A stretch of 64,000 nucleotides of DNA, taken from Apiotrichum sp. Y4204. Its lineage: Eukaryota; Basidiomycota; Tremellomycetes; Trichosporonales; Trichosporonaceae. A program made the position numbers and the translations under genes. Positions within the stretch are counted from its first letter, which is position 1. Each line of letters opens with the position of its first letter. Shown here in pieces: positions 1 to 64,000 of this stretch. The stretch covers positions 109,544 to 173,543 of the forward strand of contig JAMYHL010000084.1 in the NCBI GenBank assembly GCA_025531455.1. The letters run 5' to 3'. Under the pieces are notes generated by a model. That model saw only the letters and a program-made list of their open reading frames with translations. It did not search any database and had not been told where the DNA came from.

Positions 1-2
1 CT

Positions 3-1569
3 GAAACGACGACAAAGGTCGCGCTCGAGACGCACCACCCAGTCCGCGGGTTTGCCGAGCCGCTCGCGGTGATCAATGTGCCTGGAGAGCCCGAGGCCAA
101 AGACCAGGAACAGTATGAGGAGAGCATCCGCGAGTACCCGGACGGCGGGCGAGAGGTGCGTCAAAGTGGCGCAAGTGTAGAGTCATAACACCAGGCTTGG
201 CTCGTCGTCGTAGGCGGGATGTGTGCCGCGATGGGCGGGTTCGGCCTCGGCGCGAGCATTGGCGCCTTCCAGAGCTGGTACGAGGAGAATTTGCTGTCGG
301 CGTACTCGTCTTCCCAGATTGCGTGGATTGGTTCGACGCAGACCGCCGTCTGTTTCTCGATTTGTTTCTTCACAGGACCCCTGTTTGACCGGTACGGCCC
401 GCGCCCGCTGCTGATCGCGGGCACGGTGCTGCTCATGTTCGGCTTCTGCATGCTCTCCCTCGCGACCGAGTACTACCAGATCTTTCTCTGCCACGCCGGC
501 CCGATCGCGTTCGGCATGGACCTCGTCTTCCTCGTGCCCCTCAGCGCAGTGGGTCACTGGTTCTACCGCCGCCGCGGCCTTGCTTTGTGAGTGGCCTCGT
601 TGAGCGCAGCTGACGGCAGTGGGATTCTCAGTGTGTACTGATCTACCAATGGTTTCTGACCTCTAGTGACGGGCTCGTCTATCGGCGCGATTATCTGGCC
701 GCTGTACATTGCGCATCTGCCGCAGAAAAGTAGGTTGAGGGTCGCGGTACGCTGCTAACCCGTAGTCGGGTGGGGATGGACCATGCGCGTACTGGCCTTC
801 ACGCTCGGCGCCCTCGGGGCTGTGGCGACACTCCTCATCAAGACACGCCTGCCGCCTAAACCCCGCGGGCCGTTCTTCCACCTGCACGAGTTCCGGAACC
901 TGTCGTATACAACAGTGGCGTTCTCGTTTCCTGTGAGTGGGAGAGTCATTTGGAGATCTAGCGCTCACTCCAGGCCAACGCTTTTGGCTTCTTCTCCTTC
1001 CTCATGTTCATCGGGTCGTACGGCAGCCTGGTCGGCCTCGGGTCGTTTGCGCCATACCTCTTGATGATCAACAATGCCGCCTCGGGCGTGGGGCGCATCG
1101 TCGGCGGACTTGCCGCCGACCGCTTCGGGGTGTTCAACATGGCGATTCTGGCTTGTTTTGGAATGGCGCTGCTCATGTTCTGCTGGATGGCGATGGACAC
1201 GGCGGCCGCGCTCATCGTGCTCTGCATCATTTACGGGTTCCTCAGCGGATGTCCCGTGTCGCTGCAGGCCCCGATGATCATGACCGTCATCTCGGATCAG
1301 CAGCTGGTAGGCACGCTGCTGGGCCAGTCAATGGGTGAGTGTTTGTTTGTGGTGTTTCGTATCTGTATCTGACGGCAGTCATCGAGGCGGTCCTCTCCGT
1401 CTGTGCCGCCCCGCTCTTTGGCCTGATTGTCGGCACGGGCACGGACGAAGAAAAGTTTGCAAACTTCAAAAAGGCCATTGCGTTTGGGGGCAGCATGCTC
1501 GCGCTGTCGGCCATCCTCCTCATCCCTGCGCGCTGGCGCATCAGCCACAAGTTGTGGACAGTTGCGTAG
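3..1569 (+). CDS. MFS monocarboxylate-type transporter (5' partial)
   Basis: Major facilitator of the fungal monocarboxylate porter (MCT/MCH) type, a plasma-membrane protein that moves small carboxylates or related solutes; the substrate cannot be read from sequence. Exons 3-155, 195-586, 620-630, 667-729, 766-932, 974-1334 and 1379-1569 give 445 residues and a stop; the true start lies left of the window. The typical entry motif YPDGG precedes helix 1 (AWLVVVGGM). FDRYGPRP after helix 2 is the MFS loop 2-3 signature, and RRGLAFGILMTGSSIGA spans helices 4-5. Exon 620-630 is only 11 nt long; without it and its two introns the frame breaks exactly in that conserved stretch, so it is well supported. 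The next gene follows 226 bp downstream on the same strand. Family confidence is high; the exact substrate is unknown. Confidence 0.85.
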
Positions 1570-1795
1570 AGTGTAGATCGTAATGCGTAGAGTGTAGCGA
1601 AGTGCATTTGTAGAAATGATACCTTGGACTTGGTTGTTGAGTTGGGATTTTGATGCATGGCATTCCGCTCCATTATCATCTCCACCCATCTCCACAAATG
1701 ACGTCGGAGCTGGCCGGTTATAACCGGGTCGCAACAGATCCTAACCACCACAACATATAATCCCCAAGTGCTTCCTGATCCTCCTCATCGTAGAC

Positions 1796-3069
1796 ATGAA
1801 GGCCTTCCAGATCAAGTACCACGCGCACCCGAAGGAGCACGCCGTGTAGGTAGAAGGGCGAAATCTCCGCAGTAGTTGAGACGACCCGCTGACGCCAGCT
1901 CCGAGATACCCTCGCCGGTGCCCACGGGCGACCAGGTGCTCGTCGACGTGTATGCGGCCGGCCTCAACTTCTTCGAGTGAGGGAGTGGTGAAGGGAGAAT
2001 GCTGACGACAGTGTCCTCCAGGCTCAGAACTTGTACCAGCGTGCGTTTTCTACGGGCTGGAGTGCAGAAGATCTATTAGCTGACTATCAGACAAGCCACC
2101 GCTTCCATTCGTCCTCGGCGTCGAGTTCTCGGGACGCATCGCGTCCAACTCGCCTATCCCCTCAGGATGCCCCTTTAAGCCTGGCGGTGGGTCATTTTCC
2201 ACACCAACACTAACCTCCAGACAGGGTGATCGGGCGGGGACTCGGCGCGTACGCGGAACAGGTGGCCGTGACGTACAAGAATCTCATCCCGCTCCCGCGG
2301 CAAATGTCGTTTGAGCAGGGGGCAAGTTTCTACGTGTACGTGCAAGTGGGGTGCTGATGGTTGACGGCAGGGCGTATCCCACGAGCTATGAGGCGCTGGT
2401 GGGGCGCGCGCAGGCCAAGGCGGGCGAGTGGGTGCTAATCCACGCTGCGGCTGGCGGGGTCGGCGTCGCTGCGGTGCAGATCGCGAAGGGTGAGTACCAA
2501 GGCGAGTGTATTTAACCACAGGCCTCGGGTGCAAAGTGATCGGGACGGCGGGCTCGCCAGAGAAGCGCGAGGTCGCCAAGCGTGCAGGTGCAGACTATGT
2601 GCTGGACTACACCGTCCCGGGATGGCAGCAGGAGGTGATGCGGATCACGGGCCAGCACGGCGCGGACGTGGTGTACGACCCCGTGGGGCTGCTCGTCCCG
2701 TCGCTCAAGTGCGTGGCGTGGAATGCGCGTCTGCTCGTCGTGGGCTTTGCGGGGGGCACGATTGAGAAAGTGCCGGCCAATCTCGTGCTCTTGAAGAACG
2801 TGTCCATCGTCGGTGTACGCGGCGGCGAAACATCTGGTGAGTGCGTCCAGTAGCTTTGTCTAACGGCAGTCCGCGATCCGGCACGATATGCGCGCACGAT
2901 CGCCGCGTGCTTCAACATGGTCTCGAGCGGCAAGCTCGTGCCCCTCATCTACGAGACGGTGTACGACGGCCTCCAGGACCTGCCCCGCGGCCTCGTGGAC
3001 CTCGAAACGCGCAAGGTGTGGGGCAAGGCCGTGGTGCGTATCCGCAGCGAGGACAAGGCACGGTTGTAG
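1796..3069 (+). CDS. NADPH:quinone oxidoreductase, zeta-crystallin-like MDR family
   Basis: Cytosolic medium-chain dehydrogenase/reductase that uses NADPH to reduce quinones or activated alkenes. Eight exons (1796-1845, 1899-1976, 2012-2040, 2091-2186, 2221-2335, 2371-2489, 2522-2836, 2870-3069) give 333 residues, the normal size for the family. The N-terminal GroES-like fold carries AGLNFFDVLQAQ, VLGVEFSGRIA and GRGLGAYAEQV. The Rossmann half carries the nucleotide loop HAAAGGVGVAAVQIAK and ends GLVDLETRKVWGKAVVRI. No structural zinc cysteine cluster is present, which fits the zinc-free quinone reductase branch. The ATG at 1796 gives the usual MKAF start of the family. The intron-rich layout is normal for the organism. 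An enoyl reductase role is possible but less likely. Confidence 0.87.
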
Positions 3070-4180
3070 GTGGATTAGTCTGCATAGATGCGGGGCAGGC
3101 GGAGAGGACAGAGTTACGTGCGCCAAGAGAGTGGGAAACAGGAATATCTGAGCTAGAACATTGAGAACACCAATCGGCGAGACTGTGGGATCTATGGATA
3201 ATGAGTCCAGATCCTTCACCGCTATGGTTTGTCTGGAAAGAGATCCCGGCGCTGGCCTGATTCAGGCTCTTCTGCGTGTCCGCCGCCAGCCGCGGGGATG
3301 GCTACGAAATAAGCTTGCCGGGATTAACATTAACTGCAAGTATGGAAGCAGGCTCATCTGTGATTGGCGCGAAGGGATCTTCCGTCTGCTTGATCTGGGG
3401 TGCATGTCATTGCGATGATATGAAGTCGCTCCGATGCCTCGGGTCTGTCACATGCAGCATCCCAGCAGAGTACGCAGAGTGGTCGGAGCACGTTTTGCGT
3501 GGTGGAGCGCCGCCGTGCTGCGCGGACATGCCACGCGAGGCCCCGCGCGGGGCTGCATCCTCCTCACGACCGAGCTTCCGGTGCGTCCTCGGCCGTGGGG
3601 CCCGGCCTCTGGAAATAAGTTGTCCGGAGCAGCACCCTCTTTTCGATGACGTCAAGCACCCACCACGTGCATTACTCGCGTTCTCCGCGCGACTTTGCAA
3701 ACAATTATTTCCCAAAGAGGTAATTCTTGTGTGAATCACGGGACAACTCTTGGTCTCTTGCTCTCTTCAAGTCCGCGGGGTCCGCTGGACGACGCGGCCG
3801 GAGATGACGCGAAGAGAGCCATCACTAGCAAAGAGCACCGTGCCTCGGCCCGTCGCCACTCATACCGCGGTCCCACACCAAATTTTTCTCGTTGCTCGCT
3901 GACTCTGATGTGCTCATCGTTCCCATCATCACCACGGATCCCGCCGAGGGGCGCGGCGAGCTCGCGGACATCGTCCGTGGTCTGCTCGATGTCGAAAAAT
4001 GCGAAACAATGGCAACTAGTACTTAAATGCATGACTTTGGCGATGAGAAACCCCATCAACATCACTCCGAGCCTCGATACCACTACCACACCAGAGCACA
4101 CCACCACACCAAAAGTTACCACACACACACACACACCCAACCCATAGACACACATACCTAGACACACAACACTAGACACA
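3070..4180 (+). other. Intergenic, upstream of the DHA1 transporter
   Basis: No gene is supported. The last 100 bases before the ATG at 4181 are a CA-rich leader with a run of CA dinucleotides near 4118-4136, the kind of unstructured leader seen before highly expressed fungal genes. The open frames here use atypical codons. Confidence 0.6.
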
Positions 4181-5849
4181 ATGATTGAGCCAGTCGAAGC
4201 TGAAATCGCCCGCCCACCAATTTTCACCGACAAGCAGGAGAGGGTCCTCCGCGACGAAGAGCTCGAGCAGCCGAACACCATCGCCCGCAACGAGAGCGAC
4301 GCGGACACCGCTGTCGAGGAGCACCCGGACAAGGACGTTGAGAAGGCCGGTGGCCGCATCATCGTCGAGTTTGAGCCGGGATCGGGCGAGGACCCGCGCG
4401 AGTGGGGCAAGGCCAAGAAGTGGTGAGTATCTATATGGTTGGTGGCGCTGCCACACGACGATCGGCGATCAGTGGCTAACTTCTAGGTATGCCACCCTCT
4501 CGTGTTCATTCCTCTGTCTTGCTGTCGCGCTCGGCTCGTCGATGCCGACAGGAGACCTCAAGGGCCAGGCAAGGGACCTGCACGTCGGTCTCATTCCGAT
4601 TTTCCTCTCCATTTCCCTCTTTGTTCTCGGCTTTGGTATCGGACCACTGCTTCTTGCGCCTCGTGAGTGACCTCAATTAGTCTGGTGACAACAATGCTGA
4701 CAACTAGTCTCTGAGATTGTCGGTCGCAAGCCCATCTACCTCGTCTCCATGTTCTTCTTCTTCTGGTTTACCCTCCCGTCATGCCTCGCCAAGAACCTCG
4801 CCACCATGCTTGCCGGCCGCATGATTGCAGGCATTGCCGCCTCGGCACCGATGACCAACGTCGGCGGCTCCATTGCCGATGTCTGGAGCGTCGAGGACCG
4901 CGGTATCCCAATGTCGGTCTTTAGCGCCACCATCTTCCTCGGCCCCTGCCTGGGACCCCTCTTTGGTGGTTGGATTGCCGAGAAGACCCACCAGTGGCGC
5001 TGGATCTACTGGACCCTCTTCATCTTTGTCGGAGTCGTCTTTGTCTTCACCTGCTTCACCGCCGAGACCTTTGAGCCCGTCATCCTCCGCCACAAGGCCC
5101 AGAAGCTGAACAAGGAGCACAAGACCGACGTGCACGTGTCCAAGCACGATGTGAACCGCGTCCCCCTCGGCGAGAAGATGAAGGTCGCACTTACCCGCCC
5201 GTTCATCCTCATGTTCCTCGAGCCGATTATCCTCTTCATGTCGTTCTACCTCTCGTTCATCTACGCCCTACTTTATGCTCTCTTCTTCGCGTTCCCCATC
5301 GCGTTCGAGGAGATCCGCGGCTGGGGACCGGGCATGACTGGTGTCTCGTTCGTCTCCATCATCATCGGCATGCTTATCGCCATGTGCATCATGCCTGTCC
5401 AGGAAAAGCTCTACGCCCGCCACTGCGCCAAGCACGGCCGCAAGCCTGAAGCCCGTCTCTACCCCATGATGCTCGGCTCGCTCTGCCTCCCGATCGCCCT
5501 CTTCATCTTTGCTTTCACGAGCTACGACGGCCTTATTTGGGTCGGCCCCGCCGCTGCTGGTGTCGTCTTCGGCTTTGCCATGATCATGATCTACATCAGT
5601 GCAAACAGCTACATTGTCGACTCGTACTCGAACTACGCCGCCTCGGCTGTCGCCGCCAAGACCCTCATGCGTTCGACTATTGGCGCCACCGTCCCCCTCT
5701 GGATTACGCAGTGCTTCCACAACATGGGCTTCCAGTACGCTGGTCTCCTGTTTGCGCTCATCGCCTGCGTTCTCGTCCCCATCCCGTTCATCTTCTTCTG
5801 GAAGGGCGGACCCATCCGCGAGCGCTCGAGTCGTGCCGTCAAGGAGTAA
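4181..5849 (+). CDS. MFS transporter, DHA1 (drug:H+ antiporter-1) type
   Basis: Twelve-helix proton-coupled exporter of the Tpo1/Caf5-like DHA1 branch, acting in the plasma membrane on drugs, polyamines or organic acids. Exons 4181-4422, 4487-4662 and 4708-5849 give 519 residues. A hydrophilic acidic N-terminus of about 75 residues ends at DPREWGKAKKW, the classical entry to helix 1 in this family. Motif A is LSEIVGRKPIY after helix 2. Motif C of antiporters is GPCLGPLFGGWIAE in helix 5, followed by HQWRWIYW. A long central loop (about residues 270-320) is followed by helices 7-12, ending in a short basic tail. The last exon is a single 1142-nt block. Substrate range cannot be told from the sequence. 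Confidence 0.88.
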
Positions 5850-7463
5850 AGAATGAGCAGACGTGCAAGATAGAATACCCGAATAGCATAGTTACTGTAG
5901 CAGCATACAACAATAATAGAGATATAGACACCAACATTGCAATGCATTGGGCTTTGTTTATCCACCTTCTATCGCAGCTTCTGCAAAGCCAGGGCTAGGG
6001 TCGGCGATCTTGGCACGCAGGCGCCACATAACCTAACGGCCCTCCGTTGTCCCGTCCTCGTTGACCTTGGCACTCCGCCCGCTTGGCTGCGGCTCGCTGC
6101 TGCCGTCGCCAGGATATTACATGAGCTCTGCTGTACGCGTCTCCATCTCGGGGCCCTGTTCCAGATTCCAGAGGAGCACAGCACAAAGTATAGAAGGGTG
6201 CTTATCACGGTCGCACCCTGGTTCCAGGAGTTCCTTCCGGGGCACATGCCGCCCCAAAACCACTAGCCATGAGATCATTAGTCCCAGCCGTAGCTGTGTA
6301 GCCGACTGCTGCCCACTCGAGTTCCTCCGATGACAGCCCGCATGCCGAGAAAGAGATCATGAGCTACGACAGCCGTTGACCACGGGTCTACCAACTGTGG
6401 AGCCCCGCCGTCCCGGGGTTACTGCTCCCCTGGCCGCCAAATGCCGAATGCCATCGATGACGGCTTGCTCGCTGTCGTCAACAACGAGCACGGGACACAT
6501 ATCCATGCACTTCGGCCATGAGCACGCCGCGCACCGCGTGAGGATATATCATCTCCATCGCCGACGCGGATCTCTGGCGGTCCGGACGATGGACGCGCGC
6601 GGCGCGGCGGCGCGTACAGCAGCCACGTATACCCGCCTATCCGCTATGGCTGCTGTGTAAGGCCTGGTGGGGGTGGGTGAACCAAGGCCGTGTGAGCTGT
6701 CTGTATCTTATCGAATCCGCCACGTTGCTGGCGGCAAGGCCCACCGATCCATCGATCACAAGACGGCAGTCGCCAGTTATAGCCAGCTTGGCATGGGCCA
6801 TGTGGACAGCTGGCCGAGACGAAAAGGCGCTAATAGCGGCAGTTGGATATGCGCCGCTGCCACCTGGTATATGCGCTTAATTGCGACTCGCTGCCACTCG
6901 GCGCCCCCCTCCGCCAGTGCTGCCTCGGCGCCTCGGTTACCACGCCACGAGACGGGGAAACTCTGCGGCAAGCGCCGCGTACAGCCTGTATCTCAGGCAT
7001 ATTTGCCGAGGCGGACATTCTCCAGAGTGTACTGTTGGTGCGTCACTATTCGAGGTAGAGTTGCGGCTCGAGGTTTGGCTCGTGCTCGTACTCTCTCGTG
7101 TGTCTGGAGGGCATGACGTTCCGACGCTAATGTTTACCAGCAATCCTCAGACCTCCCTTCCCATCACCATGGCCTGCCGTGTCGCCGCCACGATCGCGAC
7201 TGGCGAGCGTGGCCCCAACGGGCCCCAACGGCCCCGGCCGCACCCCAGACTCTATTCTTATCTACGTAATGCCCACCAGAGATTAGCCGTGGTGCAGCGC
7301 AGCACGTAGCGACGTTCGAAGGGCTGCCCACCAGATACGGTTGATCAGATCTGGTCGGATGTATCTGCCCCGACATGCAGGGTTCAGAAACATATTTACT
7401 TCAAAAGCCAACCTTTGTTCGCCAGTCCCCAGGATTCGTTTCGACCAACTAGCACTTTTCAAC
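5850..7463. other. Intergenic, 1.6 kb
   Basis: Lies between two transporter genes on the same strand. I see no supported gene, RNA or repeat. It includes the terminator of the DHA1 gene and the promoter of the Dal5-like gene, so regulatory sites must be here, but none is recognisable by eye. Confidence 0.5.
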
Positions 7464-9397
7464 ATGTCCCACTTCACAGACGAGAAGGCGTCGATGGGCG
7501 TCGACGCAAAGGACACGACACACGACGAGGGACTGCATCGCCGCATGTCCCGCGCATCCCACAGCAAATTGCCGTATTCTGTCGCCGAGATGGAGGTGCC
7601 CGACGACGAGATCGCCGAGGGCGAGGCCATCATCGCCGCCCACGAGGAGTTTACCCCGGAGGAGTACAAGAAGCTGATGCGCAAGGTCGACCTTGTCCTC
7701 ATGGTGAGTAACTGCATGCGGAATGTTTTATGCCGTGTCCACATGCCTCTACGCCACCACGACACGTCGGACGCCTTCGTGGTCTTGGCGGATGATTTTT
7801 TTACCCTTTCTTTTCCCTGTTTTTCTCTTTTATTTATTTGTTTTATTCCTGTCACACAATGCGACGTTTACTGACTTCAGCCCATGCTCATGATCATCTA
7901 CGGCTTGCAGTACAGCGACAAGACGAGTCTGTCATCAGGCATCGTCTTCGGGCTCGGGCCGGACACGGGTATCAACAAAGCACAGTTTGCAAACTTGTCC
8001 ACCTTCTTCTGTGAGCACTCTTGTTCTAAGTGGTGGCACCGCCACTGACACTTACAGACATGGCATATGCAATTGCACAGTACCCAATGAGCTGGACCCT
8101 GCAGCGCTTCCCGCTTGGCCGCGCGCTCGGGGTGTGTGTCGTGTTGTGGGGTGCGATGGTCATGTTCCTCGGCGCATGCCACAACTACGCCGAGCTTGCC
8201 GTCGTCCGCGTCCTCCTCGGCTGGTTTGAATCTGTCGTCACCCCTGGTTTCGCCATCTTCACCGCCTCGTGGTACCTCCGCCGCGAGCAGGGTCTCCGCC
8301 AGGCATGCTACTACTCGATGAGTAAGTGGAAGAACTACATTCAGGTTTAGGCGCGGCGCATACTAATTCTGCAGACAGCTTCTTTGGCATGGTGTTCGGT
8401 GTCGGCATCTACTACATTGCGCTCAACCAGCAGAAGAAGGGCGGCCTTGCCGCGTGGCGCGTGATCAACCTCTTCCTCGGCGGTGTCACCGTCGGCATGG
8501 GTATCATCTTCCTCATCTTTGGCGGGACCCCTGACGAGGTCTGGTGGCTCAGCAAGCGCGAAAAGCAGATGGCCAAGGCCCGTATCGTCGAGAACGCGAC
8601 CGGCGGCGGTGAGAGCCACTCGTGGAAGTGGGAGCAGGTCCGCGAGTGCTTCCGCGACCCCCAGTACTGGCACGCTCTGCTGTTCGGTCTCTTCCAGAAC
8701 ATCCCCAACGGGTGAGTGTGGAGGCACACGTGGAATGGGAACCACGGGAAATCGACTAACGCGCAGCGCTCTCTCCACCTTCCAGAACCTCATCTTCCAG
8801 GGCCTCGGCTTCAACAACCTCGAGACGGTCCTCTACCAGCTTCCGATGCAGGGCATCTGCTTCGTGCTGTGCATCATCAGCGGCATCCTCATCCGGTACT
8901 TCCCAAAGCTGCGTTTCCCGATCGGTCTCCTCTTCGAGGCGGACCTCGTCTTTGTCCTCTTCTTCGTGGGCTTTGCGGACGTCGGCAAGTGGGCCCTGTG
9001 GGGCGTGTACTCGCTCTCGCAGTCCTTCTCGATCGCGACCTTTGTTGTTGCGTGGCCCATGATCTCGATCAACGTGGCGGGCCGCACGAAAAAGTCCTTC
9101 TTTGGCGCCACCTCGCTGCTCGTCTACTGCATCGGTAACATTGTCGGCTCGCAGGTCATGCGCCCCTCGGATGCGCCGCGGTACCACAAGGGCCTGACCG
9201 TGTGCGCGTGCGCCATGGTCGCCAACATGGTCAACACGGCCTTCTGGTGGCTCCACTACGTGCGCCAGAACCGCAAGCGTGCCACCGAGTATGCCGAGTC
9301 GGGCCTCACCACCGAAGAGCGCGACCACCAGAACTGGCTCGCGGGCGAGACTGACCTCACCGACATGCAGAACCGCTTCTTCCGCTACGAGTGCTAG
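7464..9397 (+). CDS. Dal5-like MFS permease (anion:cation symporter family)
   Basis: Plasma-membrane symporter of the allantoate/nicotinate/vitamin permease family. Exons 7464-7703, 7881-8010, 8058-8321, 8375-8711 and 8767-9397 give 533 residues. Helix 1 is followed by LQYSDKTSLSSG, matching the family's YxDKxxLS signature. IAQYPMSWTLQRFPLGRALG (helix 2 and loop 2-3) and RVLLGWFESVVTPGF (helix 4) are also diagnostic. The C-terminus DLTDMQNRFFRYEC matches the conserved DLTDxxNxxFRY ending. The first intron is long (177 nt) and T-rich at its 3' end; the others are about 50 nt. The ATG at 7464 was chosen over an in-frame one at 7341 because family members begin just before the acidic segment that leads to helix 1. 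The substrate is unknown. Confidence 0.88.
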
Positions 9398-10314
9398 TCG
9401 GTGGGATTCAGATGGCCGGGTGATTGAGGGTTGAAGGCAGTTGACAGGTCTTACGTTTTGTCTGGGTTGTGGTTGTGATTGTACAGAGTTAGCAGTAGCA
9501 AGTAACAGTAAACGCAGTAGCACTAGCAGGATGGATCTCGAGTTGTCATTTGGAACCAACATATCGCGACCGCGCTTGCTCCCATCCCTGACGAGGTGCC
9601 GCCTACCAGCTGCACCAGTTACGTACAATCCATTCTACCACATGTGCATGTTGTCACCAACCGGCCCCTCGAATAACAAAGGATACAGACAAACACACCA
9701 AAATAACCGACAAGTGCCGTGCCCTGCGCAGGACTCTCTCACGGGTGTGCAGCACCCCCCGGCCAGCCTCCTCGCTGGAACTGCGTAGTTCCGGGGCATA
9801 GTGGACGCCCTCGCCGTCGGCCTGTCCGATGAGATCAGTCACGCATTCCTCGGAGATCGGAGAGGTTACTGCGTCCACTGGGTTTACATTCCAGGGCGTC
9901 CACAAAGCGGATGCCACCGTTCTACAGCCAACTCCCGCCCGCAATACCTTCGGTCACCCATGGCAGACAGTCATGCCAGGCTTAGAGTTCGACGACGACT
10001 AGCACGAGGGCCACTGGGGACAGTGACTTCGGCGACGGCGAAGGCCCTAACAGGCAGCAGACGACATGTCGCCTACTGCTGGTCCAGTCCGCCCGACGCT
10101 CTACAGTTACGCTGGCGCTCTGAGAAACGAGGTACAGAGACTTCCGATGTTGGTTGGCCTCTCGTTTACTCTCTCTACCTCCATCAAATGTCGTCAGCCA
10201 AACTGTTCAACGGTTAGTCGGCCCGAGGGCCTAGAAGCTAGGGTCTGGGAGGATAAGAGCATTGTCATGAGTCCCGAGGAAATGATCCGGTGCGCGGCAG
10301 GGCACAGATGTGCG
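9398..10314. other. Intergenic between convergent genes
   Basis: Holds the 3' ends of the Dal5-like gene and of the minus-strand F-box-like gene. No independent gene is seen. A possible last exon of the F-box-like gene is at 10231-10244. Confidence 0.5.
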
Positions 10315-11142
10315 TCAGTACACGCCCCTCCTCGTGGTGAACACTGTAGAGTACTCACCAGAGGGTGGGAACTCCATCCGATCATTGAACGGAGCCACGA
10401 AATGCGACATTGTTTCAAAGTCGACTGAGAGAAGGTGGCGATGATCGGGCCGGGGCTCGACGCGATCTGTGACGTGTTTGACGGTGCCATCTGAACAAAC
10501 ACCGGCAAAAGTAAGCCTCATCGGTCGGGTGATATTAACAATGCGGGTGATGGTCGACGGCGCGGTCGGGTTGTCGCTGGGCGTCTCGACCACGGTTGCC
10601 GTGGGTACGGTGAACACGACGTGCTCCGCGCGGTCAAAGTAGTCGATGCCGCGGATGTCTCCAATTTGCGGCACATCCATCCCCAGAGGTCCGAAGATGA
10701 TGACCTTGGCAGCTGGGAAGGGGACTTGGGGAAAGTACTCGCCACGATACGGCACCAGCCGCACGATCTCAAGGTCGGGGAACACGAAGACGTCCAGGAC
10801 GGCCACTCCGGTGCCGGTAAGCCCACCGCGGATGTCGACGTAGCGCGTGTACCGTGCCATGCGCCGGTGTGCGTCTCCAATGGCTTGATCGTGCGGGGTG
10901 TTACGGAAGAAACGCGGATTGCCTGGGAGACGGTGGTTAGGCGCGGTAAGCGTGATGGTGATGTTTGGTTCGTCGCCGCGGGTAATGACGACGTGTTCAT
11001 ACAGCCTCGCGTCCGCCCTATCGCGCCACTCGCGCGACACGCGGCGCAACGTAAACAGAGCCTCGTGCTTGCAGTGATACAGAACGCTATCGATGATGTG
11101 TGGGAACATCAGGTGGTCTATTTGGGTCGTCATCGTGGTCAT
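10315..11142 (-). CDS. F-box-like protein, lineage-specific family
   Basis: About 275 residues from the ATG at 11142 (MTTMTTQIDHLMFPHIIDSV). The N-terminal 45 residues (FPHIIDSVLYHC, then LFTLRRVSREWRDRADARLY) have the spacing of an F-box-like helical motif; the rest looks like a beta-rich domain of unknown role. F-box proteins recruit substrates to SCF ubiquitin ligases through Skp1; whether this protein binds Skp1 is inference. The same arrangement appears in the gene at 14438. The 3' end is uncertain: a good donor (GTGAGT) at 10353-10358 could join to a 14-nt exon at 10231-10244, giving the end DPSF instead of the open-frame end at 10315. A longer upstream start at 11202 is possible but less likely. 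Confidence 0.7.
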   Translation of the reverse strand: MTTMTTQIDHLMFPHIIDSVLYHCKHEALFTLRRVSREWRDRADARLYEHVVITRGDEPNITITLTAPNHRLPGNPRFFRNTPHDQAIGDAHRRMARYTRYVDIRGGLTGTGVAVLDVFVFPDLEIVRLVPYRGEYFPQVPFPAAKVIIFGPLGMDVPQIGDIRGIDYFDRAEHVVFTVPTATVVETPSDNPTAPSTITRIVNITRPMRLTFAGVCSDGTVKHVTDRVEPRPDHRHLLSVDFETMSHFVAPFNDRMEFPPSGEYSTVFTTRRGVY

Positions 11143-13026
11143 TGCTGTGCAGCGTCGGGGATGGTGGTGTAGTGGGATGCCCTCGCTCCAAACCGCTCTC
11201 ATGCTCTATCACCCGATCTTCGGGCGCGGGATTCGCCTGCCGCGAATGGGCCGAGTTGCCGAGCGTCGCGAGCGGCGGCCAAGCGTCACGTAACGGGCAC
11301 TCCACTGCGCGATCGTGAGCTCGTGAGAGTGGGCAAAGTGGAGCTCGGAGAAGTAAGCTGCAAGATGTAAGACACAGATCGATGTCTGGATCGAGTAGAA
11401 TTTGATGCGGACGTACGGACCCGACAGGTTTGTGGGTTCGTCGGGTCCCACCCCGAAGGCCGCAAGCCTCAAGCTGCAAACCGCAAGTGACAGTGGGGCT
11501 GCCGCAGAGTGGGATCCAGTCTCACGATCACATGCCGCGAGCAGCGAGGTGGCGCAGCGGGTACGTACAAGGCATGTCATGCATGCATGCCACCCGTCGG
11601 AACTTGCAGACATGTACGTACAAAGTAGCACAACACTCTGTCTTGCTCTGGTGGATCTGAGATCCAGGTCTCCAGTGCTGGGGGACCCAGGTACGGGGCA
11701 AACCAACCTTGGCAGCGGGTGAACAAATGAACAACATGATGACAACAAAGAGCCGGGCTCACGATTGACCATGCACCACACGACTGAGGCCCAACACGGC
11801 CACACGGCCTCCGGCAGTTCATTGCACGTGTGACTGAATGACTGTGCGCAGCATGCAGCATGGCCAGCGTGGGCGACGGGCCGCGCGCATAGCATGCATA
11901 GTAGTATGCGCTGGCTGGCGCCCTCTTTGTGCCCTGCGAATGTCTCACCAGCAAGTTCACAGCGCTCACAGCTGGCGACGACTGCCGTTTCTGGGCGCCG
12001 CACACCTCGTCCGCACGCCGCTTGGCCTCTCGGCGGGTTTCCTGCCGCGGCTGCCGATTCTTCGGCTGTTCTTTGCATTCCATTCTCCGCGGTGCCACAG
12101 GGCAGCAAGCTCACGGCATGCATAGCGCGCCGTCATACTCTCTCCTGCGATTGTCATTCTATTCAGTCCAGTAGCGATCACAGAGCCGAGGTCGGGAACG
12201 ACGCCGGTGGCCGCTGGCCGCTGGCAGGCACTCCGGCAGGCACTCCGGCAAAGCCACACCGCCTCGAGGGTCCTCTGGTGTCTGACAGTGAGTCATCAGC
12301 CATTTTTGCTTGTTCATTTTTGCTTGTCATTCCCCTCATCCCCCCTCCTCCTCCTCCTCCTCCGCACCTCCACCCCGCATTCCCATTCCGCTCCGCGCGC
12401 CAAGAATATCTGTCTGCTGACTACTTGTGTCTACTTTTGATCCGTCTGACTGGCTTCGGAAGACCCGCTGGGCAGCTGACGCCGATCGAAGAAGCAAGAA
12501 CAGCGGAAGCTCTCGGGCAAACCTTGCATCTGCTGTTGTGGGACCTGTTTGTACGTTTGTGGCTGCTTCTAGCCGCGCGAGTTGGCCAACTGTATCTCTG
12601 ATTCCCTGGCTCCTGGGGTCTTTGCTCTGTTGTGCTCCACACGAGTCGACGGGGTTTCTGCCCTGTGTCACGGATCACGAGCATGTCCCCCGCCCTGTCC
12701 ATTGTGGGCTGGCGTCTGCGTCGGCCCGTAACACTTCACCGACAACTTCACCGACTGGGGGCCATCATTGTGCAACCGCGCAGCAGGCAGCGGGAACATC
12801 AACGATTGTCATGTTATTTTGGCACCCGCGATCCGAGCGCGGAGTTCTCAGAATGCGTCGCTCCTCGGTGGAATGCAAAGGAGTGCCCGAGGTGGTCAAA
12901 AGGTATAAAGGCTCGAGTGGCGGGTACCTTGTTCAACCACCCAGCTCCAAACGAACATTGAACCCGACCGACCTTTCATAGCTAATCTCCTGGCCCTCAA
13001 CTAATCTCCAACTACAGCAACCAAAC
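11143..13026. other. Intergenic, 1.9 kb, divergent promoter region
   Basis: Separates the minus-strand F-box-like gene from the plus-strand lectin gene. No gene is supported. Several overlapping long open frames have no codon bias, hydrophobic pattern or plausible splice structure. The lectin TATA box lies at its right end. Confidence 0.5.
12904..12910 (+). promoter_or_regulatory. TATA box of the lectin gene
   Basis: TATAAAG lies 117 nt before the lectin ATG, in front of a CA/CT-rich leader. Position and leader fit a TATA-driven fungal promoter of an abundantly expressed secreted protein. Confidence 0.6.
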
Positions 13027-13890
13027 ATGCTCGCTACCACCCTCGCTCTCGTCCTCGCGACCCTCGCCGCCGCCCAGAACCCCTGCCAGCCCTCGTCCTC
13101 GTCCTCGGCGCCCCCCACCACCTCGAGCCCCCCGCCCCCGCCCGCCGGCATCGCGCTCCACCCCAACGGTGACGCCACCAAGTGCCTCGACGTCCGCGGC
13201 GCCAACTTTGCCAACGGCACCCCCGTTCAGATGTGAGCTTTTTCAAAGTTTTACCTGGGGATCGCACTGACAACAGCTACGACTGCAACGGCACGGGCGC
13301 CCAGAAGTGGGTCCTCAAGAAGGGCGCTGGACACGTCCAAGTTGCTGGCACCAACTTCTGCCTTGACGCCGGCCTTAGTGAGTACATTGTGGATGGGGAC
13401 ATAATCAGGTGACGGATGCCGTCTATCGTGATCGTCCAATCTCATGTGGTGTGGCTCTGCCTAAGTCCCTACTAACAACAGACCCCGCCAACGGTGTCGG
13501 CATGAAGATCTGGCAGTGTAAGCTAACCTCGTACCTCCGACGCTGACAGGCAGGCTACGACAACGTTCCTCAGCAGAACTGGTACTGGACCGGCGACGAC
13601 CGTGTCGCTCTTACCGTGAGTACTTATGCAGGACAGAGCTGACTCCAGAACCAAGGTGCGCCCTTACGGGAATCCTAGCCGACCATGCATCACCTCCGTT
13701 TACTGACAGCAGGCTTCTGCCTCGACCTTCCCAACGGCTCGAAGACCAACGGCAACCAGGTGCAGATCTGGCAATGCGTGAGTCTCCTCTCTGCACCACC
13801 TCGCTGACAACCCCACAGGCGACCGGCAACAACAACCAGGTCTGGTCTACCGTCTCGAACGCGCGCCGCAGCCGCATCTTCCGCGAGTAA
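13027..13890 (+). CDS. Secreted ricin-B-fold (beta-trefoil) lectin
   Basis: Small extracellular carbohydrate-binding protein; nothing suggests a catalytic or toxin chain. Exons 13027-13232, 13277-13377, 13482-13517, 13554-13615, 13649-13655, 13713-13777 and 13819-13890 give 182 residues. There is a signal peptide (MLATTLALVLATLAAAQ), a Ser/Pro linker, then one trefoil domain. Its sugar-binding sub-repeats are seen as CLDVRG...QIYDCNGTGAQKW, FCLDAGL...KIWQCYDNVPQQNW and FCLDLPNG...QVQIWQCATGNNNQVW, each ending in the QxW-type motif. Exon 5 is only 7 nt (encoding NQ and one base of G) and intron 4 is 33 nt. Without this microexon the third repeat falls out of frame, so the model is well supported. 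Likely roles are cell-surface or environmental glycan binding. Confidence 0.88.
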
Positions 13891-14437
13891 GCCGCGAAGC
13901 CGCAAGGCGCTACGCGTGCACCGGAAGACCCATGGACAATTCAATCTGGGCACTGTTCCTTGCTCATGGACACTGCAGTGCTCAATGAACACTTCCTATA
14001 TAGTAATTGAGAAACGTCTATACTCTGAACGTATCAACGAATCTATATTATCATGAATCTTCATTCGTTATATGTTTCTTGTCGGGCAGGCAGCCATCAC
14101 AAGCTCCTGTTACTTGACTCTCTCGCTCCCCCACGTTGCTTCAACCTTTTCAACGTACGGTCAAAGGTCCTCAAACGTCCTGCAGGATGCATCAATGCCT
14201 CCTGCCTGCATCCTGGCATTCCTGTTCCGTTCCGGAACCCATGCGCGCCTGACGTCAGGAGAAATCCTGTGGGGCACCAGAGTTTCGGGGATCAGGCGCG
14301 CCCTGGAGGATCAGCTTTTGATCAGCGCCTGATCAGCGCGCATTCCCCAGGAAGGAATCTCCGCGACTCAACAATCAGCCCCGATCGACACCTCTCTCTC
14401 TCTCTCTAGAACTCATTCCCCTCCCCTCTTTATTCCC
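13891..14437. other. Intergenic, 0.5 kb
   Basis: 3' flank of the lectin gene and leader of the next gene. It ends in a (TC)n tract at about 14391-14408, just before the leader of the F-box-like gene at 14438. No other feature is seen. Confidence 0.5.
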
Positions 14438-15679
14438 ATGCTCAATCCGCTTGACCACAACTCGTTTCCGCACATCGCCGACTTGGTCGTCACTTATGCA
14501 GATTTATCCGTCAAGATTGCGTTTCGCGCAACGGCGCGCGAGTTCCGGGACAAGGTCGACCGCCTGATCTTCCAGCATGTCGCCATCTCGCCCGTCATGA
14601 TGCCCACGACGTCGAGGGTGTCTCAACACCCGAACTCAGAGAACCCCAGTCCAGAGACTTCGGTGCCGCACGAGCAAGCTGTCGAGATGCGCGAGCCCGA
14701 ATTTCCCCTCTTCCGCAGACTGCCATTTCTCCCATGGTACTCAAACTGGGCCGAAGACGATCTCATCCCGCGCGCAGAGATAACCCTTGAGAGAAGTCTC
14801 GGCGCACGTGAGAACCTAGGCGCAAGGCTCGCAAGCAGGTATCGCCAGCTGGACCATGTGCGCGTGGTTGACTACTATCCGTTCCGCGACCATCCGGCTG
14901 TGGACCAGCTTCCGCAACTTCTCCTCAATGTCGAGGTGCTCCGTCGCCGACTCCCGCTGCCCACTTGGATCAAGGCCGCGACCGTCGTCGACTACCTCAA
15001 CATCACGTCCTCCATTTGCCACCGCACGGGTCACGTTCCGTATGCTTTTGTCAGAGCACCGGAGGACTGTAAACGCTATGTCCTGCACATCTCGTATGAC
15101 CCGTCCCATCCGTATCTCGGCATGGCAGCCCCGTCAATCTCATTCGGAGCGCCACCCTCCCCCACGCCCCAAGTCGTCATCGTGCTCACGGCGCAGAGCG
15201 TCGCGCCTGTCGAGGGATGTCCGGTCCGGCCAGTAAACGACGGCACCATTCAGCCGCTTGGCTTCATCGCCACATTCCTCCCGGGTATAAATTCTGTCCT
15301 GCATCGCCTGAAGGACAAGGCGACGATTGAGCTTGTGGGCGTCGAGCGCTTTCCGCCAGGATACCTCGGACTCGATTCGTCTCTTCAGGGTGCTGCGCTG
15401 ATTGAGGAAGTGCGCACACGCATGTTCGCCCAGATCCGCGAGTACGACTGGTGCCCGCGTGAGCTGCAGCTGGCGGAGAGAATTACCTTCACCACACTCG
15501 AAGAGTGGCGCGTGCGTACGCCCGCACTCGAGGCCGTCCCGGCCCTCGCACTGCCGGACATCAACGAGGACGCGCAGGACGCCGAGTGGTGGTCCATGGA
15601 CGCTGCACTCGGCGACTTTGGCCCCACACCGGCTCTCACCGACTCGCCCCACGGCTCGCCGCCCCTGCATGGCTTCTGA
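14438..15679 (+). CDS. F-box-like protein, paralogue of the gene at 10.3-11.1 kb
   Basis: Single exon, 413 residues. The N-terminus NSFPHIADLVVTYADL followed by RATAREFRDKVDRLIFQHV matches the spacing of the minus-strand gene 3.3 kb away (FPHIIDSVLYHC, then RRVSREWRDRADARLYEHV), so both belong to one family with an F-box-like helical start. The remainder (about residues 60-413) is divergent and of unknown fold. The C-terminus is acidic and ends SPHGSPPLHGF. Such families are often expanded in Trichosporonales genomes (general knowledge). The ATG at 14438 is the first one after a CT-rich leader. A role in ubiquitination is only an inference from the N-terminal similarity. Confidence 0.75.
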   Translation: MLNPLDHNSFPHIADLVVTYADLSVKIAFRATAREFRDKVDRLIFQHVAISPVMMPTTSRVSQHPNSENPSPETSVPHEQAVEMREPEFPLFRRLPFLPWYSNWAEDDLIPRAEITLERSLGARENLGARLASRYRQLDHVRVVDYYPFRDHPAVDQLPQLLLNVEVLRRRLPLPTWIKAATVVDYLNITSSICHRTGHVPYAFVRAPEDCKRYVLHISYDPSHPYLGMAAPSISFGAPPSPTPQVVIVLTAQSVAPVEGCPVRPVNDGTIQPLGFIATFLPGINSVLHRLKDKATIELVGVERFPPGYLGLDSSLQGAALIEEVRTRMFAQIREYDWCPRELQLAERITFTTLEEWRVRTPALEAVPALALPDINEDAQDAEWWSMDAALGDFGPTPALTDSPHGSPPLHGF

Positions 15680-16121
15680 GAGGTAATCGAGGTAATCAAT
15701 GCTAGGAATTCCGATATACAATATGTGCAACGCCTGTTGTGGCTGCCGTTGGTATTTCTGTAAGTGTTTGAACTTTCTTGTGGCGATCCGTCTACGCGTT
15801 TGCCTCCCAATACATTGTTTCCATTCACATTCATCACATTCACTTGGGGCTACAGGATAACTCGGGATTTTTTTTGACAGAGTGCCGCCTTCAGCTTAGC
15901 TACAATCCTTTCTTTCCTGGATACTGACACGCGACGAGTGGAACGATTGCGGAAGTGTCGCAGCTACCAATGAGTGATTCGTGTAGCAGATCTTCCAACC
16001 ATTCACCACCGCCAGGTCCTTCGCGTTCTTGGTGGGCTTCACTAACGTTCTTTTGTTTTGCCTTCTTCTTTGGATTTTCTTTTCTGATACCTGGGATTCC
16101 GACTGTACCACATCTGGCTTC
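15680..16121. other. Intergenic between convergent genes
   Basis: The 3' ends of the F-box-like gene and of the carboxylesterase face each other. A T-rich tract is present near 15868-15877. No gene is seen. Confidence 0.5.
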
Positions 16122-18154
16122 TCAGTAGTGGAAGGCGGCGACAATGTCCGGCTCATCAAAGAGCGCCATCTCCTTCGCGCGATAGTCGTCCTGGATGAGA
16201 GTCGTGTTGCCGGGGCTGAACTGCATCGAGTTCTTCGCCCCGGGAAAGCCGTACGAGTCCCAGTGAGGGAGTTTCGACTTCGCGCCTCCAGGCTGACCGT
16301 TCGGGTCAAGGTAGTACGCAAAGTTGATCCTGCGTGTCAGATGATTATTGGAAGACGGCACGCACCAGTAGTCCATCATTTTCTCGCTGAGATCCACGCT
16401 CTGCTGGGAGTAATCTTCGCGCGTGGCGAGACCAAACATGTACGGGAGCTCTTGGCTGTGTTGGATGCCCTGGCTGGGAGGGGAGCCGCGCGGACCCGGC
16501 CCCTCGAACAGGTACGACCACGACTGGGCAAAGCCGTGATTCCCGTACTGTCGCAGCCAGTACCGGCGACGCGACTGGAAGGCCGCATCTCCGAGGGACG
16601 CGCATCCCTGCTTCCAAGACGGGTCCAGGCCAAATGTCTCGTTGCCAGTGCCGAAGGGACTGCGAGGTCAGCTTCGGTAACGCAGAATTTCTCGTGGCCA
16701 CGTACCTTCCCTGCACTGGGTCTCGGGGATACATGGCCTCTATTTTCGCAATGATATCCGGCTGAAGGCGGTCCGCGCCCATGAACCAGTTGAGGAGGTA
16801 TCCCGCGCCGCCGCCGAACGTGGTGGGAGTGACCGCGGGACTGACGAACATTGTTCCCCTGGTGATTTGTTAGCACACTGCCTCAGTAGGGGCGCGACCA
16901 GTAAGACACGCACTCGTCTCTGACATTGCCAGAGATGAAGGGAATACGCGCAAAGTCGCCTTTAGCGAGCATGTCCTGCGGGGACTCGGGGATGACATCG
17001 CCGTCGATGTTTGGTCCCCAGAAGAAGGGGATACTGGCCGGGCGTTGGTTTTGGAGCACTAAAATCGCCTTGACAATTGCCTCGTTTGATACGTTCGCTA
17101 TGCAATCGAGCGGATTCGGCACCTTACCCGCAGCATCGCTCTTCCCGGCCGATCCGGACAGGGGTGCATAGTCGGGAACATTGCACGACTGGCCGTCCTC
17201 GCCGCTCGCCAGAGTCCTATTGCCCCCGCACCCGACAAGACGCGCAAACGCGTCCGCATACCACTGGTTGTACTGTGCCGTGCGCCCCATGCCTTGGGTA
17301 GACGGCCCACCGGACTGCATGATGGCGCCGCGGAACAGGTCCTGGGTCTTGTTGAGAAGGTGGACCGAAACGGACATGGCGCCAGCCGACTGGCCAAAGA
17401 TCGTGACCTTGGCCGGGTCGCCACCAAACGACGCAATGTTGTCCCTCACCCACTGCATCGCGGCCACCTGGTCCTTCAGCGCCAGGTTGGCAGCGCCTGC
17501 CGCCTCATACTCTTTTCCGTAGCCGACACCCAGCGGACCGAGGCGGTAGTTAAAGGTAACGAGAACGAACGGCCTGTCCTGCATGTCAACGCCGGAGCTG
17601 CAGATCGGCTCACAGTTTTCTTGCCGTAGTCTACAAAGTTGGGGTCCAGGAACGTGTTGCCAGTGCCCATCACAAATCCACCGCCATAGCTGTCATTAGT
17701 GGTGTTCTCTATCTCACGCACATCCAGAACATGACGGGCAATTTGGCATCCGAGCCAGCGACGCCCTTCGGCGCAATAATGTTGAGTGTGAGGCAGTCGT
17801 CGCTGACGCCGTAGTTTCCCACAATGGTTGACGGGGCCTGGAGGCATGCAGGACCCGGGGTGGTCGCGTTGAAGACCGAAGTGCCGCTCCAGTCCTTGGG
17901 CTGTGGAGCCTTGAAGCGAAGTGCCCCCGTTGCTGACGTCAGGATATGTATTTGCACGGCAGCTTACCAGGCGCAGCGAACGGGATGCCAAAGAAGTTGT
18001 CGACACCCCCTGTTGACGTGCCCGTCACCGTGACGCTGGTTCCGCCGGGCTTCATCGTGATCTCGACAGGTTTTGGGCAGGCGGCGTCGGACCGGCGTCT
18101 GAAGATGGCCGCCTGAGCGAGGGGCAGCGCAAGGGCGACAAGGAGGAGCCGCAT
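16122..18154 (-). CDS. Secreted type-B carboxylesterase/lipase
   Basis: Extracellular alpha/beta-hydrolase that cleaves carboxylic esters or lipids. Minus-strand exons 17968-18154, 17722-17932, 17614-17689, 16914-17578, 16706-16858, 16366-16659 and 16122-16329 give 597 residues, the usual family size. Signal peptide: MRLLLVALALPLAQA. Signatures in order are FFGIPFA, LRFKAPQP, EDCL-like DDCLTLNI, PVMFWIYGGGF (oxyanion hole), nucleophile Ser222 in FGQSAGA, acid Glu380 in NVRDEG, and His498 in HSQELPYMFG. The triad is complete, so the enzyme should be active. Introns are very short (32 to 55 nt). The junction at 17614/17578 needs a 35-nt intron to restore TDRPFVLVTFNYRLG. A TATTTAAG element lies about 55 nt before the ATG. 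Confidence 0.92.
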
Positions 18155-20002
18155 GTTGGAGTGGTCGAGGTTGCCTGGGGCAGCTAAAATTCCATATCGT
18201 CAGGCTTCTTAAATACTTGCGTGGCGCGTTCAACAGCAGTCATGAAGCACCCGATTTACTGCCGGATCATTTGGGGAATCAAAGCAGTACTGTATTGGGG
18301 TGCGAAATTGGCGTAGATCACTGCACCAAGTGTCCGGGAAATCCAAGTAGCCCGTGGGGTTGAGTGGCCGAGATAGCAAACGACCGTCGATTACCGCGAA
18401 GTCTTGGATGCCGACTGCGTGGCGATGACGTTTGACATTGTAGTTTGCTATCTATAGCGGAGTAACGAAATGATTGGATGTACAGAAGGAATGTGGGGAA
18501 GCGCGCTGGACAACTTCAACGGCAGAGATACGTCGCTGCAATTCAACTAGTCTGAATACACAATTGCTATGTCAAACGTCGCTGTCGAAGAGAACAAGTG
18601 ATAAATTACTGCTTCAGGGTAGTCGGAGAGACTGTGTACTGTCCCATTTTCTTATTTGTCGATGAACCCCGAGCCTGTTCCAATCAGGGCAGTAGATAAT
18701 GTCGTGTGCCTCTAATGTTTCCAGAAGTCTGGGGCGAGCGATTGTTCTTGATATCCAGACGGATGGGACGAGCGGATGGGAAGTCCTGTTATCCAGGCGG
18801 ATGGGATGGACGGATGGAATGCGGTCATACTGTGCGGTTGGAGGTAGGGTATGAGAGGACTTTCTCGACCCGAACGCGCAGAAACATGGGAAAAGCAAGA
18901 CGTGTTTGCGCAATTGGCCGATCTGCAAATCCGCGGCCCCGCGGAGAGGGGAAGGAATGGAACAGACTGTCGATCAGGTCTGAGCGAGTGTTGCGTTCGA
19001 CCGGTCCAAGGCATAAGTTGGGGCAGAAGAGTTGGGGCAGGTGGGCAAGTGCCGCAATGGGACACAACGGCCGGACGGGTACAGTACCTCATTGCACAAT
19101 CCGTGGACCATGTTGCGGATCAGCGTCTTTTTGACATCACAAGTCTCTCTCCTGCCCTCATCTTTGCACATATCTTTTACGGCCGCTCACGAGAGCACGC
19201 ATCTCACACATTGTCACTGATAGCAGAACCACTGCCGTTTCCAGAAAGCTGCGAGAAGCTAATGGTAAAAGGATTGTCCCCATGGGATGTCGGCCAGCAA
19301 TGCGCAGAACACCAGCGGCCGCACCCTGTGACACGGTGGTTCACCATGAGACATGTGGGATATGAGAGACACTGACCACCGCCGAGCTTGCACCACTACG
19401 ATGAAACTGAATAGTCACACACCACCGTCAGACAAACAACCAAACAGCCACGATGTGCTAGGATGCGAGACCGGTGCAAATCGGGGTGCGATGGTGAATG
19501 TGATGTATCTCGGAGAACAATGACATTCCAAATCCGCCATCACACAAGTGCATTCGATGTGTGCGCGGAGAGTCTTACAGAACACGTTCTCGGGGTAGAG
19601 AACGACGCGTCGGAAATGAAAGATTGAGGACGCGTGGCGGTCTTCCGCCCATTGTGGCAATGCCACACTGCACACATGAACGCGCTCGCACCCGGTGAAT
19701 AACACTGTTATTCACCCACACACACCACCACCCGAACATGCACAAGGTATCTCGCATCCAGCATCCAGTATCCAGCATCCAGCATCCAGCATCCAGCGTC
19801 TGCCATTCTGAATAGGTATCTGACGCACTTCTGACCTAGCTAGTCGGAAATCTTGGGTCTTCGTGTCTGTCAGGAGGCACCGACATGGTACAAAAGAAAC
19901 CCTTCTCCCGCCATCCACAGCTCGTCTTTCACCACCACTCTCCCTCCTCACTCCACAAAGCCCCCTCTATACACCGTTCTCTTCTGCAAGCTACTGCCCA
20001 GT
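18155..20002. other. Intergenic, 1.8 kb, divergent promoters
   Basis: Separates the carboxylesterase (minus) from the secreted preproprotein (plus). No gene is supported. It contains a short tandem repeat at 19755-19796 (listed separately) and a CTATACA element near 19966, about 35 nt before the ATG at 20003. Confidence 0.5.
19755..19796. repeat. Tandem repeat, 7-bp unit CATCCAG, six copies
   Basis: Six head-to-tail copies of CATCCAG, one of them starting TATCCAG. It is a simple microsatellite in an intergenic region. Confidence 0.9.
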
Positions 20003-20704
20003 ATGCTCTTTACCAAGATCCTCGCCGTGCTCGCCACCCCCGGCTGCTTCCGCTTTGCGGCCGCCTTCCCCACCCCCGCCAACGGCAACAAGGTTTCCAC
20101 CCTCGCTGACGGCGACTACATTGACACCGTCGCCATGACCAACTTCAGCTACCATCCCGAGAATCAGCACAAGAAGCGCTACGAAACTCCCGTGCAGCAC
20201 GACATCCGCGACGCGGACGGCTCGCCCTTCTTCAAGATCGACATGGCGGACCTTATCAGCCGCCTTGAGCCCGTTCCCTTCGACATCCCCTACGACACCG
20301 ACCCCACCGAGAACAACATCGCCAAGCGCGGCAGCTACAACGACGGCAGGGTCGCCGTCCTGATGCCTATCGGCTGGTACAACGACATCGAGTGGTGCCT
20401 CGAGGCCGCCATCAACGGTTACACCGTCATGTCGTGAGTTACTCTTTCCCCCCTGCAGTGAACTCACCACAGGATGCCCTGCCTCCGTGACCAGGTGCGC
20501 AAGGTGCAGATGTGGTGGCAGTCGACTGTCCCCGGCGCGACCCACGACAGTTTCCGCAACATGGAGTTTGGCAAGTGCCTTACCCGCGGCGTGCCCAACT
20601 TTATCTACAAGTGCGGAGAGCCCACCCAGCGCTGGGACGGCTGGAGCATTGCCGGCTTCCTTAAGCGCGGCGGCGACACGTACGCCTCTCAGAACAATGC
20701 TTGA
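20003..20704 (+). CDS. Secreted cysteine-containing preproprotein with Kex2 sites, unknown function
   Basis: Exons 20003-20433 and 20473-20704 give 220 residues; I do not recognise the family. A hydrophobic N-terminus (about residues 1-21) looks like a signal peptide. A charged propeptide follows, with dibasic KKR at 57-59 and KR at 108-109, typical Kex2 cleavage sites. The part after residue 109 (about 111 residues) has four cysteines (132, 147, 179, 191), enough for two disulfides, and is rich in Trp and Gly (IGWYNDIEWC, QMWWQ, QRWDGW). The layout (signal, propeptide, Kex2 site, compact cysteine domain) is shared by many secreted fungal proteins, including effectors, pheromone-like and antimicrobial factors, but no function should be assigned. 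The intron is 39 nt and has a second AG inside it. Confidence 0.75.
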
Positions 20705-20872
20705 GCTGCGAGTGTGGCAGCAGAGTGATTAAGAAGAAGTCTCTACAGCTTGCAAGTGTTTTGGGTCTGTAGCTTGTCGCGCGGGGCGCTCTTGATGAAT
20801 TAGTTTTGTGGTGTACAATCAGAAGTGGAAGTGCATACTGTACATACATGAAAGACTACAACCATCTGCCGA

Positions 20873-21361
20873 TCAACTGGACGAGACCCCACCACCCCCA
20901 CCGCCGCCGCCCCCACCGCCCCCACCGCCCCCACCGCCCCCACCCCCTCCTCCGCAGCCACCACCACCATCTCCGCCCGAAAAGCCGTCACCTGTGTCGT
21001 TAGAACACCCTGACATGTAATGGCCGTGAGTGTCGTGGGTGCCGTGTGATGTGTCGTGGGTGTGGTGCGTATGGTGCCACGAGTGGACAGGCGGCGGTGG
21101 CGTCAGTCCGATAGTGGCCTCGTCGACACTTGAGTACGGTGGTAGCTGTTCAGGTGCGGTCGAGCAGTTGCACTTCTTGTTCAGATGGCGGGAACGACTC
21201 TCCTTCTGCTCGCTACTAATCTACTGCTGTCAGCATTCGGGTTGGTAGAGCTACTTGCGTGACCCAAATCTACTTACCCATAAGGAGATCATGGCGACAA
21301 CAAAGCACACTGCCAGGACAATGCCGAGGATAACAGGCCATGTAAATACAATGGAACCCAT
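20873..21361 (-). CDS. Small single-pass membrane protein A: LPxY motif, His-rich and Gly-rich tail
   Basis: Exons 21278-21361 and 20873-21220 give 143 residues. Exon 1 is almost only a membrane helix (TWPVILGIVLAVCFVVAMI) and ends in phase 0 straight after it. Exon 2 opens with a basic stretch (EQKESRSRHLNKK), which by the positive-inside rule puts the tail in the cytosol. Then come NCST, the motif LPPYSSVDEATIGLTPP, a His-rich block (VHSWHHTHHTHD, then HGTHDTHGH), a Cys/Asp segment and about 20 glycines with one Cys. LPxY is a known variant ligand of WW domains. The His block could bind metal. TATAAG lies 81 nt before the ATG. The upstream CAG acceptor would put a stop in frame, so the acceptor at 21221 is forced. 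No known family is recognised. Confidence 0.8.
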
Positions 21362-21441
21362 GCTGATGTTTGTGTGTTTAGAAGTGTGTTGTGCCGAATG
21401 GTGGGCTGGGATGTGCGGAGGAAGAGTTGCACCACTCGCGT

Positions 21442-21447
21442 CTTATA
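21442..21447 (-). promoter_or_regulatory. TATA-like element of gene A
   Basis: TATAAG on the minus strand, 81 nt before the ATG at 21361. Confidence 0.5.
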
Positions 21448-21887
21448 TTCCTTGACACACCCTTGTACAGTACATGTACTGTACGTACACCCATGACGTC
21501 GCATCAGCCAACGTGCAACCATGAATAGCCGTTGATAAGCAACACATCCGGGGCGATCTACATACTGACCAGGCATGCTTTGTGCCACTCCACAAAGTTA
21601 ATCTGGGAATCTGCACCGCAGATACCTCTAAAGTCTCCGAGCTGGTCAGCGTGTAGTCCAACAGGCCGACACGCCCACAGGCCGACAGAAGATGCGCTGC
21701 TCCGAAAGAAGCGGCATTCCTCACCACCTCTTGTGATCCTACCGGCCTTCACGGCCTTCACCCGGTTCCCATGACGCCATTTTCTCGACTAGCCGGAGAA
21801 AAAGCCTATGCATAATCCGTACAGCACACATCATCATCCCTCCGCTATTGTACATACCCAGTGGGCACTGTCGTGTCGCCGAGGCTT

Positions 21888-22264
21888 CTAGTGTTCAGTT
21901 GGCCGGCACTCTGGTGAATGCGGCGTCGGTTTCCGCCCGGCAGTCCGCTGACCGACGCTCTCGTAGCTCAGTTGTTGGCTCGCAGCGAGACGATCGCTTT
22001 TTCTGCGGGCGTCGTACTTCTGAGATCGTCAGTATTACACCTTAGGGGTCACGGGCATCCGCGACAGGATCGTTCTCTACAAGCACTCACATGTTTCGCG
22101 TACACGAAAATACAGATGAGGGAGATATACAGGAAGAGCGGACCCCACGTGATGACGGGCGGGTTGGTGTCTGGCAAGTCTGGGCGGTCCGGGGAGTGTG
22201 GGTTGCCCGGGGCGTGTGGTTTTTTGGACAAGATGTGCGGTGTGGGTGGTAAGATTGGGCTCAT
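21888..22264 (-). CDS. Small single-pass membrane protein B, unknown function
   Basis: Exons 22091-22264 and 21888-22019 give 101 residues. The N-terminal 40 residues are Pro-rich (RPDLPDTNPPVITWG) and followed by one helix, PLFLYISLICIFVYA. The intron is phase 0, directly after the helix (AKH). Exon 2 begins KYDARRKSDR, a basic cytosolic anchor, and continues QQLSYESVGQRTAGRK to the stop. There is no canonical PPxY; LSYESV sits where gene A has LPPYSSV and may be a degenerate copy. TATAAAA is 80 nt before the ATG. Codon use is G/C-ending in both exons. Architecture and position tie it to the neighbouring genes A and C, although overall identity is low. Confidence 0.72.
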
Positions 22265-22343
22265 TGTACTGTATGTGGTGACTGTCGTCGGTGATGGAGG
22301 ATGGCGGGATACACATCAAATTGTCCAAGACACGGCCCTGTCT

Positions 22344-22350
22344 TTTTATA
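22344..22350 (-). promoter_or_regulatory. TATA box of gene B
   Basis: TATAAAA on the minus strand, 80 nt before the ATG at 22264. Confidence 0.6.
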
Positions 22351-22689
22351 AACCCCTCAAGACGGCCACGAACTGCATGGGAGAAAATCTCGGCGAAGTT
22401 TAAGCCTTGCTGGTGGAGCTCCAACTGCCGAGCAGAGTAACGGCACAGCCCTGGATCGCGTACGAAAAGGCACGAAGGCCGAGACACGGTCTACAATACG
22501 TGCATATGCTATAAACAATACTCGGCATCTACTGTGACTCCGCCCAAGCCACGAACCGTCCACTGGGTCGAGGATTTGACGCGGGTCAATGGTGAATATG
22601 ATTGTGGGTATCTATCTAGTGCTCTAATCGTGGGTATCAAACTGTCCCTCCCGGAGGTATCTCAAATCACGGGTGTTGTGGTTGTGGCA

Positions 22690-23044
22690 TCATGCCTTGC
22701 GGTCACCAGTCGGCGGGTTCAGGCCAATGCTCGCCTCCTCGACGTCGTACGCCGGCAGGCCATCTGGCCTAGGGGCAACTGCATGCCTAGGGGCAACTGG
22801 GGCCACCGATGCGGAGCTTGTGGCGGGGACAGAAGATGGGGCTGTTGCCGGAACGGGGAGGACGGGGGCCCGAAGCGTGGGCGGGGCAGCCGCGGTGCTC
22901 ATGGGGAAGCGCTTGAAGAGCTGGGATGTGAGCAGACGAAGCATGCACGGCCAGCGGGAAACTTACAAAGTAGGTGATGTTACAGATGCCCATCACGAAG
23001 ATGACCACCGAGAGAATGATAATGATGACGGTTTGGGATGCCAT
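22690..23044 (-). CDS. Small single-pass membrane protein C: LPxY motif
   Basis: Exons 22967-23044 and 22690-22920 give 102 residues. Exon 1 is MASQT plus the helix VIIIILSVVIFVMGI and ends CNITYF in phase 0. Exon 2 starts with the basic LFKRF, then a long Ala/Pro/Val-rich linker, and ends GLPAYDVEEASIGLNPPTGDRKA. The segment LPAYDVEEASIGLNPP aligns with LPPYSSVDEATIGLTPP of gene A over its whole length, which shows that the two are paralogues despite different linkers. LPxY next to acidic residues is a plausible WW-domain ligand. A TATAAG element is 139 nt upstream. No extracellular domain exists beyond four residues, so the protein is essentially an anchored tail. Confidence 0.8.
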
Positions 23045-23980
23045 GTTGATGATGTGTGGTGGGAGTGTCTGGTCTAGGGTGTCTATGCGTTAAACCTGTG
23101 TGTCTATGCGTGTCCAAGTCGGTGCAGCTCTAGATGTCTATCGGGAAGATTGTGTTCTGGAAGTGATGAAGAACCATCGCATCTTATACCATCCACCACT
23201 TCACTCAACCCCCCGCCAACACGTCAGGCATTAACCATACTTTACCGCTCGCAGATCACTCTCACTTCACAGCATCACGTCAGGCGATCCATGCTGTGCG
23301 CACATTCACTCCGAACGCGTCGGGCTTCGGACACTTTTCGCGTTCGATCCTGAGGATTAAGAGCTCTGGAGCTGCGGTACTGCTGGGCAGGGCGCTGATG
23401 ATACAAGGAGAGAGCAGGACAGCTCCAAACTCTAAACTCAGCGACCGGATAAAGGGTACCCTCTGGCAGCCCGCTAAATAGGACATCTGGAAGTCATGGC
23501 ATGGGCACCATTTTGCCAGATCCCAGCTAGCCCCGATCCATGTGCACAGGATTTGCTACAGCGCTGCCTGCTGTGTATCCCCGCGAGCCGACTGTGGCGA
23601 GAGTTGCGACACTACTCCTGCCAAGAGTATCCAAGATCGTGCCTTCATGGCTCACATCCACAGGTTCCAGACTCGGAACCACATTTCCTTGCAGACTGGC
23701 TACTCGGATACAAACACTGTTGAGAAGAGCCGAGAAGATAGAAGATGCCGCAGAAACTACGGGCTTACGAGGGGGCGGTGTCACAATCGTCATAAGGCAA
23801 CGCAGTAACGTCTCTGCAAAAGACCGCACCATCAGATCGTCAACCGGACGAACAATCGAGCCCGTGACACAGCCCTTCGAGTCAGTTCTTTGAACATACT
23901 GTACATACATCTAGCCGGCTTAGCGTCTACGGACGGTCCATTTACTGTAGCAAACCTCCACTATAACGGCCTCACTGAAC

Positions 23981-24564
23981 TCAATATATCGTAGGGATGT
24001 CTTCGTCGGCGCGATTCGATGGCCCAGCTACACTCGACGCGCCGGCGTAATTCGACGGCCCAGCGACGGCATTAGACGGCCCAGAGACACTCGACGGCCC
24101 AGCCCGACTACTCGACGCGACCGCGTTCCCGCCATAATCGTAAGGATTGCTCCCCTCAGCGTAGTTCACAGCGATAACGCCGGGAATGGTAGACGGGTCC
24201 GCCGCGCGCATGACGACGTCAATGTCCCGCGGCCGGAGCGGGTTCCGATTCTGGTCGGCATGGAGGGGCAGCGAAGCGGTGTTGCGCGGCCGGCTCTTCC
24301 TATTAACCTGAGTGTCAGCGGACATTGACGTTGCGGACTCACGTAGTATACCAGACAGAGTAGGAGGCCCAGGAATACAAGGCCCCCGACAATCCCGCCC
24401 GCGATCTTTTCCGTTGATTTCTGCCAGGCATTAGAGTCTTCCTGGTATCTGAAAGTGGCTGTAGCTGTGGGGAGGTAGGACCAGTACGAGTACGTCTGTG
24501 TTGTGGTGCCGGTGGTGGGTATAACATAGGTGTGGGTGACTTTATAGGTGACGAGGACTGACAT
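23981..24564 (-). CDS. Small single-pass membrane protein D with Ser/Gly/Pro repeats in the tail
   Basis: Exons 24343-24564 and 23981-24307 give 182 residues. A Thr/Tyr-rich outer segment (residues 1-52) is followed by the helix IAGGIVGGLVFLGLLLCLVYY, with GG pairs that suit helix packing. The intron is phase 0, directly after the helix, and only 35 nt long. Exon 2 begins VNRKSRPR. The tail carries an imperfect repeat of GPS(S/N) units (AGPSSVSGPSNAVAGPSNYA) and ends DEDIPTIY. No PPxY was found. The ATG at 24564 was preferred to 24582 because TATATAG ends only 28 nt from the latter. It resembles the membrane-proximal part of wall sensors (short Ser/Thr ectodomain, GG helix), but it lacks a signal peptide and a cysteine domain. 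Confidence 0.75.
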
Positions 24565-24582
24565 GGCTGTTGGCGCTTGCAT

Positions 24583-26179
24583 CTCCCTCCGGTCCAGCTC
24601 ACACCTTGGCTATATATCCAAGTATCATTGACTCACGCACACGCGTCGATACAGAGATGTGTAGTTGCAGCTGCAGCTGCAGCTACATCTACATGACCTC
24701 TGCAACTCCCACAACTGCACCAATAATGGCGATGCTTGCACTGCAGCCACACAGCGCTTGCTGACGCAAACCTTAACAACCTTACTTCGATTCCCGGTCA
24801 GATGATGCAGCCACACGGCGGGCCGCTGCAATTCATTACGGCACATGTAGCTGGATGGTTGAGAGGCGCCTTCTGTTTCTTGCCAGAGACTCACGATTCG
24901 AATCCGATTGCAATCGGTCTATAATGACAGCTTCCTTTCGGCGGTGTAATGCCTGATTCCTGTTCGAATCCAAAGTTTGAGGTGGAGCAGCTACGCACAG
25001 CCAGCGTTCCCATTCATCAACGAGTGCGACATCTGATAAAGTCCAGATGACAATCCGGGAGACAATATCTGAACCCGTACAACGGAGACTGCGCGATGGT
25101 CCGAAGACAACGACAAAACAGCAGAAGCAACGCCTCCTGTTTCCAGCACGCGGTCTGTTTCATGTGATGTGAAACATCTGCTCTTTCGGTCGAGTCGTGA
25201 ACGCCCACTCGTTATCAGTGATGTTGAACACGTAGCCGACAGTGCCAACCGAGAGGCCGTCATTCAGTCGTCGCGGTGGTGTCGTGGGCGGGTCTCCGGA
25301 ACAGAAGTGAAACTCTTCCGGCCCTCTAGATGAATGCGGATTCTGGCTGGGGAATGTGTTGCGGAAAGACACAATCTGCAATCTGAGGATCCAGAGTCCA
25401 CACAGATCAGCGCGGACCCATTGTCAGGGTATCAGGGTTATTGGGGAGGATCTGATCAACAGGATCAGAGGTATGTGGCGCGTACGCGCGTACGCCAGTG
25501 ACGTGATCCATCCATCTACGCGACCGCACACCCCAGAATTCGCGTCTTGGCGCGGGAAGCGCGCGGCGGGCAGAGTGACGGACAACGGTATCGCGCCTCA
25601 CGCAACACGCAACTAGCACAACACACCACACACTACGCAGGCAGAGGTGAATTTTGGCGGCGCAGGGGACCCCCGCATGGAGCTCAACAGAAAGTTAGGT
25701 TGGTGGGGTCCTCGGTGGGGCCGGGGAGATGTCACCGAGTTGGCCGTGTTCGTAGCTCGGCCCCGCGGCCCCTCTGTCCCTGGGCGGACGGCGTCGGAAA
25801 CGAAGACTCCACCAATAGAAATTTGCGGACTTGGGGATGAGGGTTTGAGTACGTTTGATGCGCCGCGCACTTGGGATGTGCTGTTTGTGACAACTAGACG
25901 AGCTCGTTCCATCCTCTCAGCCCCAACGTGCTCTTCCATCCCATTGCACCTGCTTTCATCAGCCGCGGCGATCTACTAGTTCTCGTCTAGTGTGGATGGA
26001 TCATTGCTGATCACGATTGATCCGGATGGCGTATGCCCCCCCGGATCCCTGAATCGGCCATATTTCCCAGATCCATCGTCTCCGTCGCGTCCTCTTATGC
26101 AGCGCCAAGAACAAAGAGCCCGAGATAAGTGACATGGTACAAGATATGGATACAGTCGATTGCCTCTCCTACACGCGGC
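24583..26179. other. Intergenic, 1.6 kb, between small genes D and E
   Basis: No gene is supported. A run of GCAGCT units lies at about 24667-24690. An isolated TTCGAATCC appears twice (near 24894 and 24964) without a surrounding cloverleaf. Open frames between 25.5 and 26 kb lack codon bias. Confidence 0.5.
24610..24616 (-). promoter_or_regulatory. TATA box of gene D
   Basis: TATATAG on the minus strand; its closeness to 24582 argues for the second ATG (24564) as start. Confidence 0.5.
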
Positions 26180-26749
26180 TCAACAGCCTCCGGCACCCGA
26201 ATGTGACATGGCGGTATGGTGCGCGGTATGGTGCGCAGAGTGGTGCGTCGCGAGGTGGTGGTTGTGCATGTGCATGTCGTGCGCGGCGCTGTGTATCCGG
26301 TAGTGGCGGGGGTGCGAGACCGGCGGGCGGAGGATGCCGGCCTCCTCGTCAAAGCGCGAGTATGGCGGCGGCGCTGCTCCCGGCGTCGGGAAGCCGTACT
26401 GGTCGTAGCTCCTGTGATCCGTCCGTCGCTGGTCCTTTCCGCACTGAATGTCAGCAAGATTGATACTGCGAAACGTCGCTTGAGTCGCGGGACGGAGAGC
26501 CCAGACGTATCTCCCATCTCCCCATTTCTTTTACTCCCACTCCCAACTCACATAGCTCAACAGAATGACAATTAGGCCGATGCCAAGCAGCCCGCCCATG
26601 ACGGCCACAACCATGACCCACGTCTGGGGGGGCCCGCCCCGGTCATTGCTTGGGCGGCTCGACCCCCAGCTCGAGTCAATGGACGGCAGCGACCTGAATG
26701 TGCTGGTCGGCCACAGCCTTGTTGGTGCCGAATGCGCGATGGAGGTCAT
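26180..26749 (-). CDS. Small single-pass membrane protein E: PPxY motif, His-rich tail
   Basis: Exons 26552-26749 and 26180-26443 give 153 residues. A Ser/Pro-rich outer segment (1-43) precedes the helix WVMVVAVMGGLLGIGLIVILL. The intron (108 nt) is phase 0 after LLSY. Exon 2 starts CGKDQRRTDHR, then GAAPPPYSRFDEEAGILRPP, a canonical PPxY followed by acidic residues. A His-rich end follows (HDMHMHNHHLATHHSAHHTA), finishing SGAGGC. The PPPYSRFDEEAG segment parallels LPPYSSVDEATIG of gene A, and both proteins end in a His block and a Gly/Cys tail, so they are likely paralogues. TATATAG at 26851-26857 places transcription start below the alternative ATG at 26842, supporting 26749. Function is unknown. 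Confidence 0.8.
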
Positions 26750-27679
26750 GGTCGATGGAGTGGCGAGCGGTGGTGCCGCGTAAGTATGTGTGTGTGGACG
26801 TTCGCAAAAGTGTGGGTTCCAACCCAGTTTCGACCTGTGCATTGCCAGTTCTATATACGTCCCTCGCCCCTTGGCGTGGACGAACTGCCGGCTGCTCGCT
26901 GGATCACTGGGATCACTGGCCCGTCGCTCTGCAGCAGATCAAACAGGTACAGTTGTGGCGGCTGCTAAGACAGGTTAGACAGGCTGGACAGGCACAGGGC
27001 CCACGAGGCCTGGTGAGCTGGCGCACTGTTGCTGTGCCCGTAGCCCATGTGTCGAGCGGCAGCAAAAGCTTATCCTGCATGCCAAACAGAGTCAAGAGCT
27101 TAGAGGGGAAGAGGAAGTGGGGCATCGGGGACCTGAAGAAGGCAGGCGGGGGCGAAACGCCTGAGGGGGACACCGCTCCGAAAACAATCTGTAACACAGG
27201 TTCGCGGTCACACGAGGACCTGGTCAAATTAGGCTACAAATGTGCACACCGAGCGAACGACTAGGACAACTAACTCTGGCTCTTGCGAGGATATTTTTAC
27301 TCCACACCTGCCCATTGTCTGGCTACGGGCCACCACATGGCGGCTTTCACATGACTTGCGCTACAGTGGATCTATATGAGAGTATGCTGTGATGTTCCGA
27401 TGTTCCGGCATACCTATGACGCTGGCTATAAGTAGGCCGGCGTGCTGTCGATAGGCTGTCGTCGCCTGGCGAACTAAAAGCCGACAGAGTTGGCGACAGG
27501 TGGGTGAGGTACCGGGGGCTCGCACTCGGCGCTCTACCTCCATTGCGTGCAGTGCTGAGAGATTCTAAGCATCCCGGCCAAATCCGGTATCCCACATCAC
27601 TGGAACGCAAGGGGATATGCTGTAAACTACAGGGCGTGGCGAGTTGACGCGTTGACAGACAAAACGTCCCGGTGGGGTC
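26750..27679. other. Intergenic, 0.9 kb, between small genes E and F
   Basis: Promoter of E and 3' flank of F. No gene was found on either strand. Confidence 0.5.
26851..26857 (-). promoter_or_regulatory. TATA box of gene E
   Basis: TATATAG on the minus strand, 102 nt before the ATG at 26749; it excludes the in-frame ATG at 26842. Confidence 0.55.
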
Positions 27680-28342
27680 TTATGTTTTTGTGTCGGCGCC
27701 GCTATTCGTGACGAACAGCTTCTGGGACTCATTGCCGCTCGCATCCACGGAAGTGGAAGTAGATGCCGCGGAGTGGTTGAGAAGGTCGCGGGTGCTGCTG
27801 TACGGGTCGTCGTTGAGGTGGCTGCTGTACCCGCCCAGGTGCGTGGTCGAGGGCTCGGCGCCGGGATTGTATGCCGGGGGCGGCTCCGCCACTGCGGTAG
27901 CGGTCGCCGTCGCAGGGGGGGCCGTCACCGTCGTGCGGGGAGCGTACGTGGTTGGGGGAACGTACATTGACGGCTGTCCCATTGGGCGCGCGCCAGCTGC
28001 CATGGCAGAGGCCATAGTTGTGTTCATGCGGTCGCGCCTTTGCTGGCGGCGTCTCCGTGCAACAACCTGGAGAGTCAGTACGCTGGTACTTCAAGGCATT
28101 GGAGAAGGGACACGTTGTCCGGCATCTTCCCAAAGCCGCCAGGTACTCACACAAGCAATGATAGAGATAATGATACCGACCGCAAAAACACTGCAGCCGA
28201 CAGCGACGCCAATGATCCACTCCTTGGGAGGCCCGTCATCCGAGGGCGATGGACCAGGCCACGACCGCCCAGTGGATGCGGAGCTTCTAATGGTGGGGTA
28301 GGGAAGCTGGGCGAATATGGACGGGGGTTGGATCTGCGCCAT
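27680..28342 (-). CDS. Small single-pass membrane protein F: PPxY motif
   Basis: Exons 28151-28342 and 27680-28066 give 192 residues. The outer segment (1-41) is Ser/Pro-rich and ends DDGPPKEW. The helix is IIGVAVGCSVFAVGIIISII, and the phase-0 intron follows AC directly. Exon 2 begins VVARRRRQQRRDR, a strong cytosolic anchor, then a Met/Ala and Thr/Pro-rich stretch and AVAEPPPAYNPGAEPSTTHL, a canonical PPxY. The rest is Ser/Asn-rich and ends NSGADTKT. TATATAG is 117 nt before the ATG, the same octamer context as genes D and E. This is the longest tail of the minus-strand array. No enzymatic domain is visible; an adaptor or receptor-tail role is inferred from the motif alone. Confidence 0.82.
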
Positions 28343-28458
28343 GGTGGTGGATAAAAGTGTTAGATGGTGACAGCTGGTAGCAGTTGGTGAGTGTTGGTCT
28401 CAGTTGGTGTCAGATGAGTCGAGTTGGGGATTGAGCAGATGCCATCAAGAGTGTCAAG

Positions 28459-28465
28459 CTATATA
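28459..28465 (-). promoter_or_regulatory. TATA box of gene F
   Basis: TATATAG on the minus strand, 117 nt before the ATG at 28342. Confidence 0.55.
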
Positions 28466-31400
28466 CCTGTTGCCTCACACCTGTGCAGTGTGTGCAGCAT
28501 ATGCAGTGCGTGCAGCGTGTTCGATGTGCGTGCACGGACAGATGAAACGGAGCGCGGAGCATTAATAAAAGGTACCGAATCGGATAGCTGTGTAGACCAA
28601 GCTTATCTCTCGGGAGCTCGGAAGCTTTCAGGAAGAACACCGCGTCGGAGGGGTAAGTACTCGAAATGCGGTGCTGCATGTCTCCACGATCACGGATGCA
28701 CTGATGCAGGCACCGCCGTTGTGGGCGCGTCGCGCGCGTCGTCAGCAAGTCAGCCGTCCCGGCGTAATCACAGTGCCGGCACTCCATGAATCGCGAGATC
28801 GACGGGGAATGGGCTGTGCATCATACATCGCATGTGCGTGCCTCATGGCCTCATCCCTCGTTTGGTCGCACATAAACGACACAATGGTGTGCGACGGTGT
28901 GGAAGATGCTGGCCACACGACATGGCTGATGGCCATGGCATGTGTTATTGGCCGTTGACTGCATGATCGTGCACGACTCTGCTGCTTGGAGGCTCGAAGT
29001 AGTAGACGCGACTCCGTCAGCGCATAGCAGTCGTTGTGATTGTTGAGCCTTGTATGTTGATCGTGTTGGTTGTGCATCGACACTGCACTGGTCTGCCGTT
29101 GTTTGGTGGTGCCTCGATGCGCGGCGATGGCGACAAGCGGTGCACTGAGTCGGCAAGATCAGCAGGCACGGCTTGTGGGAAGATACTTATCCGGAATCGG
29201 AATTCCGGAAATACAACAAGCCAAGCAACTCGCATTTACACCTGTAATTTTTAAAGGGTTGATTATCAGCACTTAAATCACGTGATTAAAGGGAGGATGA
29301 TCAAGACCTGGGGGCGTAGACTGTCCCACCGTGTCCCAGCCTGTCCCGGCTCCCTGGGAGATGCTGGATGTTCTGTAGTTCGCCAGCTCTCCAGTCTCCG
29401 CCCATCTCAAACGCTGTACAGCCCGGGTTCATGATGCAGAATACTGTATCGAACATTGTGCATACGGAGCTTAATTTGGGACGTTTACGAGAAGAACGAG
29501 AAGGCTGGAATGCGACCAGCCCTCGCTGAGGGAGCAGTCCCTGGCGTTTGGGCCTCCCGCGCTCCGACAATCGTCATTTCTTGGGCGCACTTGTCTGCAA
29601 TGTGCAGCCGCAAGAGAGTGGAAGCTGGGAGGCCATGGGGGGCATGCAAGTCGTCTGCACAAGTGTCTTATCATCCTGGAGTGTGCCTGTGTAGAAGGGC
29701 TCATGTTCCCGAATGCTTGCGTCCTGCCAGGACGACTGCCTCGATGCCTCGCGATCGATGGGGTCGCAAAGTACAGCCATCTCGCGCTCCTGAATCTCGC
29801 ATCCGCGCAACCCCCCAACCCCCCCGCCCAATTTCATGCGGGAAACACGCGCATCGGCCGCTGGCCACTGCTGGGCCATGGAAGGTTCACTCCCGCGACC
29901 TTGTCTCGGCACCCTTGCGTCCTCCCAGTCCGCCAATTCACTGCCCAGGAAATTGTTTCAGGATACAGTAACCGAGGTCACCGAGGTGGATGCCGCGATC
30001 ATTCAGGCCATTCACACTGCGAAACCTGGTTTTATGCGTTTGGGATATGTATGAGCAAGCACAGGGACCGCGGGCCAGATCCGGCGACCCAGAAACGAAC
30101 ACGCCAACGGCACCAGGGACGGAGCAGAGGCAGAGAGGCAGAGGAACAGTGCCTCGTTTTGGGTTGATTTGGCGGAGCATTGAGAGATACATGGATGAGG
30201 CGATGTGGCATGCAGAGTTGCACGGTCCCTCATTACCAGCCTTCTGCCGATTCCTTGAGGGAGCAGTAATCCGGGGTGGGAATGCAGTGCGCGCTGTGAG
30301 ATCATCTGCCAGCCAACTTGCCTCAAACCGCAACTCGGGGATGCACTCGCACGAGTACGAGGATGAGATGTACGACGATACAGGAGCATGAAGGAGCATG
30401 CAGGAGCAAGCTGTACCGAGGGTTTATCTGGATGATTCAGACGGGAGGCCGAGGAGAGTATCCAAGGGATCCCAAGGGACTTTGGTGACCCAGCGATTCT
30501 TGCCTGGTTTGGAAAGGGGCCGCGGGGGAGGACGTTTCGGCCTGCTACAGCGCGCGCTACAGCGCAACGGCTGCTTGCATGCTGGCATGCTAGCGCATGC
30601 TGGCATCAGGTTTTTTTTGGGATGGCGTCGCAACACCCAGATACCGCGGAAGTGCTAGAGCATTTAGTGCAGATTAGTCGGGGACTAGAAGCACCGTACG
30701 ATTTCTCCAGTGACACTGGGCGCAGGAACATTGCGCGATCCGTTACACCGTTATAGTACCGTTACGCCGTTACTTTTGCTGTCGCGACATGAGTTTTTGA
30801 GGCCAGAATGAGGGGACTCACACTGGCGCACTGGTCGCATGCACGGTCGCATGCACGGACGCATGCACGGACGTTCTCTTCTGGCCTTCTGGCCACCACT
30901 GGTCTCTGCGATCTGCGAGGTGGGAAATTGGGAAAGCCCGTGCTGTGCTCCTAGGCCTCGGGCCGCGAGCGGATGATGGATGTGGAGTTGGAGGCCAGAA
31001 ACGCTGATAACGGCATGGTTAGAAGCTGGGGTTACGGGAGCAGGAAGAGAGACCCTTTCCAAACGCCATCTTGCCCTCTTCTTCCCTCCTCTGCTCTCCC
31101 GCAGTGGGCAATGACCTGGCCCCCTTTTGACCCTGCATAATTACTTGCCTGGTGTCTTGTGCATGCACAGTAATCTGTGTGCTCGTGCGCCCCGGGGGGG
31201 GGGGGGGGGGATTTTGTTCCTAGGCGATGCTGGGATTTCAGTGTTCCACTCAAACTGTGCCCGGGATCTTGCCATTTCGGGAGTAACCATTGCCAGCCGT
31301 TCGCTGCCGTACCTCGCCAGAGCAAGCTTGTACTATGTGCAGAAGAGAGGACTGGGGGGTGTCGCCAGTTGTCGTGGTGCCCGTTGCCCGGGGGACTGGA

Positions 31401-31540
31401 ATTGGAGGAGAAACCACCCTCTGCTACCATTTTCCATTCCTCACCTCATCTTCAAGAAGTCTTGCTCGTTGCTACGCACCGCATCGCCCTCTCTTCCTCT
31501 CATCTTCTCAAACATACCCAAGGGCACCACCGACAAAACG

Positions 31541-31547
31541 TATAAAA
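31541..31547 (+). promoter_or_regulatory. TATA box upstream of the Cys-motif gene
   Basis: TATAAAA followed by about 500 nt of C/T-rich sequence up to the ATG at 32050. If used, it implies a long leader or an unseen 5' intron. Confidence 0.4.
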
Positions 31548-32049
31548 GTAACCACCGACCTTGTTCGGAAATCGTCGTTCCCCGCCGTCTCCCTGGGATC
31601 TTCTTTTTCCCTCTGCGCAGCGTACCTGTTTCCCGTTCTGGAACGTGTGCCTGTGACGGTCCTCTACCATATTGGGTGTTGCTGCTGTCCTCTACACGCT
31701 GGTCGCCAGGTCGCGCGGGCCGTACTTTTGTCCACAACGGCCACAACGAGCAAACTCTCTTTCACCTCGTTTCTCGCCACCTTGCCGGCTTTATCCAACA
31801 CCTCTGTTACTTTCATCGCCGCCTGCCCGTGCTGGTCATGTCCCTCACACTCGTCTGCACCGGTGAATAGACCGCCTCTCATTGTCACTGCTGCGCACAG
31901 CCTACAACCTGCCATCTCCTTACGGGTCAACCACCATGGACTGTAGCTTGAACAAGACTTCCTCTTCCTCTTTTCGCACTTGCCCAATTGATACACGCGC
32001 GCTTTAAGAAAAGTCCAACATCTCAGTCATCAACGACGCATCCCCCACC

Positions 32050-33127
32050 ATGGTACGTGACTCGTGACTCGATTGCGCGATGCACGGCGAGAACATCGAC
32101 GCGATCGACTCGCGAGTCGGAACAACGGGGCCTTGTGGACGCTGACTCACCTCAGCCTCCTTGGAGCAGTGTTCTCCGGCGCGTCGCCAGCCCCCTACCG
32201 CTGGCGGGGTGCGACGGCCAGCCTCCCCTCCCATCTCGCCCAGAATCTCCCCATCGCCGCACTGTCAGCGGCAGCTCTGACGGCTCCAACATCTCCGATG
32301 CATCGAACAGCACCAAGAGCCTACACTCGTCGGTCGGCACGGCCTCGACACTCCCAGAGTACTTGCCCGACACGGACGGCGAGGACCCAGAGCTCGAGGC
32401 CATGATCGGCGACCTGAACCAGCTGCGCATGAAGAAGAAAAAGTGCAAATGCAGCGGAAACTGCCTCTCATTTGTCTTTCCATCCGACGACAAGCTTGTC
32501 GACTTGAATTCATCCGAGACACCACAGTTCACCACCCCACTCCGTCCCCCACCGCGCTCACCTTCGCAAATATCCCCGGCCCAGTGCTCGAGTGGCGTGT
32601 TCCCCTCGCCAGCGTCCTTCTCAGTCCCAGTTCTCGAGCACCAGCCAAGTCTCCCCTCCCTGACCGCCTCGACCAGTTCCTCCAAACCTAGTCTTGCCTC
32701 CGAAGGTTCAGTCTATCAGCCATCCGAAGATGGCGACTCGGATTCAGAGTATGAGTCGGCGGCAGAAGACGACGGTCAGAGCTTAAAACGCACAAAGCGC
32801 CGGCCATCCAAGCCCCCCACACTCCTCATCCGCTCCACGCTCCCGCACGGCCTCGCCGACAGGCGCTGTGCGTGCGCCGACCCCTTCTGCCCCGGCGGCG
32901 AGCTCGACCGTGCGTACGACGCCGTTGTCCCGTGCAACTGCAACCTGCCCGGCTGCCTCGGTGGCGAGATGGCCCTGGCATGGAAGCTGCGCGCCGACGG
33001 CCTCCGCAAATCCGGCCGCCACCGCCATGTCAGCGCACCCGTGCGGAGCACCTCCCCCCGCCCGGAAATCAAGGGCATCGTATGGGGCTACAACATTAGA
33101 TCCGTCTCGGCCAGCGGCGCGAGCTAG
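32050..33127 (+). CDS. Disordered protein with LPxY and three CxC...C motifs
   Basis: Exon 1 is the ATG alone (32050-32052, context CCACCATGG with GTACGT donor); exon 2 is 32156-33127, giving 324 residues. An upstream in-frame ATG at 31988 without the intron is the alternative. Ser/Pro-rich N-terminus; then TASTLPEYLPDTDGEDPELE (LPxY with acidic flank), the basic KKKKCKCSGNC, a long Ser/Pro linker, an acidic patch (DGDSDSEYESAAEDD), a basic KRTKRRPSK, and finally RRCACADPFCPGGE and PCNCNLPGCLGGE. The last two are the same CxCxxxxCxGGE unit in tandem. No membrane helix. The paired CxC units suggest a small metal-binding fold, but no known family is recognised. It heads the plus-strand set of small genes. 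Confidence 0.7.
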
Positions 33128-35603
33128 AGGGCGGCGCCCAATCTGTACATACTGTATCTGCGCGAGGCGCGGACCCCTCATAATGTGTTTACTCCTTGTA
33201 CATATGTATCTGTGCATAACAGTGGCGACAACACGAACAAGACGGAACGGGGCGCGTCTCCAAGGTCCCAAGGCCCAAGGCACTGCTGAGAATAACGATA
33301 GAAGTTAGTGGCCAGTGGCCTGTGGAGCGCGCTGCCGGCATTTGCGACTCCAGTTCCGGATGCTACCATGGCGACGAACTCTGATCTGTAATCTGCGATC
33401 GTCTGATCATGGGATCTGTGTCTGAGCGGGACCGTGCGCGGTGCGACTGGGAGCCGATTGCGCGCGCCACACGCACCCCTGCGCTGGGAACAGTTCCGCG
33501 AGCAGGGCCGAGCAGCACCGACAAAGCTGATGATCCCTCGGACGATACCACCCACCTTCTGGGAAGCAGCGTTCCTCGCGAGCAATGTCTTGGCGCCCGG
33601 TGCGCCACAGCTCTGCTGTACGGTGGGGCTGCTCCGCCCCCGTTCGTCACCAATGTCCTAGAAATGATAGACCTGGCGTCGGGCGTGTGTCTATGGATCC
33701 ATCCGATCCATCCATGGATACCGTCGGCACGACCCCTGGAACGCGAAGGTGACTGGTGGCGCTGAAGGGGGAGTGACAGGCGAGACTCTGAGTGTGTCAA
33801 GGTTTTGGGATACCGTTCCAGTCTGGGATCCAGATTGGGTTCCGTCCAAAAGCCCCCCGCCCCCCCCCCCCCCTGAATCCTCCCAGATGCGAGAGGTGGG
33901 TTTGGATCCATGGATCCATGGAGAAGCAGCATCTTCGGCGTGTACGGCCAATGACAGTGACAGTGGAAAATTCCCGGTCGCGCGTATCGGTGTGCGTTCC
34001 AAGGTTCCAAGGATGTACACTGCTCGTTTGAGTTTCTGGGAGGGTCCCTGGAGCTGTGTGCCAGGTGCCGAAGTCGCCGACCACAGTTTCCAGTTTCCAA
34101 CTGGCTTTGGTTTTATCTAGTCCAAAGCCATGCACCGATGCACCGACAGTAGCTGCATAGGCCCCAAACGACTGTCGCGCAGAATGACGCTGACGTCGGA
34201 GTGCGATGCAATTTAGTGGTAACATTGTAAGGGACACTCGGCGGCTGAGCGTTTGGAAGGGGCTGGAGGCATTCCTGATTTCCATACCCCTGCGAGGTTG
34301 TCCGGGATCGTTTGGACAACACATCCTGCGTTTCGTCGAGTACGACGACTACGGACAGAGGCTAGTCGCGAGTCACAATGGACGATGTGAGGCTGTACAG
34401 CGGTCATCGTCGGAGATGCTCGATAAGGCTACCAGAGTTGCGGCACATGGCATGAAGATCACCCCACGCGCGAGGCAGCCACCGCATACCGCGAGGCCGC
34501 GAGATTCACAAGGTCATGTATACCGTTTGGGGCATGTAACACATCTGGGATCTGGGAGACCGGGTGGGGTCCACTGCGGCAGTTACATCACAGCGGTCAC
34601 TGGGACACGACACAGGGAGGCGGCGGTGCTCTCTGCGACCACATCGGTTTTGCCCCTTGCGTTTGGGCGCGAGAGCTGGAGCTGGAGCGTCAAAGGTAAA
34701 CCAACAAAGCAGCGCAGGATGTACAGTACCATGTGCCGGAGGGGCAGTTGATGCCAGGAAAAAAGGTCTGGGGCCGAGGGGGTCAGGCACTCAGGTTGTA
34801 CCGGACAGCATTTCGGCATTGGGTACGGCACACCGCTCCCAGCAAGTACAGACCTGGCATGTTGGTACTCGTCGGCTGTGCTCTTCTGGAACTTGGGGTC
34901 TGCTTTTCCTGTTTCGCCACTCCCAGGGAGGCAAGAGGCCAGGGTCTGCTCCAGATACTACGGCACTGCGCACTGCTTGCACTTGCTCGCAATGTGGTGG
35001 TAACGTCGCCCTTGTGGGCTTGTTGCCAGTCTTGGCTGCAGTACTGCAGTGGACACCTGTCACAGGACAGGCACGGCAAAGACTTTTCTGGGCCCCCCGA
35101 ACTTGGGAGAGCACGGCGATGCACCCGGAAAGGGGTGGCCGCCGCATCTACGCCACAGCAGCGCTCTACCTCCTGCCTCGTAGCAACGGCGGCGGTCACT
35201 GAAGCGCACACAAGGAAACGGGGGCGGGGATACCGGTGCGTTGTGAGGTTCCATACCGAGTATGGAGGACATTGCGCAGAGTCGAGGCACGATGGCAGCA
35301 CGACCTTGATCTCGTGTTTCTCGCGTACTGTCGGAACGCATACATACATATGGCACACGGCACGGACGATTCATTCTTCTCCCCTCGACACGTTTCTTCA
35401 TCGTCCATCTCTGCTTCTCACCTTTTGGTCGTTTGGCTGTTTTCTTTCTTCGCTGGCGCTGGCTCGCCCTGTTTTGTTCCAGCATTTCTTTTTCCTTTAC
35501 GCCACCACCTCGCTGCCACTTTTACGACCATCACGTCCCACGGCCACTTCATCACCTCCCTCTGTCTTTTGCCATCCTACCGTTTGTCATCTTACCGCCC
35601 GTC
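33128..35603. other. Intergenic, 2.5 kb
   Basis: No gene is supported. The first 80 bases hold two copies of TGTACATA (33143-33150 and 33194-33201), a PUF-protein-type site, in the 3' flank of the preceding gene. A C homopolymer lies near 33858-33872 and ATGGATCC repeats near 33693-33920. The long open frame that crosses into 36.1 kb is coding only from 35604 on, in another splice form. Confidence 0.5.
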
Positions 35604-36020
35604 ATGTCCATGATGGCCACTTTCCCCTCTGTACGTCCTTCCCCAGGATTGCCCTAACCGCAGCCCGTCCTGAAAGACAAGGCACGCCCAAAGCGCAAGC
35701 ACCGGCACCTCCCCCCCCTCCCCCTATACACTGCCACGGCGGCAGCGGACGAGGTCGCGCTAGGCTCAAATTCACTCGACCCGGCCTGCATGAACCTCCT
35801 GGCCGACGCGGGCGCCGCGGCGCGCCGGGCCCGGTCTCCCGCCGGCCCGCCCGCGTACGACACGCTCTACTCCCCCCAAGGGGCGACGCCGATCTACTCG
35901 GCCATCGCGGAGCGCATCGAGTTTCTCCACTCGCCCACGAAGGAGGACGGGTGCGCCACTTGCCAGGCGGCCGTCAGCTGTCCCGTTCATCCGTTAGGCA
36001 AGAAGAGCCGGGTGTTGTAA
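35604..36020 (+). CDS. Small soluble protein with LPxY and PPxY motifs and a Cys/His end
   Basis: Exons 35604-35630 and 35664-36020 give 127 residues; the 33-nt intron is phase 0. After nine residues come the basic KDKARPKRKHRH, then LPPLPLYTATAAADEVAL, then GPPAYDTLYSPQGATPIYSA, a canonical PPxY, and finally GCATCQAAVSCPVHPLGKK. There is no membrane helix. LPLYTATAAADEVAL aligns with LPLYTTTPNEHEVTL of the gene at 41128, and both have a PPxY about 50 residues later, so they are paralogues. The CxxC...CPVH end resembles LCPVHGYQ of the gene at 46628 and might bind a metal. Two WW-ligand motifs in one short protein suggest an adaptor; this is inference. Confidence 0.75.
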
Positions 36021-36798
36021 GGGATTCAATCCGATCCCGATCAACATTGACCCAGGTCCCAGACCACCTGATGACCCCTCACCGTGCTGGCCCTGCCGCG
36101 CCTGCCTTACTGTATTGACGGCCCCGGCCATATTTTGACGAACCCTCACATCCCCTCACTGAACAAACTGTAGCGATAGCAAAGACATCCTTCTCCGCAC
36201 TGTACATCACCCCCCTCCTTTTTAGCACATGCTCGATGCACAGTGTAGCCATTTTGCCTTGTTCCTCTTCCTTGAAATATAAGGTCTCTCTAAACCGGAT
36301 CGCACAGCAAGGCGCACCCGCAGAGGACAATGCGTCCGAGCATCGGACAGGTCGGGTCTGGGCCCAGCAGGAACAGCAAAGTACCTTCCCCATAACGCTC
36401 AACTACACGTAGCTGCTGGAACAAGATCAAAGGGATGAAATAGATCCCAAGCCCCTTGAAAGCTTCGATCTGGCCCAGAGGCCGTTTCTCTCGAGCATGA
36501 GGCAACCGCCGCACTGCCTCACGCAACGACGTACGGCTCTCCACCACTGCCACACGTTTCATGCTCTCTGCGGGGCCCCGCGCACCGGTGCGCGCCGTCA
36601 TCGCCACACCCTCACCACCTGGACGGGCTGTCACGGCACCCAGCGCTGTCCGTACTGTCCTGAAACGCACGCGAGAAAGTCAAGGCAAAGAGAAAAGGAT
36701 ACATTGACCTCAACATAATCCGGCAATGACACTGTGTCCAAGTGACCGGGCGCATGCCTACGGGTTTCGGCGCCACTCTACATCTGCACATACAACGT
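36021..36798. other. Intergenic between convergent genes
   Basis: 3' ends of the small gene and of the FAD monooxygenase. A TTACTGTATTG element lies at 36107, 87 nt after the stop. A minus-strand frame at 36290-36670 has a weak hydrophobic stretch but no supporting start, TATA or splice pattern. Confidence 0.45.
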
Positions 36799-39103
36799 CT
36801 AGGGGTCGAGCTCCACGCGATGCTTTTCGTCTGCCGTCAGCGTCGCCCCACACGCGGACTCACATGCCGGCGCCCAGATCCCGTCGCGCTCTGCGGCGAT
36901 CTGCAGCGCAATGTTGCGGCTCAGCGAACGCGCAAAGAGGAGGTGCGTAGCGGCCACGAAGACGTTCGGGCCCGCGGGCCCCCCGACGCCGCGCACCTCG
37001 CCCTCGCCGTCCAGGCCCCACACTCGGCCCAAGCGCCGCGCCTCCGCTCCGAGTGTCGCTTCCTTTGCGGCCGCACAGTTCTCGAACCCGGTCGCAAAAA
37101 TGATCAGGTCAAAGGAGGCCGCGACACCAGATGTTAACTCTACCCCTGTGCGTGAGAAGCGCGCAATCTCGCCGGACTGGACCGATATGCGGCCGTTGAT
37201 GATCAGATCGGCGCCACCGCCGGGCGACGCAAAGTAGGTACCGCCGGCGCGCTCTTGTGCCACTGCTGTCAGCACTGTCAGCAATATACGTGTCGCCTGA
37301 CTTTACAGATATTCGAGCTGATTCCACGTGTCTACTTGATCGGCTGCGAGCGCCGCGAGCGCCACGGCCGCAACGGTCACACTCACGTGTTGCAAAGCCC
37401 GTGCCGTCGATACCGAACCAAGTGCGGAAGCCTGCACGCTCGAGACCGGCGAGCATGTCCTTGTCCGCTTCGGCGAGGTGCGCCGTTGTGCGCTTCTGGA
37501 ACTCGCGCCAGACGTGCGGCGGCAACGACTCGGCAATACGGTCCGCCTGCTCGATCGTGTACATCCTGTTGCCCTCCTCGGTCCACACGCCCGCGGCTGC
37601 GGTCAGCGAGGCGGAGCGAGTTCAGCTGGCTCAACGTCGCTAGCTGGCCAACTCGGCGCCATGCACTCACTCAACACTGGCAGGCCGTGGCGCAGCGACA
37701 TGACATACGTCGGACTGCGCTGGAGCAGCGTCGTCTCGGCGCCGTGGTGGACGAGGTCGGCCGCGATCTGCGTCAGCCCCAGCGGGAATGCGATTCGGTA
37801 CTCACATCCAGCGCAGACGTGCACGCTCCCACAACCAGCGCACGCTTGCCCTTCCAAGCTCCGCCCCCGGCGTGCTCCGACGAATGGACAATCGTGCCGC
37901 CATAAGCCTCCTGGCCCGGAAACGGCGGTGGGAGCCGCGGTGGCCCCACCAGGCCGGTCGCGAGTACGACGTGCGACACGGCAATATCGCGCGCATGCAC
38001 CTCCCCATTGATACTGCGCAGCACTCTAAACTCCCACCGCCGGCGGTCCGCGTCCCAGCGCGTCTGGGCCGGATCCGCCGTGCTGCGCAGCCACACGTTG
38101 AGCTCCATTGCGTCGGCATACGCCTCGAGCCAGTTTGCAAGCTTGCCAGCGGGCATGAACACCGGCCAGTTGCTCGGGAACGGCATCATCGGCAGGTGGT
38201 TGCTCCACACGGGATCCTGCAGCGCGAGGGAGCTGGGGTGAGCCGGAAGGAAAGTGGAGGAGAGGTGTCTGACTGGTGACTTACGCATAGCGTTTGCGCC
38301 AGCTGTCGCCGATACGTTCTGCGCGGTCGACTACGAGGGGGTTGAGCCCGAATGCGCGCAGCATCGCCGCTGTCGCCAACCCGTTGTGTCCCGCGCCGAC
38401 TGTGGTGAGCGCTCACTCCACACTGCCTGCCATGGTGGCCACGACGACGTACTGACGAGCACGTCCGGGTCGCCATCCTCAAACTCCATCTCCCTTTTTC
38501 GGCGCACATCATACGGCTCGGGGTCGTTGTGTCTCCCAAACGGCCTGTTCGCGCCGTCGCGGCGCGGACGATCGTGCAGGCTCTCGAGCGTCGTGAACAG
38601 CGTCCACACCTTCCACTCCGCCTGCGCCTCGACGTACACAAGGCGCGCGACAGCGGTCCCCTTGCCCAGCGCGGTGCTGAGTTCCGCGTGAACCCGCACC
38701 CACGCGAGGTCCGGGTACGGCTGCTCGAGCGCGGGCGAGGGCTCCGTAAGCCGCACGGAACGCACGCATGCCGAACCGAGCAGGTCCTTCCGTCAGCGGG
38801 ACCGTGCAGTACACGTACCTGGGCCGCCAGGCTGATCGTCTCGTCCTGGAACGTGCGGTATCCCCTGGAGAACGCGAGGTGGTCGCGCCAGAAGGCGGCC
38901 GGCGCGAAGAGTTCCGCAAAGCGGGACACGTCCGGGGCCTTGCCTGCGGCACTGTTCACCGCAAACGCCGCCTCTAACGCAGTCACAAAGCGCGCGCTGA
39001 CGGCTGGCACGTCCACTTCCTCTGGAGGGGAAAAGCCGGCGGACCGCGTCGGGAGTGGTGTTCTGGGGGCGAAGTGAGAGGCGGGGGCGTGGGAGGCCGT
39101 CAT
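36799..39103 (-). CDS. FAD-dependent monooxygenase with N-terminal NTF2-like domain
   Basis: Cytosolic flavin monooxygenase that uses NADPH and O2 to oxidise N, S or carbonyl groups. Exons 38819-39103, 38453-38786, 38285-38399, 37806-38232, 37671-37767, 37387-37596 and 36799-37262 give 643 residues. Residues 35-190 resemble the NTF2-like domain that precedes the oxygenase in a fungal subfamily. The FAD Rossmann motif is DVLVIGAGHNGL (203-214) and the NADPH motif is VVGACTSALD (378-387), where the usual middle Gly is Cys. LIIFATGFEN is the C-terminal ATG motif. Introns are 32 to 124 nt. The last acceptor could be at 37262 or 37265, both in frame. It stands alone among small genes of unknown function, with no biosynthetic cluster around it. 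Substrate is unknown. Confidence 0.88.
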
Positions 39104-41127
39104 GATGGAGGACGGGGGATAGAAGGAGGAATGGAAACGGGGTCAGTATGTGTGAGTGGTGAGTCTTGGTGAGTAGGGCCAAGTGTCGACGCCGCAGCAT
39201 ACACTCGACATGTGGTGGCTGATGGTTATCGGAACGCCTTGTTCTACAACTCCTCGGAACTCGACGAGCCGCGTTCGGCCGGATGTCGACGCGCCTCAGG
39301 TGGGGCCCCGAAGGTCAATTGTGTTTCAACTGTGGCTGGGGGGGCAACAGCATTTGGCGGCAACTGCCCCTCGTCCTCCAAGCTGTGCGCCATGACCACC
39401 GCCGCCCTCGCGGTGTAGACAGGGTCTTCCACGCTGTTAAATTGGATGGCTTGAAATATCAAATCCCTGCTTCCATGCCTTCATGCCTCTACGACGCACC
39501 GCTGAAGCAGTATTGACATATCGCCAGCCCCCATGTGCACCTCCTGATGGTTACTTGCTGTCACTGGCCTTGCTGTTCCTCATGCTGCAGCTCGTTTGAC
39601 TGTGCAGTCTCAACGTGCAGTCTCGATGTGCAGTACGCCTCATTTCCGCGACATCAGGCACCGTCCTCAGATCGCTACCCTTCCTGCGCACCGTTAAGCC
39701 CGATGAGCTCGTCGTGCATGGTGGCATGCTCGGGTGCGTCGGTAGCTGGGCGGTGTCGCTGGTGGAGGCCATGTGCTGTATAAAGTTGTGGAACGCGTGG
39801 AGGGTTGGGCAAAACCGCCGCGAAAACTCTTCCCTTCGCGAAAACCACTTCAGCCTGTTTTGAGAGCAACCCACCGTGGTCGGCACCGTCGCGTATCGCG
39901 TACCATACCTACCTCGCTCGTTCTCGCCAGGCACCTCCTCCACGCGAGTTTGCACCCGCCATGCCGACGATGACCGAGACATCTGCGTTCCAGCGACGAC
40001 AGTAAACGTCACTCTAGGTACTGCCAAGAAGTGTACTGTACTGCGGTATTGCGGAGTAGTATGCAGCTGCCGCCGGTCGCAGATACCCGGCGTGCATCAG
40101 GTGGTGTGTATCTGGACTGACCAATCATGGCCCGCCATTTACGGCCCGATGCACACGGAGTGGCTTATCTCTGACATCAACGCCGAGGACACGTGACGCT
40201 TGGCACTTGGAGCAAGCGGAGCAGCGAGCTGAGCGAGCTTACAGTTTCGAGCTTGGAGACCGCGCTGGCTACCGGGCGGAGCTCACAGATCCATGTACTC
40301 CCGTCACCAGACTCCGGCGGCATGTTGCACTGCTGAGCGATTTACGTTTTACTTCTGCAGCGGTATGCGGCACCATTTCGCATGCAGGAGCGGCGCACTC
40401 GAGCTCTCGAGGCCTCGAGGTCGTGTATTGCGGAACGGTGATGGTCATGAGCAGCTGATGCGCGATTTGACACGGGTACGCGGATTGGCTGGTTGTGCTG
40501 TTTGCGCTCGAATGCCCATTTCCCGGGTCTCTCCGAAACGTCGTACAGGCACAGAAACCTCGCGATGGCGTAGGACTCCGTCGGTACGCTCCCCGTCGCA
40601 CATGTGCATGTGAGTGAGGGTTTGAAGGGGTGACAGACCTCCACAGCCCCTCGCCGGAGCCGGGAAACAAAAGTAGGAGGAGCCGACCGAGCCGACGGGC
40701 GGGTGCCCCGTTCCTGGAGCCTGCAGATCATGGCGTATCGTTCAGCTGTGTTCTTGGTTCCTTCCCTGGATTTTTTCCTTGGCACTGCAGGATATCAGGA
40801 TCACAGGTGGAGTGCCCAGAAAACAGGCACAACGTCACCGCTTGACTCGGGTCCTTCTTGTCCACCACCTTTTACCCGGTGCTCGCTGCTCGAGTCGGCT
40901 GCGTACAGCCTGTATCAGTAGTACAACATGTGCGACCTTCATGATATAAAAGAAGACACCAGATGGAACTTGTCGACATCCATCAGCCAGCTCCACTGCT
41001 ACTACTGCTCTTGATATCGAGACACCATCTATTGCCATCTCTAAGCTATCTCCGCACCGTACTCACAGAGAAGCACCACCACAGCCTAACACCACAACCA
41101 CCCCCAGCGTAACCACACTTGCACACC
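39104..41127. other. Intergenic, 2 kb, divergent promoters
   Basis: Lies between the FAD monooxygenase (minus) and the small gene at 41128 (plus). No gene is supported. TATAAAA for the latter is at 40945. Confidence 0.5.
40945..40951 (+). promoter_or_regulatory. TATA box of the small PPxY gene at 41128
   Basis: TATAAAA, 183 nt before the ATG, followed by a CA-rich leader that starts near 41085. Confidence 0.6.
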
Positions 41128-41463
41128 ATGAAGGGCAACATCTGGAACCTCGTAAGTAGGAGGCATTCTCGACCAAGTCAGCCTCTATCTCGTCCTAATA
41201 GTCAGATCTTCTCCACCTCCAGCACCAAGAAGGTGCGCAGCGAGCGCCGCAAGCTCCGCCGCCCTCGTCAGGCCACTCTTCCCCTCTACACCACCACGCC
41301 CAACGAGCACGAGGTCACCCTCCCCTCGTCCGCGGACCCCAAGACGGTCAAGCTTGCGATCGAGATTGCCAAGCTCCAGATCAACGACTCGTCGGCTCCT
41401 CCCCCCACGTATGAGCCGTACGACCTTTCGCCTCGCTCCGTCAAGTCCTCGTTCCAGCTGTAG
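41128..41463 (+). CDS. Small soluble protein with LPxY and PPxY motifs
   Basis: Exons 41128-41151 and 41206-41463 give 93 residues. The 54-nt intron has a good GTAAGT donor and CTAAT branch, is a multiple of three and has no stop, so retention would give a 111-residue form. The protein is MKGNIWNL, then the basic STKKVRSERRKLRRPRQ, then LPLYTTTPNEHEVTLPSSAD, a short amphipathic helix (TVKLAIEIAKLQI) and APPPTYEPYDLSPRSVKSSF with a canonical PPxY. LPLYTTT...EVTL matches the gene at 35604. There is no membrane helix; the intron again sits in phase 0 just before the basic stretch, as in the membrane members of the set. Codon use is strongly G/C-ending and a TATA box is present, so expression is likely. 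Confidence 0.8.
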   Translation: MKGNIWNLVSRRHSRPSQPLSRPNSQIFSTSSTKKVRSERRKLRRPRQATLPLYTTTPNEHEVTLPSSADPKTVKLAIEIAKLQINDSSAPPPTYEPYDLSPRSVKSSFQL

Positions 41464-43441
41464 TCCGAGTCAGAGTCAGTTACAACTACTCTCGACTTGC
41501 TGCAAAGCCAACTACTTTGACTCGCTCGCTGTGAGCCGCGTCTGCAAACAACCCTTAATCGATAATGGATCCTCGGATCCGCTATGACTCGTCACGAACC
41601 GTATTCTCCGTCCTGAACGGCCCTAGTTCGATGTAATCCGACGACCCACCGAATGTACTGTACGACTCACAATGCAATGAAAATCAAAAGTCAGAAGTTT
41701 TTATGTATCTTGTACCATATTCCGGTGTAACATAGTGTACTGTACAATCGTGTTGTCAATGCAGATTGTGAACCAGTGTTGTTTTGCTGCATGATTGCAT
41801 GGATCGCCACTTTGTGGACTCTGATGTTCTGGAATTCTGGATTTGATCGAGTCCCTATTCCGTTGCGATCGCCACTTGGCACTTGTCATGACATGGGTGG
41901 CGAGAGCCCCTCGACTGGATAGCATGTCGTGGTACCTTGCGTACCGCAATTCCTTCTCCTCAAGCAGCTCCATTCGCAACCAGTCTCATAAACTATCCTC
42001 ACTGAACACGACTCAATTCCTCGCCTCGCCACTCACGCCTGACAGTCCTCTGTTGCTCCATCGGACACTCCCGGACACAGCTGCTCATTCTCGAGTTATT
42101 CAGTGGATGCTCCAATTCCACAGCTCCACAGGTCCCACCTCACATCCTGTACGAAAGCGGCACATCCGCCACTGACCTCACTCCCAACTCCCAGACAGCA
42201 GGGGATCAGACCTCGCAGACAGCTGGGGAACAGCAGGGGAGCAGACGGCAGATAGCCGCGCCTTAACCGTGATTGCCAGCTGACCCCGGCGACCTCCGGC
42301 GGTGCGGTGCCAAAGTCGTCTCCAAGGCCCTAGATAGACAAACCCGCACTTCCGAGGATTTGTCTCCGGCCCCTCCCCTCGAGTCACGGGCCTACATTGC
42401 GGCATCCCATTGGCCGGATCTGTGATGTGAGGGTTCAAATAGAGAGATAAGCCTCCGACGGTGACGGCGACCGCGAGAGTGGGTGGCGGCGTGTGTCTCT
42501 ACGGCTTCGGCAGCGTCGGCAAGAAGGTCTCGGCTCCGAACGAAAGGCGGGTTATGTGTAGCTGGGTGGCGCCCCGCGTGCCTCGCGTGCCTGAAGGACC
42601 GACACTGTCTTGGCTCCTGTGGGCCGGTCAGCGCTTCCTCTCGTGTTCTGCTAAAGAGAATCCCTGGTTGGGAACACCTGCAGATCTACCTACGCCCGGG
42701 ACGCGTTCCTGCGCTATGGCCCTCTGCTGATCCCCCTGCTGCGGATCCTGTACCTGTGCGTCACCGGCAAACCATGAACAATGAATGGTCCATCTGACAT
42801 CTTATCTTCACAAACGTGCGTGGCTCCACACTAGCCCACGGCCAACGCCGAAGCGATAACCAAATCGTTCGTGCGGCCGGAGCTCATCGCCATCATCTAC
42901 TGTCCACAGTCGAGTAGTCACGCGACCCACGGGCACAGTGTTGTATCGAGCGCCGTGCGCTATTGGCTACATCAATTCACGCGCTGTTATCTTCTAACCG
43001 CGACATTTCGTTTGTTGACATTGGAGTCCTCTGCTCGCATCGCTTTTCGCCGTGCCCATCGGAGCAAATGCAATAGGGAAAACAGCAAGGATCCTCTAGC
43101 GTCATGGCGGCTACTGCTTTTTGCAGTGTACCACAACTCTTCGTCTGCACTTCGCGCTCGCCACCTTGATGTCTTCGCAGAACGCGCGCTTGGCTGTGCA
43201 TGGAGGAACAGTATAAGTTCTGTCGCCACTCGCGACCCCCGACCCAAGACCGCTACTCACTATCGAGTACTCACAGAGCACCGTATTGTAGTGCGGCTGT
43301 TGATCCAGTCTACCTCTCACTTGCTACTCATACTCCCACACCACCGGATCCCCTTGCGGCATCCGGCACGTCTATGCTGCCTCCTCAACGCGCCACTCAT
43401 TCCCGCCGGCACACCACCCCCACAGCACCCACTTACTCGCG
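41464..43441. other. Intergenic, 2 kb
   Basis: No gene is supported. TACTGTAC elements occur at 41654 and 41738 in the 3' flank of the preceding gene. A long open frame from 42871 overlaps the next gene in another frame and is a shadow in its 3' half. TATAAG at 43212 may serve the gene at 43442. Confidence 0.45.
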
Positions 43442-43876
43442 ATGGACTGGCTCAAGCTGCTCATCTTCTGCTTCATCTTCATGCCAGCAATTACCCTCAC
43501 CATCATGACAATCTACCAGATTATCGTGAAATCCGGCGCGATCTGGCTCTCCATCGAATCCACATGGCGTTTCCTGCGGCGCTTCAGCGCCAACCACCAC
43601 CGCGAGCCAGACGTCGAATGTGGCCGATCGGACTGCACACACGCCCCCATGCAGCCCGCGCTCCCACAAGCCCTCATCATCGTAAACCCTCACGGCCCCA
43701 ACTTCGATTCCGAGCAGGCCGTCTACCTGTCCACCGAGCATTCCGCCCCCGCCGTACGCTCGCGTCGCACCCCGCGGCGTCCCCCGTGTCGCCCCGCTCC
43801 CGAGAGTTCCCTCGGATTCGTCCATCCTGCGTTACGCATAGCCGTCGGCCACGCCCAGCCCTTCGGCCTTCCTTGA
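43442..43876 (+). CDS. Small single-pass membrane protein, unknown function
   Basis: Single exon, 144 residues. The N-terminal MDWLKLLIFCFIFMPAITL plus TIMTIYQIIVK is one long hydrophobic helix that could be a signal anchor. Then come IESTWRFLRRFSANHHRE, a short Cys-containing stretch (VECGRSDC), QALIIVNPHGPNFDSEQAVY, and a basic Pro/Arg-rich end. Unlike the array genes it has no intron after the helix and no PPxY. Codon use is clearly G/C-ending through the whole frame, which supports it as a real gene over the alternative frame that starts at 42871. No homologous family is recognised. Confidence 0.62.
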   Translation: MDWLKLLIFCFIFMPAITLTIMTIYQIIVKSGAIWLSIESTWRFLRRFSANHHREPDVECGRSDCTHAPMQPALPQALIIVNPHGPNFDSEQAVYLSTEHSAPAVRSRRTPRRPPCRPAPESSLGFVHPALRIAVGHAQPFGLP

Positions 43877-44554
43877 AAGTTCTGTGCGTCGGCCGGTCTC
43901 CGATTTGCGGTCTCCCATTGCCGTTGCGGCCTGTCGTCCGTTGTGGCCATCCCTGTTGTATCCATATGTCCACCTAGAGATGCTACATGTGTATAATGAT
44001 CCAAACTGTCCTTTGGTTAACATACATAAGTGTTCCACTGTGGGCAATTTGCGGGTGGAATGTTCTCGAGTTGGGTACAATGTGTAATTGTTAGATATCG
44101 GTGTGCGTCCACGCCGATGTCGAACGTGGAACCAAATACTGCCCATAGAGCCGGGAACCAGGGAGCGTGTCAGCTGCCACCGACGCACCTACGCCGCACT
44201 TACATCTGTTCCAGACGGTTGTCGTTTTGCGTTGTTGCACGCTGCAGCCAGCTATGCAGACCACCGAGTATTCGCAACGGTACGGGAATCGATCATGACT
44301 CGATTACACAACAGATGTCAGGGCAGGCTAAGACACTCTTAGTATGCTTATCTTGCGGCATGGCGGGGCACCGCAGTGGCAACACCACACACCGAAATTC
44401 ACCATAAACATGTACTCCTCGTAACCTCCACCTGCTCTTTGGCCATGACATAAAAGGCGCGGCCGGAGCCACTTCCTCCCCTCGGCATCCGTCCTCCTTC
44501 TTCCCTACCGACATTCTCTTCACCGGACGCCAGACCCCTCACACTGCAGCCTAC
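43877..44554. other. Intergenic, 0.7 kb
   Basis: No gene is seen. CATAAAAG at 44449 may be the TATA box of the following small frame. Confidence 0.45.
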
Positions 44555-44830
44555 ATGCTGAGCACCCTCGTCTCCCTCGCCGCCTGCCGGCCCGTCCGGC
44601 CGCGCCCCGAGCGCCCCCCACCCGCCCCGCACAGTGAACGCTGGTGCGGCCCCGCCCACCTCTGGTCCGGCCGTTGCCCTATGAAGGAGACCCCGTCTAT
44701 GGATACCATATACTACTACGAGGTAAACCCCTGGCCCGGGATTGGTAGCGACGAACCACGACTATCTGAAGACTCCACCGACGACAATCTGCATCCAGCG
44801 ACTACTTTGACGCTGTCGACACCTCCATAG
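44555..44830 (+). CDS. Hypothetical small protein, weakly supported
   Basis: Open frame of 91 residues, about 105 nt after a CATAAAAG element. It is Pro/Arg-rich at the start (VRPRPERPPPAPHSERW), with WCGPAHLWSGRCP and a Tyr run (DTIYYYEVNPWPG), and is acidic later. It may be spliced differently (a GTAAAC donor follows YYYE), but no joined frame was convincing. It lies just upstream, in plus orientation, of the minus-strand tRNA. No motif or family is recognised. Confidence 0.35.
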   Translation: MLSTLVSLAACRPVRPRPERPPPAPHSERWCGPAHLWSGRCPMKETPSMDTIYYYEVNPWPGIGSDEPRLSEDSTDDNLHPATTLTLSTPP

Positions 44831-44886
44831 CACACGCCGCCATTCCTGGTTTCCTCTCTGAATCCGCCCCTCTCTCCGCACCTTGG

Positions 44887-44891
44887 AAAAA
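44887..44891 (-). terminator. Pol III terminator of the tRNA
   Basis: Run of five T on the minus strand, 28 nt after the tRNA 3' end; this is the canonical RNA polymerase III stop. Confidence 0.65.
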
Positions 44892-44919
44892 GGTGCGCTC
44901 GCGACCCTAGGACCGCGAC

Positions 44920-45010
44920 TGATCACTGACAGGCTCGAACTGCCGACCCCCGCATACCGACACGCGTCTGCGTATTAGTACGATGCTCTAACCAACTGAG
45001 CTAAGCGACC
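44920..45010 (-). tRNA. tRNA-Ile(AAU) with a 17-nt intron
   Basis: Minus-strand cloverleaf. The acceptor GGTCGCT pairs with AGTGATC (two G-U pairs). The D arm is GCTC...GAGC with loop AGTTGGTTA. The anticodon stem TCGTA pairs with TGCGG once the intron is removed; the loop CTAATAA contains anticodon AAT. The variable loop is GGGTC, and the T arm GGCAG/CTGTC encloses TTCGAGC. The intron occupies 44956-44972, directly 3' of position 37, the canonical site for the tRNA splicing endonuclease. Box A (TAGCTCAGTTGG) and box B (AGTTCGAGCCT-like) promoters are intact. The discriminator is A. Confidence 0.9.
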
Positions 45011-46627
45011 AGGTGTGGGAGGCATTCCGGCGCCGTCGCCGCAGGCGGTGAGAAGCATATATATCAGGAGAGAGTCAATGACGAGGTCGTCAGTGTAAAC
45101 AGATACTGTACCCCGTAGTGTACTCTCTCACCGATCAGTGAAGGATTTGTACTGTACATCATTTGCCACCCGACAATGTATGAACTGCGTAAGATCCCAG
45201 CAGAGCATTCTTGGGATTGTGCGATTGGGCACGCAGCACAGGCGGATGTGTCCTGGATACCGTGGAGCTGCCGCGGGGCACGGAAGGAGATACCTACCGT
45301 GCTGGAGGTGATCAACGAAAGAGTGGGGCCTAGTGGCATGCCCGGCACCCCTCTTCGCGCTCGGGGTGTTGTTCTCGTCACCAGATGACCTTGGTTACCG
45401 GGTTCATGAACGTCTCAAGAAGTAAGCATATCTGCACGTCCAGATGATGTACTGCGTGTACCCAAGTTTGGCTCCACTCGACGGCAGTGCACCCGGAGCG
45501 CCTGACGTTGTCCTCCGGAGGATAACGGGGCTCCGAGCATTGTCGAATCGATCCTTTCCAAGCACTGCGGGAAGCTGTAGGCGAAGGATTGTGGGAACAG
45601 CAGACCGATCGAAGCGCGATATCACCGACGCGCAAGACGGCTAACGTCCAAAGCGGCTTTCGTCAGCCAACCGTGCCGGGAAGCCTGACATCCTCATGTT
45701 CCTGTCGGCCCACTCTCTCTTTTGTCTTTGCCTCTTCCTCCGCTCTGCATTTCCAATCCCTTTCCACACCCATCGTCTCGCTCCGAACTTCTTGTCCTCC
45801 CTCACTGCCGCCCCACCTCACATCTCCCGTCTTCGTACTGTTTCCTCGATATCTCTCCATGATCCTCTTTTCTTCCTTGTTAGCTTCATTCTCCTCCTTG
45901 TTCCTTACTCGTTCCGAGCCGAGGCATTTTCGGCTCCCTTGGAATATGGCCCCGACCTTCAGTTTACCTCTCCGTTCCTGTCGTACCTCCCATTCTCCAC
46001 TGGTGGAAAGCCTGCCATTCCTCTACAGCCTACCTTGCCCGGTTACTTCCTCGACCTTAGAGCGTCTAGCAGCACCCGAGGTGACCCTCGACTATCCACG
46101 AGGTGTCGAGGTGTCTCGTGACCGGGTTTGCACATCCCGAGGGTTTATCAAATCCGCCCGACCGCCTGTGTCGTGCCAGGCATGAAGAGGAGAGCAGGGC
46201 GCTGGCCACAGTCGTGGTTCAGTGCAGTGTCCTGGACGGTGATCTGTGGCCGATTGTGCTCGATTAGGAGGTCCTGCGTGCCCTTGTTCCTGGAGAGAGC
46301 AGCGGCGCAGTGACCGGCGCGTTGTTGATGACCGTGCGTCGACATTGTCCGCCTGTCAGCGCGCTTGGCGATAGCAGCCAGCTACAGTATCAACGGCAGC
46401 ACGGCACTTCGCCCACACCGACTGCTGCCCTTTACTGCCATGATGGATTGTGCTCGATACAAACCGGACCCGTTCTTCCCAGCTCGCGTCCGTGGTCGGT
46501 GGCAAAATTAAGGTTAGCAGGGGCGCGTTCGCGGACACTGGGTGGTTCAGTCGCGACACTCCCCCATCTCACCTCCCCCCCATTCTCTTCAACTTCCTCA
46601 ACCCTTTGCTTCATTAACACCCTCATA
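45011..46627. other. Intergenic, 1.6 kb
   Basis: No gene is supported. 45.70-45.95 kb is strongly C/T-rich and gives apparent hydrophobic open frames in two phases at once, which argues for a leader or low-complexity DNA rather than coding. Confidence 0.45.
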
Positions 46628-47355
46628 ATGTCGAGCATCACCGTACCCATCGCTCTCGTGACCGTCACCGCTGTCGCCGTCGTAGCCACTGCATGGATCT
46701 CGGGGGACACCCTTTTCACGGGCTACCCTGTCGTCTCTCTCTCGGACACTAACCTCGCTGCTGCAACCGCGGCAATCATCTGTGTCCTATGCAGCCTCCT
46801 CTATGCCGCGCTGTGGTGGTTCACTGACCGCTGCGCAGCGTGCGGCGCCGCAGCAGGAGTCGCACCCGTCGCAGCCGTAGCGTCAGGCTCCACCGCCGTC
46901 TCCCTCCTCCCCTCACTCGCCAGCATCCCCAGCCCCATCTCCGACGCACTCTCAAACTGCGAGGCCCACCCCGCCGCCATCTTATGCCCCGTTCACGGAT
47001 ACCAGTGAGCTTCCCCAGTCCGTAAGCGTCGGGAGCGGCTGACAGCTACTGCAGCCTGATGGCGCCTGCGGCGAGCGCGGCGAGCGCGGCGAGCTACCCT
47101 TACCCCACGTGGCGGATCTGGCCTATGTGGAGCGAATGGACCGCGTGGCCCGTGGCGCCGCGCGTCCCCGCCCAGCCGCCGCCGATGTCGGTTCCAAACT
47201 ACGACCCCGCCGGGCCCCTCTCCCAGTCGAGCTTCCTTGAGCGTGCGCTTGCCGAGGCGAAGAGCGACGCACTCCCGTTCGTGGCGTTTGTCCCCATCAA
47301 GCCTAACCCTGTCGCCGTGGTCGAGCATGAGCTCGAGGGCAAGGACGAGCTCTAG
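46628..47355 (+). CDS. Two-helix membrane protein with CPVH, PPxY-like and C-terminal KDEL
   Basis: Exons 46628-47004 and 47055-47355 give 225 residues (an acceptor 9 nt earlier at 47046 is also in frame). Helix 1 is PIALVTVTAVAVVATAW, helix 2 is AAATAAIICVLCSLLYAALWW, followed by DRCAACG. Exon 1 ends SNCEAHPAAILCPVHGYQ, similar to VSCPVHPLG in the gene at 35604. Exon 2 is Ala/Ser-rich, then Trp/Pro-rich (PTWRIWPMWSEWTAWP), then QPPPMSVPNYDPAGPL, a VPxY variant of the PPxY motif, and ends ELEGKDEL. The last four residues match an ER-retrieval signal, but they would work only if the C-terminus were luminal. The two features are in tension, so one is probably incidental. No known family is recognised. 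Confidence 0.68.
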
Positions 47356-48561
47356 GAGTCCCAGGAGCTCTGACGAATCACTTCGGGATCGGGACGCGAT
47401 TAGGATAATACTGGGATAGAAATATGTTGAAATGTTGTGGGACGGATGGTTGGATCGGTTGAAGGATGAGTTGTGTGATGCGTTATCTTATATCTTATCA
47501 GAAACACAACATGCAACGCCTGTGTACTAATGTCTCCGATCTCCGATGCCGTACATCTCCGATGCAGTACCCTCAGCAGATATTCATGTGAGACATGCTC
47601 GAGAGTCGTAAATGGCACGATGGCTGGTCATTCGATGACAACAATTCGATAATACGACAAACTGGAATACCAGCAGCTTTCGGGGTTCCAAGGTCCCACT
47701 CAGCGAACGCATCTCGTCCGTCGCTCGTGGCCATCGCGCTGCTCCTGCGCGCGTCTTTTCTCTTACGCTCTCTGTCTCATCGACGGGGCATGCATCACAG
47801 ATACCGCGACAGCGCCGCTGCATTCCTCTACATGAGTAAGAGCCGCGGTAGTCGCCAGCCACCAGTGGCCAGTGGCCAGTGTCCGTGGCCAAACGAGGCG
47901 GTGCCTGTCACCGAGAGACTTGTCCGTCGACCGGTGCAAAGTACGCGTTGCAGCAAAAGTCGAGCAGTGTCCCAGTGCCGCAGTGCCGCAGTGCACTCTG
48001 TCAGTCGATAATGCCCGTCTGTCTGTTCATCTACACGTCGTTGGCCGCCCCAATCCCCGATCCCTACTCATTGGTAGCGGTGCGTGGCAGTGAGAATCCA
48101 AGGGATCCAAGGGGGAGGGAGAAGCATCGCATTGCGCTGGCGTGCGCTTGGACCCTCCCCCCCCCCCCCCCCGGGGGGGCCCGGGGGGCGTCGGGGCNNN
48201 NNNNNNNNNNNNNNNNNNCGCCCGCCGGGACGACGAGGAGTGGGAGGACGTGTTCTCCTCCGAGGACGAGGGCCGCACGGAGCGTGGCCCCCCCCCCCCC
48301 CCCCCCCCCCCCCCGGGGTGCGACAGGGGGCCTTCGAGGCGCATATGGACGTGCTTGGTGGTCAATGGTCAAACAAACAGTGACTGCTTTCCAGCCGCCA
48401 TCACCGGCGAGCACCTAACTACTCAGCTATCCATCTTGGATCCACACCTCCATCGTCAGCACCTCCAACTCTCTATCCGCCACTAGCGGTCAAGGTCAAC
48501 GGCACTCCGTCCCGGTCTTCGGCGTGCCTCGAGTTTTTGCCACCCACCTCAGTGACCTGCC
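47356..48561. other. Intergenic with assembly gap and C/G homopolymers
   Basis: No gene is supported. It contains C homopolymers near 48157-48172 and 48288-48314, a G-rich stretch, and 21 N. The 70 bases between the N run and the second C tract read as an acidic peptide (DDEEWEDVFSSEDEG), which could be an exon fragment of a gene broken by the gap. Confidence 0.5.
48198..48218. other. Assembly gap (21 N)
   Basis: Run of unknown bases, flanked within 150 bp on both sides by C/G homopolymers that short-read assemblers do not resolve. Lengths and order here should not be trusted. Confidence 0.98.
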
Positions 48562-49307
48562 ATGCCCCCCTTGGCGGCGTACGCCCGGCGCGCCGACGAT
48601 GCAAATACACCGACACCGACACCCCCACCTTCACCGACGCGGCCGGCCGCGACGCCGACGTCGACCGACCACTCGGGAATCACAAAGGCCGGGCCGTATC
48701 TCCCACTCGTCATGGTGCTCGTCCTCCTCGTCGTCCTCGGCGTCTGCGTGCGTAGTGTACCTACTTGTGCTTGTTCTGACGGCAGCTCGGGCGCCGCGGG
48801 TACTGCCCCTTCCGCCGCCGCAGGGAGGCTCCGCCGCCGCCGCGGGAAGTGTCCCTCGTCTCCCTGCCCCGCGTGCGCCGCAGCGAGAGCGGAAGGAGTA
48901 TACTCACCCTACCCGAATACACGGCCGAGGCCGGGGAAGAGGAGGTGGTGCTCCTCCGCCGAGAGGTAGAAGCCGAGGGGCAGAGTGCTACTGATAGAGA
49001 GGGGGAGGGAGCTCGCGATGGCGAGGCAGCCCTCGAGGGGGAAGAGGGGGACATATCTCGCCGACTAAGCTCCACCTCCATCTCGAGCTCGATGTACAGC
49101 TGCGAAGATATACCTCCCCAGTGGACGCCGGCGCGGAGGTCATCGGATGCGGACGAGGTGGATATTGCGACGCCGCGGCATAGTCTCATGGCGCGGACGC
49201 CGACACCCGAGTCTTCGCCCCCGCACAGCACGGAGCTTCTCCGGCCGAGCGCCACTGCCGCCAACACCGCCGCCAACGCCCGGCATGGCATGTGCGTCAT
49301 TGCCTGA
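48562..49307 (+). CDS. Small single-pass membrane protein G: LPxY motif, acidic tail
   Basis: Exons 48562-48747 and 48786-49307 give 235 residues. The outer segment (1-47) is Thr/Pro-rich (NTPTPTPPPSPTRPAATP). The helix is LPLVMVLVLLVVLGVC, and the phase-0 intron (38 nt) comes straight after it, as in genes A-F on the other strand. Exon 2 begins LGRRGYCPFRRRRE, then RSILTLPEYTAEAGEEEVVL, an LPxY motif with acidic flank, then a long Glu-rich stretch and a Ser-rich region (SSTSISSSMYS), ending HGMCVIA. Position, intron phase and motif order show it belongs with the minus-strand array 20 kb away. No TATA box is evident, and the gap at 48.2 kb lies in its promoter region. Function is unknown. Confidence 0.8.
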
Positions 49308-49713
49308 ACACACACATAGAGATAACGAACGACACGACGATCACGCGGACTCTTTGAACAATATTATGTAGACAGTCGTTTCCCATTTCCCCTCCTGCCT
49401 TTACAGTTCATTTCGTACTTCACAGTATCACTCTGCATGAGACTACAATCTACTATTATGCGCTGGGCGCAGGTCATGTGTCAGGAGAGCTCCTTGTAAT
49501 ATAGGTCGTTGACGTGCCATTCTGGCCACAGCGTGAGGGCGGTATGGGGGGCGAGAGACGGGATCCGAGTCGGCAGAGGTGGGGATGGGGAATCAATGAT
49601 GTCGTGGGTGAATGCGAGTGTGAATGAAGGTTCGAGCCATTGTCCGGATGAGGTTTTCGTTAGTGTGCTTGAGAATGTTCTGGCTGGAGGTACTGCTAGA
49701 GACGCGCCGGTGT
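49308..49713. other. Intergenic between convergent genes
   Basis: 3' flanks of gene G and of the DUF4203 protein. Nothing else is seen. Confidence 0.5.
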
Positions 49714-52700
49714 CTAGGCAGTGAATGTCTGTCGGCTCGCACGGCGTGCGGCCGAGGGGCGGGCCGCCGCGCCGCCGGCAGAGGGGCGGACGGGGCTGGC
49801 ACCCATTGCAGGAGCGCCCGAGGTCCGGCGGCCGGGAGTAGGTGACGAGGGGCGACGGCCAGGTGGCGGAGTGGTAGGACGCGCGCCAGAGGTGGTGGTA
49901 GCCGGCCCTCCAGAGTTTCCAGAGTTGCCAGAACGAGTGGTGCCAGCCTTGGGGAGGGGAGCAGCGGCAGCCTTGACAGGAGAGGAAGGGCTGACCTTCG
50001 GCGCGAGTGGCACGCTGCGGCGCCATTCGTCGGTGCGAGTCTTGCGGTCCTCGGGACGGGCAGCTGTTGCCTCCTTAGCGGCGGGAGGAATAAGAGACGG
50101 GCCGCTGGTGGTGTCGCCGCGACGCTCCCGAGATTCGCGGCGGCGGCGTTGCTCCTCGCGTTCAGCACGCTTGCGGGCCTCCCAGGCCTCCTTCGCCTGA
50201 GCCAACGCTTGCTCCTCCTGCATCGGGCCGGTCACGCCCTGCTGCATCTTGAGAAGCTTTTCGCGATGGCGCTCGGCAAGTTCCTCCGTAGTCATGGCCT
50301 TCGAGGTACGACGGGTAGCAATGGGGCCCGAAGGGCGACGGTCACGTCCGGAAGCCGCAAAGGCAGCCGCCGCTGCAAGCTCCTGGGCAGTGAGAGAATG
50401 CGCAAGGTTTGCTCCGTATTCGTGGCCGGGGCTGTAAGCTGGCTGAGATGTCACAGGTGCCCGCGTGTCGCCGCGCTGGTTGATCGCACGGCCTACGCGG
50501 TCCGACACAACCGAAAAGCGTTCCACTGGAGGCGGAACAGGTTTAGCCGGTGGCGATGAAGGACCAGGGGGCGAGATGATGTTGCGGCTCTGCAGATACT
50601 GGTCCCACTCGCTCACTGGCACCGGCTGGTCGCTCACAGGGCGGGCCTTCATCTCCGGAAGCGGGTCAGCCTCGGACAGAGTGCGAGGACCAAGTGAGTT
50701 GCGGCGGTTGACCTTCTCCTCGTCTAGAAGGGGGACGCTGCTGGACGAGCCGGTGCGACGGGGACCTGTGCTCAAGACTAAAGAGCTGGCGCCAGAGTCG
50801 TAGCGGCCACGGTCCAGCATCCTGCTGCTTGCAGTCGAGTTCCTGCGGCTGTCCACCGGGCTTTCACCTTGGTCCTCGAGGAGAGGAGTAGAGGTAGAAT
50901 GACGAAGGTAATCCATGGAGGAGCGAATGCTCTGACGAGCGCGGCGAACCTCAGCCAAGAGCTGGAGTTTTTGCTCAAGCTCGGGATCGAGGGGGGTAGT
51001 AGGCATAGGAGGCGTGTCAAGCTTGCCCTTCTCTCCATCCTTGTCCTTAAGCTCGATGAGAGATAAACGCTCCTCGAGAAGAGATCTGCGTCGGGGAGCG
51101 CCATCGGCAAGAGCAGCGGATAATGCGCGCGGACGGGGAACATCAGGATGTGACCCAGAGTCCATTGAACTCTTTCCAACACCGCTGTTGGGTGTCGCAA
51201 GGCGTAATGTCGGCATGCTGGTCTTTTCCAGGGTGGGAGTGATGGTGTTGCTTGCGCTGTCAGAAATGCCGTACTTGCCTTCCCACTCGGCGAGCTCGCT
51301 ATCGACATTCTTAAAGTGCTCCGCAGCGCGATCAATTTCAGCAGCCTCAAGACGCGCCGCTTCCTTGGCAGCAAGGGACTTCCTGCGCTTCTGGAGTGTG
51401 TTGACAAGCTTGAACTGTATAGCACCGGCGATCTGATCGTCAGCGAGTTATTCTTTAGTTTCCGCTGTGAACCCACCAACGCAGCGGCAGCTATGACGCC
51501 GAGCTCGACCTGCATGTTCTGAGTCAACGGGAACTTGCCACCATTGAGGGAAGGGAAGGCACCACTGTATCCGAGGTTGTACATGTAGAACTGGGGTTAG
51601 CGCGGGACGTCGTACTGCGCTGACGCAGGTTCAACACCACAAAGCGCCTCTTTTCCACTCACCTCCTTCAACCCCGCGCGAGTGAAGCAGTCCACGCCCA
51701 GGGTAAAGGCAGTCGCACCGACCCAGGAACTGGCTATCAACAGCACATACTCGTGCAACTGGGGCGTGAGTGCCGCAAGGGTGGCGGCGACCGTAAGACC
51801 ACCGATTATAGCCCAGCGAGGTCCGACGCTGTTTACCAAGCCGCCCTTTCGCAGCGCAATGAGGAACCATCCAAAGCTGAAGCCGCCAGCGGCCCCGACC
51901 CAGTACTTTGCGAACGTGTAGAAGAATATTCCCAGGCCGGAGCCGATGAGGAAGGAGATACCGACAGCCAGGAGATACAAGCCCCGCATTGCTGCTGATG
52001 GCGGATGCGGCGATGGGGGTTGAAGAGCAGGGGTCACACTGTGGTGTCAGCGAATGCCAAGGACGCATTGCGTAGTAGGTAGCCGAGCAGTCTGAGCGCG
52101 CTGGGAAGCGGGGGTCCTAGTCGACCCGTCCGAACCGCCGTTCGGAGGGTTAACCGCTGGAAGCTGCTCACAACAATCCCGCAACTTACCCAAATGAGAG
52201 GATCATGATGAGACTAAAGAGACCAATGCTGTAACCCGAAATGATAGCCAGAGCGGACCAGCGGTTTTTGCCGCCCAAGGTTGCGACCGGTATGCCGGTG
52301 AGGATGAGGAGGCCGCCGCCCAGTCCGTAAGCGGCATCGAGATGGGGAGTGAACGGCAGGTAGCCGAGCGTGTCGTTCCATGCCTGTGTGGTTGTGTTGG
52401 TCGAGTCGGTGCCGTTGCCGGTCATGGTTCCGTTGACGTTGGACGAGGTATTGTTTGGCGCAGCGGTGGGTGAGGGCGCAGGTGAGCTCGAGTTGTCACC
52501 TCCTGGTACAGTCAGGGTGAACACCATGGTCGTCGAGCCCTGCCCGTTGGGGTTGGCGATGACACTGGTGATAGTGGTGAACGACCGGGACGGGGTGTTG
52601 TTCTGTCTCGGCGAGGTCGGTGTCGGTGAGGGCGAGCCACCGCCAGTGGTCTGGGCATTGTTGTTGCCGCCAGTGGGCGAGGGCTGCTGGCCGTTGCCGT

Positions 52701-52848
52701 TGTTGTTATTGTTGCCGTTACCATTATTGTTGTTGCCGTTGCCGTTGTTGGTGTTACCGTCGGCGTTGTTGCCGTTATTGTCCTGACCGAGCACGGCGCC
52801 TGCGAGCACGGCGCCGAGGAGAAGGCGACCAAAGGTTGCGAGCCGCAT
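49714..52848 (-). CDS. DUF4203 (TMEM198/TM7SF3-like) seven-helix membrane protein with long cytosolic tail
   Basis: Exons 52190-52848, 51663-52038, 51477-51590 and 49714-51432 give 955 residues. Signal peptide MRLATFGRLLLGAVLAGAVLGQ; the upstream ATG at 52893 would add 15 residues in front of it and is less likely. Then an Asn/Gly-rich repeat (NNNGNG units), a Ser/Thr/Pro ectodomain with NxT/S sites, and from about residue 185 the membrane domain: AYGLGGGLLILTGIPVATLG, LAIISGYSIGLFSLIMIL, GLYLLAVGISFLIGSGLGIF, GAAGGFSFGWFLIAL, WAIIGGLTVAATLAAL and others. After the last helix (AAALIAGAIQFKLVNTLQKR) come a charged coiled-coil-like segment and about 480 disordered residues with a Glu/Arg-rich helix (EAWEARKRAEREEQRRRRE). 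Family members are fungal plasma-membrane proteins of unclear role. Confidence 0.85.
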
Positions 52849-55800
52849 GTTATCCGCGCCAGATGCTATGGCGAGTAGCGCCAAGGAAGACAAGAGCCAA
52901 AGGAGTGGGCTGTTCGAGTCGAAGAGAAGACTCGGAGGACCTTGGGCGAAAACCTGCGGTCCGCGCTCTCCACGTCAATGTCCTTTGTCTGGACCGTCAC
53001 CTCTCTAGGATATGGGGACGAGTACTCGAGCGAGCAGCGGCCCCAACAGCGAGCAGGGAGGTGCGAGCGGAGACTGCTGGTGAGCGGGGTGAGGAATTCG
53101 ACTCTGGTGGCCTAGTGACTGCTGCAATCGTGGTGCTCGTCGGAGGAAGGTGCCTGCTTGCTCGGACTTTGGAAGTCGAGACGTGAGCCGTGAAAATGTC
53201 CAGTCGTAAAGAGAGAGAGGTGAAGCGGGGTTGGGAGCTCAGAATCACTGTATGGAGAAGCTGGGGGCCAAAAGGAGGAGAAGGTTGTCTGGGCCAGAAC
53301 GGCCGCAAAGGGTCAGCGCCCAGTCTTTGTCGGTGGTGGTGGTCCGTGTGCTGCGAGCGGGGTCAAGAACAAGAGGCCAGAAAAGACAAGACGGTCTCCA
53401 ATGCCTCGAGGGGGTCGTGCAGAGGCTAGATGTTCTGTCGGTGTCCAGTGTTCGGGAGCGGGGCGCGCGCGAGTGACGAGAGGGAAGCTAAAGAGAGAGA
53501 GGGGGAGAGAGAGACGATCGAGTGCTTGGGCGTTCGTGTTCGGTCGATTAGAGGGATCCAGGACAAGGCAATCGGTGCGTGCCCCTTTGACCTGGGAGAT
53601 CTGATCGCTGGGAACGTCCTGGCCTGTCCTGCGGAGGGGAAGGGTTCTCGAGCTGGGGCGCAGATGAGGTCTGCTTTGGAGGAGAGGGAGGGGGGGGGGG
53701 GAAACGAGGTGGTGGTGACGGCGAGGATGGAGAATGGAATGGGATGGAGAGAGGGAAGGAAGAGAAGAGAAGAGAAGGGACGATAGAGAGAGAGAGGAAG
53801 ATGGGAGAGAGAGACGGGGTCGGGGAGTCGATGGGTGACGACGATGAGAACTAGTCTGGCGGATCTGTGTCTGTGTGTGGGATCCGCGCGTCCTTTGGGA
53901 GAACTTGCTGCTTCTGGCGTGGTTTTGGTAAGAGACCAGCTGATCTGGGATCTGCGCTGCGCCCGAGGAGATTGATCCGCTGGTGATGTGATCACCGGTA
54001 TTCCCGACAATCCCACACACGGAGAGAGAGAGCAATCTATTCTCTGTTACACGAAGCGCGCAGTAGAAGCAGGTCTGTAACTGTCGTCATGCTCGGAAAC
54101 TCTGCATTGCAGCGCACTGCAGTACTGCAGGCTGATAATCCTCTGCTGGCCACATCGGTGGCGGCAGGATTGAAGGGCTTGTCCAATGATCCCAATGATC
54201 CAGTGGGTTGGTGTCCTGCGCCCCGTGTCAACAAGCGCACACGTTGTTCCTGACATGGCTGGCGCGAATCCCACGGCGAGTGCGAGTGCCGAGTACCCAT
54301 GCTCGCATTGCTCGGTTGACGATCCTCACGACCGGAGAGTATGAACGAGTACGAGGCATGCGCGTGGCTGCAAGGGCAAGCATCCTTCCGAGCGTCCGAG
54401 CTTCAGAGCTTCAGAGGGTCGAGGGCGGCAAGGGGGCTGGCAGGCAGGAGAACAGTGTAACCGCATAACAGCAGTATTGGGTTCCCACTCCCACGCTGCG
54501 CGGAAACAGCATCTAGTCCGGTTCCCCGCCCCGGTTGGCCCGGAAGCGCGCACTTTTGGCCATAAACTCTGAATAGAGTAGGTAGTACTGTGTGCAGTAC
54601 CTATGGACATCTGACACACTTGGGCATTTGTACCTGCGCAACCCCCGCACCCCCGCACCCCCTAGCCCGCCCTCCTGCCCTCCTGTACTCCTGGCCCTGT
54701 CGCGGACCCTTGAGGCGTCGCGAGGCGCGGCGAGGCGTCGCCCGCCCCCAGCTCACTTCATGGCGAGACAATACGCCGCGCTTGCAGAGTTAGCAGAGCT
54801 TGCGCTGTGCGCAGATGCCAGATGCACAAATCACTCTTCTCGGAAGCTCGAAGCTCGGAGGCCACAGAACCCCGACACGCATGACTGCTGCGGGCGGAGC
54901 GCAGCAATTCACACTTGCAATCCACGGCGTGTTCCATCGTCCACATCCCCGCATTCCGGCGCGCTGCTGTCATCTGCCATAATACCGGCATACCTTCCCC
55001 GCTGGGCTGCCGTACATCATTGCGCCAAAGCAATAAAGTCGAGGCTAAAAAGCACAAGCAGTACTTGTCACCTTGGTCGTTGTGTGCCGTCGGCCTCGGT
55101 TCCAGCGTCCCAGAATACCACAGACTGTATCTCCAACCCTATGCATGTCGCTCATGGCTCACATTGGTGCGAGGCCCGTCGTCGCGCTGGTGGCGCCATT
55201 CCATGAATAGGTCTTGAGCTCTTGAGATCTTCTGGTTCATGCCGTGCAATTGTCCGCCAGGCCGCCAGGAGGCCCTGCCCTGGAAGCCGGGCAGCGAAAG
55301 CGCAAAACGAAGCGCGAACAGAGTTCCCACACCGTTAGTCATGTCGCATGTCGCACACTGTCAACGTGATCGTGGCCTCATGGAGTCCTATGTCGTGGGA
55401 CCCTTGGCGATATGGCGATGCAGTCAGCGGCGCATGACCACTTCGCAGCGCAGCGATTCATGGATCCATGGATCCATGATCATGACCTCATGGTCAGCAG
55501 CGTGAGCTCGTGAGCTCGTGATCACCTGCATGCCTGCACCTAGTAGTACCCGGTACCCGCCCGCGCCTTGGCGCCGCCCCTTTCCACGTACATTTTTTGG
55601 GCGTCAGATGTCCGGGTGGCGACAAACAGTATTTCTTCCAGCTTCCAGCGGCATGCATATCGCGTCCATCCGACAGACCCCGGTCCCGCCTCCAACACCC
55701 TGTCCTGTCATTACGCCAGAAACTATGAACCGTGAATCGTGAAATCGTGAAATGGTTGACTGTGAGCCTGTAACTGCTGTATTCCTATCCTGCCAGCGCG

Positions 55801-56341
55801 ATCGTGGCATGGACCGGGGATCAGGCACCACTACCCTGTAGCCTATTTCCTTCTGGCCCCGTGCACTCCTGTGCTCCTGTGCTGCTTTTGCCCTGTGCTA
55901 GTGAAAAGAAAGAATATAAATCAGGCGCGTCCCGAAACCATCGCCAGATCTGTCCCACATGCTCGTGCCAGCCATCTCTGCTAGACGGGCAACCAGCCAG
56001 CAGCCAGCCAATTCTGGAGGGATGCGTAGCGGTTATACTGTACAGCTTTAACTCACCCACTGCGCTCTAACCCACTGCATACCCTCGTCACCCTGCTCTT
56101 TCTCACACTCCTCATTCCTGTGCAAATGTTGTAAATAGTGGCATCCAGCACAACTGCGTTCCTATCTCCATGTCTCCCACTCGCCTCCATGCCTCGTAGG
56201 TATAATGGCTAACTCAATGCGACAACGACTACAACAGCTCTACATTCTTACGCACCCGCTCCATCCACTCTCACCACATGGAACGTGCACGTCGTGGTCA
56301 TGACTCTCCTGAACGTCGTATCTCTCACTACTCACGGCCGC
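52849..56341. other. Intergenic, 3.5 kb
   Basis: No gene is supported. 53.45-53.85 kb is a strongly purine-rich strand (GAGAGA tracts), so on the minus strand it is a C/T-rich leader for the DUF4203 gene. A G homopolymer lies near 53688-53700. ATGGATCC repeats lie near 55459. A TATAAAT at about 55917 has no convincing gene behind it. Confidence 0.5.
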
Positions 56342-58284
56342 TCAGGGGTCCCCGCTGTTCGCTCCGGCACCGTCGGGAGTAGCCCCAGCCCCGCCTTCCG
56401 TCCCCGCTGCCGGACCCCCATTCCCGGAACCTTCCCCGGCGCCGGCTGGGGCAGCTAATGCTGCCGCCTTCGCCTCGGCCTTCTTGGCGCGTTTCTTCCA
56501 CAGCTGTGGATGGTTAGCAGACGAGCGGCACATGAATGGCTGACTGGTCTACTCACGTTGTGGTCTATCACTGTAAAGTCTTCTTCCCTCGCAATATCAC
56601 AGAGCTGTTTGTCAGTTACGAACACACTCTGCACTCACGTAGTGTCCGAGTCGGTCCAATTCGCGGTCACGCATGCCAACCTCGGTGCCAGCACCCTTGA
56701 AGGCTCGGATCTGTCGTGAGAAGTGGCCCAAAAGGGTTTATAAAGCAGCATACCTTCAGCCCCTCTCCTGGATTGAGTGCTGCGATCCATCAGCATGCGG
56801 AAACATGGGAAGCATTTCCTCTGTACTCACCAAAATTGCGTCCCAGGTCATCAATGTGAATAGACTGAATGTTAATCCTGAAGCGCTTGTCATCCACTCC
56901 TCAACGTACATTCCTTGCCGACCAGTGGGGGAAGGTGGCCCAGCAGTACGCAAGTGGTTTGACCCTGGGGTCAGTCTCACAGTCACACAAAGAAACGCAC
57001 TCGTGCTTGATCATCTGCCCATTGCGCACATTGAAGATGGGAAACATGGAAGTGCGGTCCGCGACAAAACATATCTGACGTTAGTTGATTGACTAAATTG
57101 TTAACTGACCTTGTACGCGGCATCTGCCCCCAGCACCCCCAACTCGACAAGCTTGGTTTCCAACCATGTCCAGCGGGTCTGGCTCCACACGGCAATATCA
57201 TAGTGCTCGTAAACGCTGGCATTAGATCACGTCACCTGCCGCCTCCTACCGATCAAGAAATTCGTGCAGCCCCGGACGGGCGCACTCCAGGGGCGGCAGG
57301 GCACCATCAAGGAGGGGACGAGTGTCGGCAATAGCTGCGCAGGTGAGATCAATCACGCAATGCGGACCTACTGTAATCCAAGTCAAGGACCAGGAGACGC
57401 TTCCCAGGACGTGGCGGGTTCATGACCTGTGGTAAGCTTCTGTATGTCCACAATAGCGTACTTCAATCGGGAGCGTCTTGATAATGTGCTGCACACAGCG
57501 GAGGTTGCGGGGATCCAGCGCTGGCGGGATGAAGCTCCCAGTCCTTCGGCTGCTCAACGGGTAGGAGAGGTCCCATTCCTCCGTAGTTGTGATATCCGGC
57601 TCTTTGAAACGAAGATGCTCGGGGGTGCCGACGACGGTGAACTTCGCCCCGTCTTTAATATTAAGGGTAGAGATGCGGTTTCCGTCCGAGTCTGCACGCA
57701 GCTGGGTGCGTCCTAGCCCGAGAATCTTCTGCGCAGACGCGGGGACAGAGGTGAGGGTCTCGATGGCCGAGCGGAAGTCGTAGATCCTGAAGTCAGCTTG
57801 TGTTCACCGATTCATAGCTGATAGGGGACGGGGGCTCGTGAGTAACGCTGGCGGACCTGGACTTTCGTGAAGGAAGGCAGTGCCGAGGCACACACGCAAT
57901 AATAGACCTGTAATCCCCCACACAGCTGCGCCAGCGTCCATGTGCGGCCAATACCCACAAGTCACTCGTATTCACGCGCATCTCATACGTCTTCCCGCTC
58001 CATTTAAACGAGAGGTTGAGCCATTCTTCGGGGACCTCGGGGATCGGCGCCATGGCCTCGAGCGGGGTTTCGCCCATGGGCACATCATCGTCGGCGGGAG
58101 GAGTATGCGCTTCTTCGCTGGTATCTTTCCCGCTCTCCCCGCAAATGTCGGGTGCTAGCGCGACTACATTCTCGGAGGAAGCTGGGACCGAGGGAGGCGG
58201 CGGGGCTGCCTCGGCTTCGGCTGCCTTTGATGGCGGGGACTGGGGCACCGTCGCGTCAGGGACGGACGGCTGTGACATCACCAT
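56342..58284 (-). CDS. UBLCP1-like ubiquitin-like-domain phosphatase
   Basis: HAD-type protein phosphatase that in animals acts on nuclear 26S proteasomes through its ubiquitin-like domain. Twelve exons (57959-58284, 57462-57786, 57372-57426, 57250-57334, 57110-57215, 57001-57074, 56910-56964, 56831-56864, 56754-56779, 56639-56710, 56557-56604, 56342-56503) give 455 residues. The N-terminal 85 residues are an acidic, Pro-rich extension. The UBL domain runs from LNLSFKWSGKTYEM to about 170. Catalytic motifs: LLVLDLDYT (Asp232, Asp234), VWSQT (Ser275), VKPLAYCW (Lys326) and HIDDLGRNF (Asp347, Asp348); all are intact. The C-terminal 40 residues are an Ala/Gly-rich tail. Exons of 26 and 34 nt are each needed to keep the HIDDLGRNFALNPGEGLKIRAF block in frame. 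The start could also be the ATG at 58278. Confidence 0.92.
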
Positions 58285-59330
58285 GCCAGTGTTGGGCGGC
58301 GTCTGGTCGGAGAGTGGGAGGTGCGCGCGGGGCTGTAGGAGGTGTAGGTACAGGTGACGCTGAGAAATGGGTTTGGGCAGTGGGACAATGGGATGATGAG
58401 AGGTGTCAAAACAAAGAGAGTGAAAGGCTGGAAGAATGGAATGGATGAGGTGTGAGTGGATGGAATTGGGTGGCAAACCGAGGACCAGAGACGCGTTTCG
58501 AGCTTTCGAGACAATCCCTAAAGGCAAAACAAGGGGCGGTGGGGGGTGGCATTAGAAGATGGATTGTAAATCATTAGTTTATCTGTATTAAGCGAGTTGG
58601 TCGGGGAATAGAAAAATTAGAAACGGGAGTAAACTCGCGTGGCGTGCTGGGGCGCTGGGGCGCTGGGGATGATGACGACATGACGACGACCTTTATCAAG
58701 GCCTCAACGCCCGAATGGGATGGGCAAAAGCAACAGAGGCGGCAAGCAACAGAGGGCCAAGAACTAACAAGAGCCAAGAACAAAAAGTGCACAAGGTGAG
58801 GTACAGAGATGTCAAAGAAGCTGCCTCTTTCTAAAAACCAAACCCATGCCCCTCATCAAGCATGCACACGGAATGACAAGAGTCGACGGGTGAATGACAG
58901 CTGGTCCAACCCGCCCATGACGCCGGGTGAGCTGGTGCCCAATGGGGACCTCCACCTTGATGTCCCGCGCGACCGGTGATATCATGAGCGGGGAGCAGGA
59001 TCATAATGTCTGCAAACTGCGAGCCGCGAGATGCGAGGTCGTTGACGACGTCTCTCATTCCACTCTGCTCACTACTCGATATCTTGACCCTCGTCGACCT
59101 GGGTTTCCCTACCATTTCCCTTGTGGAGCGGTCTCGAAGCTCGAACGGAATACATCGAATACAGACGCAGTCTACACCAGTCTCACACTGTACGGCCGCT
59201 GATCCGCTGATCTCTGGATCAGACGATTGGTTCGTTAGCACTGCCGATCAGAATCCACATCGGATCCGCATCGACAATCCCTTGATCTTTTCATCTACTA
59301 TCCTCTTCGCTCTCTCTCCTCACTCCCACG
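58285..59330. other. Intergenic, 1 kb, divergent promoters
   Basis: Separates the phosphatase (minus) and acetolactate decarboxylase (plus). No gene is supported. Confidence 0.5.
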
Positions 59331-60262
59331 ATGGCCGCCAACGAAATTTACCAGTTCTCCGTCGTCTCGGCGCTCATGGACGGCGTCGCGTCCGACGGCC
59401 TCCCGCTCAGCCAGCTGCTCGCGCACGGCGACCACGGCCTCGGCACATTCCGCGGCATGGAGGGCGAACTTATCATTCTCGACGGGCAGATCTTCCAGAT
59501 GCGCCACGACGGGAGCGTGCACCCCGCCAAGGTTGCTGGTGTTGATGGTGCGTGCGAAGAGGGATAATGTTAATATTGGGGTAAGGGTAGTCACTGGTAG
59601 TGAAGGTCATAGGTGGTCAGTGGCAGCAGGGAGTGACCGTAGTCAATCCTCTATTCCTTTAGCTTACACGCAGGAATCACGCCGGCCGAAGAAGACATCA
59701 CCCCGTTCGCGATGATCACGCGCTTCTCCGCAGAGCGGCACACGCGCACACGCATAAGGGAGAAGGACGGTGTGCAACCCGTGCTCGCCTCGCTGTGCCC
59801 CGACGCGCGCAACACGCACATTGCGTTCCGTATCGAAGGCACCTTTAGGACCATCACGGTGCGCACCGCCGAGGGGCAGTGTTATCCCGGCGAAGGGCTC
59901 AAGGTGGGTAGAAACATGAAGGCTTTCCTTTCTCTTTCCTTTTTTTTTGTTCTTTTCTTTTCTTACACCAGTCCGTCGTCTCTCGGCAAGTAACCCAGAC
60001 CCTGGGCCCGCTGAAGGGCACGGTAATTGGTTTCCGCTCCCCGGCCTTCCTGCAGGGTGTGGCGGTCGCGGGGGTGCACATGCACTTTATCGACGACGAG
60101 CGGCGCGCAGGCGGACACGTGCTCGCGCTCGAGAGCGACGGCGAGGTGGACATTGCGGTGGCCGAGACATGGCGGACCGTCATGGATCTGCCCCGCAATC
60201 GGCAGTTCAACGAGGCGGAGATGACGCTGGATGATGCGGGGATCAGGTCTGCTGAGGGATAG
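59331..60262 (+). CDS. Alpha-acetolactate decarboxylase
   Basis: Zinc enzyme that converts 2-acetolactate to acetoin and CO2; in bacteria it diverts pyruvate to acetoin/2,3-butanediol and limits valine/leucine flux. Exons 59331-59547, 59674-59903 and 59972-60262 give 245 residues, the bacterial BudA/AlsD length. IYQFSVVSALMDGV, LLAHGDHGLGTF and GELIILDGQIFQMRHDG match the N-terminal half. VHMHFIDDERRAGGHVL carries the zinc ligands His185, His187 and His198, and a conserved Arg follows at 193. No signal or mitochondrial presequence is visible, so it is cytosolic; leaked mitochondrial acetolactate would be the substrate. The gene has three exons with normal introns and host codon use, so if it came from bacteria it is well settled. 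It converges on the amidase with 167 bp between stops. Confidence 0.93.
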
Positions 60263-60429
60263 ATGGAGCTGGATGTATGTCGGGATATTATTGATGTGAT
60301 ACAGAGGTGGTGCCAGTGAATGGCGCGCATCACGATTGCAAGAAAACCAAAAAAAGGTGGTGCCAGCTTCTGAACACAATTGCATTCTGGATTCATTTCC
60401 TACTGAGATCGAGACTCTCCCTTCCAGGC

Positions 60430-62283
60430 TCACTTGCGCGCGGCCTCGACGGCGGCATCAACAATCTCGGCCATACTACACCGTCAGCAAAGCCAGCTCT
60501 GGCGTCCACATACCGGAGAACCGCCTCCTCTTCGTTCTTCTGCCCGATAATCTGGATACCGATCGGTGCGCGGTTGTACACCTGCGGGTCGTCTTATGCG
60601 TAAGCCTATAAGCCCCAGCACACTGCTTTTCACACATACACATCTCCCAGAGCTTCTTGTCCGTGGCATTGTAGTAGTCGCTGCGGGGCACCTTTGGGTC
60701 CTGGGCGGGGTCCACACGGGTGACGGGGATGACGGCGGCCGGGAGGTCGGCGAGGTTGCACATGCCCGTGTAGCCGAGGTACTGCTCCTCCTGGAGAAGC
60801 TGCGGACAAGTAGCGCTCACGGGGGCGAGGAGCGCGTCGATCGGGCGCCCCGTACCCGTCTTGTCGGCGGTCGCGCGCCAGTGGTCATGCTGCGCCTTGA
60901 GGAACTTTTGCTTGCGGAACTGGATCTTCCAGTACTCTGTAATCGTGACTTCCTTTGTCTGTTTGAGGTGCTTTTCGGGCCCGGCGCGCGGCTCGCCGCC
61001 CAGCGCAAGCGTGTCGTACAGATCCTTGTGCCCGTCCGCAAGCCACGTCTCGCCGAGCAGCCCCCACCCCTCGGCAGCATTGTACGGCTCGTAATCGATA
61101 ACTTCGTGGCCGGACGCGATGACCGCCTTGCGCACGGCCTCGAGCGCGCGCTTGTACGGCGGATGCGGACGCACATTCTTGTCATCCACCAGCAGCCCGA
61201 ATACCAGCTTGCCACCCCCGCCGTGCTCCTTGAGGTCGTACCGCTCCTGGTTCCAGGCCATGCGGAGGGCAACGGGGTCAAGATGCCATGGTTCGCCGTC
61301 GACGACGGCCTTGAAAAATACCCGCAGCCCGTCAATCGACCCAGACAGCGGACCGAGCACCGAGCGCAGCGACTCCTGTCCCTCCTGCGAGTTGACGGTG
61401 CCCTCGTACGGCACGCGCGAGTACGACGGCCGCAGGCCGTACACCCCGCTAAAGCCCGAGGGGATGCGGATCGAGCCGGCAATGTCCGAGCCGACGCCGA
61501 GGATCGAGCCGCGCAGAGCGACGAGCGCGCCCTCCCCGCCTGAACTCCCGCCAGACGTGAGCTTGCGCTGAGAGTGAGCTTTGGGATTACTTTACTTCTA
61601 CTCACGTTGTAGGGGTTGGTCGTCTCGCCAAAGACATTGTTGACGGCCTCGCCAAAGCCCAGGTGCTGCGCAATGTTCGTCATGCAGTACGGCACGGCGC
61701 CCTGGTCGACGAGAATCTGGGCGAGCGACGAGTGGCGCTTCACCATGCGCCCGATAAACCCCACAAAGCCAAAGCTGCACTCGACGTCCTTGACCCCCAC
61801 CTGCTCCTTGAGCGAGATGGGCACTGTATGAAGTCAGAATACACAGAAACACCGGACTCACGGCCGTGGAGCGGGCCACGGAGCTTGCCGGTCCGGGCGT
61901 ACTCGGCGTCGAGCTCCTTTGCGTGCGCGATCGCGCGGTCGAAAAAGATCTCCGTGAGGCAGTTGGTCTCCCATCAGCTCCCAAACCTCCAAGCCTATTT
62001 TCCCACTCACGAGCTGCTGCGCAATGGCCGCACGCTTGCAAAACGCCCGCACGACCTTTTCAGACGAGTACTTGCGGCTAGCGATATCCTTGAGCAGGCC
62101 CTCGACGCTCGGCGCCTCGGTGATCGCGAGCTCCTCGTCCGAGAGCAGCCCGCACGAGCGGGGCACGTCTGACACGTCGAGCACGTCCGCGCCCGGAGGA
62201 GACTTGAGGCGCGCGTCGGCGGGGATCAGCGCGTCCCGCGCTGCCTGCTTCTTTGCGGCGGCTTGCTCCCAGTTTGCGGTCAT
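60430..62283 (-). CDS. Amidase, acetamidase-like (amidase signature family)
   Basis: Hydrolyses small carboxamides to acid and ammonia, usually for nitrogen supply. Exons 62011-62283, 61862-61967, 61606-61823, 60640-61567, 60514-60592 and 60430-60475 give 549 residues, the length of fungal acetamidases. Catalytic Lys132 is in LPISLKEQVGVKD, the cis-Ser in TSGGSSGGEGAL (Ser207/208), and nucleophile Ser231 in GSDIAGSIRIPSGFSGVYGL, where Ala replaces the common second Gly. The C-terminal LWEMYDPQVYNRAPIGIQI and MAEIVDAAVEAARK are typical. The last two introns use GTATGT donors, and skipping them loses the conserved end. An ATG at 62307 adds eight residues; 62283 fits the family better. No GATA-type nitrogen control site was looked for systematically. 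Confidence 0.93.
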
Positions 62284-63886
62284 AGTGGGAAGAGTAATGT
62301 AATTCAAAAGTAGGCGAGTAGTCTGGAATACGGGGCGCGATCTTGATCTTGATTGTTGGGGGCTTTATATCTCGTATCTTGTATCCCATCCCTTGCCCCT
62401 ATCTCCAGGCTACTCGCCCTTTCCCTTCTCCGGATATCACGACACGAGGCGGTGGGCATCAATAGCATCGCAAGTGGCAACGCACCGCATGGAGACGACG
62501 GCATGCGACGCAGCCCGCAGCCATTGTCTCAACCTGGACCTGGACCTAGAGTGCCGTGATTGACGTGAGAACTGCTGCGTTGGGGGATTGTACAATTGAC
62601 AGCGTTCACATGACGTGTGTGGTGTGAGACTGTTGCATGTAGCGCCGTTGTTGACAAAGTATCTCACATCAGATTGCCGAAAGCCGTGTATATCTCCAGT
62701 TGTGCCTTAGGTAGCCGATTAACCGACCCGGAGGAGCCGCCGGTTATGGTCGTGGACACATGCGCATTCCGTCCATGGTAATGCGAGCAACGACAAGGTA
62801 TAAAGGGTAGCAAGCACGTGATATCCCAATCCCGATATCGCATCGGCCAAAGCGGGTCACGGCTGTGAATGCGGGGTTCAGCGGGCTGCAGGCGGCGGGC
62901 GGCGGGGTTCTCTGTTCCGCGGCCCCATTGAGATACAGTAATATGCAGGCACCGGCGGCGTCTATCGGCCTGCCTGGACCGTAGAGCGGGGCCTAGCGGG
63001 GCCTCGCGACGCTGCCCACCTCGAGAGATGTATTGTAATTGTGGTCGTTCTTGCTTGTTGTACAATATGGTTCTGATGGTGTATGGAGAAGAGAATCTGG
63101 GCGCGGGAGGGCCCCATCGGTACCCACTGGAATCCATGGGATGATATATCGAGGATGAGGATTTCCGCACCTCAACGTATGTACTGTGCCTCGCCGTCCC
63201 CGATGCGCCATGTCATCGCCGGGTGGATGGGCCGGCGAGAGACTCTGGTATCTCAAACACCAAACGGATGGCGAGATTAGCGTCCGGGTCCAGAATAGTC
63301 TGCGACCTTTGTCTGATGAGCGGTTGGTTGCTCGGCTACTAGGCTGCTAGGGGCTCGAGCGGCATCCCCTTCTGACTCGTTTCAATCTTCATCTCACAAC
63401 TAGCTCTCCCTTTACTCTTCTCCACTCGGCTAGAGTCACCGTACCTTTCAAAGAAAGGAATCATCTCGCACGCCCGTTCTCAGTTGAGTTCAGCTTGTGA
63501 GTACGCTTCCTAAACAAGCAGTCCTCCCCGGTCGGATATGATGATCACAGAGACCAGGTCCGCCCGATATCCGTTCGAGCGGCGGTCGCCGCACTGCCGC
63601 CATCAGATTCGGCTGGTCTGTGGTTAGTGTCTGGTTTCAGTGTCCAACAGTCAATTGATCGAGGCGGTCGCCATGGCGGCTTCCGGTCCTACACATGATA
63701 ATGCATGAATGCTGCTGCTTGTCACAATACCTGGCCGTGATATCGTATGACGTGGTGAAACCACTGCCAACCGTCTAGAATCCCGACACATCCCCTCCCA
63801 ACAAATCTACCTCGTCAGTCGTGACTTTGCTCGTCTCGTGCTCGTTCGCGCGACTCGTGCTCAGTCTATCATCACTACCCGGGAGC
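62284..63886. other. Intergenic, 1.6 kb
   Basis: Promoter of the amidase and 3' flank of the gene at the right edge. No gene, RNA or repeat is recognised. Confidence 0.45.
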
Positions 63887-64000
63887 TCAGATCGGAAGGC
63901 GGCCAGCGCGGAAGACCGACTGCGTCGCAATGCGGCGCGCCTGGTCGAGCGAAATGGCCTCGCGCTTGAGCTTTGTACCCGGCTCATCATCATCGTCATC
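63887..64000 (-). CDS. C-terminal fragment of an unidentified gene (partial)
   Basis: Open from the window edge to a TGA at 63887-63889. The 37 residues read DDDDDEPGTKLKREAISLDQ then ARRIATQSVFRAGRLPI. An acidic run followed by a basic, helix-prone end and G/C-ending codons suggest a real coding end. Another frame open to the edge (stop at 63775) has poor composition. The family cannot be told from this piece. Confidence 0.5.
   Translation of the reverse strand, partial: DDDDDEPGTKLKREAISLDQARRIATQSVFRAGRLPI

Follow-up and report, generated by a model that had tools for sequence, protein, structure and literature searches.

Six tandem genes for predicted small one-helix membrane proteins in Apiotrichum, most with a PY motif: candidate adaptors of an Rsp5-type ligase

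Introduction

The question raised by this locus is whether a row of six small two-exon genes, each encoding a protein with a single predicted membrane helix, constitutes a family, and what such proteins might do. Fungal Rsp5 picks its membrane targets through adaptors. Homology searches can hardly detect the short adaptors with one helix, since these conserve little beyond about four residues and the helix. A gene plan taken as the mark of a family – a helix exon, a phase-0 intron and a tail with a PY motif ([L/P]PxY) – would offer a way to find adaptors in other genomes, and the array described here allows a test of whether tandem duplication and exon mixing give rise to new ligase receptors.

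Gene models and a second copy of the locus

The window, which is the whole 64,000-nucleotide stretch that was analysed, corresponds to C166:109544-173543 in a genome of 48.9 Mb and 182 contigs. The six minus-strand two-exon genes described in the first-pass annotation (A–F) were confirmed as models that fill exactly positions 20873-28342, with phase-0 introns throughout. A seventh gene of the same plan, G, is an outlier. The genes are listed with their dN/dS values relative to copies on contig C105; the value for D is derived from the first 120 codons only, its C105 copy being truncated by a broken frame.

20873..21361, minus strand: gene A, two exons, 143 aa; intron 21221-21277; PY tail with a His-rich and Gly-rich end; C105 copy 61% identical; dN/dS 0.49
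21888..22264, minus strand: gene B, two exons, 101 aa; intron 22020-22090; without PY motif; dN/dS 0.29
22690..23044, minus strand: gene C, two exons, 102 aa; intron 22921-22966; PY tail; dN/dS 0.35
23981..24564, minus strand: gene D, two exons, 182 aa; intron 24308-24342 (35 nt); without PY motif; dN/dS 0.42
26180..26749, minus strand: gene E, two exons, 153 aa; intron 26444-26551; PY tail with a His-rich end; dN/dS 0.26
27680..28342, minus strand: gene F, two exons, 192 aa; intron 28067-28150; PY tail; dN/dS 0.14
48562..49307, plus strand: gene G, an outlier sharing the plan, 235 aa; 38-nt intron 48748-48785; PY tail without lysine; TATA element absent; dN/dS 0.34

Contig C105 carries an inverted syntenic second copy that covers much of the window from about 13 kb on, at 74-94% identity, and all seven genes have a syntenic counterpart there, likewise with a phase-0 intron. 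A genome search for WW domains returned 28 places, nearly all of which come in pairs, and together with the inverted C105 copy these pairs make the genome look duplicated. The closest named relative of the Rsp5 of this genome is that of Vanrija albida (79%; order Trichosporonales). Hybrid species with two subgenomes have been described in Trichosporon (PMC6642101, accessible part).

Amino-acid identity between the copies is 83-95% for B–G; A is the most diverged, with 61% identity and a dS of 0.56. All seven genes are under purifying selection, with dN/dS between the copies ranging from 0.14 to 0.49. The 14 introns (A–G, both copies) are all phase 0, all start with GT and all carry a branch-like CTNAY 10-13 nt upstream of the 3′ end. 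Thirteen end in YAG; the exception is the D copy on C105, which ends in GAG and is followed by a broken exon 2 frame. The paired introns of F (84/88 nt), G (38/33 nt) and A (57/91 nt) differ in length by non-multiples of three, and both reading frames are open. The acceptor of the A intron is not unique, and an intron of either 57 or 72 nt can be read. The six-gene array is well supported by the sequence; splicing at these introns is predicted.

The one-helix plan and its predicted topology

The two structural observations of the first-pass annotation, that the intron falls at the end of the helix and that exon 2 opens with a basic stretch, hold for both copies. In all 14 proteins the phase-0 junction falls close to where the best 19-residue helix ends (-2 to +3 residues), and the flank after the helix is in every case the more basic one (net charge of +2 to +6 for the 15 residues that follow, and of -2 to +1 for the residues before). 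A second helix is absent from all 14 proteins, which are 101-236 aa long, the helix being predicted from hydropathy only. According to the positive-inside rule, a basic flank marks the cytosolic side. Given the more basic post-helix flank, an N-out/C-in topology is predicted, in which the exon 2 tail would be cytosolic.

PY motifs and a ligase that could read them

Exon 2 of A, C, E, F and G (five of the seven genes) contains exactly one PY motif. No [L/P]PxY motif is present in exon 1 of any of the seven, and none was found in B or D. The motifs are as follows.

21134..21145, minus strand: PY motif LPPY of A (LPPYSSVDEATIGL; LPAY in the C105 copy)
22747..22758, minus strand: PY motif LPAY of C (GLPAYDVEEASIGL; also given as LPAYDVEEASIGL)
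26360..26371, minus strand: PY motif PPPY of E (PPPYSRFDEEAGIL)
27869..27880, minus strand: PY motif PPAY of F (PPPAYNPG)
48909..48920, plus strand: PY motif LPEY of G (LPEYTAEAGEEEVV)

A four-residue motif of this kind occurs by chance in 0.9-7% of shuffled copies of a tail, and its presence in five of seven tails has a P of 1.8e-6 relative to shuffles of each tail (3.1e-5 for A–F alone, with four of six). The C105 copies have the motif in the same five genes (P 5.3e-7), and it is unchanged between copies except for one residue in A. B may hold a degenerate form, QLSYESV, to be compared with QLPPYSSV of A. The PY motifs are the strongest shared feature of these genes and went unreported in the first-pass annotation. 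An ENaC peptide with the core PPPAY was used in PMC8509885 (accessible part); the same core is also present in F.

The genome encodes a HECT ligase of the Rsp5/Nedd4 type with three WW domains. Contigs C126 and C145 each have three WW matches over the cut-off inside one 721-residue frame, and the C145 frame, the only one of the two to be scanned for it, matches HECT at 322 bits. The WW domains of the C145 ligase (first YYVDHNTRTTTW, second YFVDHNTRTTTW, third YFVDHNTKTTTW) are presumably of the PPxY-binding type, and Rsp5/Nedd4 is the usual reader of PY motifs.

Comparison with known systems

It had been stated of this array that no family with its architecture was described. The plan is in fact known from Comm, Rcr1/2, PRRG and CYYR/Shisa, which are grouped together, in the accessible part of PMC5578492, as short proteins with one helix, L/PPxY motifs and low conservation outside the motifs. 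All 14 proteins studied here are likewise short with one predicted helix; A, C, E, F and G have [L/P]PxY on the cytosolic side, as judged from charge, and B and D do not; and a HECT ligase with WW domains is present in the same organism.

Comm and PRRG4 resemble the array proteins in being short, with one helix and low conservation outside the motif, and in having a cytosolic LPxY followed by acidic and hydrophobic residues: GLPSYDEAL, described as an extended LPxY with such residues (PMC5578492, accessible part), may be set beside GLPAYDVEEASIGL of C and LPPYSSVDEATIGL of A. They differ in being animal proteins, PRRG with a Gla domain and Comm with several PY motifs and a known client, and the likeness is one of motif and plan.

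Rcr1 and Rcr2 are fungal, with one helix and cytosolic PY-type motifs, and Rcr1 binds Rsp5, as given in the accessible part of PMC5578492. Membership in the Pfam family RCR was considered and rejected: F scores best, at 20.4 bits with a cut-off of 27.8, and the other six have no match at E up to 5. Nor does the score of F show any similarity beyond composition, the helix and the basic stretch: three of five copies with randomised tails give 13.5-17.8 bits, and the C105 copy of F is without an RCR match at E up to 1. Two weak RCR matches elsewhere in the genome look, on reading, like chance matches of low complexity. No Pfam family exceeds its cut-off for any of the seven proteins.

CYYR1 and Shisa have one helix and PPxY motifs, and differ in a Cys-rich N-terminal domain that is absent from the array proteins; the C105 copy of F reaches a sub-threshold 16.5 bits with CYYR1 (cut-off 31 bits).

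A proposed adaptor role

We propose, at about an even chance, that the array is a tandem set of Rsp5 adaptors at the membrane. The PY motif in the exon 2 tails of A, C, E and F is predicted to bind the WW domains of Rsp5, and exon 1 would provide a membrane anchor and a client-reading part, with exon 2 as the tail that recruits the ligase. Ubiquitination of a client membrane protein would then direct it to the vacuole, in the way that Comm acts on Robo1 through Nedd4. B and D, which are without the motif, might act as decoys or be copies in decay, and D might come from a different family. The whole array may serve as a rapidly changing tag set for the disposal of membrane proteins; the best reading is a tandem set of such adaptors, or of self-sorting cargo, with fast divergence outside the motif.

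Comm is reported as a Nedd4 adaptor for the degradation of Robo1 (PMC12101832, accessible part), and yeast membrane adaptors of Rsp5 carry motifs of this type, with Rcr1/2 listed as possible ones (PMC2810449, accessible part). It tells against the proposal that the yeast Rcr genes failed to reproduce Comm activity in the fly, and that the effect of Rcr1 on chitin is said to occur without need for Rsp5 (both from the accessible part of PMC5578492). Also speaking against adaptors are the two of six array genes (B and D) that have no motif, and PY motifs arise by chance too. A bolder extension, which we think unlikely, is that the array encodes modular, rapidly diversifying substrate receptors of Rsp5, in which a changing exon 1 anchor and reader is joined to a fixed exon 2 hook and the phase-0 seam permits reshuffling. 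This would be a fungal counterpart of Comm that arose in a single lineage and expanded in tandem, and the His-rich tails of A and E could make recruitment metal-dependent.

The main rival to Rsp5 adaptors, in our estimate a decidedly unlikely one, is that the proteins are themselves cargo: the PY motif would serve their own ubiquitination and sorting, and they would have some other job at the membrane, such as sensing or metal binding via the His-rich tails of A and E. Yeast Sna3, which has two helices, illustrates this reading. Like F it has PPAY, through which it binds Rsp5 and which is required for its own sorting; unlike what we propose for the array it is itself sorted, an adaptor role not being shown in that source (PMC2171029). 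The His residues of the tails are also kept across copies (11 in A and 16 in E, with 10 and 16 on C105), in agreement with a role of their own. The tails, however, hold little lysine (12 K to 62 R, compared with 105 to 186 in five other ORFs, a small comparison set; the basic flank of the tails also inflates their R), and that of G holds none, which mildly favours adaptor over cargo.

A role as surface sensors or as proteins linked to the wall, with an incidental PY motif, is improbable. Such a role would suit the low-complexity N-termini of D, E and F, which are rich in Ser, Thr and Pro, as well as the lack of PY in B and D and the several weak matches that the helix region of D finds in the genome; it is hard to reconcile with A and C, which have almost no N-terminal part before the helix, and with a motif that occurs in five of seven tails (P 1.8e-6) and changes by one residue, in A, across copies.

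Rarity of the plan and searches for relatives

A plan scanner, which looks for a helix exon, a donor, a basic start and an open tail, was written after the array had been seen. In the 64-kb window it reported nine donors, those of A, B, C, D, F and G plus three in phase 1 or phase 2 at one place; the six phase-0 donors all belong to array genes or G, four with PY, and E was missed through the charge rule. On C105 there were six passes, all of them family genes and five with PY; D was missed. Elsewhere, in 174.6 kb, there were five passes, three of them phase 0, and no PY-plan gene was found among these 25 background loci (174,641 bases, 0.36% of the genome), 17 further loci, array copies or overlapping Rsp5 loci, having been removed first. 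The array concentrates the plan locally, and the small sample leaves room for scattered members.

The whole genome was also searched with F (E up to 0.001 only), C, exon 2 and exon 1 of E, the tail of A, the first 137 residues of D and the tail of G; B was left out. Beyond the array and its C105 copy these queries returned just weak matches (E above 0.005). Two weak matches of E were read and look unrelated, one having a secreted-type N-terminus and the other several helices, as does a weak pair found with G on C126 and C145, which is part of a longer helical protein. The three weak matches of C gave no PY-plan gene when run through the scanner (one, on C1, was also translated).

A protein database search with F alone and with a seven-sequence alignment found no homologue at E up to 1. 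Such a search needs shared exact five-residue words and the prediction by others of small two-exon genes, and the absence of homologues is therefore weak evidence; as a positive control, an Rsp5 query recovered Vanrija albida and Cutaneotrichosporon species. The open-access literature, judged by titles and the starts of abstracts, showed no comparable array in fungi. The functional class is a known one; to judge from the searches, the novelty lies in the tandem array, the gene-plan signature and an apparent confinement to one lineage.

Relationships among the seven genes

Pairwise alignments were compared with 1000 shuffles, using all 21 pairs for each exon. The scores of E-F in exon 1 (93) and of A-E (73) and A-C (57) in exon 2 were reached by none of the shuffles, and neither was that of C-G in exon 1, an alignment that lies wholly inside the helix. 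Weaker pairs among the 21 per exon are A-B (2/1000 in each exon), B-E (3/1000) and D-E (1/1000). When exon 1 of E was used as a whole-genome query, E and F were found on both contigs and nothing else.

The first-pass annotation had presented these genes as an old, fast-evolving family, nearly unalignable overall, expanded in tandem and with G as a seventh copy of the plan. A tandem, fast-evolving set sharing one gene plan is borne out, and "nearly unalignable" is too strong for E-F in exon 1 and for A-C and A-E in exon 2, which are far above shuffles. Common ancestry is based on sequence for A, C, E and F and is suggested for B and D. G shares the plan and the PY motif, but its common ancestry by sequence is not shown. 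Neither is great age: a database with other Trichosporonales in it yielded no relative, and this lack would fit a young set and a very fast-evolving one equally well. Since E joins F via exon 1 and A and C via exon 2, the alignments would fit tandem duplication together with mixing of exons at the phase-0 seam, though they do not prove it.

We also doubt, to much the same degree as for surface sensors, that the genes are not one family, with E-F and A-C-E as kin and B, D and G sharing the plan by coincidence. The links of B and D are weak (1-3/1000 shuffles), the C-G match is confined to the helix, and G is 20 kb off, on the opposite strand and without a TATA element; set against this, all seven have a phase-0 seam where the helix ends, when just three phase-0 passes were seen in 174.6 kb elsewhere. 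D may belong to another family.

Upstream elements and neighbouring genes

The TATA element described upstream of each array gene is present within 200 nt in all six, although at 52-144 nt before the ATG and not at 28-139, and G has none. A TATA-like element is also found upstream in five of the six C105 copies of array genes; the pattern occurs in 5.5% of random 200-nt windows, a rate to be read with the caution that it was picked after reading the region and that random windows are not promoters. The TATA-like elements of all six genes suggest regulated expression. No shared promoter words of 8-10 nt were found in at least three of the seven upstream regions.

That A–G are spurious or decaying reading frames rather than genes, as the missing homologue in a database with related species and the broken exon 2 frame and GAG acceptor of the C105 copy of D might hint, is very hard to believe in view of dN/dS below 0.5 in all seven, branch-like sites in 14 of 14 introns, YAG in 13 of 14 and TATA-like elements in six of six array genes.

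Among the ORFs tested, none directly beside the array is a transporter gene, a further point against the adaptor reading. Three of the ten neighbouring ORFs belong to a Pfam family (MFS transporter, FMO-like and amidase).

Second copy of the region

Positions 13166-64000 of the window match C105:735380-782312, on another contig of the same genome; the match is syntenic and inverted, with 74-94% identity, the pattern to be expected if the genome is a hybrid or has been duplicated. C105 carries a second copy of each of the six minus-strand genes A-F and of the plus-strand outlier G. The D copy (C105:774808-775205) has a broken exon-2 frame and its intron acceptor reads GAG, which may reflect decay of the gene or else an assembly error at that place.

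Intron read-through and the exon-2 tail

Left unspliced, the intron at the end of the membrane helix would end the predicted protein 2-21 residues past the helix. This holds for B, E and F in the window as well as on C105, for A in its window copy alone, and for C and G in the C105 copy alone. The predicted product of such read-through is an anchor without the PY tail, the exon-2 tail with one [L/P]PxY motif present in A, C, E, F and G. The tail of G (48786-49307, 173 residues) contains 23 arginines and no lysine; that of its C105 copy has 22 arginines and, again, no lysine. A short way upstream of G, at 48156-48315, a block of 21 N lies between long runs of C and G, and is probably an assembly problem.

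Short sequence elements near A and D

Immediately upstream of the TATA-like element of A is a perfect 20-nt palindrome, GTACAGTACATGTACTGTAC (21465-21484). The word ATGTATGTACAGTATG is repeated on the minus strand near 20844 and 23905, a short way past where the reading frames of genes A and D stop.
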